DNA from: Solidesulfovibrio carbinoliphilus subsp. oakridgensis | GTDB lineage: Bacteria; Desulfobacterota; Desulfovibrionia; Desulfovibrionales; Desulfovibrionaceae | Assembly (NCBI RefSeq): GCF_000177215.2 | Contig: NZ_CM001368.1 | Coordinates: forward strand, 2,418,001 to 2,482,000 | DNA: 64,000 nucleotides | Direction: 5' to 3' | Shown: one piece after another, positions 1 through 64,000 of the stretch | Numbering within the stretch: position 1 is the stretch's first letter | Layout: each line of letters starts with the position of its first letter | Made by a program: the position numbers and the translations under genes | The notes under the pieces: generated by a model | Seen by the model: only the letters and a program-made list of their open reading frames with translations | The model's database searches: none | Told to the model about the DNA's origin: nothing

Positions 1-1043
1 CAGTATTCCATGGTGGGATGGTTCTGGAGGAAATTGACCACGATGTTGAGGATGATGGCGTGGTGCAGGCGCTTCCATTGGTGGGTCTTGGCCACGCCCA
101 TGATGATGGCCCGGCAGTGGGTCAGGGGCCGCACCCGGCAGTCGTAGAGGAGCTGGAGCTTTTGCCACCAGCCGAACTTGCCGTTGAACTTTTTGACCGA
201 CCGGTTCATGTCCGGCGACACCACGGAAAAGGCCACGATGTCGTCGCCGTCGAGGATCATGCTTTCCAGATCCGGCCGCACCAGCGGCTGCAAGGTGACG
301 AAGATGTCCCTGAACTGCCGGTCGGTCAGCGGAATATGGCCCCAGTTCTTGCTCCAGATGTCGTTGAAAAGCTCTTTGATCTGGGGGCCGCGCTTGGCGA
401 AGTCCTTGCGCTCGATGGGCTGGATGGTGCAGCGCTGGCGCTTTAGGATGGCGTCGCGCATCCTGGCCAGCTTGTCGGCGTCGGCGGTGTCCCGGCCCGG
501 CCCGCGGCTGATCCTGTACGCGTACCAGTCAAAGGTCTTGGCAAACCCCCAGGACAGGACCAGATCCTCGTAGTAGGGCGGATTGTGGGTCTGCATCATG
601 GACGGCGGCGAATCGAAGCCTTCGACCAGGAGCCCGACCTCGTCGTAGATGGAAAAAGACAGGGGCCCGTGGAGCTTGACCTTGCCGAAGCCGCGCACCC
701 AGGCGGCCGCGGCGTCGAACAGGGCATGGGCCGTCTCCGGGTTGTTCTCGGACTCGAAAAAGCCGAAAAACCCGGTCTCCGTGTCGTGGTATTGCTCGTA
801 GAGGCCGTTAACATGGGCGGAAATCCGGCCGACCACCCGGCCGTTTCGCCGGGCCAGGAAATATTGGGCCTGGCCGAACTCGAAAAACGGACCTTTTTTC
901 CGGTCCAGCACGTCGCGCTGCATGGAAAGAAGCGGCGGCACCCACAGGGGGTCGTCGCGGTAGATTTCCCACGGATAGCGGATGAAGGCGTCGAGGTCGG
1001 CCTCCCCGTCCACGGGGGCGACGGTCAGGGTCAAGTCTGTCAT
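1..1043 (-). CDS. GNAT-fold acyltransferase, bacterial ceramide synthase (bCerS)-like; 3' end off the window
   Basis: The frame opens at an ATG at 1043 and runs off the left edge, leaving about 347 codons. I see an N-terminal FIRYPWEIYRDDPLWVPPL segment, then FFEFGQAQYFLARRNGRVVG (GNAT-like core, residues about 53-72) and GPLSFSIYDEVGLLVEGFD (about 126-144), followed by PPSMM and NPPYY. From memory this layout matches the roughly 380-residue family that includes the N-acyltransferase bCerS of Caulobacter, which acylates 3-ketosphinganine. It lies 17 nt downstream of the adaptor gene and in the same unit as a serine-palmitoyltransferase-like gene, which supports a lipid N-acylation role. That substrate is inference. 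A general GNAT acetyltransferase is the alternative. Confidence 0.75.
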   Translation of the reverse strand, partial: MTDLTLTVAPVDGEADLDAFIRYPWEIYRDDPLWVPPLLSMQRDVLDRKKGPFFEFGQAQYFLARRNGRVVGRISAHVNGLYEQYHDTETGFFGFFESENNPETAHALFDAAAAWVRGFGKVKLHGPLSFSIYDEVGLLVEGFDSPPSMMQTHNPPYYEDLVLSWGFAKTFDWYAYRISRGPGRDTADADKLARMRDAILKRQRCTIQPIERKDFAKRGPQIKELFNDIWSKNWGHIPLTDRQFRDIFVTLQPLVRPDLESMILDGDDIVAFSVVSPDMNRSVKKFNGKFGWWQKLQLLYDCRVRPLTHCRAIIMGVAKTHQWKRLHHAIILNIVVNFLQNHPTMEY

Positions 1044-1059
1044 GCCGGGCGTCGCGGTC

Positions 1060-2025
1060 CTATTTTCCGGGCTGGATGGTGATCTGGCCCTTGAGGCCTT
1101 CCTTGAGCTCCAGGCCCGGGTTGGGGATGGTCAGCTCGACTTCGTAGTAGGACGGCTGCTGCAGGGTGGCCGCCATGGGCGCCCAGGGGATGCGCGACAC
1201 CGAGGCCGCGTATTTCTTACCCGGCAGGGAATCGAAGACGACCTCGGCCGCCTCCCCTTCCTTGAGCTTCTGGGCCTCGATCTCGTGGACCTGGGCCCGG
1301 ATGATCATGGGGTTGATGGAGCCGACCTGGAAGAGCTCGGACTCCTTGGCCAGCTTGACGCCGTTTCGCAGCTCCGGGTTCATCCACATGACGTAGCCGT
1401 CGGTCGGGGCCTTGACGATGCCGTCTTTGGGCACCTTGCCGACCCCGGCGCCCTTGCCGAACCGGTCCTCGGCCAGCTCCACCCGGTCGGACAGGAGTTC
1501 CCTGGCCAGGGACAGCTGTTCGCCGATGGAACTCTTTTCCTTGCGGAAGACTTCGATTTCCTTGGCGTTCATGGACAGGGACTGCTGGGAGGCCATGTTG
1601 CGCTGGCTCATGGCCTCGAGTTCGCGGCCCTTGGCCGACAGGCGGTCGATCTCCTTGTCGGCCGCGGCCATCTTGTACTCGAGCTCCTTGATGTTGGCCG
1701 GCGAGAGTCTGGTCTTCTCGTCCATGCGGGTCTCGAGGGGGATCTCGTAGGTGGCCAGGACGTCGCCGCGCTTGACTTTCTGCCCGATCTGGGCGGAAAG
1801 GGCCGTGATCTTGGCGTTATACGGCAAAAAGACCGAGAGCTTGACCGGACTGTAGAGCTTGCCGGAAAAGTTGATTTCCGTGGGGCGAAACGAGGCCGAT
1901 TCGGCGGCCTGCGTGGCCGGGGCAGTCTGGGCGGCCGGGGCCGCCGGAGCCTTGGCCTGGGCGCTTGCGCCACAGGCCCCGGCGAGCAAGCTCCCGGCGG
2001 CCAGAAGCGAGACGAAAAACCGCAT
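1060..2025 (-). CDS. HlyD/MacA-family periplasmic adaptor (membrane fusion) protein
   Basis: 321 aa. The N-terminus is a signal peptide (MRFFVSLLAAGSLLAGAC...), and an AGAC segment could be a weak lipobox. The rest has adaptor architecture: a beta-barrel/lipoyl half (PVKLSVFLPYNAKITALSAQ), a long alpha-hairpin (about residues 115-190), the second lipoyl half (VKAPTDGYVMW) and a C-terminal barrel. It should bridge the FtsX permease to the TolC protein encoded just upstream. Its ATG abuts the tolC stop (TAG directly followed by ATG), so translation is probably coupled. It is clearly paralogous to the adaptor at 12126-13148, sharing HEI.AQKLK and LQQPS.YEVELT.PNPGL. Confidence 0.88.
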   Translation of the reverse strand: MRFFVSLLAAGSLLAGACGASAQAKAPAAPAAQTAPATQAAESASFRPTEINFSGKLYSPVKLSVFLPYNAKITALSAQIGQKVKRGDVLATYEIPLETRMDEKTRLSPANIKELEYKMAAADKEIDRLSAKGRELEAMSQRNMASQQSLSMNAKEIEVFRKEKSSIGEQLSLARELLSDRVELAEDRFGKGAGVGKVPKDGIVKAPTDGYVMWMNPELRNGVKLAKESELFQVGSINPMIIRAQVHEIEAQKLKEGEAAEVVFDSLPGKKYAASVSRIPWAPMAATLQQPSYYEVELTIPNPGLELKEGLKGQITIQPGK

Positions 2026-3708
2026 CTAGAGGCTCTCCATGATGCTGACGTTGATGTAGCGGTCCTGGAAGTCGCCGGAGATGGAGCGGACGTCGAGCAT
2101 GGCGACGTCGCGGTCGTACTCCTTCATGAGCAGGTTCTGGCGGCTGTCGAGGTACTCGCTCATGGACCGGACAATGGCGTCGTACTCGGCCTGGCCGGAC
2201 TCGAAGCGGAACTGGGCCTGCTGGGCGGTCAGCTTTTGCAGCTCGACCGAGGAGGCGGCGAATTTGACATCGGAATTGGCCGAGCGCAGCTTGGCCAGGG
2301 CCTGCTGGAACTGGCTCATGAGCGTGAACTCGAGGTTGCGTCCCTCGACGTTTAACTGGGCCATCTTCTTGTACTGCCGGCTGACATCCCGGGCCTTGGT
2401 CCAGAGGTCGAAGGGGAAGTTCAGCGTCAGGTTCGGATACATGAACGGCAGGCTGGAGGTGTCGTCCTTGTAGCTCGTGCTGTTGAGGGTCGAGACCGAG
2501 GTGAAGCCGAAGGAAAAGGTCGGCAGGAAGTGGATGTAGGACAGGGCGATGTTTTTCTTCTGCAGGCCCTTCTCGTATTCGTGGATGCGCAGCTGGAAGG
2601 AGTGGCGGCGCAGGGTCTCGTCGGAGACGCCCGCCGGGTTGAAGTCCTCGAGCACCTGCTTGGAAGCGTTGGCCAGGGACAGGTCGACCTTCTGGACAAA
2701 GGGCACGCCCATGACGAACTTGAGCTCGTCGAGGAGCACGGACTTCGAGGTCCGCATCTTCTCGCCCTCGGCCTTGGCCAGATTGATCTTGGTCTCGGCG
2801 ATGCGCACGTCGAGTTCCGCGCCCTGGCCGAGGCCGGCCCGGGTCTTGACGTACTCCAGATTCTTGACGGCCAGGTCTTCTTTTTCCTTGGCCATCTTGA
2901 TCATGGTGTCGACCATGCCGAGCTGGAGGAAGATGGTGCCAAGCCGCTTTAAGCCCTGGTCGATGACCTTCAGGTGCGACAGGACCGCGATGTTGACCAT
3001 CTCCTTTTTCGCCTGCACGTCAAAGGCGGTCAGCAGCGGGTTCCAGGCCCCGGTCGAGAAGTTCAGGTCGTAGGCCTTGCGGCTGCGGTTGGCGGAGTTG
3101 CCGGCATAGATGGCGTTGGCCGCGGTGATGGAATTGGACAAATTCTGCGCGGGATTGGAGGAGGCGTTATCCGCCGCGTAGGAGTTCCACGCCGTTCCGG
3201 CCAGATTTTTATATTCCGGCAACCGCATGTAAAAGGTGGTGCTCATGACGATGGTCGGGATGTACTGCGAGTAGGCATCCCCCACGTCCAGGCGCTTGGA
3301 TTCGATCTCGATGGAGCTTTTGGTCAGGAGCGGCGACTGGGCCAGGGCCACGCGCACACACTCCTGGAAGTCGGCCGGCGACTTGACCGTCACCGCCCCG
3401 AGGGCCATGCCCGAGCCCTTCGACCGGGCGAAATCCATGGACGCATCGTCGTCCTGGTCATTGGCCGCCGTTGCCGGCCGGGCGGCCGGAGCCGCCGGCG
3501 CCTGGGCCGCGGGCGCGGACGCCCCCTTGACCTTGTCCTTGGTGTACCGGTCGCCGGGCGCGGCCCGGACCGGCATGGCGCCGAGCAAAAGAGCCAGGCA
3601 CAGCATCACGGCCGTGGCCAGACGCGCCCCCCCCGCCTTTCCGCCGCGGCCGGACACGCCACCCCCTGGCGTGCCAACCCGCTGCCCGTAGGTCAAATCC
3701 CTGGTCAT
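2026..3708 (-). CDS. TolC-family outer-membrane efflux protein
   Basis: 560 aa. A long N-terminal leader ends in a signal sequence (TAVMLCLALLLGAMPVRAA), then a Pro/Ala-rich linker precedes the outer-membrane-factor domain beginning near FQECVRVALAQSPLLTKSSI. Two repeats of long helices and strands follow (ERKDLAVKNLEYVKTRAGLGQ-type coiled segments, then LEFTLMSQFQQALAKLRSAN and the QAQFRFESGQAEYDAIVRS helix), typical of TolC duplication. It would be the exit duct for the ABC/FtsX/adaptor complex. The gene starts 21 nt after the ATPase gene. The exact start is uncertain, since the first 30 residues are unusually Gly/Arg rich and a later start would still keep the signal peptide. Confidence 0.87.
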   Translation of the reverse strand: MTRDLTYGQRVGTPGGGVSGRGGKAGGARLATAVMLCLALLLGAMPVRAAPGDRYTKDKVKGASAPAAQAPAAPAARPATAANDQDDDASMDFARSKGSGMALGAVTVKSPADFQECVRVALAQSPLLTKSSIEIESKRLDVGDAYSQYIPTIVMSTTFYMRLPEYKNLAGTAWNSYAADNASSNPAQNLSNSITAANAIYAGNSANRSRKAYDLNFSTGAWNPLLTAFDVQAKKEMVNIAVLSHLKVIDQGLKRLGTIFLQLGMVDTMIKMAKEKEDLAVKNLEYVKTRAGLGQGAELDVRIAETKINLAKAEGEKMRTSKSVLLDELKFVMGVPFVQKVDLSLANASKQVLEDFNPAGVSDETLRRHSFQLRIHEYEKGLQKKNIALSYIHFLPTFSFGFTSVSTLNSTSYKDDTSSLPFMYPNLTLNFPFDLWTKARDVSRQYKKMAQLNVEGRNLEFTLMSQFQQALAKLRSANSDVKFAASSVELQKLTAQQAQFRFESGQAEYDAIVRSMSEYLDSRQNLLMKEYDRDVAMLDVRSISGDFQDRYINVSIMESL

Positions 3709-3729
3709 GCGCTCCTCCCCGTCGAGCGT

Positions 3730-4434
3730 TCAACCGTTAAGATAGCCGTCCGTCAGGACCGCTTTGCGCGTGCAATGCTCGGCCGTCATTTGGTCATGGG
3801 TGACCACGACCATGGCTGTCCGGGCCTCTTCCGTGATCTTCGTAAAATACTCCAGTACACGCAGGCTGTTTTCCCGGTCAAGCTGGCCTGTCGGCTCGTC
3901 CGCCAAAATGAACTCGGGTTCGTTGACCAGGGCCCGGGCGATGGACACCCGCTGCCGCTCGCCGCCGGACAGGCGGTTGGAGGGCTGGTAGACCCGGTGG
4001 TCGAGGGCCACCATGCGAAGCGCCTCCTTGATCCGGTCCGGCCGCTCCCGGCGGGGGACGCCCGCGTAGATGAGCGGCAACTCCAGGTTTTCGTACACCG
4101 TGGAGTTTTCGAGCAGGTCACAGGTCTGAAAAACGAATCCCAGCATCTCCCGGCGAAAAATGGCCTGCTGGTCGCGGGACAAGGACAGGACGTCCACGCC
4201 GGCCACCTTGTAGCCGCCCGTGGACGGCGGCTGAAAGAGGCCGAGAATGAAAAGGAGGGTGGACTTGCCCGATCCCGACGGCCCCATGACGGCCACCATC
4301 TCCCCGCGCCGCACGTGCAGGTTCACGTCTTTCAGCACCCGGATCGGTTCGAGGCCCGAATTATAGGTCTTTGTCAGGTTGTTGATGTCGATGACAAGAT
4401 CGTTGTCGCCGGAACCGGCCGTCTGGTTACTCAT
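3730..4434 (-). CDS. ABC transporter ATP-binding protein (MacB/LolD type)
   Basis: 234 aa starting MSNQTAGSGDNDLVIDINNLTKTY. Walker A is GPSGSGKST, the Q-loop is GFVFQTC, the signature is LSGGERQR, Walker B is EFILADEPTG, and the switch is VVVTHD. This is the LolD/MacB/FtsE subfamily that drives mechanotransmission by FtsX-type permeases, not a classical importer. I chose the ATG at 4434 because the conserved N-terminus begins there. It overlaps the permease stop by 8 nt (ATGAGTAA), showing tight coupling. Longer in-frame upstream sequence is the reverse shadow of the permease C-terminus. Confidence 0.92.
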   Translation of the reverse strand: MSNQTAGSGDNDLVIDINNLTKTYNSGLEPIRVLKDVNLHVRRGEMVAVMGPSGSGKSTLLFILGLFQPPSTGGYKVAGVDVLSLSRDQQAIFRREMLGFVFQTCDLLENSTVYENLELPLIYAGVPRRERPDRIKEALRMVALDHRVYQPSNRLSGGERQRVSIARALVNEPEFILADEPTGQLDRENSLRVLEYFTKITEEARTAMVVVTHDQMTAEHCTRKAVLTDGYLNG

Positions 4435-5680
4435 AGCGCATGGCGTCCACGACCTGCATCCGGCTGGCCCGGATGGAGGGATAAAGGCCGGCCCCGACGC
4501 CGAGCACGGCGGCAAAGCCCAGGCCCATCATCAGACAGATGAAAAAGAGCCCTTCGGGCGGGCGCGAGCCGAGCATCCGGCTCATGTACTCGATGCCGAT
4601 GCGGCCAAGGATCACCCCGAACACCGACGAGGACAGGGTGACGCACAGGGCCTCGAAAAGAAACTGGTAGAGGATGTCGGTATCGAGGGCCCCCATGGCC
4701 TTTTTGAGCCCGATTTCCCGGGTCCGGCTGGTGACGGTGGCCATCATGATGTTCCAGATGCCGAACCCGCCGAGGATCATGGTGGCCACGATCGAACTGT
4801 AGATGAAAAGCTCCACCCACCAGAAGATGCGCTGCACCTGCTTCAAGGGCTCCCAGGCCACGTTGATCCGCAGTCCCCGATCGGACTGGTTGGCCTTGAC
4901 CACCCCCGGCACGGCCTTGGCCACCGGGGCCACGTCGTCCCAGGTGGCGCAGCGGATATACGAGCTGTAGGGCTGGGAGATGCCGACCACCCGGGCCCGG
5001 GCCGTGGTGATGGGCAAAAAGACGAAAAGGCTGCGGTCTCCGGCCCGGACGCCGCCGAGGATGCCGATGACGGTGTAGAGATTGTCGTCGATCGACAGGA
5101 TCTGGCCGAGGGCTTCCTTGTCGCCGCCGAAGATCTGGCGGGCCAGGTCGGAGCCGACCACGCAGACCCGGGCGCCTTCCTCGATGTCCTTTGCGTCGAA
5201 CAGGCGGCCGGCCGCGGCGTTGAACGAAAAGACCTTCCAGTAGTTGGCCTCGCACCCCACGAGGTTGAAGCCGAAAAGCCGGTCGTGCCAGGTGGTCAGG
5301 GCGCTGGTCTTGAGCGCCACCTTGGTGGTGTCGAGCACGCCCGGGATGCGGCCGATGGCCTCGAGGGTCCGGTCGCGAAACCACTCCTGGCGGTCGAGCT
5401 GGGGCTGCTCGAACATGGCGTTTATGATCGTCGCCCCGCCGAGCAGGTCCAGGTCGTTGTTGAAGTTCTTTTTGAGATCGTTGCCCATGGTGATGATGAC
5501 GATGAATCCCGCCATGCCAAGGGCGATGGAGGCCAGAACGCCGATGTAGCGGCGGCGCTTGCGCAAGACTTCCCGCACGCTCACGCGCACGAGGTCGTAG
5601 TAACGCAAAGGACCGGCGCCACGGCGCCGTATGCGGTCGAGTTCCGCAACCGTTATTTGCTTTCGCTTTCCTATAGCCAT
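4427..5680 (-). CDS. MacB/FtsX-type ABC transporter permease
   Basis: 417 aa from the ATG at 5680 (MAIGKRKQITVAELDRI). An N-terminal cytoplasmic stretch leads into TM1 (YIGVLASIALGMAGFIVIIT), then a large periplasmic MacB-PCD-like domain (about residues 75-285, with ARVCVVGSDLARQIFGG and YTVIGILGGV), then three C-terminal TM segments (IYSSIVATMILGGFGIWNIM, a second around LSSSVFGVILG, and MMGLGFAAVLGVGAGLYPSI) and the typical P.I.A..M..V.AMRYE ending. With the adjacent ATPase, TolC and adaptor it forms a tripartite MacAB-TolC-like pump. The cargo is probably the lipid made by the flanking enzymes. Confidence 0.9.
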   Translation of the reverse strand: MAIGKRKQITVAELDRIRRRGAGPLRYYDLVRVSVREVLRKRRRYIGVLASIALGMAGFIVIITMGNDLKKNFNNDLDLLGGATIINAMFEQPQLDRQEWFRDRTLEAIGRIPGVLDTTKVALKTSALTTWHDRLFGFNLVGCEANYWKVFSFNAAAGRLFDAKDIEEGARVCVVGSDLARQIFGGDKEALGQILSIDDNLYTVIGILGGVRAGDRSLFVFLPITTARARVVGISQPYSSYIRCATWDDVAPVAKAVPGVVKANQSDRGLRINVAWEPLKQVQRIFWWVELFIYSSIVATMILGGFGIWNIMMATVTSRTREIGLKKAMGALDTDILYQFLFEALCVTLSSSVFGVILGRIGIEYMSRMLGSRPPEGLFFICLMMGLGFAAVLGVGAGLYPSIRASRMQVVDAMRYE

Positions 5681-5745
5681 AGTGGGATACCGGGAGGCCA
5701 GGCCCGCCCGGATGCTTCCTCGCCCATACCGGAGACGGGAACGCT

Positions 5746-7029
5746 TTACAAGTACGAGAGCTTGGCCTTGCCGGCGGCCTCGGCGGCCTCGTCCTGGCAG
5801 GCCTGGCCCGGCTCTGCAACCATGTCGCACTCGCGCACGCCAAACTCCCTGGCGAGGCGGTCGAGCACGGTGAGCACGAAATCGAGCTGCCGGTCCTGGT
5901 GGGTGCTCATGTAGGCGGTGCGGATAAGGGCCTGGCCCCGGGGCACGGCCGGGTAGACGGCCGGCAGGGCGAACACGCCGGCCTCGAACAGGGCGCGGGA
6001 AAACTGGAAGGCCTTCTCGTCGGAGCCGATGATGATGGGAATGATGGGGGAAGCCGAGTTGCCGATGCGAAGCCCGATGTCGCGGTAGGCCTGGCGCATG
6101 CGCATGGTGACCTCGTGGAGCCGGTCCACCCGTTCGGGCTCGCGCTCCAGGATGTCGAGGCAGGTCAGGACGGCGACGGTGTTGGCCGCGGGCAGGGCGG
6201 CCGAGAAAATCTGGGTGCGCGACTGGTAGCGCAGGTAGCGCAGCATGTCCTCGTCGTCGGCGGCGATGAATCCGCCGATGGAGGCCATGGACTTGCTGAA
6301 CGTACCCATGATGAAGTCGACCTTGTCGGTGATGCCGAAATGGTCGGCCGCGCCGCGTCCGCCCCGGCCGAAGACGCCGAGGCCGTGGGCGTCGTCCAGG
6401 TAGAAGATGATGTCCGGGTGGGCTTCCTTGATGGCGGCCAGTTCGTCCAGCACGGCCAGCTCGCCGGACATGCTGAAAACGCCCTCGGTAATGAGGAACA
6501 CGTCGCCGTCCGGGCGGGAGGCCTTGGCGGCTTCCACGCGCTGCATGGCCTGGGCGGCGTCGTTGTGGGCGAAGGTGACGAGCCGGGCCCGGGTGTTTTT
6601 GATGCCTTCGAAAATGCTGGCGTGGTTTTCCCGGTCGCAGATCACGGTGTCGGCCGGGGTGACCAGAACGCCCAGGGCCCCCATGTTGGTGCTGAAGCCC
6701 GTGACGTGGACGACCGCGCCGCGCTTGCCGACAAAGGCGGCCAGCCGCTCCTCGAGCTGGTGGTGGAGCACCATGTTGCCGCTTAAAAACCGCGAGCCGC
6801 CGGGGCCGGTGCCCCACTCGTAGACGGCCTTGGCCGAGGCGTCCATGACCCGGGGGTCGTGGGAAAGGCCCAGGTAGTCGTTGGAGCCGATCATGATGAG
6901 ACGGCGGCCTTCGACCTCGACCTCGGTGCCCCAGGTTTTGGCGATGGGCCTGAAGTAGGGGTTGATCCCCTGGGCGGAAATGCTCGAATACAGGGCGTTG
7001 ACGTGGTCGCAGCGTTGGCGAAGTGTCAT
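5746..7029 (-). CDS. spt: Alpha-oxoamine synthase, serine palmitoyltransferase-like
   Basis: 427 aa, fold-type I PLP enzyme condensing an amino acid with an acyl-thioester. The motifs are IGSNDYLGL (47-55), GTGPGGSRFLSGN (73-85), CDRENHASIF (131-140), the cofactor Asp/His in LDDAHG (211-216), and the PLP lysine K246 in GTFSKS. The F-S-K-S context is that of serine palmitoyltransferase; BioF and Kbl have G-L-G-K and ALAS has L-A-K. The ATG at 7029 has a GAGG about 12 nt upstream. It sits in the same operon as the bCerS-like gene. A CerR-type ketoceramide reductase is not in the window. The amino-acid and acyl substrates are inference. Confidence 0.85.
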   Translation of the reverse strand: MTLRQRCDHVNALYSSISAQGINPYFRPIAKTWGTEVEVEGRRLIMIGSNDYLGLSHDPRVMDASAKAVYEWGTGPGGSRFLSGNMVLHHQLEERLAAFVGKRGAVVHVTGFSTNMGALGVLVTPADTVICDRENHASIFEGIKNTRARLVTFAHNDAAQAMQRVEAAKASRPDGDVFLITEGVFSMSGELAVLDELAAIKEAHPDIIFYLDDAHGLGVFGRGGRGAADHFGITDKVDFIMGTFSKSMASIGGFIAADDEDMLRYLRYQSRTQIFSAALPAANTVAVLTCLDILEREPERVDRLHEVTMRMRQAYRDIGLRIGNSASPIIPIIIGSDEKAFQFSRALFEAGVFALPAVYPAVPRGQALIRTAYMSTHQDRQLDFVLTVLDRLAREFGVRECDMVAEPGQACQDEAAEAAGKAKLSYL

Positions 7030-7156
7030 GGCGTTCGTTTCATCCTCGAGTGGTTTGGGAACAGACGGCGGTGCGGATGGGGGGAAAAGTCCGCCGCGCC
7101 TGCGGCCTGCCAGCCTGGCCGGCTGCCGGCACTCGGCCGGAGCAACGGCCAATACG

Positions 7157-7693
7157 TCAAAGGCCCGGCCTTTGCAAGCCTTGGCCGCCGACGGCCCCTG
7201 CCCGCCAGGCCCGGGCCTCCCGGACGTGGGCGGCCAGCTGCCCCAGGAGCTTGCCGATGGCCAGCCGGGCCCGGCCGAACTGCCGGGGTTCAAAGCGGGT
7301 GAAATAGATCTCGTCGTCCGGGGCGGCCAGTTCCAGGCTGTAGTTGCGCAGCCACTGGCCGCGCTTTTTGCTCCACTCGAGGTAGACCCAGTAGAAGCTG
7401 GTGGAACCGTCGGCCGCCCGGCACCGGGCCGCGCCCCAGGCGTAGGCCTCGCCGCCCCGCTCCACCTGCCGGAACTTCAGGAAATCGAAATCCTCGTAGG
7501 CGAGGCCCTCCGAGGCGGCCATGCCCCGGGCGGCCCGTTCCATGGCCTGGCGGTAGCCGTCTTTGGGGATGCCGGCCAGGCCCATGGCCGGGTAGTACCA
7601 GGCGCCGAACCAGACGACCGCGCCAAGGGCCAGGATACCCACGGCCAGCCCGGCGTAAAGGGCCCGTCTTACGGTGCGGCGGGGCAGGCTCAC
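7157..7693 (-). CDS. Membrane-anchored hypothetical protein
   Basis: 178 aa with a GTG start that overlaps the preceding stop as GTGA. One TM helix near the N-terminus (LYAGLAVGILALGAVVWFGAWYY, about 12-34) is followed by a periplasmic domain rich in aromatics (FDFLKFRQVERGG, FYWVYLEWSKKRGQWLRNYSLEL). I do not recognise a family. Its position between the glycosyltransferase and the sphingoid-base synthase suggests a structural or processing role in the same envelope pathway. The last residues are Arg/Gly rich and may be poorly conserved. Confidence 0.7.
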   Translation of the reverse strand: MSLPRRTVRRALYAGLAVGILALGAVVWFGAWYYPAMGLAGIPKDGYRQAMERAARGMAASEGLAYEDFDFLKFRQVERGGEAYAWGAARCRAADGSTSFYWVYLEWSKKRGQWLRNYSLELAAPDDEIYFTRFEPRQFGRARLAIGKLLGQLAAHVREARAWRAGAVGGQGLQRPGL

Positions 7694-8166
7694 TGTCCGC
7701 CCTCCCCGCCCGGCGCAGCCTGGCCGGACGCCGGGGCCGCCGCAACCGGCGAACAGCCAAGCGGCATGCGCCAGCCGGACGCCTCGAGCCGTCTGGCCCG
7801 CTCGAGCTTTTCCCAGGCCCGGACCTCGTCGTCCACGGCCCGGGCCCGGGTGGCCACATCCTTGCGGATGGCCCGCACGAGCGACTCCTCGGACACGAGC
7901 GACCCGGCCCCCGGCACGTAGACGCCGGCGCGAAGCTCGTCCAGGCGCACCCGCACGGCCTTGTCGGTTGCTTCCAGCACGTCGCGGTGGCGCTCCTTCA
8001 TGATGGCGGTATTTTCGCCGTCGTTGACGAGGTCGTCGTAGAAGGCCTTGGGCCGCAGGTGCGAGGCGGCCTCGGGCGTCTTCAGGAAGCCCTTCCAGAC
8101 CGTGCCGCCGAGAGCCACGATCAAGAGCAGGCGAATGGCGTTGTCGCGGGTGAACAGTCGCTTCAC
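7690..8166 (-). CDS. Small membrane-anchored hypothetical protein
   Basis: 158 aa with a GTG start at 8166 that overlaps the glycosyltransferase stop (GTGA). One TM helix (IRLLLIVALGGTVWKGFL, about residues 11-28) is followed by a helical, charged region likely to form coiled coil (IMKERHRDVLEATDKAVRVR to KLERARRLEAS) and a Pro/Ala/Gly tail. No recognised family. Translational coupling at both ends (to 8163-9824 and 7157-7693) indicates it works with those proteins. Confidence 0.7.
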   Translation of the reverse strand: MKRLFTRDNAIRLLLIVALGGTVWKGFLKTPEAASHLRPKAFYDDLVNDGENTAIMKERHRDVLEATDKAVRVRLDELRAGVYVPGAGSLVSEESLVRAIRKDVATRARAVDDEVRAWEKLERARRLEASGWRMPLGCSPVAAAPASGQAAPGGEGGQ

Positions 8167-9824
8167 GGCGTCACCCCCTTGCGCCGCCAGACTTCCAGTT
8201 CCTTCTGGGGCGCTTCCACGGCGATGAAATAGTGGTGGTTGGGGTCGTCGGTCCGGTTGCCGAAGGTCTCGTCCGGAAAGGCCAGGGGCACCCGCTCGTA
8301 GTCGCGGGACAGGTCCATGGCGTCGGTGAATTCCCGGGCCCCGAAAAGAAACCGGTCGCGGTTGACCCGGACCACCCGGCGACGCAGCACCCAGTCCGGG
8401 ACCGTGCCCTCGGGCACCGGGCCTTGCAGGCCGCCGAGGATGTGCAGGCCGTCGACGTAAAACATGAGCGGCAGCTCGCCGTACTCGGCCAGCACCGTCT
8501 GGCCGGGCTTCGCGTGGGCCTTGAAAAAGTCGATGATGGCCGTGTTGACGTCGGGGTAGCCGCAGACAAGCTCGGTGGCAAAAAGCTTGATCGGGAAATT
8601 GAGCGAGGTCAGCATGCGGAAATCGTTCTGCCAGGGCCGGTTGACGATCTTGAGCCGCTCCATGGGATAGACGGCCAGCCAGTTGGTGAAGGCCAGCAGG
8701 AAAAAAAGGAGCACGGCCGACACCCGGGAAAAGCCCCACAGCCGGCGCACGCACCAGGCAAGGAGGATGGCGCACAAGGGGAGCAGGTGGGCGATGTAGC
8801 GGAAAAACCGCTGGGGCACGATGCCAAGGAAAAGGAGGCTGAGGACAATGAGCACGGCGGAGAAAAGGACGAACCGCTCGCCCGGATCGGACGGCCGGGC
8901 CAGCCGCGTGACGAAGCCCCGCCACCGCCAGGCCAGGGCGGCCGACACGGGCAGCGGGATGCAGAACATGCACAGGTCCGCGAAATAGAGCATCATGTTC
9001 TCCGGCACCAGGAGCACGTCGAACATGCCGCTTTGCCGGCCGATGCGGTAGAGGAAGATCCCCGGCACCACGGCCACGGCCAGGGTGGCCCCGGCCAAAA
9101 GCGCCAGCCGGCGCCAGGCCATGCGCTCGGGATAGACGAGCACGGCGGCGGCCAGGGCCGTTGGGGCGAAACTGAGAAAGAGCAGGTAGTTGGCGTGGAA
9201 AAGCAGCACCATCCCGAAAAAGGTGACCAGCCAGGGCCGCCAGCGGTGCTGCCAGTCGCTTAAAAAGGCGTCGAGCGTCCACAGGACGATGAGCGTCCCT
9301 GGCGCGTAGTACCGGGCCTGCCGGCCGATAAGGAGAAAGGGCACGCACAGGGTCAAAAGCGTCGCGGCCATGAGGGCCCAGGACCGGTCCCCGAAGTGGC
9401 GGCGCACCAGCCGGTAGGTCCAGAAGACGGACAGGAGCGCGGCCAGGGCGAAGGGGGCCCGGCCGGCGGCGGTGTCGAAGCCGCCCACGGCGAAGCCGGC
9501 CGCCTGCAGATAGATCTGGATCCAGGGCGACCAGCGCCACAGATAGCCGCCGGTCTTGTCGAACTCGCGCTCCTCTTCCTGGGAGACGACATTGACGCCG
9601 TCGTAGGCATAGGGGAGCCCGGTTTTGAGGACGTTTTTGGCCAGACAGGCGGTTTCGGCCTCGTCCTGCCAGAAGGGCCGCTGGCCGAGGTTGTAGAACA
9701 GCAGGCAGGCGGCCACGGCCAAAAGGAGGAGAAGTCCCCAGTCCAGACGGGCGAAAAATCCCGGCCGGTCCGGACGCGGCGGCGTGGCCGGAATCGGTCC
9801 GGCGGTCGTCGTGGTGCTTTGCAT
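8163..9824 (-). CDS. GT39/ArnT-like integral membrane glycosyltransferase
   Basis: 553 aa. It has a first TM (LDWGLLLLLAVAACLLFYNLG), then the GT-C signature loop with acidic residues (QRPFWQDEAETACLAKNVLKTG, in two pieces around residues 49-70) that in PMT/ArnT-type enzymes carries the catalytic aspartate, then about ten further TM helices and a C-terminal soluble domain. Such enzymes move a sugar from a polyprenyl-phosphate donor onto lipid or protein in the periplasm. It follows the acyltransferase gene after 113 nt and is coupled to two small membrane proteins. A lipid acceptor is my inference from context. Confidence 0.8.
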   Translation of the reverse strand: MQSTTTTAGPIPATPPRPDRPGFFARLDWGLLLLLAVAACLLFYNLGQRPFWQDEAETACLAKNVLKTGLPYAYDGVNVVSQEEEREFDKTGGYLWRWSPWIQIYLQAAGFAVGGFDTAAGRAPFALAALLSVFWTYRLVRRHFGDRSWALMAATLLTLCVPFLLIGRQARYYAPGTLIVLWTLDAFLSDWQHRWRPWLVTFFGMVLLFHANYLLFLSFAPTALAAAVLVYPERMAWRRLALLAGATLAVAVVPGIFLYRIGRQSGMFDVLLVPENMMLYFADLCMFCIPLPVSAALAWRWRGFVTRLARPSDPGERFVLFSAVLIVLSLLFLGIVPQRFFRYIAHLLPLCAILLAWCVRRLWGFSRVSAVLLFFLLAFTNWLAVYPMERLKIVNRPWQNDFRMLTSLNFPIKLFATELVCGYPDVNTAIIDFFKAHAKPGQTVLAEYGELPLMFYVDGLHILGGLQGPVPEGTVPDWVLRRRVVRVNRDRFLFGAREFTDAMDLSRDYERVPLAFPDETFGNRTDDPNHHYFIAVEAPQKELEVWRRKGVTP

Positions 9825-9937
9825 GGCCCGCCCTGGGTAATGGAGGCGGCCGGCGTTGTCCAGTCTCGGGCCGGGGCGTGTCCTTGCGGGCCGGCGACGC
9901 CTGCCTGGGGCACCCCGCCTTCCGGCCGCGTCCGGCT

Positions 9938-10903
9938 TCAGTCCCGCTCGAAAAACGGCTCATGGCCGCCGGCGGCCATAAGCTCCCGAAAGGCCAGGAA
10001 ATGGAGGTAATGGCTGGGGTTGGCGACAACGGCCTCGGACAGGCGGGCGGCGAAAAGCGCGGTGTTGGCCGTGGCCGCCCCGGCCTCCGTCTCCCCGGCG
10101 GCCGGGGACACGAGCGGCAAGGGCTCCTCGATGCGAAGGGTGAGACGGCCATCGGTCCCCCGCTCCATGAAGCAGGGCAGGACCGCGCATCCGGTCCGGC
10201 CGGCCAGGAGCATGGGCCCGAGCGAAAAAAGGGCCCGCCGGCCGAGAAACGGCACCGCCGCCCGCCGTTCCCCGCCCCCGCCGTCCACGGCCACGCCGAG
10301 CACATGCCCGGCCCGCAGGCAGGCGAAGGCCGGCCGCAGGCTGCCGAAGACATCGATGTGGGTGACGGGCAGGCTCCGCTCGTGGGCCGCGCGCAGCTCC
10401 CGGGTCCGGGCCACGGCCGGCCGCCTCTTCTCGGGCAGGCGGGCGTTTAAGACCGTGGCCGGGGCCGACAGCTGCCACATCCGGTAGCCGGCGTGGCCGA
10501 TGGCGGCCATGATCATCTGGTTGGCGCCGAAATGCCCGAAGGCCAGCATGGCCCCCCGGCCAAGGGCCAGGGCCGCGTCCAGGCGCTCCCGGCCGCGGAT
10601 GGCCACCAGCCGGGCCGTGCGCGCGGGCGTCAGGCCGGGAAAAAGGAGGACCTCCAGGTCGGTCTGGCAGAATTCCACCAGCGCCCGGCGGGCCAGCCCC
10701 AGCCGGACGGCCGGATCGTCCGCGACCCCGGGCACGAGCCGGGCGGCTTCGGCCATGCCGGCAAGCCGGGCATGGGGCACCCGGGCCAGGACCCGGCCGA
10801 GCCCCCGGGCCAGGGCCCGGGCCGCGCCGGCCGGCAGGGCCCGGACGAGCAGCCGAAACGGGTGCCAGTAGGCCCAGACCAGGGCGTCACGAACCGCCGG
10901 CAT
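9938..10903 (-). CDS. Lysophospholipid acyltransferase (LpxL/HtrB-like) family protein
   Basis: 321 aa from the ATG at 10903 (MPAVRDALVWAYWHPF). The family fold is visible: RRALVEFCQTDLEVLLFPGL, the H-box GHFGANQMIM (about residue 120), GHVLGVAVDGGG, and a C-terminal ANPSHYLHFLAFREL like the N.P..W/Y.W ending of LpxL/LpxM. In canonical LPLATs the motif is HX4D/E. Here it is H-F-G-A-N-Q, with Gln in the acidic position, checked at nucleotide level. This is the first gene of the minus-strand unit. Probable role: acyl transfer onto the envelope lipid made by this locus. Confidence 0.8.
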   Translation of the reverse strand: MPAVRDALVWAYWHPFRLLVRALPAGAARALARGLGRVLARVPHARLAGMAEAARLVPGVADDPAVRLGLARRALVEFCQTDLEVLLFPGLTPARTARLVAIRGRERLDAALALGRGAMLAFGHFGANQMIMAAIGHAGYRMWQLSAPATVLNARLPEKRRPAVARTRELRAAHERSLPVTHIDVFGSLRPAFACLRAGHVLGVAVDGGGGERRAAVPFLGRRALFSLGPMLLAGRTGCAVLPCFMERGTDGRLTLRIEEPLPLVSPAAGETEAGAATANTALFAARLSEAVVANPSHYLHFLAFRELMAAGGHEPFFERD

Positions 10904-11041
10904 GCGTTGTCCTGTTCGGTGGCATGGCGGCCGGTACCACGGCTGGCGGGCCCTGCGCAAATGGTGTATGGCCGCAACCATGCCACGAAGGCCCGGCGCG
11001 TGCCGTCGCCGGGACCGGACGGGCAAAGGAGGCGACAGGAC
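10904..11041. promoter_or_regulatory. Divergent intergenic region, likely promoters for both strands
   Basis: 138 nt separate the first genes of the minus-strand lipid unit and the plus-strand unit, so both promoters should lie here. A strong ribosome-binding site (AAAGGAGGCGACAGGAC) precedes the ATG at 11042. I could not pick convincing -35/-10 hexamers. Confidence 0.4.
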
Positions 11042-11533
11042 ATGGATCGGCAGACCTTCCCATGGGGGCGCGTGGCCGCGGCCGGCGTCCTGGTCCTGCT
11101 CCTGGTCCTGGCGGGCGTGGTGTGGCTCGGCTTTGCCACCGAACGGCTGCGGACCGACGTCCTCGCCGTGGAGCGGGCCGTGCGCGAGATGCCGCCGCCC
11201 CTGCCGCCCGTCCCGGCCAAAGACGTCTCCGGCCTCGAGGCCGAGATCAAGGCCCTGCGCGAGGCCATGGCCAAACTTTCCTCCCGGGTCGAGGCCCTGC
11301 GGGCCGCCGAGGACACCAAGGCCCTGGAGCGGCTGACCGCCGAGATCCGGGCCCTGTCCGGCCGGGTCGAGGGCCTCTCCGCCAAGGCCGCCCCGGCCGC
11401 CACCGGCAAGGCCGGCAAATCGGGGGCCGCCGGCAAGAAGGAAAAAACGCCCGCCGTCCGCGAAACCCCGGGGGACGAGGCCCCGCCAAGGCCCTATTAC
11501 GGCCCGGGCTACCCGGGCTGGCCGGGCTACTGA
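11042..11533 (+). CDS. Single-pass membrane protein with periplasmic coiled coil
   Basis: 163 aa. The ATG at 11042 follows a strong AGGAGG site. One TM helix (VAAAGVLVLLLVLAGVVWLGF, about 11-31) is followed by a heptad-like coiled coil (VSGLEAEIKALREAMAKLSS to LTAEIRALSGRVEGLSAK, about 60-120), a basic Ala/Gly/Lys stretch and an unusual aromatic-glycine tail (YYGPGYPGWPGY). No family recognised. The layout resembles periplasmic tether or scaffold proteins. It is the first gene of the plus-strand unit. Confidence 0.7.
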   Translation: MDRQTFPWGRVAAAGVLVLLLVLAGVVWLGFATERLRTDVLAVERAVREMPPPLPPVPAKDVSGLEAEIKALREAMAKLSSRVEALRAAEDTKALERLTAEIRALSGRVEGLSAKAAPAATGKAGKSGAAGKKEKTPAVRETPGDEAPPRPYYGPGYPGWPGY

Positions 11534-11586
11534 GCCCGGTCGCCGCGCCCCGGGGCCCGGAAGTCCCGAAAAGAAAGGAACGCGCC

Positions 11587-11874
11587 ATGCAAGATGCAAA
11601 TCCCGGTATTTTCGACACCGCCGCCTACGCCGAGGCCCTGGAATTCGCCAGAAGCCTGCGCGCGCCGGGCCGGCCGCTGGATTTTCCCAGCTATTCCGAT
11701 TACGTCCGGCTGGTGGCCGAACGGGTGGTCCTGGACCTCGCCGCCTTCGACCCGGACATGGCCGATTTTCACGAACTGCCGGAAACCTATGAGCTGGCCT
11801 ACCTGACGGCCCGCCTGGAACGCCTGCAGGCCCGCATCGAAGCCGAGCGGGGCGTGGATGTGCGGCAACTCTAG
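11587..11874 (+). CDS. Small hypothetical protein
   Basis: 95 aa, mostly helical and acidic, with no signal or TM segment (MQDANPGIFDTAAYAEALEF at the start, ETYELAYLTARLERLQARIE near the end). A GAAAGGAAC sequence upstream of the ATG serves as ribosome-binding site. Not recognised. Its TAG stop lies inside the left end of a dispersed repeat (11871-11977). Confidence 0.65.
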   Translation: MQDANPGIFDTAAYAEALEFARSLRAPGRPLDFPSYSDYVRLVAERVVLDLAAFDPDMADFHELPETYELAYLTARLERLQARIEAERGVDVRQL

Positions 11875-11977
11875 GGGTGCGTCCATGGAAAAGGCACCTG
11901 CTTTCTTTCATGGGTAACAACCGAGGATGATTCTTTTTTTCTTGAAAAATACTGGCGTATCCTTCAAGGGGCGCAAC
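11871..11977. repeat. CTAG-bounded dispersed palindromic element, copy 1
   Basis: About 107 nt starting CTAGGGGTGCGTCC at the stop codon of the upstream gene and ending TTCAAGGGGCGCAAC. It matches 38350-38459 at both ends: GCGTCCA near the left, GGAAAA, GCAC.TGCTTT, and a well conserved right third (TTCTTTT...CTTG-AAAA, GGCGTAT, TTCAAGGGGCGCAAC). The left part can form an imperfect hairpin (CCATGGAAAA ... TTTCATGG). No ORF. It probably acts as a terminator-like or REP/MITE-type element. Confidence 0.7.
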
Positions 11978-12125
11978 ACGAGCCGTCCCGGGCCGCGCCG
12001 GCGAAACCGTCTCCGGCCACGCGTTGTGGTCCGCCCGGAGATGGTGTATCAGGCTCTCCGCGCCGCTCCTGGCGCGCCTTTCTCCGGCGTCCACGCCGTC
12101 AACCCTCTGCGATTTTAGGTTTGCC

Positions 12126-13148
12126 ATGAAACCCATGCGATGCATCCCCGGCCTTCTGGCCGCCATGGTCCTGTGCCTGGCCGGCCGGGCTTCGGCCGAA
12201 CCCCTGACCTTTCTGGGCAAGAGCTTTTGCCCCATCAAGTACGAGATCACCTGGCCGTTTCTGACCAAGGCCGACCCGTCCAAAAGCCAGGGCAGCGGCA
12301 TCGCGCCCAACGTCTACGAGTTGCCCAAGGAAAAAGGGGTCGAGGAAAAATCCGCCGCGGCCCTCGGTTCCGACATGCGCCGGCTGCGCATCCTGTCGGC
12401 GCCGCTCAAGGTCGGGGACAAGGTCTCCGAGGAGCAGGTCCTCATCACCTACGAGTTGCCCCTCGAAAGCCTGATGGCCGAAAAGGAAGCCCTGTCCCGG
12501 GCCAAGCTCAACGGGCTGGAGCAGGCCCTGGCCGTGGTCGACAGCAAGCTGACCAAGGTTCGCCAACACCAGGCGGACCTGGAAAACATGCGGGCCGACC
12601 AATCGGTGGCCCCCATCGACGTCCGGCTCAATGCCAAGGAAATCGACGGCCTGCTCCTGCAGCGCGACTATCTGGCCGAGGAGCGCGACCTGGCCCAGCA
12701 GCGCTACGACAACGCGATCCTCATCGCCCGGTCCAAGTACGGCAAGGACATCGACGTGCACAAGCTGCCGCGCATCGGCTACATCCGCTCCCCCGTGGAC
12801 GGCTATGTCCTGTGGACCAATTCGAGCCTCGTGCCGGGCATGGCCTTCACCAAGCAGGCCTCCCTCATCACCGTCGGCCGCCTGGACCCCATGCTCATCC
12901 GGGCCTCGGTCCACGAGATCGCCGCCCAGAAGCTCAAGGTCGGCGACCCGGCCACCCTGGTCTTCCATGCCCTGCCCGGACAGACCTTCCAGACCACCAT
13001 CACCAAGGTGGACTTCGTGGCCCAGCCGGCCATGCTCCAACAGCCGTCGTTTTACGAGGTGGAACTCACCCTGCCGAACCCCGGCCTGCGCATCCACGAA
13101 GGCATGCGTTGCGACGTCACCGTCAACCTGCCGGACGCCGCCCAATAA
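12126..13148 (+). CDS. HlyD-family periplasmic adaptor, paralogue of the 1060-2025 gene
   Basis: 340 aa. Signal peptide MKPMRCIPGLLAAMVLCLAG, with cleavage near ASA. Adaptor core: RRLRILSAPLKVGDKVSEEQ (first lipoyl half), a helical hairpin (about 125-210, including RLNAKEIDGLLLQRDYLAEE), VDGYVLW (second half) and a terminal barrel. It shares a string of motifs with the first adaptor (YE.PLE, NAKEI, HEI.AQKLK.G, LQQPS.YEVELT.PNPGL). Unlike it, this copy has no ABC or TolC genes beside it, so it may use the pump at 2026-5680 or act with the membrane protein immediately downstream (8-nt gap). Confidence 0.85.
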   Translation: MKPMRCIPGLLAAMVLCLAGRASAEPLTFLGKSFCPIKYEITWPFLTKADPSKSQGSGIAPNVYELPKEKGVEEKSAAALGSDMRRLRILSAPLKVGDKVSEEQVLITYELPLESLMAEKEALSRAKLNGLEQALAVVDSKLTKVRQHQADLENMRADQSVAPIDVRLNAKEIDGLLLQRDYLAEERDLAQQRYDNAILIARSKYGKDIDVHKLPRIGYIRSPVDGYVLWTNSSLVPGMAFTKQASLITVGRLDPMLIRASVHEIAAQKLKVGDPATLVFHALPGQTFQTTITKVDFVAQPAMLQQPSFYEVELTLPNPGLRIHEGMRCDVTVNLPDAAQ

Positions 13149-13156
13149 GCCCCGCC

Positions 13157-15112
13157 ATGTTCCAAGCCGCAGCCGCCATCCTTCTCAACTGCGCCGTGTT
13201 CGCCGGCGTGGGGCTTGGCCCCCTGGCCGTCCTCGTCCCGGGCGCGGGCCTGTCGACCCTCCTGGCCCTGGCCCCGGCCGCGGGCTATGCCCTGGCCAGC
13301 GTCACTCTGACCTGCTGGCTGTTGCGGGAGGGCACGGTCGCCTCGGCCATGTTCCCCCTGACCGCCGGCCTGCTCGCCCTTTCCCTGGCCTGTCTCGTGG
13401 CCGTGCGCCGCAGGCTTGCCGCCCGGCTGGCCACGGCCAACCGCCGCCGGCTCCTGCCCGGGCTGGCCGGGCTGGCCCTTTGCCTCGGGCTCCTGACCGC
13501 GCCCCTGGCCGCCGGCAACGGCGGCTGGGCCGTTTTTCGCGGCAACGCCAGCGATTCGCTCATCTACACGTTTCTGGCCAAATACTTCGACGAGCACCCC
13601 CGGGCCTGGGCCTTCGCCCACACGGCCGCGGAAGTGGAGGCCGCCGACCCCATGCTCGGGCCGCCGCGCTCCATGCTGAGCATCCGCTGGACCTCCGGGG
13701 CCATGCTGGCCTATTGCGCCCGGCTGGCCGGCCAGGGGCCGCTTGAGTTCCAGTACACCTTCACCCTGACGAGCTTTGTCCTCCTGTATGCCGCCTTGCT
13801 GCCGTTTTTGGCGGCCATGGGCCTTGGCCCCCTGTTCGCGGCCCTGTCCGCCCTGGCCCTGGCCACCGGCTTCTACGGCCAGTTCGTGCTCGACATCCGG
13901 GCCTTTTCCCAGATCAACGTCCTGCCCCTGACCGTCCTTTTGGCCTATGCCGTGTCCCTGCCGGCGCCACGGGGCCCGGGCCCGACCGCCAGCCGGCTCG
14001 GGCTTCTGGGGCTGTCGTTTCTGGCCTGCTTCGTCAACTACACCGAGATCTTCCCCATGATCGCCGGCGCGGTGGCCGCCTTTGTCCTGGCCAAGGCCAT
14101 GACCGGCCGGCTCACCCGGCGCGAGGTCCTGGTCCAGGCCGGGGGATTCGCCTGCGGCATGGCCGCCACCTGGCCGGTGCGGTTTCTCTTCGAACACATG
14201 CTGGCCCAGATCCACTTTACCGAGACCGCGCCGGAACTGTGGGCCGAAGCCTACTTCCAGTGGCTTTTCCATAACGTGCCGGCCGGGATCTTCGGCCTGC
14301 CCCTGGCCGAAAACGGCTTTTCAGGCCTGCCCGGCCTGTCGTTCCTGAACCTGCCCCCGGTCCTGGTCACTGTTTTCGCCCTGTCGATGGCCGTCCTGTT
14401 CGTCCTTGGCGCCCTGCGGGCGGCCACCGACCGCGACCACGACGCGCCCCTGGCCGCCCTGGCCTTTGCCGCCGCCTCCCTGGCCGCCTTCGCCCTTTTC
14501 ACCTTCAAAAACGCCCCCTGGGTGGCGGGCAAGGGCCTGTCCTACTTCTATCCGTTCCTCCTGGCCCTGCCGCTCTACGCCGCCCTGGCCCGCCAGCCCT
14601 TGGGGGCCAGGGCCGGCCGGGTCCGCCTGCCCGCCCGGTGGGCGGACCGGCTGGCCCAGGCCGGCACGGTCGTGGCCGTGGCCTTTCTAGGCTGGCAGCT
14701 GGCCTTTGCCGGGTTGCGGCCGGCCTATGCGGCCCGTGACCGGGACTATCCCCGCTACGTGCGCAACCACGGCCGCTACCGGGTCATCGACTGCGACACC
14801 ACGGCCCTCCGGGCCGCCCTGGCCGGGGCCCCGGCCGCGCCCGTGGCCGTGTGCTCGGCCGACCCGTGGAAATGGGCCTTTCTCGGCCTGACGCTCGACG
14901 CCGAGCGGCCGGTGCGCCTGCCGTCCCAGATGCTGGACGGCCCGGCCGACGACCGCGTCTTCCTGGCCCTGGACCGGCCGGCCGGCGGGGTGCCCCCGGA
15001 ACTGGCCCCCTACGTCGCCGCCGGCAACGCCACTTTCGTTCTTTACCATCTGCCGCGCGGCCTGCTCGCCTCCCTGGCCGGGACCCTGGCGTGCGCGACC
15101 AATCCCTACTGA
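13157..15112 (+). CDS. Large multi-pass membrane protein, GT-C-like, function unknown
   Basis: 651 aa with about 13 hydrophobic helices (for example VLVPGAGLSTLLALAPAAGY and FLACFVNYTEIFPMIAGAVA) and a soluble C-terminal domain of about 130 residues after the last TM (YAARDRDYPRYVRNHGRYRV onward). A loop FRGNASDSLIYTFLAKYFDE after the fourth TM holds an Asp and resembles the first periplasmic loop of GT-C glycosyltransferases, but I cannot assign a family. It is 8 nt after the adaptor and 49 nt before the flippase, in an evident glycan or lipid transport unit. Confidence 0.75.
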   Translation: MFQAAAAILLNCAVFAGVGLGPLAVLVPGAGLSTLLALAPAAGYALASVTLTCWLLREGTVASAMFPLTAGLLALSLACLVAVRRRLAARLATANRRRLLPGLAGLALCLGLLTAPLAAGNGGWAVFRGNASDSLIYTFLAKYFDEHPRAWAFAHTAAEVEAADPMLGPPRSMLSIRWTSGAMLAYCARLAGQGPLEFQYTFTLTSFVLLYAALLPFLAAMGLGPLFAALSALALATGFYGQFVLDIRAFSQINVLPLTVLLAYAVSLPAPRGPGPTASRLGLLGLSFLACFVNYTEIFPMIAGAVAAFVLAKAMTGRLTRREVLVQAGGFACGMAATWPVRFLFEHMLAQIHFTETAPELWAEAYFQWLFHNVPAGIFGLPLAENGFSGLPGLSFLNLPPVLVTVFALSMAVLFVLGALRAATDRDHDAPLAALAFAAASLAAFALFTFKNAPWVAGKGLSYFYPFLLALPLYAALARQPLGARAGRVRLPARWADRLAQAGTVVAVAFLGWQLAFAGLRPAYAARDRDYPRYVRNHGRYRVIDCDTTALRAALAGAPAAPVAVCSADPWKWAFLGLTLDAERPVRLPSQMLDGPADDRVFLALDRPAGGVPPELAPYVAAGNATFVLYHLPRGLLASLAGTLACATNPY

Positions 15113-15161
15113 GCCGCGTCCCGCCCTCCCCGGCCCAAAGGCGGCCGGCCGGGGGCGGTCC

Positions 15162-16625
15162 GTGGTGACGCCGCCGCCCGGGTCCCTGGCCCGCAATTTC
15201 CTGTCCCTGGCCGCCTCCCGGGCCGTCCAGGCCGCCGCCGGCTTCGGCGTGCTCCTGGCCGTGGCCCGGAGCCTGCCCCTTGACGCCTACGGCCGCTACG
15301 CCACGGCAACGGCCCTGGCCGCGGCCGTGGTCGCGATCACCTACGGCGGCATCCAGCAGGTCATGATCCGCGACCTGGCGGCGAGCCGGGCGGACGGGCC
15401 CGTGATCGTCGGCCGGGCCCTCGTGCTGCGCCTTTTGCTGACCGCGGCCGCCGGACTCGTCCTTGGCGCCATCGGCCTTTTCCCGGGCGGGCCGGCCGCC
15501 CTCGGCCCGGCCCTGGTCCTGGCCTTCGGCATCGAGGCCTGCCGGGCCATGGGCCTGCTCGGCTGCGCCGTGTTCCAGGCCTACGAGCGCATGGCCTACG
15601 AGCCGCCGCTTTCGATCCTGACCGGGGCCGCCTCCCTGGCCCTGGTGGGCCTGGCCCTTTTTTCCGGCCAGGGGCTGCCCGGGGTCCTCGCGGCCCTGCT
15701 CCTCGCCGCCGGCCTGCACGCGGCCCTGGTCTGGCGGGTGGTGGTCCGGTCCCTGGTCCGGCCGGCCTTCGACCGGGACCGGGCGGCCTTGCTCCGGATG
15801 CTGGCCGCCACCTCGGTGGTCGGGCTCGGGGTCTTTTTCCAGCAAAACCTCTTTCGGGCCAACACCCTGGCCCTGGCCTGGCTCTCGAATCTCGCGGCCG
15901 TGGCCGATTTCCAGGCCCCCCACGAGTTCGTCCTCAAGCTCGAAATCCTGCCCCAGGCCCTGATGCTGGCCGTCTATCCGGTCCTGGCCCGCCTGGCCCC
16001 GGCGGACCGGCCGGCCGCCCGCCGCCTCTACCGGCTCGTCTTTGCCCAGACCCTCTACGCCATGGCCCTGCCCGCGATCCTGCTGGCCGTTTACGCCGAG
16101 CCGGCCTGCCTGCTCCTTTTCGGGGAGAAATTCGCCGGGGCCGCCCCGGTCCTGCGCCTGCTGGCCCTGGCCGTGGTCCCGCTGGCCCTCGACATGCTGG
16201 TCAACAACCTCCTGGTCGCCATCGGCCGCCAGCGTTACGCCCTCTTTTACGCGGCCGCCGCCCTGGCCCTCAACATCCTCGGCAACCTCTACGCCGTGCC
16301 GCGCCACGGGGCGGCCGGCGCGGCCGTGGTGGCCGTGGCCTCCTACCTGTGGCTGCTGGCCTTCTCCAGCCGCTTCGCCGCCCGCCACGGCTTCCGGCCC
16401 CGGGCGGCCGGGCCCTTGGCCCGGGTCTGCTGCGCCGGCGGCGCCTGCCTCGGGGCCTGCCTGCTCCTGGGCCACGCGCCGCTTCTCGGCGCCGCGGCGG
16501 GCACGGCCGTCTATGCCGGGGTCCTGGCCGGGCTCGGCGCGTTCGGCAAAAACGACCTGCTCCTTTTGCGATCCGTCATGGGCCCCCGCCCTTCGGCCGG
16601 GGCCAAACCGGGAGGACTGGCATGA
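15162..16625 (+). CDS. Polysaccharide/lipid flippase, MATE/MVF (Wzx-like) superfamily
   Basis: 487 aa. Starts GTG GTG (15162 or 15165) behind a GGGGGCGG stretch. The N-terminus NFLSLAASRAVQAAAGFGVL and the pattern of about 14 TM helices are typical of Wzx/RfbX exporters. LVNNLLVAIGRQRYALFYAA is the usual conserved mid-C-terminal region. It should flip a lipid-linked glycan across the inner membrane. Its stop overlaps the next gene's ATG (ATGA), indicating coupling with the phosphodiesterase. Confidence 0.85.
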   Translation: MVTPPPGSLARNFLSLAASRAVQAAAGFGVLLAVARSLPLDAYGRYATATALAAAVVAITYGGIQQVMIRDLAASRADGPVIVGRALVLRLLLTAAAGLVLGAIGLFPGGPAALGPALVLAFGIEACRAMGLLGCAVFQAYERMAYEPPLSILTGAASLALVGLALFSGQGLPGVLAALLLAAGLHAALVWRVVVRSLVRPAFDRDRAALLRMLAATSVVGLGVFFQQNLFRANTLALAWLSNLAAVADFQAPHEFVLKLEILPQALMLAVYPVLARLAPADRPAARRLYRLVFAQTLYAMALPAILLAVYAEPACLLLFGEKFAGAAPVLRLLALAVVPLALDMLVNNLLVAIGRQRYALFYAAAALALNILGNLYAVPRHGAAGAAVVAVASYLWLLAFSSRFAARHGFRPRAAGPLARVCCAGGACLGACLLLGHAPLLGAAAGTAVYAGVLAGLGAFGKNDLLLLRSVMGPRPSAGAKPGGLA

Positions 16626-18265
16626 AGGCCGCGCGCGTGGTGGTCGTCGGCTGGGACGGGGCCACCTTTGACATCCTGAAACCCATGGTCGCGGCCGGCC
16701 GCCTGCCGGTCCTGGCCGGGCTCCTGGCCCGGGGCGTCCACGGGCCCTTGCGCTCCACCGTGCCGCCGGTCACGCCCGTGGCCTGGACGAGCTTCGCCAC
16801 GGGGATGCATCCCGGCCGCCACGGCATCTTCGACGCCCTGACCCTGGATCCCCACACCCACGAGGTCCGGTTCGTGTCCGCGGCCAACCGGCTGGCCCCG
16901 CCCGTCTGGTCCATCCTTTCCGATCGGGGCCGGCCGGCTGGGGCGGTCAACGTGCCCGTGACCTGGCCGCCGGACGCCGTGGACGGCCTGGTCATCCCGG
17001 GCATGTTCACCCCGTCCGGGGCCCGGGTCGTCACCCACCCGCCGGAGCTCCTCGCCGCGGTCGAAGCCCGCTTCGGCCCCTACCGCGATTCCCCGCCCCG
17101 CGATCCCGACCCCGGCCGGTATCTGCGAAACCTCCTGGCCGGCATCGACGCCCGGTGCGACCTGACGCTGTGGCTCATGCGCAAGCGGCCCCTCGACTAC
17201 TTCTGCTCGGTCTTCATGGAATCCGACCGGGTGCAGCACTTCTTCTGGGGCTACCGCGACCCGGCCCACCCGGACCACGCCGCGCTGGGCCAGGCCATCG
17301 AGGCCGTGTACGAGGGCCTGGACGCGGCCTTGGGGCGCATTCTCGACGCCTGCCCGCCGGACACGGCCGTAGCCCTCGTGTCCGACCACGGGGCCGGACC
17401 GCTCAAGCGCGCCGTTTTCCTCAACAGATGGCTCATGGACCAGGGCCTGCTCGTCCTTCGCGGCGACCTGGCCCAAACCCTCGCCGCCCGGCCTCCCTCG
17501 CGCCTGCGCCAGGCGGTGGCCGCCCTGGCCCGGGCCGCCCTGCCGGCGTCGGTCCTGGCCGCCCGGCGAAAGGCCGCCTCCCGGGCCCACCACCGCGTCA
17601 ACAACCTCTTTGCCTCCATCGTGGACTGGGACCGAACCGCCTGCCTGTCCGAAGGCATCGCCGGGGGCGTCTTTTTCAATCCCCGGGTCGTGGCCGAGGC
17701 GGCCCGGCCGAAACTCGTCGCGCGGCTGCGGGCAGGCCTTCTCGCCCTGGCCGATCCCGAGACCCGCACCCGGCCCTTCGCGGCGGTCCACGCCCGGGAG
17801 GAGCTCTACCAGGGGCCGGCTGTGGCCCGGGCCCCGGATGTGGTGACCCTGTGCTCCCCCGGCTACCAGGTCCTCGTGCCCCACGAGATCCCGCTCTACG
17901 GCCGGGACGCGCCGGCCGGGCTCTTCACCTCCCACCCCTGGAGCGGCCGCCACGAGCAGTACGGCGTCTTCGCCCTGGCCGGCCCGGGCATTGCCGCCGG
18001 GGTGGAACTGGCGGACGCCGCCATGCCGGACGTGACCCCGACCCTCCTCCATGCGCTTGGCGAGGCCGTCCCCGACGGCATGGACGGCCGGGTCCTGGCC
18101 GAGGCCTTCCGGCCGGGCACGCCGGACGCCCGGACCGGGGCGGGCGCGGCGGCGGCGACCGGGAGCGCGACACCAGGCACGGGGGGCGCGGGGGGCACGG
18201 CGGATACGGACGACGACGCGGCGGCCAGGCTGGCGGCCGAACTGTCGGACCTCGGCTACCTGTGA
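16622..18265 (+). CDS. Type I phosphodiesterase / nucleotide pyrophosphatase family (alkaline phosphatase superfamily)
   Basis: 547 aa, ATG overlapping the flippase stop. Metal and nucleophile motifs: VVGWDGATFDILKPM (metal Asp), PVAWTSFATGMHPGRHGIFD (Thr/Ser nucleophile region), FMESDRVQHFFW (metal Asp/His), SDHGAGP (metal Asp-His) and SHPWSGRHEQYGVF (final metal His). The C-terminus (residues about 500-535) is a low-complexity Ala/Gly/Thr linker before a short AAELSDLGYL end. Family members hydrolyse phosphodiester or nucleotide-sugar bonds; genes of this type are common in envelope polysaccharide clusters. The substrate is unknown. Confidence 0.85.
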   Translation: MKAARVVVVGWDGATFDILKPMVAAGRLPVLAGLLARGVHGPLRSTVPPVTPVAWTSFATGMHPGRHGIFDALTLDPHTHEVRFVSAANRLAPPVWSILSDRGRPAGAVNVPVTWPPDAVDGLVIPGMFTPSGARVVTHPPELLAAVEARFGPYRDSPPRDPDPGRYLRNLLAGIDARCDLTLWLMRKRPLDYFCSVFMESDRVQHFFWGYRDPAHPDHAALGQAIEAVYEGLDAALGRILDACPPDTAVALVSDHGAGPLKRAVFLNRWLMDQGLLVLRGDLAQTLAARPPSRLRQAVAALARAALPASVLAARRKAASRAHHRVNNLFASIVDWDRTACLSEGIAGGVFFNPRVVAEAARPKLVARLRAGLLALADPETRTRPFAAVHAREELYQGPAVARAPDVVTLCSPGYQVLVPHEIPLYGRDAPAGLFTSHPWSGRHEQYGVFALAGPGIAAGVELADAAMPDVTPTLLHALGEAVPDGMDGRVLAEAFRPGTPDARTGAGAAAATGSATPGTGGAGGTADTDDDAAARLAAELSDLGYL

Positions 18266-18373
18266 GCCGGCCCCGGCCGGGCCTGGTCCCGATCCGCCGT
18301 TTTCCCGCAATGTCCCTTGCTTCCGGGGCGGCGGGACCGTAAGGTTCCCGAACGTACGGGTTACGCGTTTCCT

Positions 18374-20071
18374 ATGGTCGAAGACGACAAAATATTCGAA
18401 CTCTTCGCCGAAAGCTGCCTGGAGCAGCTGCGCGGCATCGAAGCGGCCATTCTGGACCTGGAATCGGCCGGGCCGGGCGTGCTCGGCCCCAAGGTGGCCG
18501 CCGTCTTCCGCGCCGCCCACACCATCAAGGGCGATGCCGGGGCCGTGGGCGCCCGGCCCCTGGCCGACCTGTCCCATGCCGTGGAATCGGTCCTCGACCC
18601 GGTCCGCGACGGCCGGCTGCCGGTCACCCCAAGGCTCATCGGCGAACTGCTCGCCGTCTTCGACGTGATCAAAAGCATGGCCGAGGACCCGGTCGCGGCC
18701 AGATCCCGCGACGTGGCCACGGAAATGGCCCGCCTGGCCCGCCTGCTCGACCAGCCGGACCCGGCCATGGCGCTGTCGCCAGACGCCGGGGCCGCCTCCC
18801 ACCCGGCCGAGGCTCCGGCCGCCCCGGGCCCTCCGCATCCTGACGAGCGCATCCGCAAACTGGCCATTCCGGCCCGCGAACTGGACATCCTGGTCGACCG
18901 GATCGGCGAGCTCGGCATCGCCCAGGCCAGGCTCGCCTCCTTGTCCCAGCGCCGCCGGGACGGGGAGCTGCGGGACGTGGCCGAGGAGGTCGAACGTCTG
19001 GCCGCGCTGCTTCGCGACCAGGTCCTCGGCCTTCGCATGTTGCCGATCAAGGTCAGCTTTCCCAAGTACCGCCGGCTCGTGCGCGACGCCTGCGCCTCCC
19101 TCGGCAAGGACGCGGACCTGGTCATGGACGGGGAGAACACCGAGCTCGACAAGGCCATCATCGAACAGCTCAACACCCCCTGCATCCACCTCCTGCGAAA
19201 CGCCGTGGACCACGGCATCGAGGCTCCCCACGTCCGCCAGGGCCTCGGCAAGCCCCGCCGGGGCACCATCAGCCTGTCCGTGCGCCAGGACGGCAACGAC
19301 GTGGTCATCGCGCTTGGCGACGACGGGGCCGGCATCGACGGGAAAAAACTGTGGCAAAAGGCCGTGGCCGCCGGCCGCCTCGATCCGGCCCGGGCCTACG
19401 ACCGGCAGGCCGCCCTGGACCTCATCTTCCTGCCCGGGCTGTCCACGGCCGAGACCGTGGGCGCGGTTTCCGGCCGGGGAGTCGGCATGGACGCCGTGCG
19501 CGAGGGCATCGCCGCCCTACGCGGCCGCATCGACGTGGCCTCGACCCCGGGCCAGGGCGCGACCTTCACCATGCGCCTGCCGGTCTCGCTGGCCATCATC
19601 GACTGCCTGGAAGTGCGGGTGGCCGGGGAGACCTATTACCTGCACCTGGACTATGTGGAGGAATGCCTGGAACTGCCGCCGGCGACGGCCCTGCACCAGG
19701 GCCGGGGCATCATGGAGCTTAGGGGATCGGCCATGCCGCTCGTGTGCCTGCGCCACTTCTTCGACCTCGGCCGGGAGGCGCCGTCCGGCTCCCACGTGGT
19801 CACGGTCCGCCGGGACGAGGGCCGGGCCGGCATCGTGGTGGACGCGGTTGTCGGCCGCAAGCAGGCCGTGCTCAAGCACCTGGGCCGGGCCCTCGGCAAG
19901 GTGCCGGGCGTCCTGGGTGGCACGGTGACCGAGGCCGGCGACATGGCCCTCGTGGTGGACGTTCCGGGACTGTTGCGCGCCGCCCTGGCCGAATCCGGGC
20001 GCGCTTTCGACAACACCGCCGCGCCGTCGGGAACCGGGCACGGCCAAGCCGCACCGGAAAGGGAGAGCTGA
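18374..20071 (+). CDS. cheA: CheA-type chemotaxis histidine kinase (short form)
   Basis: 565 aa from the ATG at 18374. Hpt domain with phosphorylatable H49 in FRAAHTIKGDAGAVG, a Pro/Ala linker (about 135-175) with no obvious P2 domain, a P3-like helical region (KLAIPARELDILVDRIGELG), an ATPase domain with N-box HLLRNAVDHGIE, G1 GDDGAGID and G2 SGRGVGMDAVRE, then a CheW-like P5 domain (about 430-555). The missing CheY-docking P2 domain explains the short length. Followed 2 nt later by a receiver gene and then cheD, so it belongs to a dedicated chemotaxis-like pathway. Confidence 0.92.
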   Translation: MVEDDKIFELFAESCLEQLRGIEAAILDLESAGPGVLGPKVAAVFRAAHTIKGDAGAVGARPLADLSHAVESVLDPVRDGRLPVTPRLIGELLAVFDVIKSMAEDPVAARSRDVATEMARLARLLDQPDPAMALSPDAGAASHPAEAPAAPGPPHPDERIRKLAIPARELDILVDRIGELGIAQARLASLSQRRRDGELRDVAEEVERLAALLRDQVLGLRMLPIKVSFPKYRRLVRDACASLGKDADLVMDGENTELDKAIIEQLNTPCIHLLRNAVDHGIEAPHVRQGLGKPRRGTISLSVRQDGNDVVIALGDDGAGIDGKKLWQKAVAAGRLDPARAYDRQAALDLIFLPGLSTAETVGAVSGRGVGMDAVREGIAALRGRIDVASTPGQGATFTMRLPVSLAIIDCLEVRVAGETYYLHLDYVEECLELPPATALHQGRGIMELRGSAMPLVCLRHFFDLGREAPSGSHVVTVRRDEGRAGIVVDAVVGRKQAVLKHLGRALGKVPGVLGGTVTEAGDMALVVDVPGLLRAALAESGRAFDNTAAPSGTGHGQAAPERES

Positions 20072-20073
20072 TC

Positions 20074-20520
20074 ATGCCGCGCGCCCTGATCGTCGACGAC
20101 AGCCGTTACCAGCGCTATCTCATCATCCAGGCCCTGGCCGATCTTTTTACGACCGAGGAGGCCGCCGACGGCCGGCAGGCCCTGGACCTTTTCCAGGCCG
20201 CCCTGGAGGCGGGACGGCCCTTCGATCTGGTCGTCATGGACATCCTCATGCCCGAACTCTCCGGCCACGACGCCCTGGCCGGCATCCGCCGCCAGGAAGA
20301 AGCGGCCGGGGTTCCCGAGGAGCGGCGCACCCCGGCCGTTATGCTCTCGAGCCTCGACGACCCGGCCAACATGCTGCGCGCCCAGTTCGAATCCGGGGCC
20401 CAGGCCTACGTCACCAAGCCCTTCACCCCCAAAACCCTGCTCGAAGCCCTGGCCAGCCTTTCCCTGGCCGACAACCCCCTCGACAGGGAAGACTTCGATG
20501 CCGCAGAGGGTCCATGCTAG
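20074..20520 (+). CDS. Single-domain response regulator (CheY-like)
   Basis: 148 aa, one receiver domain: acidic pair VDDSR, phospho-acceptor Asp in DLVVMDILMPE, Ser in MLSSLD and Lys in YVTKPF. It starts 2 nt after cheA behind GGGAGAG, and its 3' end overlaps cheD by 7 nt. Most likely the phosphorylation partner of the adjacent CheA. It has an insertion before the K (QEEAAGVPEERRTP), seen in some adaptive-response receivers. No output domain. Confidence 0.9.
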   Translation: MPRALIVDDSRYQRYLIIQALADLFTTEEAADGRQALDLFQAALEAGRPFDLVVMDILMPELSGHDALAGIRRQEEAAGVPEERRTPAVMLSSLDDPANMLRAQFESGAQAYVTKPFTPKTLLEALASLSLADNPLDREDFDAAEGPC

Positions 20521-21053
20521 GCCTCATCGACCGCTTTCCCGACCACACCCTGGCCTTCCTGAACGTGGCCCAGGGCGGACTGTACGACCGGCCGACCATG
20601 GCCCACACCGTGCTCGGCTCCTGCGTGTCCGTCACCTTTTTCGCCCCGCGCCACGGCCTGGCCGCCATCTTCCACGCGCTCCTTCCCCGGTCCACCGAAT
20701 ACCGGCTCCACGCTCCGGAAGCCACGCCCTACAAGTTCGTGGACACGGCCATCACCACCCTGGTCCACCGCCTCGTCCACCGGGGGGTGCGGCCGGGCGA
20801 CATCGAATGCAAGGTCTTTGGCGGCGCAAGCGCGCTTTTCGCCGAGGAGATGTCCGTCGGCCGGCGCAACGTGGAAACGGCCTTCGCCACCCTGGCCGAC
20901 CTGGGGCTGCGGGTCGCCGCCTCCAACGTCGGCGGCGAGCGGGGCCGCAAGATCGTGTTCGCCTCGTCCACGGGCGAGATCTTCGTGCGGCTCCTCAACA
21001 ACAACTGCGTCGGCAACGCGAACGGCAAGGCGGCCGGCCGCAGCTCGCGCTGA
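20514..21053 (+). CDS. cheD: CheD chemoreceptor glutamine deamidase
   Basis: 179 aa. Catalytic Cys in LGSCVSVTFF and His in AAIFHALLP follow the CheD pattern, with the conserved KVFGGAS and the C-terminal GRKIVF region. CheD deamidates receptor glutamines and can be a CheC/CheX partner. A CheX-family gene is present elsewhere (48318-48785). It overlaps the receiver gene by 7 nt, so the three genes form an operon that converges on the chemoreceptor gene. Confidence 0.92.
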   Translation: MLGLIDRFPDHTLAFLNVAQGGLYDRPTMAHTVLGSCVSVTFFAPRHGLAAIFHALLPRSTEYRLHAPEATPYKFVDTAITTLVHRLVHRGVRPGDIECKVFGGASALFAEEMSVGRRNVETAFATLADLGLRVAASNVGGERGRKIVFASSTGEIFVRLLNNNCVGNANGKAAGRSSR

Positions 21054-21097
21054 TCCCGGACTTCCGGCTTCAGCCCCCGCGACCGTGCGCCGCCGGC

Positions 21098-22912
21098 TTA
21101 GCGCAGGGCCGCCATCCGGGCGCGGCTGGGCAGGGAGGCGGACTTGCCGGCGCCGGTCTCGCCGCCCTCGGCCTTCATTTCCTCGATCAGGCTCGAAAGC
21201 TCCCTGGCCTGGCCGGCCAGTTCGTCCACGGCCATGGCCGAGTGGCGCATGGCCTCGGCCGTCTCGGTCGAGATCCGGTTGACGTCCTCCACGCTGCGGT
21301 TGATCTCCTCGCTGGTGGCCGACTGCTGTTCGGCCGCGGTGGCGATGGAGCGGACCTGGTCGGCGGCCGTATCCACCAGGGTCACGATCTCGGCCAGGAT
21401 CTGGCCGGACTGGCCGACCAGGGTGGTGGCTTCCTCCGCGACGGCCACCGCCTGGGAGACGTTGTCGAAATTCTTGCGCGTCCCGGCCTGGATGTCGCGG
21501 ATGGCGTCCCCCACTTCCTTGGTGGCGGTCATGGTCTTTTCCGCGAGCTTTCTGACCTCGTCGGCAACCACGGCGAAGCCGCGCCCGGCCTCGCCGGCCC
21601 GGGCCGCCTCGATGGCGGCATTCAAGGCCAGCAGGTTGGTCTGGTCCGCGATGTCGGAGATGACGCCGAGAATCTGGCCGATGCCCTCGGCCTGCTTGCC
21701 GAGCGCGCCCATGTCCTCCCGGGACTGGTGGGCGTTGTCCTTGACCTGGCCCATGAAGGTGACCACCTTGCCCACGGCCGTCTCGCCCTCCTCGGCCTTG
21801 GCCCGGGCCTTGCCCGAGGTTTCGGCCGCCTCGCCCGCGTTTTTGGCCACTTCGAGCACGGTGGCGTTCATCTCCTCCATGGCCGTGGCCGTCTCGCCCA
21901 CCCGCTGGGCCTGGGCCTCGCTGCCCCGGCTCGCCTGTTCGACCTGGGCGGCCAGTTCGTCCGAGGCCGAGGTGACGACCGCCACCACGCCTTCCAGCCG
22001 CCGGGCCGCCTGGAGCATGCCTTCGGCCTTGGCCCGGGCCGCCTCCCGGGTCGCCTCCTCGGCCTTGGCCGTGGCCTGCCGGGCCAGTTCGGCCTCTTCG
22101 GCCGCCTCCCGGCTTTTCTGGTCCGATTCGGCGATCTTGGCCTTGAGGTTCGCGACCATGGTCACAAAGACGCCGTAGACCCCGCCCTGGCCGGCCACCG
22201 GCCGGAAGGCCACGTCCAGATCGCCGCCGGCCACGGCCTTGGACACCGTAAGCAGGTAGCCCGGGTCCTCGCCGAGCTGGGCCAGCACGTTTTTGATCAG
22301 CCAGGCGGCGAGCAGGCCGCCGACGGCCAGGGAAACCAGCACGGCCACGAGGATGGTCGTCTTGCCCGTGCCGTAGGCGGCCATGGCCGTGGCCGCCGAC
22401 CGGGCCCCGCCCCGGTCGTTCACATCGATGAGGATGTCGAGGTATTTCTGGGCTTCCTGAATATCCTTGGCTCCCTCGCCGGCGGCGATTTTGGCGGCTG
22501 CCTCGTTCTCGCCTTGGCGCGACAGGACGATGGCCTCGTCGTGGCTCTTCAGATACCGTTTCCAGTGGTCGAGAAACTTCGGGAAATTCGCGCGTTCTTC
22601 CGGTTCGCTCATGAGCGGCTCGTAGGCAACGAGGGCCTTGTCGATCTCTATTTTGAGGCCCTCCATCTGCTGTTCGTAACTCCGCATCTCGTCCTTGGAC
22701 TCGGTCATCAGATGCACCAGTTCCAGGCGCCGAAACCGCGAGGTCAGGTTGCTGACCCTGCCCACGGCCTTGATGGTCGGCAGCCAGTTGGCGCCCAGTT
22801 CGTTGGTCGAGGCATTGATTTTCCCCATTTCGAAGACAGAGAAAAACCCAAGTCCGCAGATGATGCAGAGAAGGACGGCGAAGGAACCGATCAGTTTGCT
22901 TGAAAGCCTCAT
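21098..22912 (-). CDS. Methyl-accepting chemotaxis protein
   Basis: 604 aa from the ATG at 22912 ([11 protein letters not shown]), behind GGAGGGCAC. TM1 about 7-27, a helical periplasmic 4HB-like sensor (about 28-185), TM2 about 187-205, a HAMP-like region with QLGEDPGYL, and a signalling domain with the hairpin core [20 protein letters not shown]. Very Ala/Glu-rich methylation helices flank it. It converges on cheA-cheD with a 44-nt gap, so it is the probable receptor for that kinase. Sequence upstream of the chosen start lacks a signal. Confidence 0.93.
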
Positions 22913-23388
22913 GTGCCCTCCGTTGATTGTTGCTTTTGTGCAAGAAACAGAACAGGTATCGCCACCTGGCGGCACGACGACGCATGCATCGGCCCTGCGG
23001 CATGCGGCCGTTGCAGTCGTCACGAACCAGACCGCCACGCTGCACCACGAAGACTGTCTTCAAAAAACGCTTGTGCTGCCCTTATGCCCCATCGGCGGGA
23101 ACTTGGCAATTCTGTCCGGCAAGAGAGGAAACCCCCTGATATTGCCCCAAAAAGCCCGGGCCGACGGCTCGAATCCGGCGCCACGGCAGCCCGCCCCTCC
23201 TTCAGGCCGGGCGGACGCGGCCCGCAAGCACCCCCCTCCGCCGCCAGGATCCCGACCGGACCCGGATTCCTGGTGGTTGACAGACCCCCCTGTTTCGGGA
23301 TTACTGCCCCTTTGGCCGCTGTCTTCCAAGACGCGGCGCATTCCGCCGCTTCGCTTCCGATCCGGCGACCCCCCTGGAGCAACAACCC
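22913..23388. promoter_or_regulatory. 476-nt divergent intergenic region
   Basis: Separates the minus-strand chemoreceptor from the plus-strand glycosyltransferase and should contain both promoters. The minus side has only the clear GGAGGG ribosome-binding site. On the plus side, TTGACA at 23277-23282 is followed after 17 nt by a poor -10 (ATTACT, 23300-23305). No convincing ORF, RNA gene or repeat was found. The unusual length for this genome leaves room for a small RNA or long leaders. Confidence 0.35.
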
Positions 23389-24204
23389 ATGATGCACGGA
23401 AAAAAAGTGGTGGTGGTCATGCCCGCCTACAACGCGGCCTCCACCCTGGAACGCACCTATGCCGACGTCCCGAAGGACATCGTGGACGAGGTGATCCTGG
23501 TCGACGACTGCAGCCGGGACAACACCATCGAGCAGGCCCGCCGGCTCGGCCTGCGCTGCTTCCGCCACGAGCAGAACTGGGGATACGGCCGCAACCAGAA
23601 GACCTGCTACGCCGAGGCCCTCAAAACCGGCGCGGACGTGGTCATCATGGTCCACCCCGACTACCAGTACACGCCGAAAATCATCCCGGCCATCGCCAAC
23701 CTCGTGACCAGCGGCGAGTACGACGCGGTGATCGCGTCGCGCATCCTCGGCGGCACGGCCCTTGGCGGCGGCATGCCCCTTTACAAGTACATCTCCAACC
23801 GCTTCCTGACCCTGACCCAGAACCTGTTTCTGAACGCCAAGCTGTCGGAATACCACACCGGCTACCGGGCCTTCTCCCGCGAAGTCCTGGAAACCCTGCC
23901 GCTGTGGGAAAATTCCGACGACTTCGTCTTCGACAACCAGATGCTGGCCCAGACCATCTACTTCGGCTACCGCATCGGCGAAGTCTCCTGCCCGACCAAG
24001 TATTTCGAGGAGGCCTCGTCCATCAACTTCCGCCGCAGCTGCACCTATGGCCTCGGCGTGCTCCAGACCTCCCTGCAGTTTCGCCTGCAAAAATGGGGCA
24101 AAAAGCAGTATCCCATCTTCGACAAGAACGGCCGGGGCCTGTCTAGCCCCAATCCCCCCTACTACAAGGACGAGACGCCGAGCTGCTGCGATCCGGCCAG
24201 CTGA
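23389..24204 (+). CDS. Glycosyltransferase family 2 (DPM/DPG synthase-like)
   Basis: 271 aa. N-terminal [27 protein letters not shown] (nucleotide binding), [16 protein letters not shown] and [12 protein letters not shown] in place of the DXD motif, then [19 protein letters not shown] and [15 protein letters not shown]. This is the soluble GT2 branch lacking C-terminal TM segments, common in sulfate reducers next to envelope polysaccharide genes. It probably makes or uses a polyprenyl-phosphate sugar. Its last 62 nt overlap the convergent deacetylase-like gene. Confidence 0.88.
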
Positions 24205-25153
24205 ACTCCGGCCCGGCCAGTTCCCCGAGCGTTGTCCCGCGCACGGCAAAGGTCCGCCGCAGCCACCCGGCGAAGCGGCGGACCTTGGCCAGAAAGGCGT
24301 CCACCGACGCCTTGTCCGGAAAGTGCGGGCTGGCTCCCGGCAAAAGTTCCGAGGAATGCCAAAACAGCGTCACCACCCGGCCGCCCCGCCGGACATGGGT
24401 CCAGGCGGCGAGCTTCATGGTGGCCTCGGGCATCCAGACCGGATTGACGCCAAGGGTCAGCGTCTTCATGAATCCCCCGAGCAGGGCGTCCCGGGCCCGG
24501 CCGGGCAGGCGCGCGGCCAGGGCGTGGGCCGCCTGGGCGCTGCCGGGCAGCAAGGCCACCTGGGTGGTCGGGGCTTCGAGCAGGCGCGGCCCGGAGGTCC
24601 CGGACGGACGCAGCCAGTAGGGATCGGCCGGAGCCAGGAAATGGTCCGGCCCGCCCGGCACGTGGCGCAGCGGGGCCACGCTCGAATCCACGGCAAAGCC
24701 CGCCCCCGGCAGTGCGGCCATGGCCCGGCGAAAGAGGTTCCACCGGCCCATGCGAAAGGCTGCCGCCGGTTTGCCGGCAAAGGCCCGGACCGCCTGCTGG
24801 AGGGTGTCGAGCTTGGCCCGGAAGACGCCCGTCGGCATGACGGCCGTGGACACGGGCTCGGGCCAGGGCAGGTCCGGAAAGGGCGGCGTGTTCCAGGGAT
24901 GCAGATGGGCGCCGAGTTCGCCGCCGACCCGGCCGAGGAGGCCGGAAAGGACGTCCAGGCTCGGACCGTGGGTCAGGACCGGGTAGTCGCAAAGATAGGT
25001 GAGCGGCAGGCCGAACTCGCGGGGCAGAAATTCCAGCCGGCGAAGTTCGGGGATGTTGGCGAGCCCTCCCCCGTCCCGGGGATAGGAACCGGAAAAAAGG
25101 CCCTCCTCCTCCACATCGAGGCTGACGACCACGGCGAGCGGTTTTTTGGGCAT
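24143..25153 (-). CDS. Polysaccharide deacetylase-like (NodB-fold) protein
   Basis: 336 aa from the ATG at 25153 ([20 protein letters not shown]). The SLDVEEE start (metal/catalytic Asp) and [12 protein letters not shown] (His pair) fit the carbohydrate esterase-4 fold, and [13 protein letters not shown] supplies the later His. It may remove acetyl groups from an envelope glycan. It converges with and overlaps the GT2 gene by 62 nt, giving the C-terminal [15 protein letters not shown] segment, which may be non-essential. The catalytic assignment is by pattern only. Confidence 0.72.
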
Positions 25154-25379
25154 GCGTCGTTCTCCCGGCCGGCATCCTGCGTGGCCCGGCCGGAAAAGTA
25201 CAGCCCGTTTCCGGCCTGCCTGCCCCCAAGCATGGATCTTGCATTGCCGTCTGGCCGGCCGGGGCCGGCCGGAGCCCCCCTGGGCCGGCATGGGATTTCC
25301 TGTCGATTTTTTCGGCGGTTCCGGCTACCGTCCGGCCGTAAGAACTGAGGACCGTACCGGGCGGTCCCGGAATCCGAGC

Positions 25380-26681
25380 ATGAAGAAACGACTCCCGCTT
25401 GCCGCCCTCTCCGCCGGCCTCACCCTGGCCGAACCCCTGCGCCGCGCCGACGGCGTGCTGCTGTTGCCCCGGGGGGCGCTCCTCACCGAGCGCCATCTGG
25501 CCCTGTTCCCGGTCTGGGGAATCGAGGCGGTGGCGATCGTCCGCGGCGACGACTCGGCCACAGCGGCCGGGGCAGGGCCGGACGGTTGCGACGCCCCGGA
25601 CGAGGCGCAGGCTCTGGAAGACTTCCAGGCCGATCCCGAGACGCTGGCGGCGGTGGACGCGCTCCTGCGGCCCCGGTTCGTCCATGCCGCCCTGTCCGAA
25701 GCCGTCATGTCCCGGCTCTACGCCCTGCGCCTGCCCCGGGCCGCCCGCCTGCTCGCCCGGCGGGGGCCGGCCGCCCTGGCCCCGCTCGGGCCGGTGCCGC
25801 CGGAAAGCCTGCCTCCCCTGCCGGACGGGCCGGCCCCCGGCCCCATGGCCCTCATCGAATCCGACCCCAAGCTCACGTCCCTGCCGGACGTGTTCGTGCG
25901 CATAAACGAAGTCTTAAACGACGCCCACAGCACGGCCAAGGAGGCGGCCGAGGTCATCGGCAAGGACACGAGCCTCTCGGCCAAGCTCCTCACCGTGGTC
26001 AACAGCGCCTTTTACGGATTTCCGGTCAAGGTCGACACCCTGTCCCGGGCCGTGACCATCGTCGGCAGCCGCCAGCTCACCACGCTGGCCCTCGGCATCT
26101 CGGTCATCTCCATCTTCAAGGACCTGCCCGGCTGCCTGGTGGACATGCGCTCGTTCTGGAAGCACAGCATCAGTTGCGGCGTCGTGGCCTCGGCCCTGGC
26201 CGGCCCGGACACCGAGATGGACGTGGAACGGCTCTTCGTGGCCGGGCTGCTGCACGACGTGGGCCGGCTGGTGCTCTACCGCAGCCTGCCGCGACATGCC
26301 GCCCACACCCTGGCCCTGGCCCGGGCCGAAGGCATCCTGTTGCGCGACGCCGAACGCCGGACCCTGGGTTTCGACCACGCGACCCTGGCCGGCATGCTCC
26401 TTCGCAAATGGCGCTTTCCCGAGAGCCTGGAAAAGGCCGTGCGCCACCACCACGGCGGCCCCACCCACATGGGCATGGCCCTGCCGGCCATCGTGCACAC
26501 GGCCGACGTGGTCACGGCCGCCCTTGGCCTCGGTTCGAGCGGCGAGGCCTACGTGCCGCCCCTGTCCCCGGTGGCCTGGAACACCGTCGGCCTGGCCCCG
26601 GACCGCATCACCGATGTGGTGGCCGCGGCCGACGTCCAGATCGAGGACATCATCAAGGCCTTCCTGCCGGGCGACGTCTAG
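25380..26681 (+). CDS. HDOD-domain signalling protein
   Basis: 433 aa from the ATG at 25380. The N-terminal third (about 1-150) is Ala/Arg-rich with no recognised domain. Residues about 155-420 are HDOD: LTSLPDVFVRINEVLND, ISLSAKLLTVVNSAFYGF-like (written here as DTSLSAKLLTVVNSAFYGF), GSRQLTTLALGISVI, and an HD pair kept in GLLHDVGRLVLY. HDOD proteins regulate signalling in many bacteria; no partner gene is adjacent. Confidence 0.85.
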   Translation: MKKRLPLAALSAGLTLAEPLRRADGVLLLPRGALLTERHLALFPVWGIEAVAIVRGDDSATAAGAGPDGCDAPDEAQALEDFQADPETLAAVDALLRPRFVHAALSEAVMSRLYALRLPRAARLLARRGPAALAPLGPVPPESLPPLPDGPAPGPMALIESDPKLTSLPDVFVRINEVLNDAHSTAKEAAEVIGKDTSLSAKLLTVVNSAFYGFPVKVDTLSRAVTIVGSRQLTTLALGISVISIFKDLPGCLVDMRSFWKHSISCGVVASALAGPDTEMDVERLFVAGLLHDVGRLVLYRSLPRHAAHTLALARAEGILLRDAERRTLGFDHATLAGMLLRKWRFPESLEKAVRHHHGGPTHMGMALPAIVHTADVVTAALGLGSSGEAYVPPLSPVAWNTVGLAPDRITDVVAAADVQIEDIIKAFLPGDV

Positions 26682-26756
26682 GCCGATCGGGACGGCCGGC
26701 CCCGATTCCATGACGGCTGGAACCGGCCCCTTCCTTTTCCACGATTCCGGGACGGT

Positions 26757-27254
26757 TCAGGAACCCCCGGCCTTGGCCGGGCCCGGCCCAGCCGCGCGGC
26801 CAAGGCGGGGCACAATGCCGCCGACCCGGCGGCGGTAGGCTTCGTAGGCCTCGCCGTGGGCTGCGCTGAGGACCGCCTCCTCGTGGGGAATGCACAGGCG
26901 GTAAAAGACCGCCGCCACCACCGGCGCGGCCAGGGTGAGCGGCGTGCCCTGCAAGAGGGCCAGGCCCGGCACGATCAGCCAGACCCAGGCGGCGTACAGG
27001 GGATGGCGCACCACGGCATAGATGCCGCGCGTGGCGAGCTGGCCCGCGTCCACGGCCTTGTACACGGAAAACGTGCCGAGCGCGTAGACGACCAGCCCCA
27101 GGAAAAGAAGGGTGCCGCCGCCGGCCAGGGCCAGCCGCCACGGCACCAGCCGGTCGCACCAGGCTGCCAGCAGGACGGTGTCGTAGAGCACCGCCAACAA
27201 TCCATAGAGAATGGTCGCGCGATAAAGCGTCGTCCCCATGCCCCACCGGTTCAT
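26757..27254 (-). CDS. Isoprenylcysteine carboxyl methyltransferase (ICMT/PEMT)-family membrane protein
   Basis: 165 aa, about four TM helices, with the family's SAM-binding signature GIYAVVRHPLYAAW and the C-terminal CIPHEEAVLSAAHGEAYEAY ending (P.EE..L...FG..Y..Y pattern). Bacterial members methylate lipids or unknown small molecules. The ATG at 27254 is preceded by GGAGG. It may be expressed from a TTGACA at 27304-27309 on the minus strand. The substrate is unknown and the gene stands alone. Confidence 0.82.
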   Translation of the reverse strand: MNRWGMGTTLYRATILYGLLAVLYDTVLLAAWCDRLVPWRLALAGGGTLLFLGLVVYALGTFSVYKAVDAGQLATRGIYAVVRHPLYAAWVWLIVPGLALLQGTPLTLAAPVVAAVFYRLCIPHEEAVLSAAHGEAYEAYRRRVGGIVPRLGRAAGPGPAKAGGS

Positions 27255-27489
27255 GGCCCAACCTCCGCCGGTCTTTCCTCGCATCCACCCAAAAATCCGT
27301 CCCCTGTCAAGAGGCCGCCCCCGCCCCGCCCTCACGGCAAAGAGCGCCGCCTCCGGTCCTGGCCCGGCCGGCCGCAAGGCCGTCGCAACCGGGGCGCTCC
27401 GGCCGGGGCTTGCCCGAAAGGCCCTTTCGTGGTCCCTTGAGCGAAAGCCGGACGGCCCGGCGGCCGGGACCAGGCCACGGAGGTGACGC

Positions 27490-28404
27490 ATGTCCGCAAT
27501 GTTTCCGTCGCAGGGGGAGGGGGCGATGTTTGTCGACGTCCCGGGCGGCCGGGTCTATTGCCGCACCGTGGGCCACGGCGCGCCGGGCCTGCCGCTCCTG
27601 GTCCTCCACGGCGGCCCGGGCGTGCCCCACGACTACCTCGAACCCTTGGAGGCCCTGGCCGACGAGCGGCCGGTGGTCTTCTACGACCAGCTCGGCTGCG
27701 GCCTGTCCGACCGGCCCGACGACCCGGCCCTTTTCACGGTGTCCCGGTTCGTGGCCGAGCTCGACGCCGTGCGCCGGGCCTTGAAGCTTTCCCGGCTCCA
27801 CCTGCTCGGCCAGTCCTGGGGCACCATGCTGGCCGTGGACTACCTGCTGGAAAAAGGCCAGGCCGGCGTGGCCGGCCTGGTCCTGTCCGGGCCGTGCCTG
27901 TCGGCCCGGCAGTTCGCGGCCGACCAGCGGGAGCACCTCGCCCAGATGCCCGAGGACGTGCGGCTGGCCATCGCCGCGGCCGAGGCCACGGCCGATTTCG
28001 CCTCCCCGGCCTACGAGGCGGCCGTCACCGCCTTTTACGCCCGGCACGTCTGCCGGCTCGACCCGTGGCCCGAGTGCCTCACCCGGGCCATCGAAAAGAT
28101 GGGACATCCCGTCTATGCCCGCATGTGGGGCCCAAGCGAGTTCACCGTGACCGGCTGCCTGGCCGGATACGACCGGACCGGCGACCTCGGCGGCCTGCGC
28201 CTGCCCGCCCTTTTCACCTGCGGCCGCTTTGACGAGGCCACGCCCGCGACCACGGCCTTGTACCGGTCGCTTCTCCCGGGCGCGCGGCTGCGTGTCTTCG
28301 AGGACGCCTCCCACGAGCACCACCTGGAACGGCCCGGCGACTATCTCGAAACCGTGGCCGCCTTCCTGCGCCAGGCCGAGGCCGGGCCGCCGGGGCGGCC
28401 GTGA
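27490..28404 (+). CDS. Alpha/beta hydrolase, proline iminopeptidase (S33) family
   Basis: 304 aa. The ATG at 27490 follows GGAGGTGACGC. Oxyanion motif LVLHGGPGVPHDYLEPL, then FYDQLGCGLSDRP, nucleophile Ser in LGQSWGTMLAVDY, catalytic Asp in FTCGRFDEATP and His in DASHEHHLERP. This matches prolyl aminopeptidase and related tricorn-interacting F1-type peptidases. It would release N-terminal proline or other hydrophobic residues from short peptides in the cytoplasm; no signal peptide is seen. Confidence 0.88.
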   Translation: MSAMFPSQGEGAMFVDVPGGRVYCRTVGHGAPGLPLLVLHGGPGVPHDYLEPLEALADERPVVFYDQLGCGLSDRPDDPALFTVSRFVAELDAVRRALKLSRLHLLGQSWGTMLAVDYLLEKGQAGVAGLVLSGPCLSARQFAADQREHLAQMPEDVRLAIAAAEATADFASPAYEAAVTAFYARHVCRLDPWPECLTRAIEKMGHPVYARMWGPSEFTVTGCLAGYDRTGDLGGLRLPALFTCGRFDEATPATTALYRSLLPGARLRVFEDASHEHHLERPGDYLETVAAFLRQAEAGPPGRP

Positions 28405-28422
28405 GGACGCCGGGCCGGCCGG

Positions 28423-30459
28423 TCACTCGGCCGTCTTCACCCAGCAGCGCAGGACCTCGGCCACGCTCCAGGCCTGGGCGATGCAGCCGCGCGGCAGGAA
28501 GGGCGCGTCCGCGTCAAAGACCTCGCTGATGGAGCCGATGCAGGCGTCGTCCATGTGGGCCAGCAGGCCAGCCAGAAATCCCCGGGCTTCGTAGTTCCTG
28601 CCGGGATGGAGCCGGATCCAGGCGTCCACATAGGGGCCGATCAGCCAGGCCCAGACCGTGCCCTGGTGGTAGGCGGCGTCCCTGGAACGCAAGTCACCGT
28701 AATACTTTGCCTTGTAGTCAGGATGGTCCGGCGCCAGGGACCGGAGCCCCAGGGGAGTCAGCAGCTTTCGCGTCACCACGTCCATGACCGACGGCCACCG
28801 GCTTTCGTCCAGGACCGCGTGGTCCAGGGAAATGGCCAGGACCTGGTTGGGGCGGCAGGCGTCGTCCGGTTCCCCGGCCTCCCCGTCGATCACGTCGTAG
28901 AGGTAGCCCCCGGCCTCGTACCAGAACCGTTTGTTGAACGACTCCCGGGCCTGGTCCGCCATCCGCCCGATCGGAGCCGCGCCGTCCGCGTCGCCGGCGT
29001 CCAGGAGCCACCGTTCGAGCAGGCGCAGGGCGTTGTACCACAGGGCGTTGATCTCCACGGCCTTGCCCCGGCGCGGCGTCACCACCCAGTCGTCCACCTT
29101 GGCGTCCATCCAGGTCAGCTGGTAGCCCTCGGCCCCCTGGCGCAAAAGCCCGTCCTCGGGATCCATGCGGATGCCGAAATCCGTGCCCTGGCGGTGGTGC
29201 CGGACGATGTCCGCCAGCTTGGGCAACAGCTGACGCAGGGTGACCCGGTCGCCCGTCGTCTCCACGTAGCGGTGGATGGCGTGGAAAAACCAGAGCGTGG
29301 CGTCGGCCGTGTGGTAGAGGCCGTCCTTCTGCCCTTCCGGGAACATGTTGGGAATGAGCCCGTTTCGGATGTATTCGGCAAAGGTGCGCAGGATCCAGCC
29401 GGCCTCGTTGGTGCGCCCGGTCATAAGCGTCAGGCCTTCCAGGCTGATCATGGTGTCCCGGCCCCAGTCCGTGAACCAGTGGTAGCCGGCGATGACCGTG
29501 CGGATCTCGTCGCCGGCCGCCTTGGCCCGGACCGCGTCCTGGGTGCGGCCGACCGGGGTGATGAGGAACTGGTCGGCGGCCAGGACCAGCTGGGCGGGCA
29601 GGCCGCTTTGGAGCTCGGGCGCGGCCGCGCTGACCAGAAACTCGCACCGCTCGGTCTCGGCCCGAAAGGCCGCGGCCGGGGACAGGGCGTGGATGGTCTC
29701 CCAGTTCTCGGTCGAGGCCACGAGCGTGGTCTCCTGCCCCTCCTCCAGATCGGTGCGGAAATATCCCGGGCTCCACAGCGACCCCTCGCACGGATAGCCC
29801 CGGTTGCGTTCCGTGGTGTAGGGGATGGTCGAGGTCTCCTTGCGGTCCACGGTAAAGGCCGTGGACGGGCCGTGCAACAGCAGGCGCAGGGTCGGGTAGC
29901 GGGCCTCCCCCTCGATCTCGAACTGGTCGTCGTAGACCGACAGCCGGTAGTGCATGGCCTGGAGCAGGCAGACCGAGTCGTCGTGGGGCCGAAACTGGAT
30001 GGCCGGGCGCAGGTTCAGGCGCACCACGCCCGTGCCGCGCAAAAGCCGGTAGGTCACGTGGACGGTGTTTTGCCGGTAGGGCATGACCAGCCGCTTTTCG
30101 AGGATGCATTCGCCGATTTCATACCGCCAGACGGGCACGGCGTTTTCCAGGCGAAAGCTGGACAGCGGGTGGACCGCCTCCGGGGCCAGGCCCACCAGCT
30201 CCTCGGCCCCGGTGTAGACGACGCTCCTGTCCGGCAGCCGCAGCCGCTCGGACAGGCCGTTTAGCATCATCATGCGCCCGAGGGGGTTCGGCAGGGCCGC
30301 GATCAAAAGGCCATGGTAGCGCCTCGTGATCGCCCCGGCCACGGTGCCGGTGGCGTAGCCGCCAAGCCCGTTGGTGACCAGCCACTCCTTGTACCGATGG
30401 GGATCCTCGTCCGGGCTGTGGGGCGTGAGCGCCGGCGACAGGCTGATATTTTCAAGCAT
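28423..30459 (-). CDS. Glycogen debranching enzyme, amylo-alpha-1,6-glucosidase (GH133-like)
   Basis: 678 aa from the ATG at 30459 (MLENISLSPALTP). N-terminal GDE domain (EWLVTNGLGGYATGTVAGAI), then a long beta region, then an (alpha/alpha)6 catalytic barrel with WFTDWGRDTMISLEGL, a TWMDAKVDDW segment and RDAAYHQGTVWAWLIGPY. It cleaves alpha-1,6 branch points in glycogen or related glucans. It overlaps the treZ-like gene by 8 nt (ATGCTTGA), so the two are co-translated. Confidence 0.9.
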   Translation of the reverse strand: MLENISLSPALTPHSPDEDPHRYKEWLVTNGLGGYATGTVAGAITRRYHGLLIAALPNPLGRMMMLNGLSERLRLPDRSVVYTGAEELVGLAPEAVHPLSSFRLENAVPVWRYEIGECILEKRLVMPYRQNTVHVTYRLLRGTGVVRLNLRPAIQFRPHDDSVCLLQAMHYRLSVYDDQFEIEGEARYPTLRLLLHGPSTAFTVDRKETSTIPYTTERNRGYPCEGSLWSPGYFRTDLEEGQETTLVASTENWETIHALSPAAAFRAETERCEFLVSAAAPELQSGLPAQLVLAADQFLITPVGRTQDAVRAKAAGDEIRTVIAGYHWFTDWGRDTMISLEGLTLMTGRTNEAGWILRTFAEYIRNGLIPNMFPEGQKDGLYHTADATLWFFHAIHRYVETTGDRVTLRQLLPKLADIVRHHRQGTDFGIRMDPEDGLLRQGAEGYQLTWMDAKVDDWVVTPRRGKAVEINALWYNALRLLERWLLDAGDADGAAPIGRMADQARESFNKRFWYEAGGYLYDVIDGEAGEPDDACRPNQVLAISLDHAVLDESRWPSVMDVVTRKLLTPLGLRSLAPDHPDYKAKYYGDLRSRDAAYHQGTVWAWLIGPYVDAWIRLHPGRNYEARGFLAGLLAHMDDACIGSISEVFDADAPFLPRGCIAQAWSVAEVLRCWVKTAE

Positions 30460-32347
30460 CCTTTTTGTCCTCCCGAGGGACCGGGGCGAGGGCCACCGCG
30501 GCATGGCCCTGCATGCGCCAGTTCTCTTGCGTGTCCGGATGCGGTGTCCCGGTGCCGCCGTATTTGGGGTCCTCGCTCGACCACACGATGCCCCAGGCCA
30601 TGCCGGCCGGCGGGGCCAGGAGCGGTTCCGGGGCCGGGTCGAGGTGCACGTCGCGCCCGAAATTGACCACCAGCAGGCGGTCGTCCCCCTCCTGGCCGAA
30701 ATACCGCAGCACCAGGCACTCCTCGGCCACCACCGCGCCGTCGAGGCCCCGGGGGGCCTGGGCGGAAAAGACCGGGTCCTCGCGCCGCAGACGCAGGAGG
30801 TCCTTGTGCAGGTCGTAGACGGGCCGGTGGCGCTCGCGCTCCCCGAGGTCGAGCTTGCACTGCTCGAAGACCGACGGATTGCCCGGATCCTTCACGAAGG
30901 ACTGCATTTCGGGCGTGGCCAGGCTGCGGAACTGCTGGGTGAACTGGGCCCGGCCCTCGCGCACGAGCTTGGCCAGTTCCGGATCGTGGTCCGAAAAGTA
31001 GTAAAACGGCGTCGAGGCCCCGAATTCCTGGCCCTGGAACAGCATGGGCGTGCCCGGGGCCAGAAGGAGCAGGGCGGTCATGGCCCGCAGCCGGCCCGGG
31101 CTGGTCAAAAACTGCAGGCGCTCGCTGCGCCCGGAATTGGCGATCTGGTCGTGGTTCTGGATGTAAAGGACAAAGGCCTCCGGCGGCAGGTCGAGGCCGG
31201 GCGAGCCCCGGCGGCCCTTCTGCCATTTGTAGCGTTGTCCCTGGTAGAGGTAGCCGTACTTGAGCATGGACAGGAATTCCTGGGGCTTGCCCAGGTAATC
31301 GGTGTAGTAGGCCTCGTTGCGGCCGGTCAGGGCCACCATGGCGCTGTGGTGGAAGTCGTCGTTCCACAGGCTGTCGAGCCCGTTGCCGCCGGCCGTGGCC
31401 GGGCGGACCAGGTTCGAGTCCTGGGGCTCGTTTTCGGCCACCAGGATGGTCTGCCGGCCGGCCGCCGCCTTGCGGACCCGGCGGGCGATGGCGGTCACGA
31501 TGTACTCGGGCGAGGCGTCGAAGATCTGCTGGGTGGCGTCCAGGCGCAGGCCGTCCAGGTGGAACTCCTCGATCCAGTAGGCGGCGTTGGCCAGGAAGAA
31601 CTCGCGCACCGGCCGGGAGTTTTTCCCGTCGAAGTTGATGGCCTCGCCCCACTCGTTCTTGTAGGCGTCCGTGAAATAGTCGGTCGAATATTCCTTGAGA
31701 TAGTTTCCGCTCGGGCCGAAGTGGTTGTAGACCACGTCCAGGATGACGCCGAGGCCGTTTTGGTGGGCCGTGTCCACGAAGCGGCGGAAGTCGTCCGGCT
31801 CGCCGTAGAGCCACACCGGCGCGAACTGTCCCACCCCGTCGTACCCCCAGCCGAACCGGCCCGGGAAATCGGCCACCGGCATGACCTCGACGACCGTGAT
31901 GCCGCAGGCCGCCAGTTCGGCCAGCTCGTTTTGGGCCGCGGCAAAGGTCCCTTCCTTGGTGAAGGTGCCGACGTGCATCTCGTAGATGACCTGGCCCTTG
32001 ACCGACACGCCCGGCCAGCCGGCGTCCTGCCAGTCGTAGGCCGTCGGGTCCACGACCTGGGAGGAGCCGTGGGGCCCGTCGGGCTGGAAGCGCGAGGCCG
32101 GGTCGGGATAATCACCCTTGCCGTCCAGGCGGAACCGGTAGCGGGTGCCGGCCGTGGCCACGGGCACCATGGCCCCGTGATAGCCGTCCGCCAGGGCCTT
32201 CATGGGAATGACCGCGGGCGCGCCCGGGCCGGACTCCAGGACGAGTTCGACTTTGCCCGGACGCGGGGCCCATACGAGAAAATGCGTCCCGCCCGCGGGC
32301 TGGACTTCCGCTCCGATCGGGTAGCGGCGTTTGGTTTTCATGACCAT
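30452..32347 (-). CDS. treZ: Malto-oligosyltrehalose trehalohydrolase (GH13)
   Basis: 631 aa. CBM48/E-set N-terminus (THFLVWAPRPGKVELVLESG), then a GH13 barrel: VIYEMHVGTFTKEGTF, DVVYNHFGPSGNYL, nucleophile Asp in DGLRLDATQQI, acid Glu in ILVAENEPQ and transition-state Asp in IQNHDQIANSGR. It releases trehalose from maltooligosyl-trehalose. The start may be the ATG at 32347 or the one at 32341 (MKTKRRYPIG). It pairs with the debranching gene; TreY, the usual partner that makes its substrate, is not in the window. A branching-enzyme-like activity is less likely. Confidence 0.87.
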   Translation of the reverse strand: MVMKTKRRYPIGAEVQPAGGTHFLVWAPRPGKVELVLESGPGAPAVIPMKALADGYHGAMVPVATAGTRYRFRLDGKGDYPDPASRFQPDGPHGSSQVVDPTAYDWQDAGWPGVSVKGQVIYEMHVGTFTKEGTFAAAQNELAELAACGITVVEVMPVADFPGRFGWGYDGVGQFAPVWLYGEPDDFRRFVDTAHQNGLGVILDVVYNHFGPSGNYLKEYSTDYFTDAYKNEWGEAINFDGKNSRPVREFFLANAAYWIEEFHLDGLRLDATQQIFDASPEYIVTAIARRVRKAAAGRQTILVAENEPQDSNLVRPATAGGNGLDSLWNDDFHHSAMVALTGRNEAYYTDYLGKPQEFLSMLKYGYLYQGQRYKWQKGRRGSPGLDLPPEAFVLYIQNHDQIANSGRSERLQFLTSPGRLRAMTALLLLAPGTPMLFQGQEFGASTPFYYFSDHDPELAKLVREGRAQFTQQFRSLATPEMQSFVKDPGNPSVFEQCKLDLGERERHRPVYDLHKDLLRLRREDPVFSAQAPRGLDGAVVAEECLVLRYFGQEGDDRLLVVNFGRDVHLDPAPEPLLAPPAGMAWGIVWSSEDPKYGGTGTPHPDTQENWRMQGHAAVALAPVPREDKKDA

Positions 32348-32417
32348 CGGCAGAGCAACTCCATGGTTGGGAAGGGTGGAAGGGACCGTGCCCTGGGCCT
32401 CTGGTCCCTTATAGCCA

Positions 32418-32447
32418 TTCTTACGTGGAGCCGCTTAAATATGTCAA
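32418..32447 (-). promoter_or_regulatory. Sigma-70-type promoter for treZ-debranching operon
   Basis: Minus strand TTGACA (32447-32442), 18-nt spacer, TAAGAA (32423-32418), about 70 nt before the treZ start. Between the -10 and the start lies an inverted repeat GGGACC ... GGTCCC (32382-32408), which could be an operator or a leader hairpin. Confidence 0.55.
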
Positions 32448-32516
32448 TGCATCCCGGGCGAAAGCGTGTTTCGCGTCATCCGCCCCTGCCGGGGCGCCGT
32501 GGACCGCACGTCCGGT

Positions 32517-32882
32517 TCAGCCGCCGGCCAGCTTGACGCGGTAGCCGCGTTTTTCCAACTCCTTGGCCAGAAGCTCCCGATGGTCGCCCTGGATCTCCAC
32601 CACCCCGTCCTTGACCGTGCCCCCGGCCCCGCACCGCTTGCGGAGCTCCCCGGCCAGGGCCTCGAGGGCGGCCGGAGCCAGGGGCAGGCCCGTGACCACG
32701 GATACGCCCTTGCCCTTTCGCCCCTTGGTTTCCCGGGAGATCCGCACGATGCCGTCGCCCTTTGGCCCGGCTTTCGGCTGGCCGCAGGCGCACTGCCCGG
32801 CCGGACGGCCGCAGCCCGGGCAGAGCGCGCCCCGGTCCGTGGAATAGACGGGAACGGAATTGCTGTTCTTGGATGACGCCAT
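32517..32882 (-). CDS. yciH: SUI1/YciH-family translation initiation-like factor
   Basis: 121 aa from the ATG at 32882 behind GGAGGTTTC. The first about 45 residues hold a CPGCGRPAGQCACG cysteine cluster (four Cys, possible zinc knuckle). The rest is the SUI1/eIF1 fold: GIVRISRETKGRKGKGVSVV, CGAGGTVKDGVVEIQGD and ELEKRGYRVKLAGG. Bacterial YciH can influence start-site fidelity, but its role is poorly defined. It is monocistronic, on the minus strand. Confidence 0.9.
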   Translation of the reverse strand: MASSKNSNSVPVYSTDRGALCPGCGRPAGQCACGQPKAGPKGDGIVRISRETKGRKGKGVSVVTGLPLAPAALEALAGELRKRCGAGGTVKDGVVEIQGDHRELLAKELEKRGYRVKLAGG

Positions 32883-32994
32883 GAAACCTCCTGCGCCGAT
32901 TTGACGGAAAGTAAAAAATCCCGGACCATCCTCCGCCCCGGGACACCGCCGCGCCAGGCGGGCGGGCCTGGCCCGAAACCTCGTCCCGGGCAGG

Positions 32995-33939
32995 ATGGCC
33001 GCCATGACCTACAGCAAGATGGAATGCCTGACCATGCTGCTCGTCGTCTGCATGGTCGCGTTCGGCGAATACGCGGGCATCCGGGACACCATCTTCCCGG
33101 AGATCGCGGCCCTGGCCTTCGGGGCCTGGGTGATGGAGGAGCGGCCCTGGCCCGGGGCCGCCTGGACCATCTGGCTCTCGCCGACCCTGGGGGCGGCGAC
33201 CGGCGTCCTGCTCCTTCGGACCCTGCCCGTTTCCCTGGTGGCCCTGGTCGGCATCGCCTTTGTCTTTGTCCTGCTCGAACTGAAGCTTTTCCGCTCGGCC
33301 ATGTCCCCGTCCTTCTCAGCGGCCATCCTGCCGATCATCACCCGCATCGACAGCTGGGCCTACCCCGTGGCCGTCTGCGTCATGACCGCGGCCATCGCCC
33401 TGGTGAGCCAGGCCGGCGACCGGAAAAAGGGCCGGCCCGGGGACGCGCCCCTGCCGCCGCCAGGCCGGCCGGCCCACGCCTCGGCCGCCGCGGAATGGCG
33501 GCATTACGGCAAGCTTCTTTTCTTCATCCTGCTTGTGGCCCTTTTTTCCACCACCTGGGGCGGGCTCTACATGATGGCCCCGCCGCTGATCGTGGCCTTT
33601 GTCGAGCTGGCCCACCCGGGAGGGGCCTTGCGCCAAAAGTCCATGCCCCGGCTGCTGTTGCTCCTGTCCGCCTGCGCCCTGGCCGGCACGGCCTGGATGG
33701 CGGTGGTGGTGCGCCTTTTTTCCGGGCCGCTGTGGCTGGCGGCCGGGCTGTCCGTGGCCACGGCCTTTGCCGTGGCCAGGCGCCTGCACCTGTCCTCGCC
33801 GCCGGCCCTGGCCCTGGCCCTTTTGCCGACCATCCTGCCGCAGGAGGTTCTTTACCTCTACCCGCTGCACATCCTGGTCGGCAGCGCCATCTTCATCGTC
33901 CTCGGCCAGGTCTGGTTCAAGCCGGCGGCAGCGGCCTGA
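32995..33939 (+). CDS. Multi-pass membrane protein of unknown function
   Basis: 314 aa, about nine hydrophobic helices with a short charged cytoplasmic loop in the middle (DRKKGRPGDAPLPPPGRP, about 142-160). First helix MLLVVCMVAFGEYAGIRDTI; near the end PTILPQEVLYLYPLHILVGS. Start taken at 32995 (or the internal MTYSKMEC). No family recognised; a transporter-like role is only a guess. Nothing in the neighbours helps. Confidence 0.75.
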   Translation: MAAMTYSKMECLTMLLVVCMVAFGEYAGIRDTIFPEIAALAFGAWVMEERPWPGAAWTIWLSPTLGAATGVLLLRTLPVSLVALVGIAFVFVLLELKLFRSAMSPSFSAAILPIITRIDSWAYPVAVCVMTAAIALVSQAGDRKKGRPGDAPLPPPGRPAHASAAAEWRHYGKLLFFILLVALFSTTWGGLYMMAPPLIVAFVELAHPGGALRQKSMPRLLLLLSACALAGTAWMAVVVRLFSGPLWLAAGLSVATAFAVARRLHLSSPPALALALLPTILPQEVLYLYPLHILVGSAIFIVLGQVWFKPAAAA

Positions 33940-33987
33940 GCCGGCCGGCGGCGCGGTGGCCTCTCTTTCCGGAGAGAACCCGCCTCC

Positions 33988-34017
33988 TTGACGCCATACG
34001 GCATTTTGCCGTACAAG
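33988..34017 (+). promoter_or_regulatory. Toxin-antitoxin promoter with embedded palindromic operator
   Basis: TTGACG (33988-33993), 18-nt spacer, TACAAG (34012-34017). A perfect inverted repeat TACGGCA-TTT-TGCCGTA (33997-34013) fills the spacer and touches the -10, as expected for autorepression by a ribbon-helix-helix antitoxin. The antitoxin ATG at 34025 is only 7 nt past the -10, so its mRNA should be leaderless or nearly so. Confidence 0.6.
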
Positions 34018-34024
34018 TCAGCCC

Positions 34025-34306
34025 ATGGAACGCCACACCCCCACCGCCCGTCTGGAAGCCCGCCTGCCGCGCGAGGTGCACGCGCTTTTAAAGCGCGCCG
34101 CCGACCTGCAAGGCCGGTCCCTGACCGATTTCGTGGTCGCGGCCGCCAGCGAGGCCGCGCGCAAGACCATCGAGGATATGGAGATCCTCCGGCTTGCGGC
34201 CGCAGACCAACGCCTTGTGGCCGAAGCCCTGCTCACCCCGCCCGAGCCCGCGCCGGCCCTGGTCCGGGCCTTTGCGCGGCACGGCCGGACGGTCGACCCG
34301 GAGTGA
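34025..34306 (+). CDS. DUF1778 / TacA-like antitoxin
   Basis: 93 aa. Ribbon-helix-helix N-terminus (TARLEARLPREVHALLKRAA, then DLQGRSLTDFVVAAASEAAR), then a C-terminal helical tail that would wrap the toxin (EALLTPPEPAPALVRAFARH). No Shine-Dalgarno is visible. It is followed directly by the GNAT gene through a GTGA overlap, the standard TacA-TacT arrangement. It should repress the promoter at 33988-34017 and neutralise the toxin. Confidence 0.88.
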   Translation: MERHTPTARLEARLPREVHALLKRAADLQGRSLTDFVVAAASEAARKTIEDMEILRLAAADQRLVAEALLTPPEPAPALVRAFARHGRTVDPE

Positions 34307-34800
34307 GACTCCGCATCCGGGCACTGGACGGCGCCCACGACCGCACCGCTTTTCAGTGCGGCGAACCGGCCCTGGACCGCTACTTGCGCGAACAAGCCGC
34401 CCAGGACTGCAGGCGGCACATCGCCAACTGTTTCGTCGCCCTGGACGGGGACGCGGTGGCCGGCTTCTATACCCTTTCAAGCGCCAGCATCCCCCTGCCC
34501 GACGTGCCGGAAGAGCTGGCCCGCCGCCTGCCCCGGTATCCGGTCCTGCCGGCCATCCGTCTCGGCCGGCTGGCCGTGGCTTCCCGGCTCCAGGGCACGG
34601 GCTGCGGCGCGCTCCTCCTGGCCGACGCCCTGAAACGCTGCCTGCGGGCCGAGGCCGCGGCCTTCGCCGTGCTGGTGGAAGCCAAGCACGAACAAGCGGC
34701 CGCCTTCTACCGCCACCACGGCTTCCTCGACCTGCCGAGCCGCCCGCTGACCCTCTTTCTGCCCCTGGCGACGATCAAAAAAGCCCTGCCCCAGGAGTGA
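34303..34800 (+). CDS. GNAT-family toxin (TacT/AtaT-like)
   Basis: 165 aa, GTG start overlapping the antitoxin stop. Features of the toxin branch of GNATs: FQCGEPALDRYLREQAAQDC at the N-terminus, VAGFYTLSSASIPLPDVPEE, acetyl-CoA motif LGRLAVASRLQGTGCGALLL, VEAKHEQAAAFYRHHGFLDL and a C-terminal FLPLATI. Toxins of this family acetylate the amino group of charged tRNA and block translation; the tRNA target here is unknown. The pair is bounded on the left by the 32995-33939 gene. Confidence 0.88.
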   Translation: MRLRIRALDGAHDRTAFQCGEPALDRYLREQAAQDCRRHIANCFVALDGDAVAGFYTLSSASIPLPDVPEELARRLPRYPVLPAIRLGRLAVASRLQGTGCGALLLADALKRCLRAEAAAFAVLVEAKHEQAAAFYRHHGFLDLPSRPLTLFLPLATIKKALPQE

Positions 34801-34805
34801 TCCCG

Positions 34806-35681
34806 TCACCGCCCCACGCGCTGCACCCCGAGCCCGGCCAGAATCAACCCCAACCCGGCCACCGTGGACGGCAAAATGGCCTCGCCGACCAGGAAGTGGA
34901 TGAGGATCAGCGACAAAAACGGCGAGAGGAAGATGAGGTTGGCCACCCGGGCCGCGTTTTCGGCGTGGCGCAGGGCGGAAAGCCAGGTGACGAAGGCCAG
35001 GCCCATCTCGAAGACGCCGACATAGGCCGCGCCGGCCAAACCCTCCCAGGAACCCGGCCAGGGATCGGAAAAACACAGGACCGCGAGCAACGTCAGGGGC
35101 AGGCTGCACAGGAAATTGGCGAGAAGCCCCACCACCGGGTCGCGGTCGTCCCTGGCCCCGAGAATCCAGTAGAGGGCCCAGACCACCGTGGACACCAGGG
35201 CCAGGACCACGCCGGACAGGCTGGCGAACCGCAGGCCGAACACGTCGCCGTGGGTGGCGATGACCACCACCCCGGCATAGCTGACGACCAGGGCCAGCAG
35301 GTCCTTTTTTCGCAGCTTCTGGCCGAGGAGCGGCACGGCCAGAAGCGACAGGGTGATGGCCCAGGTGTAGTTGAGGGGCTGGGCCTCCTGGGCCGGGAGC
35401 AGGTCGTAGGCGGCGAAAAGGATGGTGTAGTAAAGAAAAGGATTGAGGGCCCCCAGGAGGAACGACCGCCGCCATTGGGCCCGGGTCAGCTGCCGCAGGC
35501 CGCCGAGGCGGCCCTGGAAAAAAAGCACCAGCCCCAACACCAGGCACGACGCCAGGCTGGCGTAGAAAAGAAGCTGGAGCGGCGCCAGATGGGCCAGGGA
35601 CAGCTTGAAGGCCGTGGCCACCGTCGCCCACATGGCCACGGTGGCCAGCCCGTACCGCGTGGCCTTTTTCTGGTCTTTCAT
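34806..35681 (-). CDS. DMT-superfamily (EamA) transporter
   Basis: 291 aa from the ATG at 35681, behind GGGG. Ten TM helices in two EamA halves: first LATVAMWATVATAFKLSLAH, second starting near VLALVSTVVWALYWI. LPAQEAQPLNYTWAITL and ENAARVANLIFLSPFLSLIL are typical RhaT/YdcZ-like sites. It probably exports amino acids or other small metabolites. Stops 5 nt from the convergent toxin gene. Confidence 0.9.
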   Translation of the reverse strand: MKDQKKATRYGLATVAMWATVATAFKLSLAHLAPLQLLFYASLASCLVLGLVLFFQGRLGGLRQLTRAQWRRSFLLGALNPFLYYTILFAAYDLLPAQEAQPLNYTWAITLSLLAVPLLGQKLRKKDLLALVVSYAGVVVIATHGDVFGLRFASLSGVVLALVSTVVWALYWILGARDDRDPVVGLLANFLCSLPLTLLAVLCFSDPWPGSWEGLAGAAYVGVFEMGLAFVTWLSALRHAENAARVANLIFLSPFLSLILIHFLVGEAILPSTVAGLGLILAGLGVQRVGR

Positions 35682-35985
35682 GCCCGATCCCCTCTGGAGA
35701 ACGGTAGCCCGGCCGAAGAAAAAAACCAAGTTGCCGGCCAGCCTGTTGACAAGCCGCCAAAAGCCCGTATCTTCCCCGTTGCTTCTGTATCGGCCAAGAG
35801 GTGATGTCTTCGCGACGCGGCCCCGCTGCAAGCCTGTCGCCCTTCCTTCGGACGCTCTCCCCGCCGATGGCCACTGGCCCCGATCTTCCGATCCTGACTC
35901 GGCCCGCAGCTTCCGTTTCTCGATTTTACGATCGCCTCCGCGCGCGGTTTTGTTGCGCGGGTCACCCTTGTCAAAGGATATTCTT
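35682..35985 (+). promoter_or_regulatory. Promoter and long 5' leader of the DEAD-box helicase gene
   Basis: TTGACA (35746-35751), a 16-nt spacer and TATCTT (35768-35773) form a good sigma-70 promoter. Transcription should begin near 35780, leaving about 205 nt of leader before the TTG start. The leader has GCGCGCGG...TTGCGCGGG segments that can pair (35941-35961). DEAD-box helicase genes often carry such leaders for cold or autoregulation; that role is inference. No small ORF in it looks convincing. Confidence 0.5.
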
Positions 35986-37464
35986 TTGAGCTTCGACTCT
36001 TTTTGCCTTCATGCGACCATCACCGAAAACATCAAGCGCCTCGGCTACGAAAACCCGACCCCCATCCAGGCGGAAGCCATTCCGCATGTGACCGAAGGCC
36101 GCGACCTGATGGGCCTGGCCCAGACCGGCACCGGCAAGACCGCCGCCTTCCTTTTGCCGATCATCCACCGGCTCATGACCACCAAGTCCGAAAAGCGCGG
36201 CGTGCGCGCGCTGATCCTGGCCCCCACCCGGGAGCTGGCCGAACAGATCTACCGCGCCGGCCTCGACCTCGGCCGGGGCACGCGCCTGCGGGCCGCCGTC
36301 ATCTACGGCGGCGTGGGCATGTTTCCCCAGACCCGGGCCCTGCGCCAGGGCGTGGACATCATCGTGGCCTGCCCGGGACGCCTCCTTGACCACATGAACC
36401 AGGGCAACGTCCGCTTCGACGCCCTGGAGACCCTCGTCCTCGACGAGGCCGACCACATGTTCGACATGGGCTTTCTGCCGGACATCAAGCGCATCCTGTC
36501 GGCCCTGCCGAGCGAGCGCCAGACGCTTTTGTTCTCGGCCACCATGCCCCCGGCCATCAGCGGCCTGGCCCACGAGACCCTGACCGACCCGGTCACGGTC
36601 CGCATCGGCCACATGGCCCCGTTGTCCACGGTCGAACACGCCATCTACCCGATTTCCCACACCCAGAAGGCGCCGCTCCTGCTCCACCTGCTCGAAGAGG
36701 CCGGCAAGCAGTCGGTCATCGTCTTCACCCGGACCAAGCACCGGGCCAAGAACCTGGCCCTGCAGCTGTGCCGCTCCGGCCACAAGGCCACCTGCCTGCA
36801 AGGCAACCTGTCCCAGCGCCAGCGCCAGATCGCCATGGACGGCTTCCGCCGCGGCTCCTTCCAGGTGCTCGTGGCCACGGACATCGCCGCCCGGGGCATC
36901 GACGTGTCCCAGGTCGGCCACGTGGTCAACTTCGACATTCCGGACACGGCCGAGGCCTACACCCACCGCATCGGCCGCACCGGCCGGGCCGAACACGAGG
37001 GCCAGGCCCACACCTTCGTCACCGGCGAGGACATGGGCATGGTCCGGGCCATCGAGTCCCACATGAAAAAGCCCTTGCCCCGTCGCGAAGTCGAAGGCTT
37101 CGAGCCCGATCCGTCGGAATTCCGCCGCTCCTACGCCCCGGCTCCCCGCTACCCCGCCCGGGGCCGGCAGGGCGGCTACGGCGGACGTCCCCAGCAGGGC
37201 GGCTACCGGGGCCAGGGCGACCGCGCCCGCTCCTCGGATCGCCCCCAGGGCGAGCGCTCCTTCTCCGAACGTCCCCAGGGTGACCGGCCGCGCGACGACC
37301 GGGCCCGGCCCGACACCCGCACCGAACGGCCCCGCCAGGAACGGCCGCAAGCCGCCCGTTCCCACGGCAACGACGGCCGCTCCACCTTCGGCCTGTCCCG
37401 CGAGCAGGGCGACCGGCAAGGCGGCCAGCGCCCCCGCCGCCCGGCCCAGGGCAACGCCGCCTAG
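35986..37464 (+). CDS. DEAD-box RNA helicase (RhlE-like)
   Basis: 492 aa with a TTG start (LSFDSFCLHATI in the DNA, read as Met) after AAAGGA. Motifs in order: PTPIQAEAIP (Q), AQTGTGKTA (I), PTRELAEQ (Ia), DEADHMF (II), SATMP (III), VIVFTRTKHRA (IV), ATDIAARGIDVSQV (V), HRIGRTGR (VI). A C-terminal tail of about 115 residues is Arg/Gly/Gln/Asp rich (GGYGGRPQQGGYRGQGDRAR) and should bind RNA non-specifically. It likely remodels rRNA or mRNA structure. Followed by a strong terminator. Confidence 0.93.
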   Translation: MSFDSFCLHATITENIKRLGYENPTPIQAEAIPHVTEGRDLMGLAQTGTGKTAAFLLPIIHRLMTTKSEKRGVRALILAPTRELAEQIYRAGLDLGRGTRLRAAVIYGGVGMFPQTRALRQGVDIIVACPGRLLDHMNQGNVRFDALETLVLDEADHMFDMGFLPDIKRILSALPSERQTLLFSATMPPAISGLAHETLTDPVTVRIGHMAPLSTVEHAIYPISHTQKAPLLLHLLEEAGKQSVIVFTRTKHRAKNLALQLCRSGHKATCLQGNLSQRQRQIAMDGFRRGSFQVLVATDIAARGIDVSQVGHVVNFDIPDTAEAYTHRIGRTGRAEHEGQAHTFVTGEDMGMVRAIESHMKKPLPRREVEGFEPDPSEFRRSYAPAPRYPARGRQGGYGGRPQQGGYRGQGDRARSSDRPQGERSFSERPQGDRPRDDRARPDTRTERPRQERPQAARSHGNDGRSTFGLSREQGDRQGGQRPRRPAQGNAA

Positions 37465-37494
37465 CCAGGCGAAACCGCCTCCCAAACAACACGC

Positions 37495-37526
37495 AAAGCC
37501 GCCCCGGACATGTCCGGGGCGGCTTT
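37495..37526 (+). terminator. Rho-independent terminator, 16-bp perfect hairpin
   Basis: AAAGCCGCCCCGGACA followed immediately by its exact reverse complement and a T-rich end (GGCTTTTTC). The inverted repeat has no loop spacer, so the real hairpin has about four unpaired bases in the centre. Ends the helicase transcript and could work in either direction. Confidence 0.85.
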
Positions 37527-37637
37527 TTCATGGGCCCCGCCACCCGTCGCCGCCGCCATGGACATTGTCCCGGACTTGCGGCAAATCCCCTGGACCGGAC
37601 GCGCCGGCCGGATTAGGAGTGGGAGGATGCACGGATC

Positions 37638-38354
37638 ATGGCCATGAGCAGCCACAAACAATACCGCCTCGATCTCGACCGCATCGAGGCCTCGCTGCGC
37701 GAAGTCAAAAACAACTTCGAGGCCTTAAACGAAGAACTGCTCATGCGCCGCGAGCCGCTCACCGACCAGATCATCGGCAACCTGCTCGAAGGCTATGCCT
37801 ACGTGGACCAGCTCCTGGAAGACCGGGTGGAAATCTTCTCCCCGTCCGGCGTGGACCACATCCTGGAACTCAACCACCTGGTCCTTTGCGGCTCGAACGC
37901 CCGGGTCCGCCTGGAATACGGCCCGCACCTGCTCGAAACCCGCCGCCGCTTCGCCGCGGGCATCGACGAGATCGCCGACTGGTACGAACGCAAGCGCCAC
38001 AAGTCCGCCACCCGCCGGGCGGCCGGGGTCTACGTGCTCTCGGTCAGCCAGCCGCAACTGTTCCTCGAAGGCAACCACCGGACAGGCGCCCTGGTCGCCA
38101 GCTACATCCTGGTCCAGGAAGGCCTGCCGCCCTTTGTCCTGACGCCCAAAAACGCGGTGGCCTACTTCAACCCCTCGACGCTCATCAAATACCGGCACAA
38201 GGAAAAGTTCCTCGACCGCCAGTATTACCTGAAGAAATACCGCCGGGGACTCCAGGAATTCCTCGAGGAAACCCTCGACAAACGGTTCCGGCGCACCCTG
38301 CGCCTCGACAAGGACAAGGCCGAAGCCAAATCCCCGCCCCTGGCCCCTGCCTAG
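37638..38354 (+). CDS. Degenerate Fic/Doc-like protein
   Basis: 238 aa, with the ATG at 37638 behind GGGAGG. All-helical protein whose middle has QLFLEGNHRTGA (residues 140-151), matching the Fic motif HxFxxGNxR but with Gln in place of the catalytic His, and Ala where the last Arg usually lies. An upstream ELNHLVLCG stretch and a C-terminal FNPSTLIKYRHKEKF look helical and conserved-like. Possibly a Fic-fold protein that has lost AMP transfer or uses another reaction. Its TAG stop lies in the end of a palindromic repeat. Confidence 0.7.
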   Translation: MAMSSHKQYRLDLDRIEASLREVKNNFEALNEELLMRREPLTDQIIGNLLEGYAYVDQLLEDRVEIFSPSGVDHILELNHLVLCGSNARVRLEYGPHLLETRRRFAAGIDEIADWYERKRHKSATRRAAGVYVLSVSQPQLFLEGNHRTGALVASYILVQEGLPPFVLTPKNAVAYFNPSTLIKYRHKEKFLDRQYYLKKYRRGLQEFLEETLDKRFRRTLRLDKDKAEAKSPPLAPA

Positions 38355-38459
38355 GGTCGCGTCCAGGAAAAAGCACATGCTTTTTCCTGGAGAACCATCC
38401 AAGCCAATTCCTTTTGCTTGGAAAATGCCGGCGTATTTTTCAAGGGGCGCAACCCTAGG
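38350..38459. repeat. CTAG-bounded dispersed palindromic element, copy 2
   Basis: About 110 nt between convergent stops. The ends are inverted repeats (CCTAGGGTCGCGTCC on the left; the right end read backwards is CCTAGGGTTGCGCCC). Both flanking genes' TAG stops sit in these ends. Inside is a perfect 13-bp hairpin (CCAGGAAAAAGCA-CA-TGCTTTTTCCTGG, 38363-38390) and a second CCAAGC...GCTTGG hairpin (38399-38421). Shares its right third and GCGTCCA with 11871-11977. No ORF. Likely a bidirectional terminator and/or small mobile element. Confidence 0.75.
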
Positions 38460-38673
38460 CCGCCGGACCGGCCTTGTCGGGCACCGCCTGCGGGGCCGGC
38501 TTCTCCGACACCGCCTCGGGCGTCACGTCATGGGCCTCCATGGCCGACTTGAACTCCCGAATCGACTTGCCCAGGTCGTGGCCCAGGTGGGCCAGCTTGC
38601 CCGGTCCGAACACGATCAGCACAACACCAAGAATCAACAGCAGATGCATCGGCTGCAACAGTCCTGAAAACAT
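38455..38673 (-). CDS. tatA: Twin-arginine translocase subunit TatA/E
   Basis: 72 aa from the ATG at 38673 (MFSGLLQPMHLLLIL), after GGGAG. N-terminal TM helix, FGPGKLAHLGHDLGKSI amphipathic helix typical of TatA, and a Pro/Ala-rich tail. It forms the pore-lining ring of the Tat exporter of folded redox proteins, abundant in sulfate reducers. No TatC adjacent. An earlier in-frame ATG (38706) lacks a ribosome site. Confidence 0.9.
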   Translation of the reverse strand: MFSGLLQPMHLLLILGVVLIVFGPGKLAHLGHDLGKSIREFKSAMEAHDVTPEAVSEKPAPQAVPDKAGPAA

Positions 38674-38783
38674 GCGGCGTCTCCCTTTTTTGCCGGACTG
38701 TAGCACCGCCGCCTCTTTGCGACATTACTCGGCGATGACAGTACGGCAAGGTTGCGTGGGAGAGGAGGAGAATATGCCTCCCC

Positions 38784-39890
38784 CTACACGTTGAACAGGA
38801 AGTGGACGACGTCGCCGTCGGCCATGACGTATTCCTTGCCTTCCTGGCGCAGCACGCCGGCGGCGCGGCACTTGGCCTCGGTCTGGCAACGGATGTAGTC
38901 GTCGAAGGAGATGACTTCGGCACGAATGAAGCCGCGTTCGATGTCGGAGTGGATCTGGCCGGCCGCGGCCGGGGCCTTGGCGCCGGCGGTGATGGTCCAG
39001 GCCCGGACTTCCTTGGGGCCGGCGGTGAAAAAGCTGATGAGACCGAGCGTGTGGTAGGCGAGCCGGGCGACCCGGTCGAGGCCGGATTCGGTCAGGCCGT
39101 AGGAGGCGAGAAATTCCTGGCGCTCGTCGTCGGCCAGGCCCGCCAGCTCCTCTTCCATGCGGGCGCAGACCACGACCATCTCCGCGCCCCGGGCTGCGGC
39201 CACCTGGCGGATCTTGTCCACCAACGGCGACAGGCCGTTCGGGTCGTCCTCGCCGACGTTGGCGCAGTAGATGACGCGCTTGGCGGAAAGGGGGCGGATT
39301 TCGTCAAAAAGCGCCGCCATGCCCGGACCGTCGATGTCCGGGACCGTGGAGGCCGGCTGGCCGGTCATGATGTGGTCAAGCAGCCGCTTGCCGGCCGTGA
39401 CCTTATCGAGCAGATCCCGGTCTTTGCTGCCCCGGGTCTGCTTGACCAGCCGGTCCAGGCGGGATTCCAGGACCTGGGCGTCGGCCAGGATGAGCTCGGT
39501 TTCGATGACGTCGATGTCCCGGGCCGGGTCCACGTTGCCGGAAACATGGACCACGTCGTCGTCCTCGAAGGCCCGGGCCACGTGGACGATGACTTCGGTT
39601 TCGCGGATGTGGGCCAGGAATTTGTTGCCAAGGCCTTCGCCCTTGCTGGCGCCGGCCACAAGGCCGGCGATGTCGGTGAACCGGACGGTGGCCGGCACGA
39701 TCTGGTCCGGATCGACGAGCCCGGCCAGGGCGTCCAGGCGGGCGTCCGGCACGGGCACGATGGCCACGTTGGGTTCGATGGTGCAGAAGGGGTAGTTGGC
39801 GGCCTGGGCGTTTTGGGCCTTGGTGAGGGCGTTGAAAAGGGTGGATTTGCCGACGTTCGGCAGACCCACGATGCCGACGGAAAGGGCCAT
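38784..39890 (-). CDS. ychF: Redox-regulated ATPase YchF (Obg-family GTPase)
   Basis: 368 aa. G1 GLPNVGKSTLFNAL at the very N-terminus, G2/G3-like FTDIAGLVAGASKGEGLGN, YCANVGEDD for the N-x-x-E region, a coiled insertion (VIETELILADAQVLESRLDR), and a C-terminal TGS-like domain (FFTAGPKEVRAWTITAGAKA, DIERGFIRAEVISFDDY). Universally conserved, ribosome-associated and ATP-preferring. Standard length. Confidence 0.96.
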   Translation of the reverse strand: MALSVGIVGLPNVGKSTLFNALTKAQNAQAANYPFCTIEPNVAIVPVPDARLDALAGLVDPDQIVPATVRFTDIAGLVAGASKGEGLGNKFLAHIRETEVIVHVARAFEDDDVVHVSGNVDPARDIDVIETELILADAQVLESRLDRLVKQTRGSKDRDLLDKVTAGKRLLDHIMTGQPASTVPDIDGPGMAALFDEIRPLSAKRVIYCANVGEDDPNGLSPLVDKIRQVAAARGAEMVVVCARMEEELAGLADDERQEFLASYGLTESGLDRVARLAYHTLGLISFFTAGPKEVRAWTITAGAKAPAAAGQIHSDIERGFIRAEVISFDDYIRCQTEAKCRAAGVLRQEGKEYVMADGDVVHFLFNV

Positions 39891-39992
39891 GGGGAGGTCA
39901 TCCTTTTGCGGCGGGGGTGCCGCCGGACGGGGCCGGCGGGGCGGCCGTTTCGGGACAGGGGGCCGGGACCGCCAGGGGCGGCCCCGGCCGGC

Positions 39993-40625
39993 TTACTTGA
40001 TGTCGCGCGTGCGCAGGATGGTCTTTTCCAGGAAATGGATCAGTTCGTAATCGGAAGCCATGCGGCTTAAGGCCTTGGACACGGTCATGCTCAGAAGCTT
40101 GTCGAATTCCGGTTCCACGCCTTCGCCCGGCAACTTCCACACGGTTTCGCCCTCGTAGCGCTTGGTCATGACCTGGCCGTTGTTGTCGGCCGTGACATGG
40201 ATGACGGCCACGGCCCGGGCGGCCAGCTGGCCCCCCTCCTGGGCGGGCTTGTAGGACAGCTCCCTGAGTTCCACCGTGAGGCTGCGGACCACGGATTCGT
40301 GGGCGACCGTCGGGGTGAACCCCTTGTCGCGAAGGCCCCTTTCCACGGCCGAGCGCATGGCCGGCGCCGGATCGCAGGCCGTGGTCAGCTTGCCGGTAAA
40401 CGACGACGCGGGATTGCACAGACCGACTTCGGCGCTTGGCCGGGCGTCGGTCACCTTGATGGCGACCTCGACCCCGCGTCCGAGGGTCTCCTTTTCCACC
40501 ACCACCGACGGCGTGACCGTGGCCTGCTGGCCGGCGCAGCCGGCAAGGACCGAGACCGCGGCCATGGCCGCAAAAAGGGCCGACGCCAGGCGGCGTCGGC
40601 TCGAAGAAAACGGAAAATGCTTCAT
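39993..40625 (-). CDS. YajG-family lipoprotein
   Basis: 210 aa. Signal with lipobox VLAGC (Cys about 30), then the YajG-like domain: KVTDARPSAEVG, AVERGLRDKGFTP, LTVELRELSYKP and YEGETVWKLPGEG. Outer-membrane lipoprotein of unknown role in the YajG family. Followed on the minus strand by ychF about 100 nt away. Start at ATG 40625. Confidence 0.8.
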   Translation of the reverse strand: MKHFPFSSSRRRLASALFAAMAAVSVLAGCAGQQATVTPSVVVEKETLGRGVEVAIKVTDARPSAEVGLCNPASSFTGKLTTACDPAPAMRSAVERGLRDKGFTPTVAHESVVRSLTVELRELSYKPAQEGGQLAARAVAVIHVTADNNGQVMTKRYEGETVWKLPGEGVEPEFDKLLSMTVSKALSRMASDYELIHFLEKTILRTRDIK

Positions 40626-40664
40626 GGTGCGTCCTGGCGGCCGCCCAGGCGGCCGGCCCCGTGT

Positions 40665-41180
40665 CTACAGGACCTTGCCCAGGGCCGCAAGGGCCGCGGC
40701 GTAGTCGGGTTCGTTGGTCACTTCGGGCACAAGTTCCATGTAGGCCACCTTGCGGTCCGGACCGAGGACCAGCACGGTCCGGGCCAGAAGCCGCAGCTCC
40801 TTGATGAGCAGGCCATAGGCCAGGCCGAAGGAGGTGTCGCGGTGGTCGGACAGGGTGACGATGTTGGTGACTCCGGCCGCGTCGGCCCACCGCTTCTGGG
40901 CAAAGGGCAGGTCCATGCTGACGACCAGCGCCTTGGCCTTGCCGGCCAGTCCCTCCATTTCATTGTTGAAACGCCGGGCCTCCAGATCGCACACGGCCGT
41001 GTCCAGGGAGGGCACGGCGATGAGGATGAGCCCTTTTTCCGTGAAATCGGCCAGTTTGGCCGGGGCCAGTCCATTGGTCAGGACGGTGAAGTCCGGGGCC
41101 GCGTCGCCGACGGCCACGGGATTGCCGGCCAGGGTCAGGCCGTTTCCTTGAAAGGTGACAAGACCGGTCCTCTCGCTCAT
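40665..41180 (-). CDS. tpx: Thiol peroxidase Tpx, single-cysteine variant
   Basis: 171 aa, typical Tpx length. Peroxidatic Cys in VPSLDTAVCDLEARRFN and the Arg of the active site in DHRDTSFGLAYG. In E. coli Tpx the resolving Cys lies in LPFAQSRFCGAEG; here the same place reads LPFAQKRWADAAG, with no Cys, and I count only one Cys in the whole protein. It should therefore reduce peroxide through an external thiol (1-Cys mechanism). Start at ATG 41180. Confidence 0.9.
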   Translation of the reverse strand: MSERTGLVTFQGNGLTLAGNPVAVGDAAPDFTVLTNGLAPAKLADFTEKGLILIAVPSLDTAVCDLEARRFNNEMEGLAGKAKALVVSMDLPFAQKRWADAAGVTNIVTLSDHRDTSFGLAYGLLIKELRLLARTVLVLGPDRKVAYMELVPEVTNEPDYAAALAALGKVL

Positions 41181-41270
41181 TGCGTTTTCCTCCTCTTGGG
41201 GTTTCGCCGCCTGGGGCGACTGTGGCATGTTATGAACCGACCACGATTTTCCGTCAACCGGAGGGGAAAG

Positions 41271-41320
41271 ATGCCTCCGGCGGCCGGGGGGGATCATCCC
41301 CCCCGGACCCCCCGAAAGGG
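41271..41320. repeat. ATGCCTCCGGCGG palindromic element, copy A
   Basis: ATGCCTCCGGCGGCC followed by a perfect 11-bp hairpin (CCGGGGGGGAT-C-ATCCCCCCCGG) and CGGACCCCCCGAAAGGG. Lies between the divergent tpx and dipeptidase genes, not at a 3' end. Confidence 0.75.
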
Positions 41321-41476
41321 TGTGGCGGAAATAGGAAGCCGAGAGTTCCCGGGGAAGGGGAAATGGCCGCGATTCTGTCCATGGGGAATGCCGCCCTGCG
41401 GGGAACGGGTTGCCACCGGCGGATGGCTTGACATCGGGCCGGGGCAGGGCATTGTCGCCCAAAAAGGAGCCTCGCC

Positions 41477-42136
41477 ATGCACTGCCGCCGCCTCGCCCTG
41501 TTGCCCGTCCTGCTGTTGTGCGTCCTCGTTGCCGCCGCATCCTCCGTCCGGGCCGCCGGGCCGGCCACGCCCGAGGCCGCCGGCCTGGTGGACGTGACCA
41601 GGGCCGCGCCGGACGTCCGGCTCGACATCCGCTACGCCACACCGAACAACTTCACCCATGTGGCCGTGTACCCGGCCCCCCGCTGTTTCCTGCGGGCCGA
41701 CGTGGCCGCCCGCCTGGCCCGGGTCCAGGCGGAGCTCGAAAAACAGGGCCTTGGCCTCAAGGTCTACGACTGCTACCGGCCGTTTTCCATCCAGAAGAAG
41801 TTCTGGGCCCTGGTGCCCAACGAAGACTGGGTGGCCAAACCCGTGGAAAAGGACGGCAAGCCGGCCTCGGGCTCCAAGCACAACCGGGGCGCGGCCGTGG
41901 ACCTGACCCTGGTCGACGCTTCGGGCAACGAACTGCCCATGCCGTCCGGATTTGACGATTTCACCGAAAAGGCCCGGCGCGACTACGCCGGCGGCGACCC
42001 GGCCGCCCGGGCCAACGCCAAGCGCCTGGAAGCGGCCATGCGAAAGGAAGGGTTCGAGCCGCTGCCGACCGAATGGTGGCATTTCGACGGCCCGGGCTGG
42101 CAGGGCTACGACCTGCTCGACGCGCCGATCAACTGA
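41477..42136 (+). CDS. ddpX: D-alanyl-D-alanine dipeptidase (M15/VanX-DdpX family)
   Basis: 219 aa. Signal peptide (LALLPVLLLCVLVAAASSVRA), then the zinc peptidase domain: SKHNRGAAVDLTL carries the SxHxxGxAxD zinc His and Asp, and TEWWHFDGPGWQGYD the Glu base and third ligand. VYDCYRPFSIQKKFW is the conserved front helix. A periplasmic D-Ala-D-Ala dipeptidase would recycle cell-wall dipeptide; no VanA/VanH genes are beside it, so resistance is not implied. Overlaps the convergent kinase stop by 8 nt. Confidence 0.92.
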   Translation: MHCRRLALLPVLLLCVLVAAASSVRAAGPATPEAAGLVDVTRAAPDVRLDIRYATPNNFTHVAVYPAPRCFLRADVAARLARVQAELEKQGLGLKVYDCYRPFSIQKKFWALVPNEDWVAKPVEKDGKPASGSKHNRGAAVDLTLVDASGNELPMPSGFDDFTEKARRDYAGGDPAARANAKRLEAAMRKEGFEPLPTEWWHFDGPGWQGYDLLDAPIN

Positions 42137-44729
42137 CGCCCTCTTCCCGGGGCTTCGGGATAAGCGGCAGGAAGACCTCGAACAGGCTTCCCCGGCCGAC
42201 CTCGCTCGTCACCAGCACCGCGCCGCCGCAGCCCTTGACGATGCCGTGGACCGCCGCCAGCCCCATGCCCGTGCCCTGGCCCGGTTTTTTGGTGGTGAAA
42301 AACGGCTCGAAGATCCGCTCGCCGATGTCCGGGGCCATGCCGTGCCCGGTATCCGAGACCCAGACCCGGGCGTAGGGGCCAGGGGCCAGCCCGGCCAGGG
42401 GCAGGCCGGCCGCGATGGACGGGCCGGCCTGCCGGGGCGGCTCGGGCACGGCCGCGAGCCCCACTTCCATGACCCCGCCCCCGGGCATGGCCTGGGCGGC
42501 ATTGAGGCACAGGTTCATGAGCACCTGATGGATCTGGGCCGGATCGGCCTCGATGGTCAGCGCCAGTTCCGACACCTTCGGCCGGATCTCCACCCGGGCC
42601 TCGACCATGCCCCGGGCCAGCTTGACCGTCTCCTTGACCAGCGGGGTCAAGGGCAGCGGGCCCACCGTCAGCTCCCCCTGGCGGCTAAACGTCAGCAGCT
42701 GGCGCACCAGGTCCCGTGCCCGCTCCGAGGCCCGGACCACGTCGGCCAAGGGCTTTCGCAGCGGGTCCTTCCAGGGAATGTCGGCCAGGATCATCTCGGT
42801 GTTGAGCAGGATCGGGGTCAGGATGTTGTTGAAATCGTGGGCCACGCCCCCGGCCAGGACGCCAATGGCTTCAAGCTTCTCCACCTGGCGCAGCCGCTTT
42901 TCCAGGCCCACCTCGTAGGTCATGTCGCGCACGAGCATGATGTGGTTGACGATCTGGCCCGTGGCGTCGCGCACCGGCGAGATGAGCGTTTCGGCCACGC
43001 CCTCCCCGCCCCCCGGCCGGGCCACGCGCACCCGGCCGGACCAGCGCAGGCCAAGCCCCAGCATCTTGCGCACCGATTCCCCGAGAAACGCGGCCAGAGG
43101 GGCCTCCAGGTCCAACCGGCCCGCCGTCTCCTGGCCGCCGGCGATGATCTGGGCAAAGGCCGGATTGGCGTATTCCAGGCGGAAATCCCGGCTGACGATG
43201 ACCAGCCCTTCGGCGCTCTGGTCCACGGCCGAGACGAGGAGCATGCGCTCCTCCTCGGCCCGCTTGCGGTCCGTGATGTCGCGGGCCGCGCCCTCCACCC
43301 GGGCCAGCCGGCCCGACTCGTCCATGACCGCCCGGGCATTGACCGACAGCCAGGCCGTGCGGCCGTCGCGGCGCACCACCTGCATCTCGAAATCGAACAC
43401 CCGGCCCTGCAGGGCGAGCAGGCGCAAGAACTCCAGCCGGTCGTCCTGCCTGGCCTGGATGCGCCGGAACAGGTCCCCCTGCTCGAGCATGACCTCCTCG
43501 GCCGATCCGTAGCCGAGGATGCGGGCCAGGGCCGGATTGCAGGCCAGCATGGTGCCGGTCGGCTCGAACTGGAAAATGCCCTCGGCCGAGTGCTCGAAGA
43601 TGTCGCGGTACTTGGTCTCGCTTTTGACCAGCTCCCGCTCCATGCGCCAGTAGGCCGTGACGTCCCGGCCCATGGCCTGGTATTCGCGCACCCGCCCGGC
43701 GTCGTCGAAAATGGCCCGCACCGTCCAGTTGAGGCAAAGCTCCAGGCCGTCCGGCCGGTGGAGCAGGTGGCGGATGTCGCAGACCGGGGCCCGCGGCGAC
43801 AGGGCCAGGATGCGCTGGCGCAACGCCTTGGCCTCGACCTCGGGCACCCGCTCCAGGAACGGGCCGCCCAGAAGCGCCTCCACCGGGCGGCCCGAAAACC
43901 GGGCCGCGGCCTGGTTGACGAAGATGCGGCGCAGCTCCGGGTCCAGGCGCACCACAAGCTCGGTCTGGTCCTCGACGATGGCCTGGTAGCGGCGCCGGCT
44001 GGCGTCGAGTTCCTGCTCGACCCGGCGGTGGGCCGTGGTCTCGGTCAGGGTGCTGCAAAAGGCGTCCACCTCGCCGACGGCGTTGGCCAGGGGCAGGCAG
44101 GTGGCCAGGAAGGTCTTTTCCCCGTCGCCGAAATCGATCCGGATCTCGTCCTCCTCGGCCTTGCCCCGGCGCAGGACCGAGAGGGCGACCTGCTTGAAGC
44201 GGGCGAAATTCTGCGGATCCACGGTTTCGGCCATGCCCCGGCCGACGAAATCCCCGACGCCCCGGCCGTGCAGCCGGGCAAAGGCCTCGTTGGCGTAGAG
44301 GAAGCGAAAGTCGCGGTCCGCCACGAAGGCCGCGGACGGGACGTGGTCGAGCACGCCGAACAGGCGGCTGTCGGCCACGGACGAGGCGGCCGAGGGAAAG
44401 ACACACACCACCCCGGCCGGCCGCGGGCCTCGGCCCGGAAGCGGCGCGCAGCTCGCCTCGGCGGTGACCGCGGCCTGTCCCGTGTCCAGGGGACAGGCCG
44501 GACACGGCGCGTGGCGGCCGAAAAGGACCTCGTGGCAGGCCGGACCGTCCAGGCCGCCAAGCCTGGCCCGGCCGGCCACGTTGCCGCGCACGAACCCGCG
44601 CGTTTCCCCGAGCACCGCCACGCCATCGGCCAGCCCCTCGACCAGGGTCCGGACCGGCTCCCGGCTGAGGGCCCCTTCGCCCTCACTGGCGAGAGAAAGA
44701 GCCAGCCGGATCGGAGACGCCGTCGTCAT
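42129..44729 (-). CDS. Multi-PAS sensor histidine kinase
   Basis: 866 aa. N-terminal PAS-like region with a cysteine cluster (CHEVLFGRHAPCPACPLD, about 65-82), then about four PAS domains (roughly 120-610), HisKA with the phospho-His in GVLAGGVAHDFNNILTP, and HATPase with NLCLNAAQAMPGGG (N-box), DTGHGM (G1) and GTGMGLAAV (G2). No TM helix, so probably a cytoplasmic sensor. No adjacent regulator on the same strand. Its 5' end overlaps the next gene by 47 nt. Confidence 0.92.
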   Translation of the reverse strand: MTTASPIRLALSLASEGEGALSREPVRTLVEGLADGVAVLGETRGFVRGNVAGRARLGGLDGPACHEVLFGRHAPCPACPLDTGQAAVTAEASCAPLPGRGPRPAGVVCVFPSAASSVADSRLFGVLDHVPSAAFVADRDFRFLYANEAFARLHGRGVGDFVGRGMAETVDPQNFARFKQVALSVLRRGKAEEDEIRIDFGDGEKTFLATCLPLANAVGEVDAFCSTLTETTAHRRVEQELDASRRRYQAIVEDQTELVVRLDPELRRIFVNQAAARFSGRPVEALLGGPFLERVPEVEAKALRQRILALSPRAPVCDIRHLLHRPDGLELCLNWTVRAIFDDAGRVREYQAMGRDVTAYWRMERELVKSETKYRDIFEHSAEGIFQFEPTGTMLACNPALARILGYGSAEEVMLEQGDLFRRIQARQDDRLEFLRLLALQGRVFDFEMQVVRRDGRTAWLSVNARAVMDESGRLARVEGAARDITDRKRAEEERMLLVSAVDQSAEGLVIVSRDFRLEYANPAFAQIIAGGQETAGRLDLEAPLAAFLGESVRKMLGLGLRWSGRVRVARPGGGEGVAETLISPVRDATGQIVNHIMLVRDMTYEVGLEKRLRQVEKLEAIGVLAGGVAHDFNNILTPILLNTEMILADIPWKDPLRKPLADVVRASERARDLVRQLLTFSRQGELTVGPLPLTPLVKETVKLARGMVEARVEIRPKVSELALTIEADPAQIHQVLMNLCLNAAQAMPGGGVMEVGLAAVPEPPRQAGPSIAAGLPLAGLAPGPYARVWVSDTGHGMAPDIGERIFEPFFTTKKPGQGTGMGLAAVHGIVKGCGGAVLVTSEVGRGSLFEVFLPLIPKPREEGVS

Positions 44730-45321
44730 ACGGCGAATACCCCTTCACAGACGGCGCCTTGGGAAGGGTCACTCCCTTGGCGGTCTTGTTTTTCTCGTAC
44801 GCTTTGGAAATCTCGTCGAAATGGGCGGACTCGGGGTCGGCCAGGGCCTTGGCCGCCGGGCCGCCGTAGACAAGGGAGTAATAGCCGAGCTTGAGCGTGC
44901 CGGCGGCCGGGTCGTATTTGAGCTTGACCTTGAGGTCGCCCCGCCGCCAGCGCAGGACCTCGACCCCGTTTTCCACGGCAACGGCCGGCTTGCCGAAATC
45001 GGCCGAAAGCCGCCGGGCCATCTCGTCCCGGGACACCAGGCCGTCGAGCCGCACGTAGGCCGCGAAAAGCCGCCCCCCGGCAAAGCCGTAGAAGACCGCC
45101 GGCGCCTGGCCGTTTATCCGATACCGCTCGTTCAGGTTGACGGCGTATTCCACGTCGCCCACGGTTTTAAGCGTCATAAACGACCCGAGCTTGGCCCGCT
45201 CGCTCCCGAATGGCAGGCCGCCAAACCCCTCGGCCTGGCGGGCCTCGGCCGCCGCACCGCTCCCCAGCACCACAAGCGCCGCCGCCAGCGCCGCCATGAG
45301 CGTCCAGACTCCCCCGCGCAT
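44683..45321 (-). CDS. Secreted hypothetical protein
   Basis: 212 aa from the ATG at 45321, behind AAAGGAGGCGGT. Signal peptide (TLMAALAAALVVLGSGAAAEA), then a mature domain starting EGFGGLPFGSERAKLGSFM with beta-rich repeats (DLKVKLKYDPAAGTLKLGYY). Family not recognised. Its last 47 nt overlap the start of the PAS kinase gene on the same strand, so the two are probably co-expressed. Confidence 0.75.
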   Translation of the reverse strand: MRGGVWTLMAALAAALVVLGSGAAAEARQAEGFGGLPFGSERAKLGSFMTLKTVGDVEYAVNLNERYRINGQAPAVFYGFAGGRLFAAYVRLDGLVSRDEMARRLSADFGKPAVAVENGVEVLRWRRGDLKVKLKYDPAAGTLKLGYYSLVYGGPAAKALADPESAHFDEISKAYEKNKTAKGVTLPKAPSVKGYSPYDDGVSDPAGSFSRQ

Positions 45322-45476
45322 ACCGCCTCCTTTGCTCCCGCTTTGGGACACCCTACCGTCGCGCAAGCGAGAAACGCAAGACACCTCGGGAAAATACCAT
45401 GGTCGGCGACTGGCTTTTTGCGCGGGCCGGGACTATACGAAAACCGTACAGCGACATTCCCTTCGGTCGCCTATCC

Positions 45477-46733
45477 ATGGAAAAAGTACTCATCGTCGAA
45501 GACAGCAAGGTCTTTGCCCGAATCCTCATCCGCAAGATAGAAGATGAGCTCTTTTTCGACGCCTGCTGGGCCTCCAATTTCGAGGAAGCCCGCTATCTCC
45601 TTGAAGAAAATCCGGACAACAACACCTTCTTCGTGGCCCTGCTCGATCTGCACCTGCCCGATGCCGCCGACGGGCGCATCGTGGACTACGTCATTTCCAA
45701 GGGCATTCCGTCCATCGTCTTCACCGGCGACGTGGAATCCGAGGTCCGCGACCGCATCTGGGCCAAGAAAGTCGTGGACTACGTATCCAAGGAATCGCCC
45801 GACAGCCTCGATTACCTGTGTTCGCTGGTCCGCCGCATTTCGCTCAACAAGTTCGTCAACATCCTCGTGGTCGACGACTCCTCCACCGTGCGCAACCATC
45901 TGGTGCGCCTCCTGACCGCCCACGAATTCATCGTCCACGAGGCCGACGACGGGGCCTGCGCCCTGGCGGTCCTCGAACGCCACCCCGAAATCAAGGTCGT
46001 CATCGCCGACTACTTCATGCCCGGCATGGACGGCGTGGAACTCACCCGGCGCGTGCGGCGGCGCCGCCGCAAGGACGAACTGGCCGTCATCGGCATCTCG
46101 GCCTACGGCAACACCATCCTCTCGGCCCGGTTCATCAAGAACGGGGCCAACGATTTCTTGAACAAGCCCTTCTCCAGCGAGGAATTCTACTGCCGCGTCA
46201 CCCAGAACCTGGAAATGCTCGAATACATCCAGAAGCTCCGGGAAACCTCCATCCGCGACCCCCTGACCAGCCTGTACAACCGACGCCACTTCTTCGAAGC
46301 CGCCAAGGACCTCCACGGCCGCCTGACCCGGGGCGAGGAACCCATGACGCTGGCCATGCTCGACATCGACCACTTCAAAAAGGTCAACGACACCTACGGC
46401 CACGCCGTGGGCGACGAAGTCCTCAAGCACGTGGCCCACGGCCTCGGCAACCGCTTCCGGGGCCACGACGTGGTCGCCCGGCTCGGCGGCGAGGAATTCT
46501 GCGTCCTGGCCACGGGCATGGAAGGCGAGCAGGCCCTGGCCGTCTTCAACGACCTGCGCAACAGCATCGAACGGTCCAAGGCCAAGGCCGGCAAGACCGC
46601 CGTCGGCGTCACCATCAGCATTGGCCTGTGCGACAAGCCGCTTGGCTCCGTCGACGCCATGCTCGCCGCCGCCGACGCCGCCCTCTACAAAGCCAAGCGC
46701 ACCGGCCGCAACAAGGTCGTGCGCGCCGAGTAG
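45477..46733 (+). CDS. Diguanylate cyclase response regulator, REC-REC-GGDEF
   Basis: 418 aa from the ATG at 45477 (MEKVLIVEDSKVFAR). First receiver: Asp in ALLDLHLPDAADG. Second receiver: VVDDSS, Asp in VIADYFMPGMDGVE and Lys in NDFLNKPF. The GGDEF domain carries RLGGEEFCVLA (active GGEEF) after LTSLYNRRHFFE and ends TISIGLCDKP...AADAALYKAKRTGRNKV-like. Expected to make cyclic di-GMP under phosphorelay control. The cognate kinase is not obvious. Confidence 0.93.
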   Translation: MEKVLIVEDSKVFARILIRKIEDELFFDACWASNFEEARYLLEENPDNNTFFVALLDLHLPDAADGRIVDYVISKGIPSIVFTGDVESEVRDRIWAKKVVDYVSKESPDSLDYLCSLVRRISLNKFVNILVVDDSSTVRNHLVRLLTAHEFIVHEADDGACALAVLERHPEIKVVIADYFMPGMDGVELTRRVRRRRRKDELAVIGISAYGNTILSARFIKNGANDFLNKPFSSEEFYCRVTQNLEMLEYIQKLRETSIRDPLTSLYNRRHFFEAAKDLHGRLTRGEEPMTLAMLDIDHFKKVNDTYGHAVGDEVLKHVAHGLGNRFRGHDVVARLGGEEFCVLATGMEGEQALAVFNDLRNSIERSKAKAGKTAVGVTISIGLCDKPLGSVDAMLAAADAALYKAKRTGRNKVVRAE

Positions 46734-46939
46734 AGGGAGACGGGAAGAGAAGAGAAGATGCCTCCGGCGGTCGGGGGGCGTCACGCCCCCCGGACCCCCC
46801 CGAACGGGGGGGCGGGAGTGTGGGAAGCGGGTGCGGGGGTGGTCGTTGGCGGGTGTGGGACGTGTGGCCAAAGGAACCGGGCCGGCGTATCGGGCGGGTC
46901 CGCGGGAAGTCCTTCCGGCCGCCAGCTCTTTCGCTGGCC
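46734..46939. other. Intergenic region between convergent genes
   Basis: 206 nt between the 3' ends of the GGDEF gene and the J-domain gene. It holds the ATGCCTCCGGCGG element copy B at its left, then GC-rich sequence in which I see no gene or promoter. Confidence 0.4.
46758..46816. repeat. ATGCCTCCGGCGG palindromic element, copy B
   Basis: ATGCCTCCGGCGGTC followed by a hairpin GGGGGGCG-TCA-CGCCCCCC and CGGACCCCCCCGAACGGGGGGG, itself a second hairpin (46793-46812). Directly follows the GGDEF gene stop, so it probably terminates that transcript. Confidence 0.75.
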
Positions 46940-47971
46940 CTACACCGCCCAGGCGGCGCTGGCGCGGCGGGGGCCGGCGCAAAAGCGCATGGCCAGCTCG
47001 TAGGCCACGTTGACGTCCTTCATGGCTTCCTCGTCGCCGCCGAGATCGGGGTGGTAGAGGCGGGCCATGTGGCGGTAGGCGACTTTGAGTTCATCGACGG
47101 TGCAGGGGTAGTCGAGGCAGAGGATGTCGTAGGCGCACTTGAGGTTCATGCCGCTGCGCCGGGCCATCTGCCGGGCCCGGGACTGGCGGTCCTGGTCCAG
47201 GCGGAAACCGGCGGCGCGGGCGGTGGTCCGGGCGTGGGTCCGCGAGGACGCGCCGGCGCCGGCCGCAGCCTGGCCGGCGGCCGGTCCCTGGCGGGCCTCG
47301 CGTTCGGCGCCGGCGGCGGAGGCGCGAAAGGTGCTTTCGGCCCGGGGGCGCTCACGGCCGGCCTGGCCGCCCGGGGCCTGGGTCCGCGAGGACGTGGGGC
47401 CGGCCCGGAATGTCCGGCCCTCGTTCGGCCGGGCCTGTTCGCCGGCGCCGGCCTGGGGGCGGGAGCGGGCGTTTTCCGAAGCGGCCTCGGGTCCGGGCGT
47501 GGGGCGGGAGGCGCGGCCCGGGCCGGTTTCGGCGCGGGTGTCGGCATTTTGGCGCGCCCGGGCCCGGAACCAGTCCGAGCCGCCGGTTCCGGCCGCATGG
47601 GGACGGCCGGCGGCGCCCGTGGCATGGGAGGCATGGGCCCGGCCGGCGGTGGCGCTTCCCCCGGCGGCCGAGGGGCCGGCCTGCTGGGTCCGCTGGCCGT
47701 GGGCCGTGTGGGCGGAGGCCTTGGCCTCGGCCCGAAACCGGGTGTCCTTGGCGCCGAAGCGGCCCGGACCGGTGGCATCGGCGGCGGCGGCGAAGCCCCG
47801 GTCGCCGTGGCGGGCCATCTTCAGGTTCCTGAGCACTTCCTGCAAATGGACCAGGATGTCCTGCAGGATGTTGCGCGTGCGGTTGAGCTGGATTTCCAGG
47901 GCCTGCCAGTCCGTGCCGCCGTAGGCGGTCTTGGCGCCGCAGCCCCCTTGTCCTTGCGTCTGCCTGTGCAT
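46940..47971 (-). CDS. J-domain protein with long low-complexity middle and C-terminal J domain
   Basis: 343 aa from the ATG at 47971 (MHRQTQGQGGCG). A short helical N-terminus (ALEIQLNRTRNILQDILVHL) leads into about 195 residues of Ala/Arg/Gly/Ser/Thr/Pro-rich low complexity. The C-terminus is a J domain with CAYDILCLDYPCTVDELKVA and the HPD triad in ARLYHPDLGGDEEAM. In canonical DnaJ the domain is N-terminal. It likely stimulates Hsp70 in a localised or condensate-like setting. Real coding use is supported by the intact J domain. Confidence 0.75.
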   Translation of the reverse strand: MHRQTQGQGGCGAKTAYGGTDWQALEIQLNRTRNILQDILVHLQEVLRNLKMARHGDRGFAAAADATGPGRFGAKDTRFRAEAKASAHTAHGQRTQQAGPSAAGGSATAGRAHASHATGAAGRPHAAGTGGSDWFRARARQNADTRAETGPGRASRPTPGPEAASENARSRPQAGAGEQARPNEGRTFRAGPTSSRTQAPGGQAGRERPRAESTFRASAAGAEREARQGPAAGQAAAGAGASSRTHARTTARAAGFRLDQDRQSRARQMARRSGMNLKCAYDILCLDYPCTVDELKVAYRHMARLYHPDLGGDEEAMKDVNVAYELAMRFCAGPRRASAAWAV

Positions 47972-48317
47972 GGTTGCCGTCCGCGCTCCCTCGGTGAAAC
48001 CGCCAACGCGCCCCCGAGATCCGGACCAGGAACACGCAACGACTTGGTATCTCAAGGTTTTCCAAAGAAAACCAGCCCCTTGCCCTATCCCTTCTACTGA
48101 ATCCCCTGACCCAACGCAAGGCGTATTTCCCGGCCCGCCCGGGCCGGCCCCGGGGACGGATTTTCCCGATCCGGCGGGGAAAACGTATTTTCCGCCCCGG
48201 CCCGGCCGGGCCGGCCGCCCCTAGTGACAGGCCCCGACGTTTTGATGTAGGACATTGCGCCATACGACATATGCTGCCTCGCGGCCGAAGCGCCCTGCGA
48301 GCAATCCGAGGAAGCCC
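47972..48317. promoter_or_regulatory. 346-nt divergent intergenic region
   Basis: Upstream of both the J-domain gene and CheX. It contains an imperfect repeat pair with A/T cores (TTTTCCC ... GGGGAAAACGTATTTTCC, about 48162-48193) that stands out in GC-rich surroundings, and a possible TTGATG (48242-48247) with ACATAT 19 nt away (48267-48272). I see no ORF or RNA gene. Confidence 0.35.
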
Positions 48318-48785
48318 ATGAAACCGACCGACGCCGAAGTCGCCAAGCCCTTTGTCGACGCCACCAAGCACGTCCTGACCATGATGGCGCAGCTCGACCC
48401 CAAGCCTGGCAAGCCCTATGTCAAAAAGGCCGGCGCGGCGGCGGGCGACGTCTCGGCCGTGGTCGGCCTGACCGGCGACCGCAACGGCAGCATCTCCATC
48501 AGCTTCTCCAAGAAGTGTGCCATCGCGGTGGTGAAAAACATGCTCGGCGACGACATCGCCGACATCATCCAGGACGCCAAGGACGCGGTGGGCGAGATCA
48601 CCAACATGATCTCGGGCCAGGCCCGGGCGGGCCTCAGCCAGCTTGGCCTGAACCTCTCCTCCTCCACGCCCACGGTCATTTTTGGCGACAACCACACCAT
48701 CAGCCACATCACCAGCGGACCCGTGGTGGCCATCCCCTTTTCCACGGAATTCGGGGACTTCACCCTGGAGTTCTGCTTCGAGTGA
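48318..48785 (+). CDS. cheX: CheX-family chemotaxis phosphatase
   Basis: 155 aa from the ATG at 48318. The CheC/FliY/CheX catalytic motif E-x-x-N is kept in DAVGEITNMISGQAR (residues about 94-108). The rest follows CheX: GLTGDRNGSISISFSKKCAI, TPTVIFGDNHTI and a C-terminal IPFSTEFGDFTLEFCF. It dephosphorylates CheY-P or a related receiver and could balance the CheA system at 18374-21053, 27 kb away. Confidence 0.9.
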   Translation: MKPTDAEVAKPFVDATKHVLTMMAQLDPKPGKPYVKKAGAAAGDVSAVVGLTGDRNGSISISFSKKCAIAVVKNMLGDDIADIIQDAKDAVGEITNMISGQARAGLSQLGLNLSSSTPTVIFGDNHTISHITSGPVVAIPFSTEFGDFTLEFCFE

Positions 48786-48932
48786 CCGCCCGCACCGCCC
48801 GGCGTCCGGGCCGGGCCCCCGGCCGGCCGGCCAGGCGGCCAAGGACCGTTGCCATGGCCACTGTCCCCTCCACCCTGTCCCTCCTCCGGCACACGTCGCA
48901 TGCGTTTTCCTGACGTTTTTTCCCTCGGCCCG

Positions 48933-50888
48933 ATGCGTTCCCTGACGCTTGCCGCCGCGCTTCTGGCCTGTCTGCTCGGCGCCTGGACCCCGGCCCGGGC
49001 CACGCCCGCCGCGTCGGCCGGGCCCCAGGCCGTGGCCGCAAGCGCCGGCGAGGAGCAGCTGCCGGCCAGCCTGGAAACCGCCCTCTACCGGCTGCCCAAG
49101 GGCGACCCCTCGGGCCAGGTCCTGGCCGTCCTGACCCTGGCCTCGGCCCCGGGCTGGCACGCCTACGCCGTGGGCCCGGCCGAGTCCGGCCAGTCGGCCC
49201 AGGCCACGCTCCATGCCGGCGCCGTCGCTGCCCTGGCCCTCTTTCCGCCGGGCACGCCCCAGCCGGACGCCTTTGAGCCGGAAAAGACCGTGCTCGTCTA
49301 CCAGGGCCTGACCCCGATCTTCGTGCCGGTCACCGAGGCCATGCGCCAGGAGCCGGCCCTGGCCGGACAGGTCAAGGTCTTTTCCTGCTCGGACACCAGC
49401 TGCTGGCCCTCCACCCTGCCGGTCTCCATCCCCCTGGCCGGCCGCGATCCGGCCGAACTGCCCCCGGCCGAGGCCGCCTCGTGGTGGCCGCTTTTCTCGG
49501 CCCTTCGAAACGCCGCCCTGGCCATGCCCCAGGCCACCTGCCCGGAACCGGCCCTGCCGTCCCTGGCCCGGCCCCAGGCCGCGCCGCCCCCGGCAGCCGA
49601 GCCGGCCGAGGCCGCCCCGCCGCCGCAACTGACGCCCCGGTCGTTCACCCCGGCCCTGGAGGTTTCGGGACTCTTCAAGGCGGCGCTCCTCGCCTTTGTG
49701 GCCGGCCTGATCCTCAACTTCATGCCCTGCGTCCTGCCCGTGGTCAGCTTGAAGCTCTCGAGCCTGCTGGCCATCAGCGGCGAGGAGGGCCGGCAGGAGC
49801 GGCGGCGCATCCTGCGCGAGCACAATTTCTTTTTCGCCCTGGGGATTGTGGTCTATTTCCTGTTTCTGAGCTTTCTGCTCGGCGCCTTTGGCCTGGCCTG
49901 GGGCGAGATGTTCCAGTCGGCCGCCCTGGCCATCGTGGTGACGGTGATCCTTTTCGCCCTGTCGCTGAGCCTTTTCGGTGTCTTCCACCTGCCGGTGGTG
50001 GATCTCAAGATCTCTTCCGGCGGCCGGGGGCACACCCGGCGCGGCGCTTTTTTGACAGGCGTCCTGACCACGCTGCTGGCCACGCCCTGCAGCGGCCCGT
50101 TTCTGGGCGGCGTCCTGGCCTGGACCCTGCTCCAGCCCCTGCCGGTCGTCATGACGGTCTTCGCCGCCATCGGCTGCGGCATGGCCTCGCCCTACGCCGT
50201 GCTGGCCATCTGGCCGCGTCTGGTCCGGTTCCTGCCCCGGCCCGGGGCCTGGATGCAGGGGCTCGAGAAGGGCATGGCCTTTCTCCTGGCCGCCACCTGC
50301 CTCTATTTCCTGGCGCTCCTGCCGCCCGGCCGCCTGCTGCCGGCCCTGGCCGCCCTGTGGGCCACGGCCCTCGGGGCCTTTCTCCTCGGCCGGGGGGCCC
50401 ATCTGTCGAGCAGCCCCCTGCGCCGCATGGTCATGACGCTCCTGGCCCTGGCGGTCACCGCCGCGGGCCTGGCCTTTGCCCTGACCTTCACGCCGCCGGC
50501 CGAGGCCGAGTGGGTGGCCTACACCCCCAAGGCCTTTGAGGAGCGGCTGGGCCGCGACAACCTGGTCCTCGACTTCACGGCCGACTGGTGCCCGACCTGC
50601 AAGCTCCTGGAGCGCACGGTCCTGACCTCGGCCCGGGTGGCCCAGTGGGCGTCCAGGCGCAAGGCCGTGTTCATGAAGGTGGACCTGACGCGCCAGACGC
50701 CCGAAGCCATGGCCCTCCTGCGGGCCCTCGGCAGCCAGTCCATCCCGGTGGCCGCCTTTTTCCCGGCCGGCAGGGACGCCACCTCCCCGGTGGTCCTTCG
50801 CGACCTCTACACGGCCGGCCAGTTCGAAGAGGCCCTGGACGAGGCCTTCGGCGGCCCGGCCACGCCCCCAAGCCCGGCCGCGCCGTAG
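48933..50888 (+). CDS. dsbD: Thiol:disulfide interchange protein DsbD
   Basis: 651 aa if started at the ATG at 48933 (MRSLTLAAALLACLLG, a clean signal peptide); an in-frame ATG at 48900 adds 11 residues. No strong ribosome site marks either. N-terminal periplasmic domain with VFSCSDTSCWPSTLP, eight TM helices with the paired cysteines NFMPCVLPVVSL and ATPCSGPFLGGV, and a C-terminal thioredoxin domain with DFTADWCPTCKLLE. It passes electrons from cytoplasmic thioredoxin to periplasmic partners, for example for cytochrome c maturation. Complete with all three Cys pairs. Confidence 0.88.
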   Translation: MRSLTLAAALLACLLGAWTPARATPAASAGPQAVAASAGEEQLPASLETALYRLPKGDPSGQVLAVLTLASAPGWHAYAVGPAESGQSAQATLHAGAVAALALFPPGTPQPDAFEPEKTVLVYQGLTPIFVPVTEAMRQEPALAGQVKVFSCSDTSCWPSTLPVSIPLAGRDPAELPPAEAASWWPLFSALRNAALAMPQATCPEPALPSLARPQAAPPPAAEPAEAAPPPQLTPRSFTPALEVSGLFKAALLAFVAGLILNFMPCVLPVVSLKLSSLLAISGEEGRQERRRILREHNFFFALGIVVYFLFLSFLLGAFGLAWGEMFQSAALAIVVTVILFALSLSLFGVFHLPVVDLKISSGGRGHTRRGAFLTGVLTTLLATPCSGPFLGGVLAWTLLQPLPVVMTVFAAIGCGMASPYAVLAIWPRLVRFLPRPGAWMQGLEKGMAFLLAATCLYFLALLPPGRLLPALAALWATALGAFLLGRGAHLSSSPLRRMVMTLLALAVTAAGLAFALTFTPPAEAEWVAYTPKAFEERLGRDNLVLDFTADWCPTCKLLERTVLTSARVAQWASRRKAVFMKVDLTRQTPEAMALLRALGSQSIPVAAFFPAGRDATSPVVLRDLYTAGQFEEALDEAFGGPATPPSPAAP

Positions 50889-51051
50889 CGTTCCCTCCGC
50901 CTTTTTTGCGCATTCCCGGCCCTCTGCGGGCTCACGCCTCTTCCCACCCTGCGAACCCGCGAGGTCGGCCCGCCCTTGGCGACGCCCCCCGGCTGCTCCA
51001 CGGGCCGGCGGCGGCACTGCCTCTCGCCTCCGGCCCCGTCTTCCGATCCGC

Positions 51052-51080
51052 AAAAAAAAGGAGCGCCCAGCGGACGCTCC
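51052..51080 (-). terminator. Rho-independent terminator of the carboxypeptidase gene
   Basis: Minus strand GGAGCG, nine-nt loop TCCGCTGGG, CGCTCC, then eight T residues (51059-51052). Placed 25 nt after the gene's stop. Confidence 0.85.
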
Positions 51081-51105
51081 CGTAAAATCCGTTGTCCCGC
51101 CGGCG

Positions 51106-52194
51106 CTACTGGGCGGCGGTCGCCTCCGGCTGCGGGACCGGACGGGCCGCGACCACGGCCGGTGTGGTCGCCTTCCTGATCGCCGCCAGCTTGAACCCCT
51201 TGTCCAGGAGCTTGGCCGTCTCGCGCTGGCGCACCCGGGGACTGCGCGAACCGAGGACCACGGCGATGAGCCTGGTATCGCCGCGTTTGGCCGTGGCCAC
51301 GATGTTGTAGCCCGAGGCGCACACGAAGCCGGTCTTCAGCCCGTCGCAGCCCTCGTAACTGGCAAGGAGCGAGTTGGCGTTGTGACGCTGGCGGTTGTTG
51401 TGGGAGAAAAACTGCAGGGAGTGGATGGAGAGCGCCTTGGGGAACTGCTCCAGGTAGGCGCTGGCCAGGCGCAGCATGTCCCGGGCCGTGGTCAGCTGGC
51501 CCTCGGCCGGCAGGCCGTTGGGGTTCATGAACACGGAGTTGCTCATGCCGAGCCGCTTGGCCGTGTCGTTCATGAGGGCCACGAAGGCGTCCACGTTGCC
51601 GCCTTCCAGGTAATCGGCCATGGCCATGCAGGCGTCGTTGGCCGAAGCCACGGCAATGCCCTTGATCATGTCCGTGACCTTGACCGATTCGCCGTTTCGC
51701 AGGCGCATGGTGGAGCCGCCCTGGGTGGCCGCCCGCTCGGACACGTCCACCACGTCCCAGGGGCGCAGCTTGCCCTGGCGGATGGCGTCGAAGATGATGT
51801 AGAGGGTCAGGATCTTGGTCAGGGAGGCCGGCGGGATCTGGAAATCGGGATTCTGCTCGTAGAGGAGTTCGCCCGTGCTGGCGTTCCAGAGCATGGCCGA
51901 CTTGACGGTCAGGGCCGGCACTTCGCAGGAGCCGATGTCGCCTTCCTCGTTCTCGACATCGGCCGGGACCGGGACCACGGCCTTGCGGCCATGGCGGGCC
52001 TTTTTCGCCGGCTTCCCCTCGTGGCGGGCGACCTTGCGGACCGGGGCGGCCTTGCGGCTTTTGGCCTTGGGCCGGTCCTTCTCGGCCTGGGGGGCTTTCT
52101 TGGCCAGGGCCTGGCCGTAATCGGCCATGGGTGCGGCCAGGAGGACGAAGACAGCGAGCAGGGCGACAAGGGCGGCACGGTAAGATTGCTGCAT
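51106..52194 (-). CDS. D-alanyl-D-alanine carboxypeptidase (serine-type, DacA/PBP5-like)
   Basis: 362 aa. The ATG at 52194 gives a signal peptide MQQSYRAALVALLAVFVLLA, then a long basic Lys/Arg/Ala linker (about 30-75). Catalytic S-x-x-K in PPASLTKILT, S-x-N in VASANDACMA and KTG in GLKTGFVCASGYN. It trims the terminal D-Ala from muropeptides. The C-terminal beta domain typical of PBP5 is absent or very short (the protein ends ATTPAVVAARPVPQPEATAAQ), as in DacD/PBP7-like forms. Confidence 0.9.
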   Translation of the reverse strand: MQQSYRAALVALLAVFVLLAAPMADYGQALAKKAPQAEKDRPKAKSRKAAPVRKVARHEGKPAKKARHGRKAVVPVPADVENEEGDIGSCEVPALTVKSAMLWNASTGELLYEQNPDFQIPPASLTKILTLYIIFDAIRQGKLRPWDVVDVSERAATQGGSTMRLRNGESVKVTDMIKGIAVASANDACMAMADYLEGGNVDAFVALMNDTAKRLGMSNSVFMNPNGLPAEGQLTTARDMLRLASAYLEQFPKALSIHSLQFFSHNNRQRHNANSLLASYEGCDGLKTGFVCASGYNIVATAKRGDTRLIAVVLGSRSPRVRQRETAKLLDKGFKLAAIRKATTPAVVAARPVPQPEATAAQ

Positions 52195-52445
52195 GGGGCG
52201 GGGTTCCTCTTGCTCGACGAAAAGACGTCCGGCTCGCCCGGCCCGGCCCTGGGGCGAGGTCCGGCCCGTCGGCCGGGCAAGGCCGGCGAGGCCGCAGGCG
52301 ACGACGTGAGCGCTTTTACCCGCGCCGGTGGGGAATGTCAAAAGCCCGGGCCTGGACGTTGCGCCCGGCCCGCGCTTGCCGTAGGATCACACATTGGCGG
52401 GGGCGGGGTCCTGGCCGCAATCCGCCCAACCCTGGAGCCTTTACA
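52195..52445. promoter_or_regulatory. Divergent region between dacA-like gene and small lipoprotein
   Basis: 251 nt. Likely carries promoters for both strands, but no hexamer pair stands out. No other gene seen. Confidence 0.3.
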
Positions 52446-52607
52446 ATGTTTCGTGCCTGTTGCACCCTGTTCCTCCTGGCCGTCTTGGCCCTCTCCGGCT
52501 GCGCCCACACGGCGCCGCTGGCCTCCAACCTGGAAGTGCGCACCACGGGCGACGCCCAGGTCTACGGCGTCTATTCGTCGCATCCCTACGGTTCCGATCG
52601 CCGCTGA
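52446..52607 (+). CDS. Small lipoprotein
   Basis: 53 aa. MFRACCTLFLLAVLALSGC is a lipoprotein signal with lipobox LSGC (Cys 19). The mature part is 35 residues (AHTAPLASNLEVRTTGDAQV, then YGVYSSHPYGSDRR). Similar tiny lipoproteins are common in Desulfovibrio, but I do not know the role. Located 10 nt before the GAF-kinase gene, probably co-transcribed. Confidence 0.72.
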   Translation: MFRACCTLFLLAVLALSGCAHTAPLASNLEVRTTGDAQVYGVYSSHPYGSDRR

Positions 52608-52617
52608 CACCCGCATC

Positions 52618-54126
52618 ATGCCCGAAAATTTCGACTTCCCCGACATTCAGGAACGCCTGCTCAAGCTCGAGGAGGCGTTTGCCGACCACAACAGCTACCA
52701 GTTCAAAAAGATCCTGGCCGAGCTGCGCCGGGCGGCCAAGATGCGGGCCAACGCCGCGGCCCTGGCCCGGGCCGAGATCCTCGACTGCCGCAAGGATTGC
52801 GAGCGGACCCGCAAGCAGGCCGTGGATTTGCAAGCCAAGCTCAAGACCGTGGTCGACCGGTTCGAAGGCAGCTTCACGGCCTTCGAGAAGTTCCGCAAAG
52901 CCATCCGGGTGGTGGAAATGATGCGTGCCCACGAGGATCTGCCCGCCATCCTCGAGCGCATCAAGGACCTGTTCGGCCTGCGGGCGGTCAGCCTGCTCTT
53001 GGACGCCGGCGAGTTCGCGGCCTTCGATCCGCCGGGAGCGCGCCTGGCCGAGGCCAAGGCCATGCGCCAGGCCCTGTCCGCCCTCATGCCCGGGGCCAGG
53101 CTGCCGGGGCCGTTCATGTGCCCCATAAGCGCGGTGCCGGACCCGGAGTTTTTTTTCGGCCCCGGCTTTTGCGCCGAACGCAAGGTGCTGCTCCTTGGCT
53201 CGTGCTTCATTTCGCCGCTCAGAGACAAGTTCGGCCCCCAGCGCCTGATCGGCATCCTGAGCTTTTTCGATTCCAACCCCGACCGCTACACGAGCGAAAA
53301 GGGTTCGGAATTCGCTTCGCATTTCGCGGACATCCTCGGCTACACCATCGTTGACATCACGGACCGCAAAAAGGCCGAGCGGCTGCGCGAGGACGTGGAA
53401 CGCATGACCCGCCACGACCTCAAGTCGCCGCTGACCGCGGTCTTGACCCTGCCCCAGCTCTTAAAGCGCGACGGCAACCTGACCGAGCGGCAGACCGACA
53501 TGCTAAGCCTCATGCAGCACGCCGGCTACCGCATGCTCAACATGATCAACCAGTCCCTGGACCTTTTCCGCATGGAGCGCGGGGTCTACGAGCTGACCCC
53601 GGCCAAGGTGGACCTGCTGCCGATCCTCGACAACATCGCGGGCGAACTGCACGGGGTCATCGAAACCAGCGGCCTGACCCTCGATGTCGTGGTGCGCGGC
53701 CGGCCCCGCCGGCCCGAGGACGCCTTTGCCGTGCGGGGCGAGGAAATGCTCCTGTACACCATGCTCTCAAACCTCATCAAAAACGCCCTGGAAGCCGCGC
53801 CCCCCGGCAGCCGGGTGGCGGTCACCCTGGCCGAGGGCCGGTCCCTCGACGTGGCCGTGGCCAACCCCGGCGCGGTCCCGGCCCAGATCCGGCCCCACTT
53901 TTTCGACAAGTACGTGACCGCCGGCAAAAAGGACGGCACCGGCCTTGGCACCTACGGCGCAAGGCTCATCGCCGAAACCCACGGCGCCAAGATCAGCATG
54001 GACACCTCCGAAACCGCCGGCACCACGGTCACGGTCTCCTTTCCCAAGCCCCGGGTGGCGGAAAAGGCCGCCGCCGGCAACGCCTCCCCCTTCGCGTCCG
54101 CGCCGCCCCGGTCCGCGACCCGCTGA
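52618..54126 (+). CDS. Sensor histidine kinase with DUF484/GAF-like input
   Basis: 502 aa from the ATG at 52618. N-terminal coiled coil (ERLLKLEEAFADHNSYQFKK and on to 75), a GAF/DUF484-like domain (about 80-250), then HisKA with the phospho-His in RMTRHDLKSPLTAVLTL and HATPase with NLIKNALEAAPPGS and DGTGLGTYGARLIAE. Soluble: no TM. The separate C-terminal tail is Ala/Pro rich. No response regulator is adjacent. Confidence 0.88.
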   Translation: MPENFDFPDIQERLLKLEEAFADHNSYQFKKILAELRRAAKMRANAAALARAEILDCRKDCERTRKQAVDLQAKLKTVVDRFEGSFTAFEKFRKAIRVVEMMRAHEDLPAILERIKDLFGLRAVSLLLDAGEFAAFDPPGARLAEAKAMRQALSALMPGARLPGPFMCPISAVPDPEFFFGPGFCAERKVLLLGSCFISPLRDKFGPQRLIGILSFFDSNPDRYTSEKGSEFASHFADILGYTIVDITDRKKAERLREDVERMTRHDLKSPLTAVLTLPQLLKRDGNLTERQTDMLSLMQHAGYRMLNMINQSLDLFRMERGVYELTPAKVDLLPILDNIAGELHGVIETSGLTLDVVVRGRPRRPEDAFAVRGEEMLLYTMLSNLIKNALEAAPPGSRVAVTLAEGRSLDVAVANPGAVPAQIRPHFFDKYVTAGKKDGTGLGTYGARLIAETHGAKISMDTSETAGTTVTVSFPKPRVAEKAAAGNASPFASAPPRSATR

Positions 54127-54252
54127 CCGTTCGGCCGGGCCGCCGCCTGTCCCGGCCCGGGGGCGGTTTCTTCCGGATCCGCCTCGCGGCCCCGATCCTG
54201 GGAGGCGCGCCGGCGCGGGTGCAAACCGGGGAACGGGAAAAAGGACGCGGAT

Positions 54253-54723
54253 TCAGGCCTTGGCCGAGAACATGGCCCCGGCCGGGCGCGCGCTTTCGGA
54301 AAACCGGGTCCGGGCGTAGGCCCGGGAGGCCCGGCCGGGCGAGGCCTCGGCCGTGTCCTGGCCGGCGGGCCGGGCGGCCGTGGCGGACCCGCCTCCGGCC
54401 GGCGGCCCGCCGGCCAGGCTGACGGCCACGGCCGCCTGCCGGGCCAGGGCCTGCCCCTGGCTGGAAAAGGCCTGGCCCGAGGCGGCTTTGCCGTCAGACC
54501 CTCCATCGGCTCCCCCCTGGGCTCCGGCGCCGGCGCCGGGGTCGCCCCCGGGCACCGGTCCGCTGCCAAGGGCCTTGGCCGGCTCGACCGGGACCACGGC
54601 CAGGGCCGCGCCGTCGGCCGGGGCCGCAGTGGCGGCCGGCGGGGGCGGCGCGGGCACGACCGGAGCCTGGGCCGCGTAGAGCCCGAGCATCCCGTAACCG
54701 CCGCTTGTGACCGCATCGACCAT
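54253..54723 (-). CDS. Ala/Pro/Gly-rich hypothetical protein
   Basis: 156 aa. ATG at 54723 with a strong GGAGGCGGCC ribosome site. Begins MVDAVTSGGYGMLGLYAAQA, then a low-complexity Ala/Pro/Gly run, then QAFSSQGQALARQAAVAVSL and a C-terminal GRASRAYARTRFSESARPAG. Not recognised; Desulfovibrio genomes carry similar Pro/Ala-rich short proteins. The good start signal and intact frame favour a real gene. Confidence 0.6.
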   Translation of the reverse strand: MVDAVTSGGYGMLGLYAAQAPVVPAPPPPAATAAPADGAALAVVPVEPAKALGSGPVPGGDPGAGAGAQGGADGGSDGKAASGQAFSSQGQALARQAAVAVSLAGGPPAGGGSATAARPAGQDTAEASPGRASRAYARTRFSESARPAGAMFSAKA

Positions 54724-54822
54724 GGCCGCCTCCGGACGGATCACACCGTATCCTTCCCTCTCATCGACCCGGCCGAGATGGTTCTTTAGTCCCGGCCCGA
54801 AAAAGCCTATGCTGCCCCTTCC

Positions 54823-55887
54823 ATGCCCGCACCACACCCGGCCGTGTACGCCGTCACCGAAAAAGGGGCCCGCCTGGGCCGCCGTCTGGCCGCCCGGCTC
54901 GGCGCGGACCTGTTTGTGCCCGAACGCCTGGCCGACCTGTCCACCCGGGCCGACGCCGCCGGCCTCGGCCCGGCCACGGCCTTTGCCTCCCTGGGCGGCC
55001 TGGTGGCCGAAACCTTCGCCGCCCGGCCGGCCCATGTCTTTGTCTGCGCCTGCGGCATCGCCGTCCGGGCCATTGCCCCGCATATCCGCGACAAGGCGGC
55101 CGATCCGGCCGTGGTCTGCGTGGACGACGCGGGACAATTTGCCGTAAGCCTGCTGGCCGGCCACCTGGGCGGGGCCAATGCCCTGGCCCGGGAGGTGGCG
55201 GCCGCCATCGGGGCCGTGCCGGTGGTGACCACGGCCACCGACGCCGCCGGGGCCCCGGCCATCGAGCTTCTGGCCAGGGATCTCCGGCTTCCCATGGATA
55301 ACCCGGCGGCCACGCGCCGTGTCAATGGGGCCTTGGCCGCAAACGAACCCGTGGCAGTCTTCGATCCGCTGGGAATGTTCACCCCGGCCGATCCGGACGC
55401 GGCCCGTTTTTTCGAGTGGGTGGCCTCGCCCGCCCCGGCCCGGCCGGGCCAGCCCCTGGTGGTGGTGGACTGGCGGCTTGGGCCGCTTGCCCCGGACCGG
55501 CTCTACCTGCGGCCCCGGGTGCTGGTGGCCGGGGTCGGCTGCCGGCGGGGAACCCCGGCCGAGGACATCCTGTCGCTTCTGGCCCACGTCTGCCGGGAGA
55601 AAGGGCTGGCCGTGGCCTCGGTCGGCCTTCTCGCCTCCATCGCAGCCAAGCGCGACGAGCCGGGCATCCGCGAGGCCGCCGCCACCCTGGGGGCGGACGT
55701 CCGATTTTTCACGGCCGACGAGCTTTCCGGCGTCGCCGCCCCGAACCCTTCGGAGCGGGTGGCCAAACACATGGGAGTGGGGAGCGTATGCGAAGCAGCG
55801 GCGATGCTGGCCTCCGGGAACGGGAAACTGCTGATCCAGAAGGCCAGGACCGGCTTTTCCACCGTGGCCGTGGCCCTGGCCGGCTGA
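54823..55887 (+). CDS. cbiG: Cobalt-precorrin-5A hydrolase CbiG
   Basis: 354 aa. CbiG N-domain (HVFVCACGIAVRAIAPHIRD, DDAGQFAVSLLAGHLGGANA), middle domain with TTATDAAGAPAIELLA, and C-domain (LVAGVGCRRGTPAEDILSLL, ERVAKHMGVGSVCEAAAMLA). It opens the ring lactone to release acetaldehyde in anaerobic cobalamin synthesis, as expected for a strict anaerobe. Its last 100 nt overlap cbiH in another frame. The rest of the pathway is outside the window. Confidence 0.93.
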   Translation: MPAPHPAVYAVTEKGARLGRRLAARLGADLFVPERLADLSTRADAAGLGPATAFASLGGLVAETFAARPAHVFVCACGIAVRAIAPHIRDKAADPAVVCVDDAGQFAVSLLAGHLGGANALAREVAAAIGAVPVVTTATDAAGAPAIELLARDLRLPMDNPAATRRVNGALAANEPVAVFDPLGMFTPADPDAARFFEWVASPAPARPGQPLVVVDWRLGPLAPDRLYLRPRVLVAGVGCRRGTPAEDILSLLAHVCREKGLAVASVGLLASIAAKRDEPGIREAAATLGADVRFFTADELSGVAAPNPSERVAKHMGVGSVCEAAAMLASGNGKLLIQKARTGFSTVAVALAG

Positions 55888-56633
55888 CGGTCGTCGGGCT
55901 CGGCCCGGGCGACGCCGCCCTGCTCGCGCCCATGGCCGCCGAAGCCCTGGCCGGGGCGGACATGGTCGCCGGGTACACCGCCTACATCGACCTGGTGCCG
56001 CCGGGCCTCTTGGCCGGCAAGGAGGTGGCGGCCACGGGCATGACCGGCGAGGTGGCCCGGTGCCGGCTGGCCCTGGAGGCGGCCGCCGCCGGACGGCGGG
56101 TGGCCCTGGTGTCGAGCGGCGACGCCGGCGTCTACGGCATGGCCGGACTGGCCCTCGAGATGCTGGAAGCCATGGGCCTTGGCGGGCAGGTGGCCTTTTC
56201 CGTGGTGCCGGGCATCCCGGCCGTATGCGCGGCGGCGGCGCTCCTTGGCGCACCGCTGACCCACGACTTCGCCGTGGTCAGCCTGTCGGACCTCCTGACC
56301 CCCATGGAGGCCATCCGCCGCCGCCTGGACGCGGCCCTGGGCGCGGATTTCGTCCTGGCCCTTTACAACCCCCGCTCCCGGCGCCGGTCCGGCCACCTGG
56401 CCCTGGCCCTGGCCCTGGCCGCCCGGCACCGGCCCCCGGAAACGCCGGTCGGCATGGTCAAAAAGGCCTTCCGCCCCGGCCAGGAAATCCGCGTCACCCC
56501 GCTTGCCGCGGCCGATCCCGACTGGGCCGACATGCTGACCCTGGTCGTCATCGGCAACACCGCCACCCGGCTGGCCGCCGGCGCCATGCTGACCCCGCGC
56601 GGCTATGCCGGGAAATACGATCTGGCGCCCTGA
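55788..56633 (+). CDS. cbiH: Precorrin-3B / cobalt-factor III C17-methyltransferase CbiH
   Basis: 281 aa. TP-methylase fold: LTVVGLGPGDAALLAP (SAM), DMVAGYTAYIDLVPP, VALVSSGDAGVYGMAG, SVVPGIPAVCAAAALLGAPL, ALYNPRSRRRSGHL and MLTLVVIGNTATRLAAG. The ATG at 55788, behind GGGGAGCGT, adds about 33 residues before the conserved core and makes a 100-nt overlap with cbiG. No good later start exists, so the overlap is likely real. Methylates C17 with ring contraction. Confidence 0.9.
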   Translation: MRSSGDAGLRERETADPEGQDRLFHRGRGPGRLTVVGLGPGDAALLAPMAAEALAGADMVAGYTAYIDLVPPGLLAGKEVAATGMTGEVARCRLALEAAAAGRRVALVSSGDAGVYGMAGLALEMLEAMGLGGQVAFSVVPGIPAVCAAAALLGAPLTHDFAVVSLSDLLTPMEAIRRRLDAALGADFVLALYNPRSRRRSGHLALALALAARHRPPETPVGMVKKAFRPGQEIRVTPLAAADPDWADMLTLVVIGNTATRLAAGAMLTPRGYAGKYDLAP

Positions 56634-56684
56634 TTCCCCACTGCTCCGGGCGGGATTTCTTCCGTCTTTTCCGGCCCCTGCACC

Positions 56685-56718
56685 TTGACAGGCTGTCCAG
56701 GCAGGTCGTAGACAGCCT
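56685..56718 (+). promoter_or_regulatory. Promoter of cytochrome c3 with inverted-repeat operator
   Basis: TTGACA (56685-56690), 18-nt spacer, TAGACA (56709-56714). An inverted repeat AGGCTGTC (56690-56697) / GACAGCCT (56711-56718) spans the spacer and the -10, a layout suited to a repressor. About 35 nt of leader and a strong GGAGG precede the ATG. Confidence 0.5.
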
Positions 56719-56753
56719 AAGTGAAAAATTATTCCTGGAAGGAGGTGTGAGGG

Positions 56754-57140
56754 ATGAGAAAGGCGTTGTTTACGATTTTTGCGTGCGCGGCGTTGGTGGG
56801 CTTCGTGGGCCTGCCCATGCTGCAGGCGGTCGAGGCTCCGGCCGACATGACGATCAAGGTGCCGGCCGGCATGACCGCCACCCAGGCCGAAGTGGCGTTC
56901 TCCCACAAGGGACATGCCAAGATCGACTGCAAGGTGTGCCACCACAAGGGTGAAGCCACCCAGAAGTGCGCCTCGGCCGGCTGCCATGACAGCACCGACC
57001 CCAAGGACAAGACCAGCGAACATTCGTTCTACAAGGCCTTCCACGACATGAAGAGCGAAAAGAGCTGCATCGGCTGCCACAAGAAGGAAGCCAAGGGCCC
57101 GACCAAGTGCCCCGAGTGCCATCCGAAGAAGACCTCTTAA
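56754..57140 (+). CDS. Tetraheme cytochrome c3
   Basis: 128 aa, precursor with signal peptide MRKALFTIFACAALVGFVGL and cleavage near LQAVEA. Heme-binding motifs CKVCH, CASAGCH (CX4CH), CIGCH and CPECH, with axial-ligand histidines in AFSHKGHAK, CHHKGE and EHSFYKAFHD. Soluble periplasmic electron carrier between hydrogenase/formate dehydrogenase and membrane complexes; hallmark of Desulfovibrio. Alone in its transcript, behind GGAGGTGTGAGGG, and ended by a strong terminator. Confidence 0.96.
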   Translation: MRKALFTIFACAALVGFVGLPMLQAVEAPADMTIKVPAGMTATQAEVAFSHKGHAKIDCKVCHHKGEATQKCASAGCHDSTDPKDKTSEHSFYKAFHDMKSEKSCIGCHKKEAKGPTKCPECHPKKTS

Positions 57141-57152
57141 ATGCAATCCCGC

Positions 57153-57187
57153 GAGGCCGGGGCCTATCCCCCGGCCTCGCCCCCTTT
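57153..57187 (+). terminator. Rho-independent terminator of cytochrome c3
   Basis: GAGGCCGGGG, six-nt loop CCTATC, CCCCGGCCTC (57169-57178), then CCCCCTTTTT. Located 12 nt past the stop. Confidence 0.85.
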
Positions 57188-57217
57188 TTCTGACGCCAAC
57201 TCCGGCCGAGGTATCCC

Positions 57218-59533
57218 ATGGCGACCGACAAACCCCTTGCCGACTCCGACGACGACATCATCGACCTGACCGACCTCGTGGAGGAGGGGGGCGCCGGCGA
57301 TGCCCCGTCCGGCGACGACGGCCCCGTGGACATGAGTTTCGAGCAGGAACTCGAAGACCTGTTCGGCGACGCCGATCCCGCCGCCCCGGCCGCGCCCAAG
57401 GCCGCCGGGCCGGCCGCCGGAACCGCCGACGAGGACCTGATCGACCTGGCCGGCTTCGACGTCGACGAAACGCCGGAAACAGCGCCCGCCCCGGCCGGCC
57501 CCGGCGACAACGACGGCGACGACGACGTCATGGACCTGACCGGCTTCGGCCTCGACGAGGTCCCGGAACCCGCGCCTGCCCAGGCTGCGGCCACCGCCGC
57601 AGCCAACGACGGCGACGACGACGTCATGGACCTGGCCGGCCTGGGCTTCGACGAGATCCCGGCCGCGCCAAAGGCCCCGGCCGGCGCTGCCGATGCCGCC
57701 GCCGATACCGACATCGACGACGCCATGGCCGACCTGTTCGGCGAAGCCGAAGCCCCGGCCCGACCGGCCGCCACGGCCGCCGCCACGACGCCAGACGACG
57801 AGGCGGCTGGCCTTTCAAGCCTCGGTTTCGAGTTGCCCGAAGATGCGATTTCCCTGGCCGAGGCCGGCCAGACGCCCGAAGACGCGGCCGAGGCCGCCGG
57901 CGAACTGCCCGACTTCGGCGGGCTTGGGGCCGAAACCGCCCCGGACGACGAGGCCATGGACCTCACCGGCATGGATCTGTCGGAACTGGAGCCGGCGCCG
58001 GCCGTCGCCGAACCCCCGGCGCCGGCGGACGATGCGGCCGGAGCCGATCTCCTTGGGGACGTGCCCTACGCACCGGACGCCACCGACGACGGGGCCATGG
58101 ACATCGCCGACATTTCCCCCCTGCCCCCGCTCGAGGAACCGGCCGCGCCGGTCCCGGACGCCAACACCCCCGGGTCCACCGCCGCCGGCGAGGCGGCCAT
58201 GGCCGCCCTGACCGTGGCGGCCGCCGCCGGCGTGACCGCCGGCGTCGCGGCCATGGCCCAGTCCGCCGCGCCGCACGGACCCGCCGCCGCGACCACCGCC
58301 ATCGACCTCGGGGCCCTGGACAACCTCATCGACGCGGCCAGGGGCCCCCTGCCCGAACCCGAGCCCGAAGCCGCGCCCGAACCGGCCAGGCTCAACGCCC
58401 TGGCCGAACGCATCGCCTCCCTGGAATCGACCACGGCCACCCTGTACGACAAGCTCGAGACCCTGCCCCCGGCCACGGACGGCGAGGCCCTGGCCGACGC
58501 CTTGTCGGCCAGGCTCGAGGACGCCCTGTCCGAACGCCTGGAAGCGGTCCTGGCCGGCCAGCCGCCCATGCCGGACGTGGCTGGCCTTCGCACCGACATC
58601 CTGGCCGAAATCGAACGCCGGGTGCCGGACCGCGATTCCCTCCTGGCCGACGTGCAGGCCGCCCTGGCCCCGCAGTTCGAGGCCCTGCGCGGCGAACTGC
58701 CCCAAGCCGGGGAGCTGGCCGGCCAGGCCGAGACCGCCGCCGCCCTGGACGGCCTTCGGGAGTCGCTCGCGCGCCTGGAAGCCCTGACCCAGGGCCGGCA
58801 GACCAAATTCGAGGATTTCGCCGCAGCCATGGAGGCCCGGCTGGCCGAACTGCGCCGCGAACTGCCGGGGCCGGACGCTTACGCCTCGACGCAAAACGTC
58901 AGCGAGGCCCTGGAAACGCTGCGCGAAAACCTCTCCCGCGACATCGCGGCCAACCTGGACGAGCGGCTGGCCGAACTGCGCCGGGAACTGCGCGAAACGC
59001 TCGCCGGCGACATCGCCGCCGGCCTCGACGAACGGGTGGCCGGACTGCGAAGCGAGCTGGGGGACAGCCTGGACGCGCGCGTGACCAAACTCGGCGGCGA
59101 ATTGCAGCAGGGCCTGGCCGACGACATCGCCGCCGGCCTGGACGAGCGGCTGGGCGGCGTGATCGATGCCGGCCGGCAGGCGGCCGCCACCGAGGTCCGG
59201 TCCCTGGGCGAGACCCTGGCCAGCCGGCTCGAGGCCCTGGAAAACGACCGGCTCGATCCCGAAGCCGTGGCCGAGCGCGTCCGCCAGGCCCTTCTGCCCT
59301 CCCTGCCCGACGCCGAAGCCGTCCAGGAAGCCGGGAAAGCCGCCGCCCGGGCCGAGGACGCCGTCGCGGCCGCCCACTCCCGCCTGGAAGACAAGGCCGG
59401 GTACGAAGACCTCGACGCGGCCCTGGACACCATGCGGACCGAGATGGCGGCCGAAATCGAACGGGCCGTGCCCCGGGCCGCCGCCGCCGTCATCCGCGAG
59501 GAAATCGCCGCGTTACTGAAGGATTTCGAGTAA
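57218..59533 (+). CDS. Long acidic-repeat and coiled-coil protein, unknown function
   Basis: 771 aa. N-terminal 290 residues are Ala/Asp/Glu/Pro rich with a repeated acidic-hydrophobic motif: DDDIIDLTDLVEEG (11-24), DEDLIDLAGFDVDE (about 71), DDDVMDLTGFGLDE (about 101), DDDVMDLAGLGFDE (about 133), DDEAMDLTGMDLSE (about 243), DDGAMDIADIS (about 290). A short Ala-rich region follows, then from about 385 to the end regular amphipathic repeats built on DIAA.LDERLAELRREL. No enzyme motif or signal peptide. It could be a cytoplasmic scaffold that tethers partners through the motif. Confidence 0.78.
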   Translation: MATDKPLADSDDDIIDLTDLVEEGGAGDAPSGDDGPVDMSFEQELEDLFGDADPAAPAAPKAAGPAAGTADEDLIDLAGFDVDETPETAPAPAGPGDNDGDDDVMDLTGFGLDEVPEPAPAQAAATAAANDGDDDVMDLAGLGFDEIPAAPKAPAGAADAAADTDIDDAMADLFGEAEAPARPAATAAATTPDDEAAGLSSLGFELPEDAISLAEAGQTPEDAAEAAGELPDFGGLGAETAPDDEAMDLTGMDLSELEPAPAVAEPPAPADDAAGADLLGDVPYAPDATDDGAMDIADISPLPPLEEPAAPVPDANTPGSTAAGEAAMAALTVAAAAGVTAGVAAMAQSAAPHGPAAATTAIDLGALDNLIDAARGPLPEPEPEAAPEPARLNALAERIASLESTTATLYDKLETLPPATDGEALADALSARLEDALSERLEAVLAGQPPMPDVAGLRTDILAEIERRVPDRDSLLADVQAALAPQFEALRGELPQAGELAGQAETAAALDGLRESLARLEALTQGRQTKFEDFAAAMEARLAELRRELPGPDAYASTQNVSEALETLRENLSRDIAANLDERLAELRRELRETLAGDIAAGLDERVAGLRSELGDSLDARVTKLGGELQQGLADDIAAGLDERLGGVIDAGRQAAATEVRSLGETLASRLEALENDRLDPEAVAERVRQALLPSLPDAEAVQEAGKAAARAEDAVAAAHSRLEDKAGYEDLDAALDTMRTEMAAEIERAVPRAAAAVIREEIAALLKDFE

Positions 59534-59542
59534 GAGGAAAGA

Positions 59543-59592
59543 ATGCCTCCGGCGGCCGGGAGGGGGTAACCCCCTCCCGGACCCTCCCTTCC
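59543..59592. repeat. ATGCCTCCGGCGG palindromic element, copy C
   Basis: ATGCCTCCGGCGGCCGGG, hairpin CCGGGAGGGGGT-AA-CCCCCTCCCGG (59557-59580) and ACCCTCCCTTCC. Ten nt after the acidic-repeat gene, so probably its terminator. Confidence 0.75.
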
Positions 59593-59595
59593 TGT

Positions 59596-59638
59596 GGGCG
59601 GTTGGCGTTCCCGGTCTGACCGGGAACGCCAACCGCCC
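59596..59638. repeat. 21-bp perfect inverted repeat
   Basis: Left arm GGGCGGTTGGCGTTCCCGGTC, single T, then its exact reverse complement. No T-run follows. Sits between copies C and D. A protein-binding site, a bidirectional terminator or a relic of a mobile element are all possible. Confidence 0.85.
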
Positions 59639-59686
59639 ATCACCTTTTTATCTCGACAAACACCCGCCCGCGACGCGAAGCCCGCC

Positions 59687-59755
59687 AAAAGTTTTTGGGA
59701 AGGGGTCCGGGGGAACCCTTTTTTCAAAAAGGGTTCCCCCGGCCGCCGGAGGCAT
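59687..59755. repeat. ATGCCTCCGGCGG palindromic element, copy D, reversed
   Basis: On the minus strand: ATGCCTCCGGCGGCCGGGGG, a perfect 17-bp hairpin with a TC/GA loop (59707-59742), then GGACCCCTTCCCAAAAACTTTT. It lies 10 nt from the end of the convergent hybrid kinase gene and probably ends that transcript. Confidence 0.75.
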
Positions 59756-59764
59756 CTCCCCGTC

Positions 59765-62281
59765 TCAGTCCGGAATAATGATGACGTGCACCCCCGGGAA
59801 GGCGCACAGGCGGCCGAGATCGAGGTCGTGGCCGAGGGTTGCCGGCACGAAGACCGTGCCCTGAAAGCCCGCTTCCACGGTCCGCCACAGGTCGGCCTCC
59901 TCGCTGAGGGACGTGGCCTCGCCCGGGCAGACGAAAAACCGCCGGCTGACCTTGCGGCCGCCGTCGCGGGAGTAGATGAGGCAGGGACGGGCGCCCGCCG
60001 CGTCGGCGTCGTGGCCTTCGAGGAGTCCCCGCACCGTGGCCAGGAGCGCCTCCTGGTCCACGGGCTTGACCACGGCCGCATCGGCCCCGCTCTCCGCCCG
60101 TTCCCGGTTCGAGACCACGGACACCACCACGATGGGGATGTCCCGGGTGGCCTCCCCGGCCCGCAGCCGCCGGATGGCCTCCTTGCCGTCCATGCCCGGC
60201 ATGCGCAGGTCCATGGTGATGCACTCCGGTCCCCAGCTTTCGGCCACGGCCAGGGCCTCGGCCCCGTTGCGGGCCAGGGCCACGGCATAGCCGTCATCGA
60301 GAAAGAGCGTCTCCAGGTAGCGCCGGACGGACAGGTCGTCGTCGACCACCAGGATGCGGCGCTTGCCCGCTTCGTCCTCAGGGGAGGCGGCGGGGATGGC
60401 TGCCGCCGGCAGCGGACAGGCCGGCAGCGGCCGGTCGCCCAGCGGCATGGCCGGCAGGGTGAACCGGAAGGCGCTGCCCGCCCCGCCTTCGCTTTCGGCC
60501 CAGATCCGGCCGCCGTGGCGTTCGACGATCTGGCGGCAGATCGGCAGGCCAAGGCCGGTGCCCTTGGGCTTTTCGGTCAGGGTGTCGCCGGCCTGCTTGA
60601 ATTTCTCGAAGATGCGCTCCAGGTCGCCGGCGGCGATGCCGGGGCCGGTGTCGCGCACCGTCACGAGGATCTCCGGCCCGTCCAGGGCCGCTTCCACGTC
60701 CACGCGGCCGGTGGCGGTGAATTTGACCGCATTGCCGATCAGGTTCAAAAAGACCTGGACCAGCCGGTCCCGGTCGCCGAGCACCAGCGGCAGGGTCGGC
60801 GGCACCTGGTTGGCAAGGACCAGGCCCTTTCGGGCCGCCAGCGGCGTGGCGGCCTTGACGGCGTGGTCCGCCACCTCGGCCAGGGACAGGGCGGCCATGT
60901 TCCATTCGCACCGGCCGGACTCCATCTTGGCGATGTCGAGGACATCGTCGACCAGCTCCGTCAGGCGCTCGCCCTCGGCCACGATGATGTCGAGGTTTTC
61001 GCGGATCTGCTGGGCCCCGCGCCAGGTCCTCGGGTCGGCCTCGGCCAGGGCCGGGGCGACCAGGTCCGCGAACTTGCGCCGGATGATCTTGGCGAACCCG
61101 AGGACCGAGGTGAGCGGCGTGCGCAGCTCGTGGGAGACCGTGGAAATGAACTCGGTCTTCATCCGGTCCACTTCCTTTTCCACGGTGATGTCGCGCACGA
61201 GGATGATGGTGCCTTCCCGGTCCTCCCCGGCCAGCCGCACCCGGGTGGCCACGGCCTTGCCCGTGCCGCCGCCGGCCAGCCGGACCTCGGCCGCCTGGAC
61301 GTGGCCCTCCTCGCCCACGGGACCGCAACGGCCGGAAGCGGCGGCCGAGGCGGCCAGGGCAGCCATGGCCGGCGGGAAGGCCCGGGAGGCGGCCCGGCCG
61401 GCCACCTCGGCCTCGGTCAGGCCGAACATGGCCAGCAGGGCCGGATTGAAAAGCGAGGCCCGGCCCCGGGCGTCGAGCACGAGCAGGCCGTCGGCCAGGT
61501 TGTCGATGATGGCCCGGGTATGGGCCAGGGAATCCTTGAGTTCGCGGGTGGTGTCGGCCACGGCCCGCGTGAGGTCCGAGACGAGAAGCGCCAGCTGGCC
61601 GGCCATGGAGCCCATGGCCCGGGCCAGGACCCCCACCTCGTCGTTGCCCGTGGCCGGAAGCCTGGCCGTGAAGTCGTGGTCCCTGATCTTGACGGCGTAG
61701 CCGGCCAGGGCCACCAGCGGCCGGGTGACGCTGCCGACCAGGGCGTAAAAGACCAGCAAGGCCACGAACATCATGGCCAGCATGAGCCCTTCCTGCTGCA
61801 TGACCGCGCCGCGCATGACCCGCCAGATGCCGGCCTTGTCCATGCCGACGCGGACCTGCCCGGCCTCGCCGGCCAGGATCGGGGCCGACACCTGGAGGTA
61901 GTCGCCAAGGCCGTCCAAACGGACGGCTTCGACGGCCATCCCCTCCCCGCGCCGGGCTTCCTGGCCGGACAGGGCGGCCGGGATGGCCGGCACGAAGGTG
62001 TGGGCCACCACCCGGCCCCGGCGGTCGGCCACCAGCACGTAGCCCACGCCGTCGATGTGCAAAAATTCGTCGATCAGGGCCTGGACCGAGGCGTCGTCGC
62101 CGGCCACCAGGGCGTCGGGGCTGGCGGCCGCGATGGCCATGGCGATGGCCCGGCCCTTGGTCACGTATTCGCCGGTCAGGTGGCGGTGGAGCAGCCAGGC
62201 CGAAAGGAGGGCCGTGCCGTTGGCGGCCACGCCGAAAACGAGGATGATGGCCACCAGGGTCTTGCGGAAGATTTTCGACAC
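59765..62281 (-). CDS. Hybrid sensor histidine kinase / response regulator
   Basis: 838 aa with a GTG start (VSKIFRKTLVAIILVFG). TM1 about 10-31, a periplasmic sensor domain (about 32-165), TM2 near LAMMFVALLVFYALVGSVTR, HAMP, a PAS domain (about 265-375), HisKA with the phospho-His in STVSHELRTPLTSVLG, HATPase (NLIGNAVKFTATG, DTGPGIA, GTGLGLPICRQI), a receiver with Asp in CITMDLRMPGMDGKE, and a C-terminal domain of about 75 residues after the receiver. Its GTG is 4 nt past the binding-protein stop, so they form an operon. Confidence 0.92.
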   Translation of the reverse strand: MSKIFRKTLVAIILVFGVAANGTALLSAWLLHRHLTGEYVTKGRAIAMAIAAASPDALVAGDDASVQALIDEFLHIDGVGYVLVADRRGRVVAHTFVPAIPAALSGQEARRGEGMAVEAVRLDGLGDYLQVSAPILAGEAGQVRVGMDKAGIWRVMRGAVMQQEGLMLAMMFVALLVFYALVGSVTRPLVALAGYAVKIRDHDFTARLPATGNDEVGVLARAMGSMAGQLALLVSDLTRAVADTTRELKDSLAHTRAIIDNLADGLLVLDARGRASLFNPALLAMFGLTEAEVAGRAASRAFPPAMAALAASAAASGRCGPVGEEGHVQAAEVRLAGGGTGKAVATRVRLAGEDREGTIILVRDITVEKEVDRMKTEFISTVSHELRTPLTSVLGFAKIIRRKFADLVAPALAEADPRTWRGAQQIRENLDIIVAEGERLTELVDDVLDIAKMESGRCEWNMAALSLAEVADHAVKAATPLAARKGLVLANQVPPTLPLVLGDRDRLVQVFLNLIGNAVKFTATGRVDVEAALDGPEILVTVRDTGPGIAAGDLERIFEKFKQAGDTLTEKPKGTGLGLPICRQIVERHGGRIWAESEGGAGSAFRFTLPAMPLGDRPLPACPLPAAAIPAASPEDEAGKRRILVVDDDLSVRRYLETLFLDDGYAVALARNGAEALAVAESWGPECITMDLRMPGMDGKEAIRRLRAGEATRDIPIVVVSVVSNRERAESGADAAVVKPVDQEALLATVRGLLEGHDADAAGARPCLIYSRDGGRKVSRRFFVCPGEATSLSEEADLWRTVEAGFQGTVFVPATLGHDLDLGRLCAFPGVHVIIIPD

Positions 62282-62285
62282 GGCG

Positions 62286-63536
62286 TCAGTCCCCGGCCGC
62301 CGGCACGGCCGGGAGCGGCACGGGCCGCCCGTCCGCCACCGTGGTCAGCCAGACCGTTTCCAGCCCCTGGTGGGCGGGTCCGGCCGGGAAGACCGGGGCG
62401 CCGATGCCAAGGTCGACCCGGCCGACGGCCGCGGCCGCCGCGTCGAGGCCGGCCCGGTCCAGGGGATCGGGCATGGCTTTGACGATCTCGATTACAAGCC
62501 GGGCGTTCAGGTAGCCCTCGAAGCCGGCGGCGCTGCCTTCGGGCAGGCCCGGTTCCCAGCCCCCGGGCGGGGGGTGGCGGTCGGCCAGTTCGGCCAGGGC
62601 CTGCCGGTAGTCGCGGCCGGCCGGCAGGCTCCCGTCCCGCCAGCAGGGCGTCACCTGGGACAGGATCAGGTTGCCGTCGAGGGCCCGGCCAAGGCGCCTC
62701 CCCTCGTCCGCCAGGGCGCGCAGCAGGATCTCGCCGCCGGCAAAGGAGACCAGGCCCACCGGCACATCGAGCCCGGCCTGCCGCATGTCCCGGATGAGGG
62801 CGGCGCAGGCCGGCGTGGCCCCGATCAGGAGCACGGCCTCGGGCCGGCTGGCGGCCAGCAGCCGCACCTGGGGCGTCATGTCCTCGGCCAGGCCGGCCAG
62901 CCGGGCGAAGGTGGCCTCGCCGCAAAAGGCCAGTCCCCGCCGGTCCAGGGCCCGGCCGGCCCCGTCCCAGCCGCTGCGGCCAAAGGCGTCGGCCTGGTGG
63001 CAGATGGCGACGCGGGTCAGTCCCCGGGCCACGAAGGCGGCGACCAGCGCCTCGATCTCCTGGCGGTAGGAGGCCCGCAGGTTGTAGACGTAGGGGACGT
63101 AGGGCGGCACCCGCGAGGCCTCAAGTCCCGTGACCGGGAAAAAAAGCCTCGCCCCCTGGTCGGCGTAGGCCCGCAGGACCGGCAGGACCCGGCTGACGGT
63201 CGGGGTGCCGAGAGCCGAGAAAAGGGCCAGGACCCGGTTTTGGCCGAGGAAGCGGACCGCGTTTTCGATGGCCGGCGTGGGTTCGTATCCGTCGTCCGCC
63301 GCCAGGAGTTCCAGGGGATGGCCCGACACGCCGCCGTCGCGGTTCTGACGGTCGATGGCGGCCATGGCCCCCCGGTAGAGTTCCACGGCCATGTCCCGGG
63401 TGGGACCGGTGAAACCGGCCGACAGGCCAAGCCGGATCGGCCGGGCCTCTGCGGCGGCCAAGACCCGGGACACGGCCAGCAACAGCCATGCCGTGGCCAG
63501 CGCGGCCCGGAGAAGCGCGCGTAACGTGCCTGCCAT
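62286..63536 (-). CDS. Periplasmic binding protein, Leu/Ile/Val-type (Peripla_BP_6)
   Basis: 416 aa. Signal peptide MAGTLRALLRAALATAWLLL with cleavage after VLAAAEA. Type I fold: IRLGLSAGFTGPTRDMAVEL, GGVSGHPLELLAADDGYEPT and KAMPDPLDRAGLDAAAAAVG in the C-lobe. No ABC permease or ATPase is adjacent; instead the next gene is the hybrid kinase with a periplasmic domain. It most likely acts as a ligand receptor for that kinase. Start at ATG 63536 with GGA upstream. Confidence 0.88.
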   Translation of the reverse strand: MAGTLRALLRAALATAWLLLAVSRVLAAAEARPIRLGLSAGFTGPTRDMAVELYRGAMAAIDRQNRDGGVSGHPLELLAADDGYEPTPAIENAVRFLGQNRVLALFSALGTPTVSRVLPVLRAYADQGARLFFPVTGLEASRVPPYVPYVYNLRASYRQEIEALVAAFVARGLTRVAICHQADAFGRSGWDGAGRALDRRGLAFCGEATFARLAGLAEDMTPQVRLLAASRPEAVLLIGATPACAALIRDMRQAGLDVPVGLVSFAGGEILLRALADEGRRLGRALDGNLILSQVTPCWRDGSLPAGRDYRQALAELADRHPPPGGWEPGLPEGSAAGFEGYLNARLVIEIVKAMPDPLDRAGLDAAAAAVGRVDLGIGAPVFPAGPAHQGLETVWLTTVADGRPVPLPAVPAAGD

Positions 63537-63685
63537 GGATCACGGTCCTCCCGAGCCGCTTCGGCCCAGGCTTTTTTTCGGTTTTCCAGTTCTAGGCCGT
63601 TTTGGAAAATGCGTCAAACCGCAGGCCGGCCTTGCGCCGGCCGCAGAAAATACGGCATCCCGGGCATTGTGGTTTGGACAAACCG

Positions 63686-63703
63686 GTGTCACACAATCGT
63701 CAC
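63686..63703 (+). promoter_or_regulatory. PHO-box-like direct repeat
   Basis: GTGTCAC-ACAA-TCGTCAC, two 7-mers with a 4-nt spacer. It matches the enterobacterial PhoB site (CTGTCAT-AWAW-CTGTCAC) at about 13 of 18 positions. It is 65 nt before the regulator's ATG and could mediate autoregulation. Confidence 0.45.
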
Positions 63704-63768
63704 AGGCCATTCACCGATGCGTCAAGGCGCCGTGTTCTTTCGAGCGACGAAACCTCCGAGGTGCGCGC

Positions 63769-64000
63769 ATGTCCAAGGATTCCATCCTGATAGTCGAAGA
63801 TGACGAAGACATTGTCGAATTGTTGGCTTTTAACCTGCAAAGCGCCGGTTTTGCCACGGAAACGGCCAAAGACGGTTACGAGGCCCTGACCAAGGCCCGC
63901 CGCACCCCGCCGGCCGGCATCATCCTCGACCTCATGCTGCCGGGGCTCGACGGCTTCGAGGTCTGCAAGGAGCTCAAGCGCGACCCCAAAACCGCCGGCG
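63769..64000 (+). CDS. PhoB-like response regulator, 3' end off the window
   Basis: At least 77 residues, starting MSKDSILIVEDDEDIVELLA. Receiver domain: acidic EDDED, phospho-Asp in GIILDLMLPGLDGFEVCKEL. This sequence style is that of OmpR/PhoB regulators; the DNA-binding domain would lie beyond the edge. A PHO-box-like site upstream supports PhoB. Divergent from the binding-protein gene (232 nt apart). Confidence 0.75.
   Translation, partial: MSKDSILIVEDDEDIVELLAFNLQSAGFATETAKDGYEALTKARRTPPAGIILDLMLPGLDGFEVCKELKRDPKTAG

Follow-up and report, generated by a model that had tools for sequence, protein, structure and literature searches.

The window analysed here, a stretch of 64,000 nucleotides from the genome of Solidesulfovibrio carbinoliphilus subsp. 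oakridgensis, carries a gene whose 771-residue product is, with a probability of about one half, a cytoplasmic self-assembling scaffold (or hub) of PopZ-like build, with an acidic arm that would bind clients. This reading is proposed because the protein has an acidic arm, predicted to be disordered and headed by a conserved peptide, a C-terminal half predicted to be helical, and a conserved tail of approximately 32 residues. The family to which it belongs is near-universal in, and restricted to, the order Desulfovibrionales among the genomes sampled, and appears to be undescribed.

The gene and its conserved features

The scaffold-like protein is encoded by a real open reading frame with an ATG start at 57218-59533 (+ strand, as are all features below unless stated), which has alignable orthologues in the genus and is the single match to the 771 residues in its own 4.22-Mb genome. 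No paralogue of its tail was detected in this genome, the next best match being partial (E 0.78). With the 771-residue protein as query, no Pfam or NCBIfam model reached its cut-off and PHROGs returned nothing at E<=0.01; four orthologues searched against Pfam reached no curated cut-off either. No sequence relative was found in the PDB below E 0.1, and Rfam at gathering scores showed no RNA feature within 50000-64000.

Near the N-terminus is a peptide, DDDIIDLTDLVEEG (aa 11-24; 57248-57289), which aligns throughout the order, serves also as motif copy 1, and has a pattern that occurs nowhere else in the genome. Block 2, VDMSFEQELEDLFGD (aa 37-51; 57326-57370), was recognised from the alignment and has a short helix predicted by the model at residues 41-50. 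Identified from a profile, DNA repeats and shuffles are copy 2 of the arm motif, DEDLIDLAGFDVDE (aa 71-84; 57428-57469), copy 3, DDDVMDLTGFGLDE (aa 101-114; 57518-57559), copy 4, DDDVMDLAGLGFDE (aa 133-146; 57614-57655), and copy 5, DDEAMDLTGMDLSE (aa 243-256; 57944-57985), and from the DNA repeats and shuffles copy 6, DDGAMDIAD (aa 290-298; 58085-58111). The DNA repeats (family D1) also reveal a seventh copy, the degenerate DDAMADLF (aa 167-174; 57716-57739). The arm is closed by a genus-conserved segment with a short predicted helix, IDLGALDNLIDAA (aa 362-374; 58301-58339). It is followed by a predicted helical region (aa 388-738; 58379-59431), the length of which differs among orthologues, and by the C-terminal tail (aa 739-770; 59432-59527), whose core VPRAAAAVIREEIAALL is conserved order-wide in the alignment and HMM searches. 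Neither this tail nor block 2 was part of the description given by the sequence-only reading.

Spread of the family and conservation of its ends

A whole-protein search of 59 genomes gave matches in 16, which were its own, 12 of the 13 other congeneric genomes and three others; the congeneric orthologues can be aligned, with those of G007 and G012 present only as contig-end pieces. A profile of 50 columns of the tail matched 187 of the 199 Desulfovibrionales genomes (E<=0.001), once in each save two genomes with two matches. Two tail matches are present in G072 (contigs C229 and C142; L093), an assembly which is 6% contaminated and so possibly represents two organisms. In six of the 12 genomes without a match the tail can be seen with poorer E-values (G019, G075, G123, G155, G175 and G179, with the N-terminus outside the view in G123, G155 and G175), the gene of G012 is interrupted by a contig end, and no copy was detected in the remaining five of the 199 (G032, G094, G176, G194 and G197). 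With the weaker matches and G012 included, 194 of the 199 genomes have a family member. In a sample of the phylum 10 of 297 genomes matched, all in the window's own family and its own genome among them. The protein itself was inspected for part of the 187 genomes (11, 19 and four members).

The ends of the protein are conserved and the middle is not, with arm and coil lengths that vary freely. Order-wide, the N-terminus carries DDxIIDLTDLVEEG and the C-terminus VPxAAAxVIREEI; orthologues in other genera and families have [DE][DE]IIDLT[DE]hhEEG or a variant of it, the tail VPxAAAxVIREEIxAL and usually an SFEQELEDLF-like block. When 19 members were picked by their tail match, 12 had [ILV][ILV][DE]LT near the N-terminus and seven had a variant; variants of the peptide include EVLDLNDIAEE and TVDVADVLND.

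The minimal form, from a 1.6-Mb genome (G135; L156, 1306-1614), has 103 residues, in which the N-terminal peptide is joined to the tail by a short linker and a short stretch of helical appearance, with no motif array. It adjoins what is by eye a hemL-like frame, and the approximately 1.3 kb upstream of it showed no frame with two or more CxxCH-type sites. This form shows most clearly what is indispensable, and the motif array is not part of it. Another small member, a frame of 218 codons, was found in a 1.4-Mb genome. At the other extreme is a giant orthologue (L131, from G028) with a frame of 1344 codons and with cbiG and cobJ upstream; no cytochrome c3-like frame was found in the 1.5 kb before it.

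The motif array in Solidesulfovibrio

Six spaced copies of an acidic-hydrophobic motif had been reported for the arm, and these were recovered in the strict form D-[DE]-x-h-h-D-[LI]-[TA]-[GD] at residues 11, 71, 101, 133, 243 and 290, where 0.001 would be expected from 20,000 shuffles of either the whole arm or 40-residue blocks. The looser form of the sequence-only reading, D...D[LI][TA][GD], has five copies compared with 0.07-0.08 expected in shuffles. The copies at 71, 101, 133 and 243 have in common the longer form DDDxhDLxGhGhDE. As the DNA of copies 3 and 4 is 93% identical across 40 nt, copy 4 is probably a recent duplication; elsewhere the copies share the motif core even though their DNA identity has fallen to 63-78%.

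With a profile trained on four of the window copies (threshold 9), 36 hits were obtained in 10 other full-length congeneric orthologues compared with 0.1 expected; all 10 carry the motif, in two to six copies which vary in number and position, and they include several close pairs and so are not independent. Outside the genus the same profile gave six hits in five of 38 proteins, with 0.8 expected, and 33 had no copy; thresholds of 7 and 11 changed the genus hits to 37 and 30 and those elsewhere to 9 and 4. Because the array is rare in other genera, it cannot be what is central to the function.

Within the genus the copy at 11 and block 2 each have a mean pairwise identity of 0.96, the copy at 71 has 0.59 and that at 101 has 0.67, whereas the linkers range from 0.17 to 0.41; column identity for the copies at 133, 243 and 290 is 0.32, 0.40 and 0.25. 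The proposal that the motif is kept while the linkers vary therefore holds for the copies at 11, 71 and 101 but not for those at 133, 243 and 290, which fall within the linker range, and at these low column identities the profile still locates copies at shifted places. As a class the motif persists in the orthologues (the 36 hits above), and the reverse pattern, with copies lost and linkers kept, was not seen. The copies are also not one equivalent set, since the first is the order-wide peptide, which is different from the others and far better conserved, and those at 133, 243 and 290 are linker-like.

Essentially only this protein carries the motif, as shown by the search of the genome that the sequence-only reading had proposed: [DE]-h-h-D-L-[TA]-G matched 10 times, three of them in the scaffold-like gene, six in frames which by eye are apparently antisense, and one in a normal-looking open reading frame. 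The idea that all six copies derive from the N-terminal peptide was dropped. When the genus was left out of its training set, a profile of this peptide had, at a threshold of 8, no hit in the window arm and one in the genus (0.6 expected), and, at a threshold of 6, one in the window (0.12 expected) and six in the genus (2.0 expected), and in view of this weak excess the arm motif is treated as related but distinct in Solidesulfovibrio.

Arm repeats across the family

Internal repetition was significant when compared with local shuffles (reached by no more than 2 of 100) for 26 of 48 arms, and was found in 25 of 29 arms from the Desulfovibrionaceae versus 1 of 19 from other families, a split counted by hand from the genome lists; one further arm was too short for the test. 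Of 18 other members from the Desulfovibrionaceae, 14 proved to have their own significant internal repeats, and the repeats differ by genus, that of Solidesulfovibrio being the DDDxhDLxGhGhDE form. The motif array is a later elaboration on a protein with conserved ends.

In two members, L130 (G020) and L127 (G132), the repeats are largely copies of the N-terminal peptide, with 9 and 6 hits against 1.3 and 0.4 expected for a profile that was trained partly on their own N-termini. The arms of both have runs of repeats spaced 11-15 residues apart (DDILDLTDVVE..., EDVLDLDDVVE...). Another elaboration is seen in the arm of L070 (UBA6814), which has tandem repeats of the type DDDLLAGLDDLAGDEPAPAAKPAAK.

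Predicted structure and composition

An AlphaFold prediction made with 21 sequences had low overall confidence (mean pLDDT 58, pTM 0.30). It agrees with the arm being disordered as first suggested, with pLDDT <50 predicted over most of residues 1-361, including the stretches in which the profiled copies from 71 onward fall; the exception is the short helix at 41-50 within block 2, after which the next helix is predicted at 364-374. Broken helices are predicted over residues 388-770, of which the tail is the best-predicted part (pLDDT about 88). The earlier description of about 385 residues of amphipathic repeats was right as to extent but not as to regularity, as the hydrophobic periodicity ranges from 3.5 to about 3.8 (3.5 in residues 400-550, 3.75 in 550-660), which indicates a broken, mixed-register helical region and not a single heptad coil.

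The arm has a net charge of -80 over 320 residues and a proline content of 12%, and the whole protein has no Cys and 2 His. No signal peptide was seen by eye within the first 35 residues. A candidate transmembrane segment at approximately 324-347 was rejected; this stretch is alanine-rich, with a 19-residue hydropathy of 1.8, but it is variable in the genus, and the four members inspected from outside the genus did not show it.

Genomic neighbourhood

Directly upstream is a gene for a tetraheme class III cytochrome c (cytochrome c3; 56754-57140), identified by family search. Between this gene and the scaffold-like gene the hairpin scan found a terminator-like hairpin of 12 pairs followed by CCCCTTTTT (57151-57180), and directly after the scaffold-like gene is another, of 20 pairs (59595-59639). 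As these flank the coding sequence, its expression is probably either independent of cytochrome c3 or due to read-through. Two conserved neighbours lie further upstream, cbiG (cobalt-precorrin 5A hydrolase; 54823-55887), identified by family search with NCBIfam matches below cut-off, and cobJ/cbiH (precorrin-3B C17-methyltransferase; 55890-56633, start provisional), assigned by family search. On the other side, at 59765-63536 on the - strand, a hybrid histidine kinase (sCache, HAMP, PAS and receiver domains) lies beside a periplasmic binding protein (PF13458), and the two are possibly a receptor pair.

In 47 of 54 loci the family gene is preceded, at a distance of 11-522 nt, by a cytochrome c3-like frame that has 3-4 CxxCH-type sites, the 54 being a set in which one contig is present twice (L043 and L061) and L073 covers only about 1.06 kb upstream. 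The loci without it are four Desulfohalobiaceae stretches, L073 (Desulfoplanes), L135 (G037) and L131 (G028). From the sequence comparison the linkage with cytochrome c3 is old, and the existence of loci without the cytochrome suggests that the linkage is not the function. Recurrent neighbours are gpsA, ahbB, hemL, cbiG, cobJ and menG (one example of each was checked); of the 63 stretches searched, which include a few contigs twice, 35 contain hemL and 25 contain menG.

A proposed self-assembling hub and the alternatives to it

In the proposed mechanism the C-terminal tail and helical half would drive oligomerisation, and the N-terminal peptide IIDLTDLVEEG would bind one client protein that is present order-wide. 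The arms of the Desulfovibrionaceae would have repeatedly gained acidic-hydrophobic motifs that raise the valency for the same or a similar client, of which DDDxhDLxGhGhDE may be the Solidesulfovibrio version, and the strongly negative linkers would hold the arms apart and tune assembly, as in PopZ. As the gene is near-universal, almost always single and retained in shrunken form in a 1.6-Mb genome, a housekeeping role might be expected, for example as an organiser of the cell pole, the nucleoid or the site of division; this is the least certain step, and we regard it as doubtful. The conserved neighbourhood counts against such a role for the hub, since it points to tetrapyrroles and respiration and not to the cell cycle.

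That neighbourhood could instead mean that the protein is a scaffold dedicated to the tetrapyrrole, cytochrome c3 or menaquinone enzymes encoded alongside it, given how often the cytochrome frame lies directly upstream and hemL and menG occur in the stretches searched, with ahbB and cbiG-cobJ near in many. Cytochrome c3 is, however, periplasmic, and the scaffold-like protein has by eye no export signal, nor does its composition offer much for heme binding. The cytochrome frame is also missing from seven of the 54 loci and from the roughly 1.3 kb upstream of the 103-residue form, neither hemL nor menG turned up in the window or in those Solidesulfovibrio stretches that were searched, and in the window the cytochrome gene is set apart by the hairpin described above, so that we consider this reading quite unlikely. 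Very unlikely, in our judgement, is a cytoskeletal or shape-determining coiled-coil filament on which the arm would be a passive bristle; conservation is lower in the coil than at the ends, the helical periodicity of the coil is irregular, and the reduction of the coil to a few dozen residues (by eye) in the 103-residue form would be hard for a filament-former to tolerate, even though the long predicted helical half, the variable coil length and a widespread, almost always single gene would all fit.

A further alternative concerns the arm only and is compatible with a scaffold: the repeats may be neutral, produced by slippage of a GC-rich acidic low-complexity region, with only the ends mattering. 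Arms of this kind can repeat by slippage without function, which also counts against the hub reading. The near identity of copies 3 and 4, the variation in copy number (2-6) and position, the copies at 133, 243 and 290 that are by column no better conserved than linkers, the 33 of 38 other-genus proteins without a copy and the minimal form without an array would all be expected from neutral repeats. The copies at 71 and 101 nevertheless resist change relative to the linkers, the class is present in 10 of 10 orthologues, the core is preserved although the copy DNA has diverged to 63-78% identity, and most of the other Desulfovibrionaceae members (14 of 18) have significant repeats of their own; neutrality is therefore judged improbable.

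Literature and significance of the family

The likely Desulfovibrio vulgaris counterpart of the gene is DVU3172, for which no paper was found in the open-access literature, nor was any found that joins two or more of five neighbouring locus tags. Open-access papers on PopZ with Desulfovibrio included, in the portions of their text available, none evidently about the scaffold-like gene. As no open-access paper evidently on the gene was found, the family appears to be undescribed.

Among the division-site factors discussed in one source, only homologues of DivIVA, ParB, ZapA and FtsA are reported for D. vulgaris (PMC4672049). An order-restricted gene that is near-universal in the genomes sampled and lacks a family model is a promising candidate for a core function that is missing. 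The members also span a natural range, from 103 to about 1300 residues and from zero to nine additional copies of the motif, which is suited to examining how a bacterial scaffold is tuned by motif number.

Comparison with PopZ and other known systems

Weak amphipathic-helix matches to apolipoprotein A1/A4/E (PF01442) were present in two of the four orthologues scanned; these and other coiled-coil Pfam matches are far below the curated cut-offs and are probably compositional. The closer comparison is with PopZ, which has an N-terminal client-binding region, an acidic disordered region that tunes it and C-terminal oligomerisation helices, and which is reported from alphaproteobacteria only (PMC9512792). 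Common to PopZ and the scaffold-like protein are a short conserved N-terminal element, an acidic disordered linker (predicted in the latter) and a helical C-terminus, although the proline content of 12% compares with 23-29% given for PopZ in the same paper (PMC9512792).

When the tail was aligned with the PopZ C-terminus in hhalign, the score was 21.0 (probability 34.9%) and the alignment was gapless over 33 columns with the prolines and the final E-[IV] in register; the PopZ alignment comprised four sequences, of which two are nearly identical. Controls scored at best 17.3 (200 column shuffles), 12.6 (reversed) and 13.9 (24 coil windows from the family). A HMMER PopZ profile had its best match within the tail in 38 of 49 proteins, compared with 47 of the 508 shuffled proteins that had a match, at low scores near noise (best 7.7 bits, with a best shuffled score of 5.9).

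Membership of the PopZ family itself was considered and rejected. Its Pfam model, PF10691 (DUF2497), was found in 0 of 120 genomes of the order at E<=0.001, with a positive Caulobacter control; it did not match the 771-residue protein at E<=1 or four full orthologues at E<=10 (for one of these, among the best 25 of 29 families), and it was absent among the best 25 of 29 families for 26 tails. Caulobacter PopZ carries DEVLELTD, and the N-terminal peptide profile matches this protein with a score that was reached by none of 1000 shuffles, whereas the match to a Sphingomonas PopZ homologue was not clear (52 of 1000 shuffles reached its score). The PopZ-type N-terminal helix (MEEILxSIxxII and the like), visible by eye in three of the four PopZ sequences, is by eye absent from the aligned N-termini of the family. 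The scaffold-like protein is also far longer than PopZ, its peptide sits near the very start, and the gene neighbours differ, with tolC in both annotated PopZ loci compared and valine--tRNA ligase in one.

By analogy, the scaffold-like protein at best works like PopZ, and it is not filed as PopZ. A bolder and rather unlikely extension of the hub reading is that a PopZ-type hub is peculiar to the Desulfovibrionales, as a condensate scaffold that defines the order and is related distantly to PopZ or convergent with it, in which the N-terminal peptide would recruit a core cell-cycle or pole client and the valency of the arm would evolve genus by genus.
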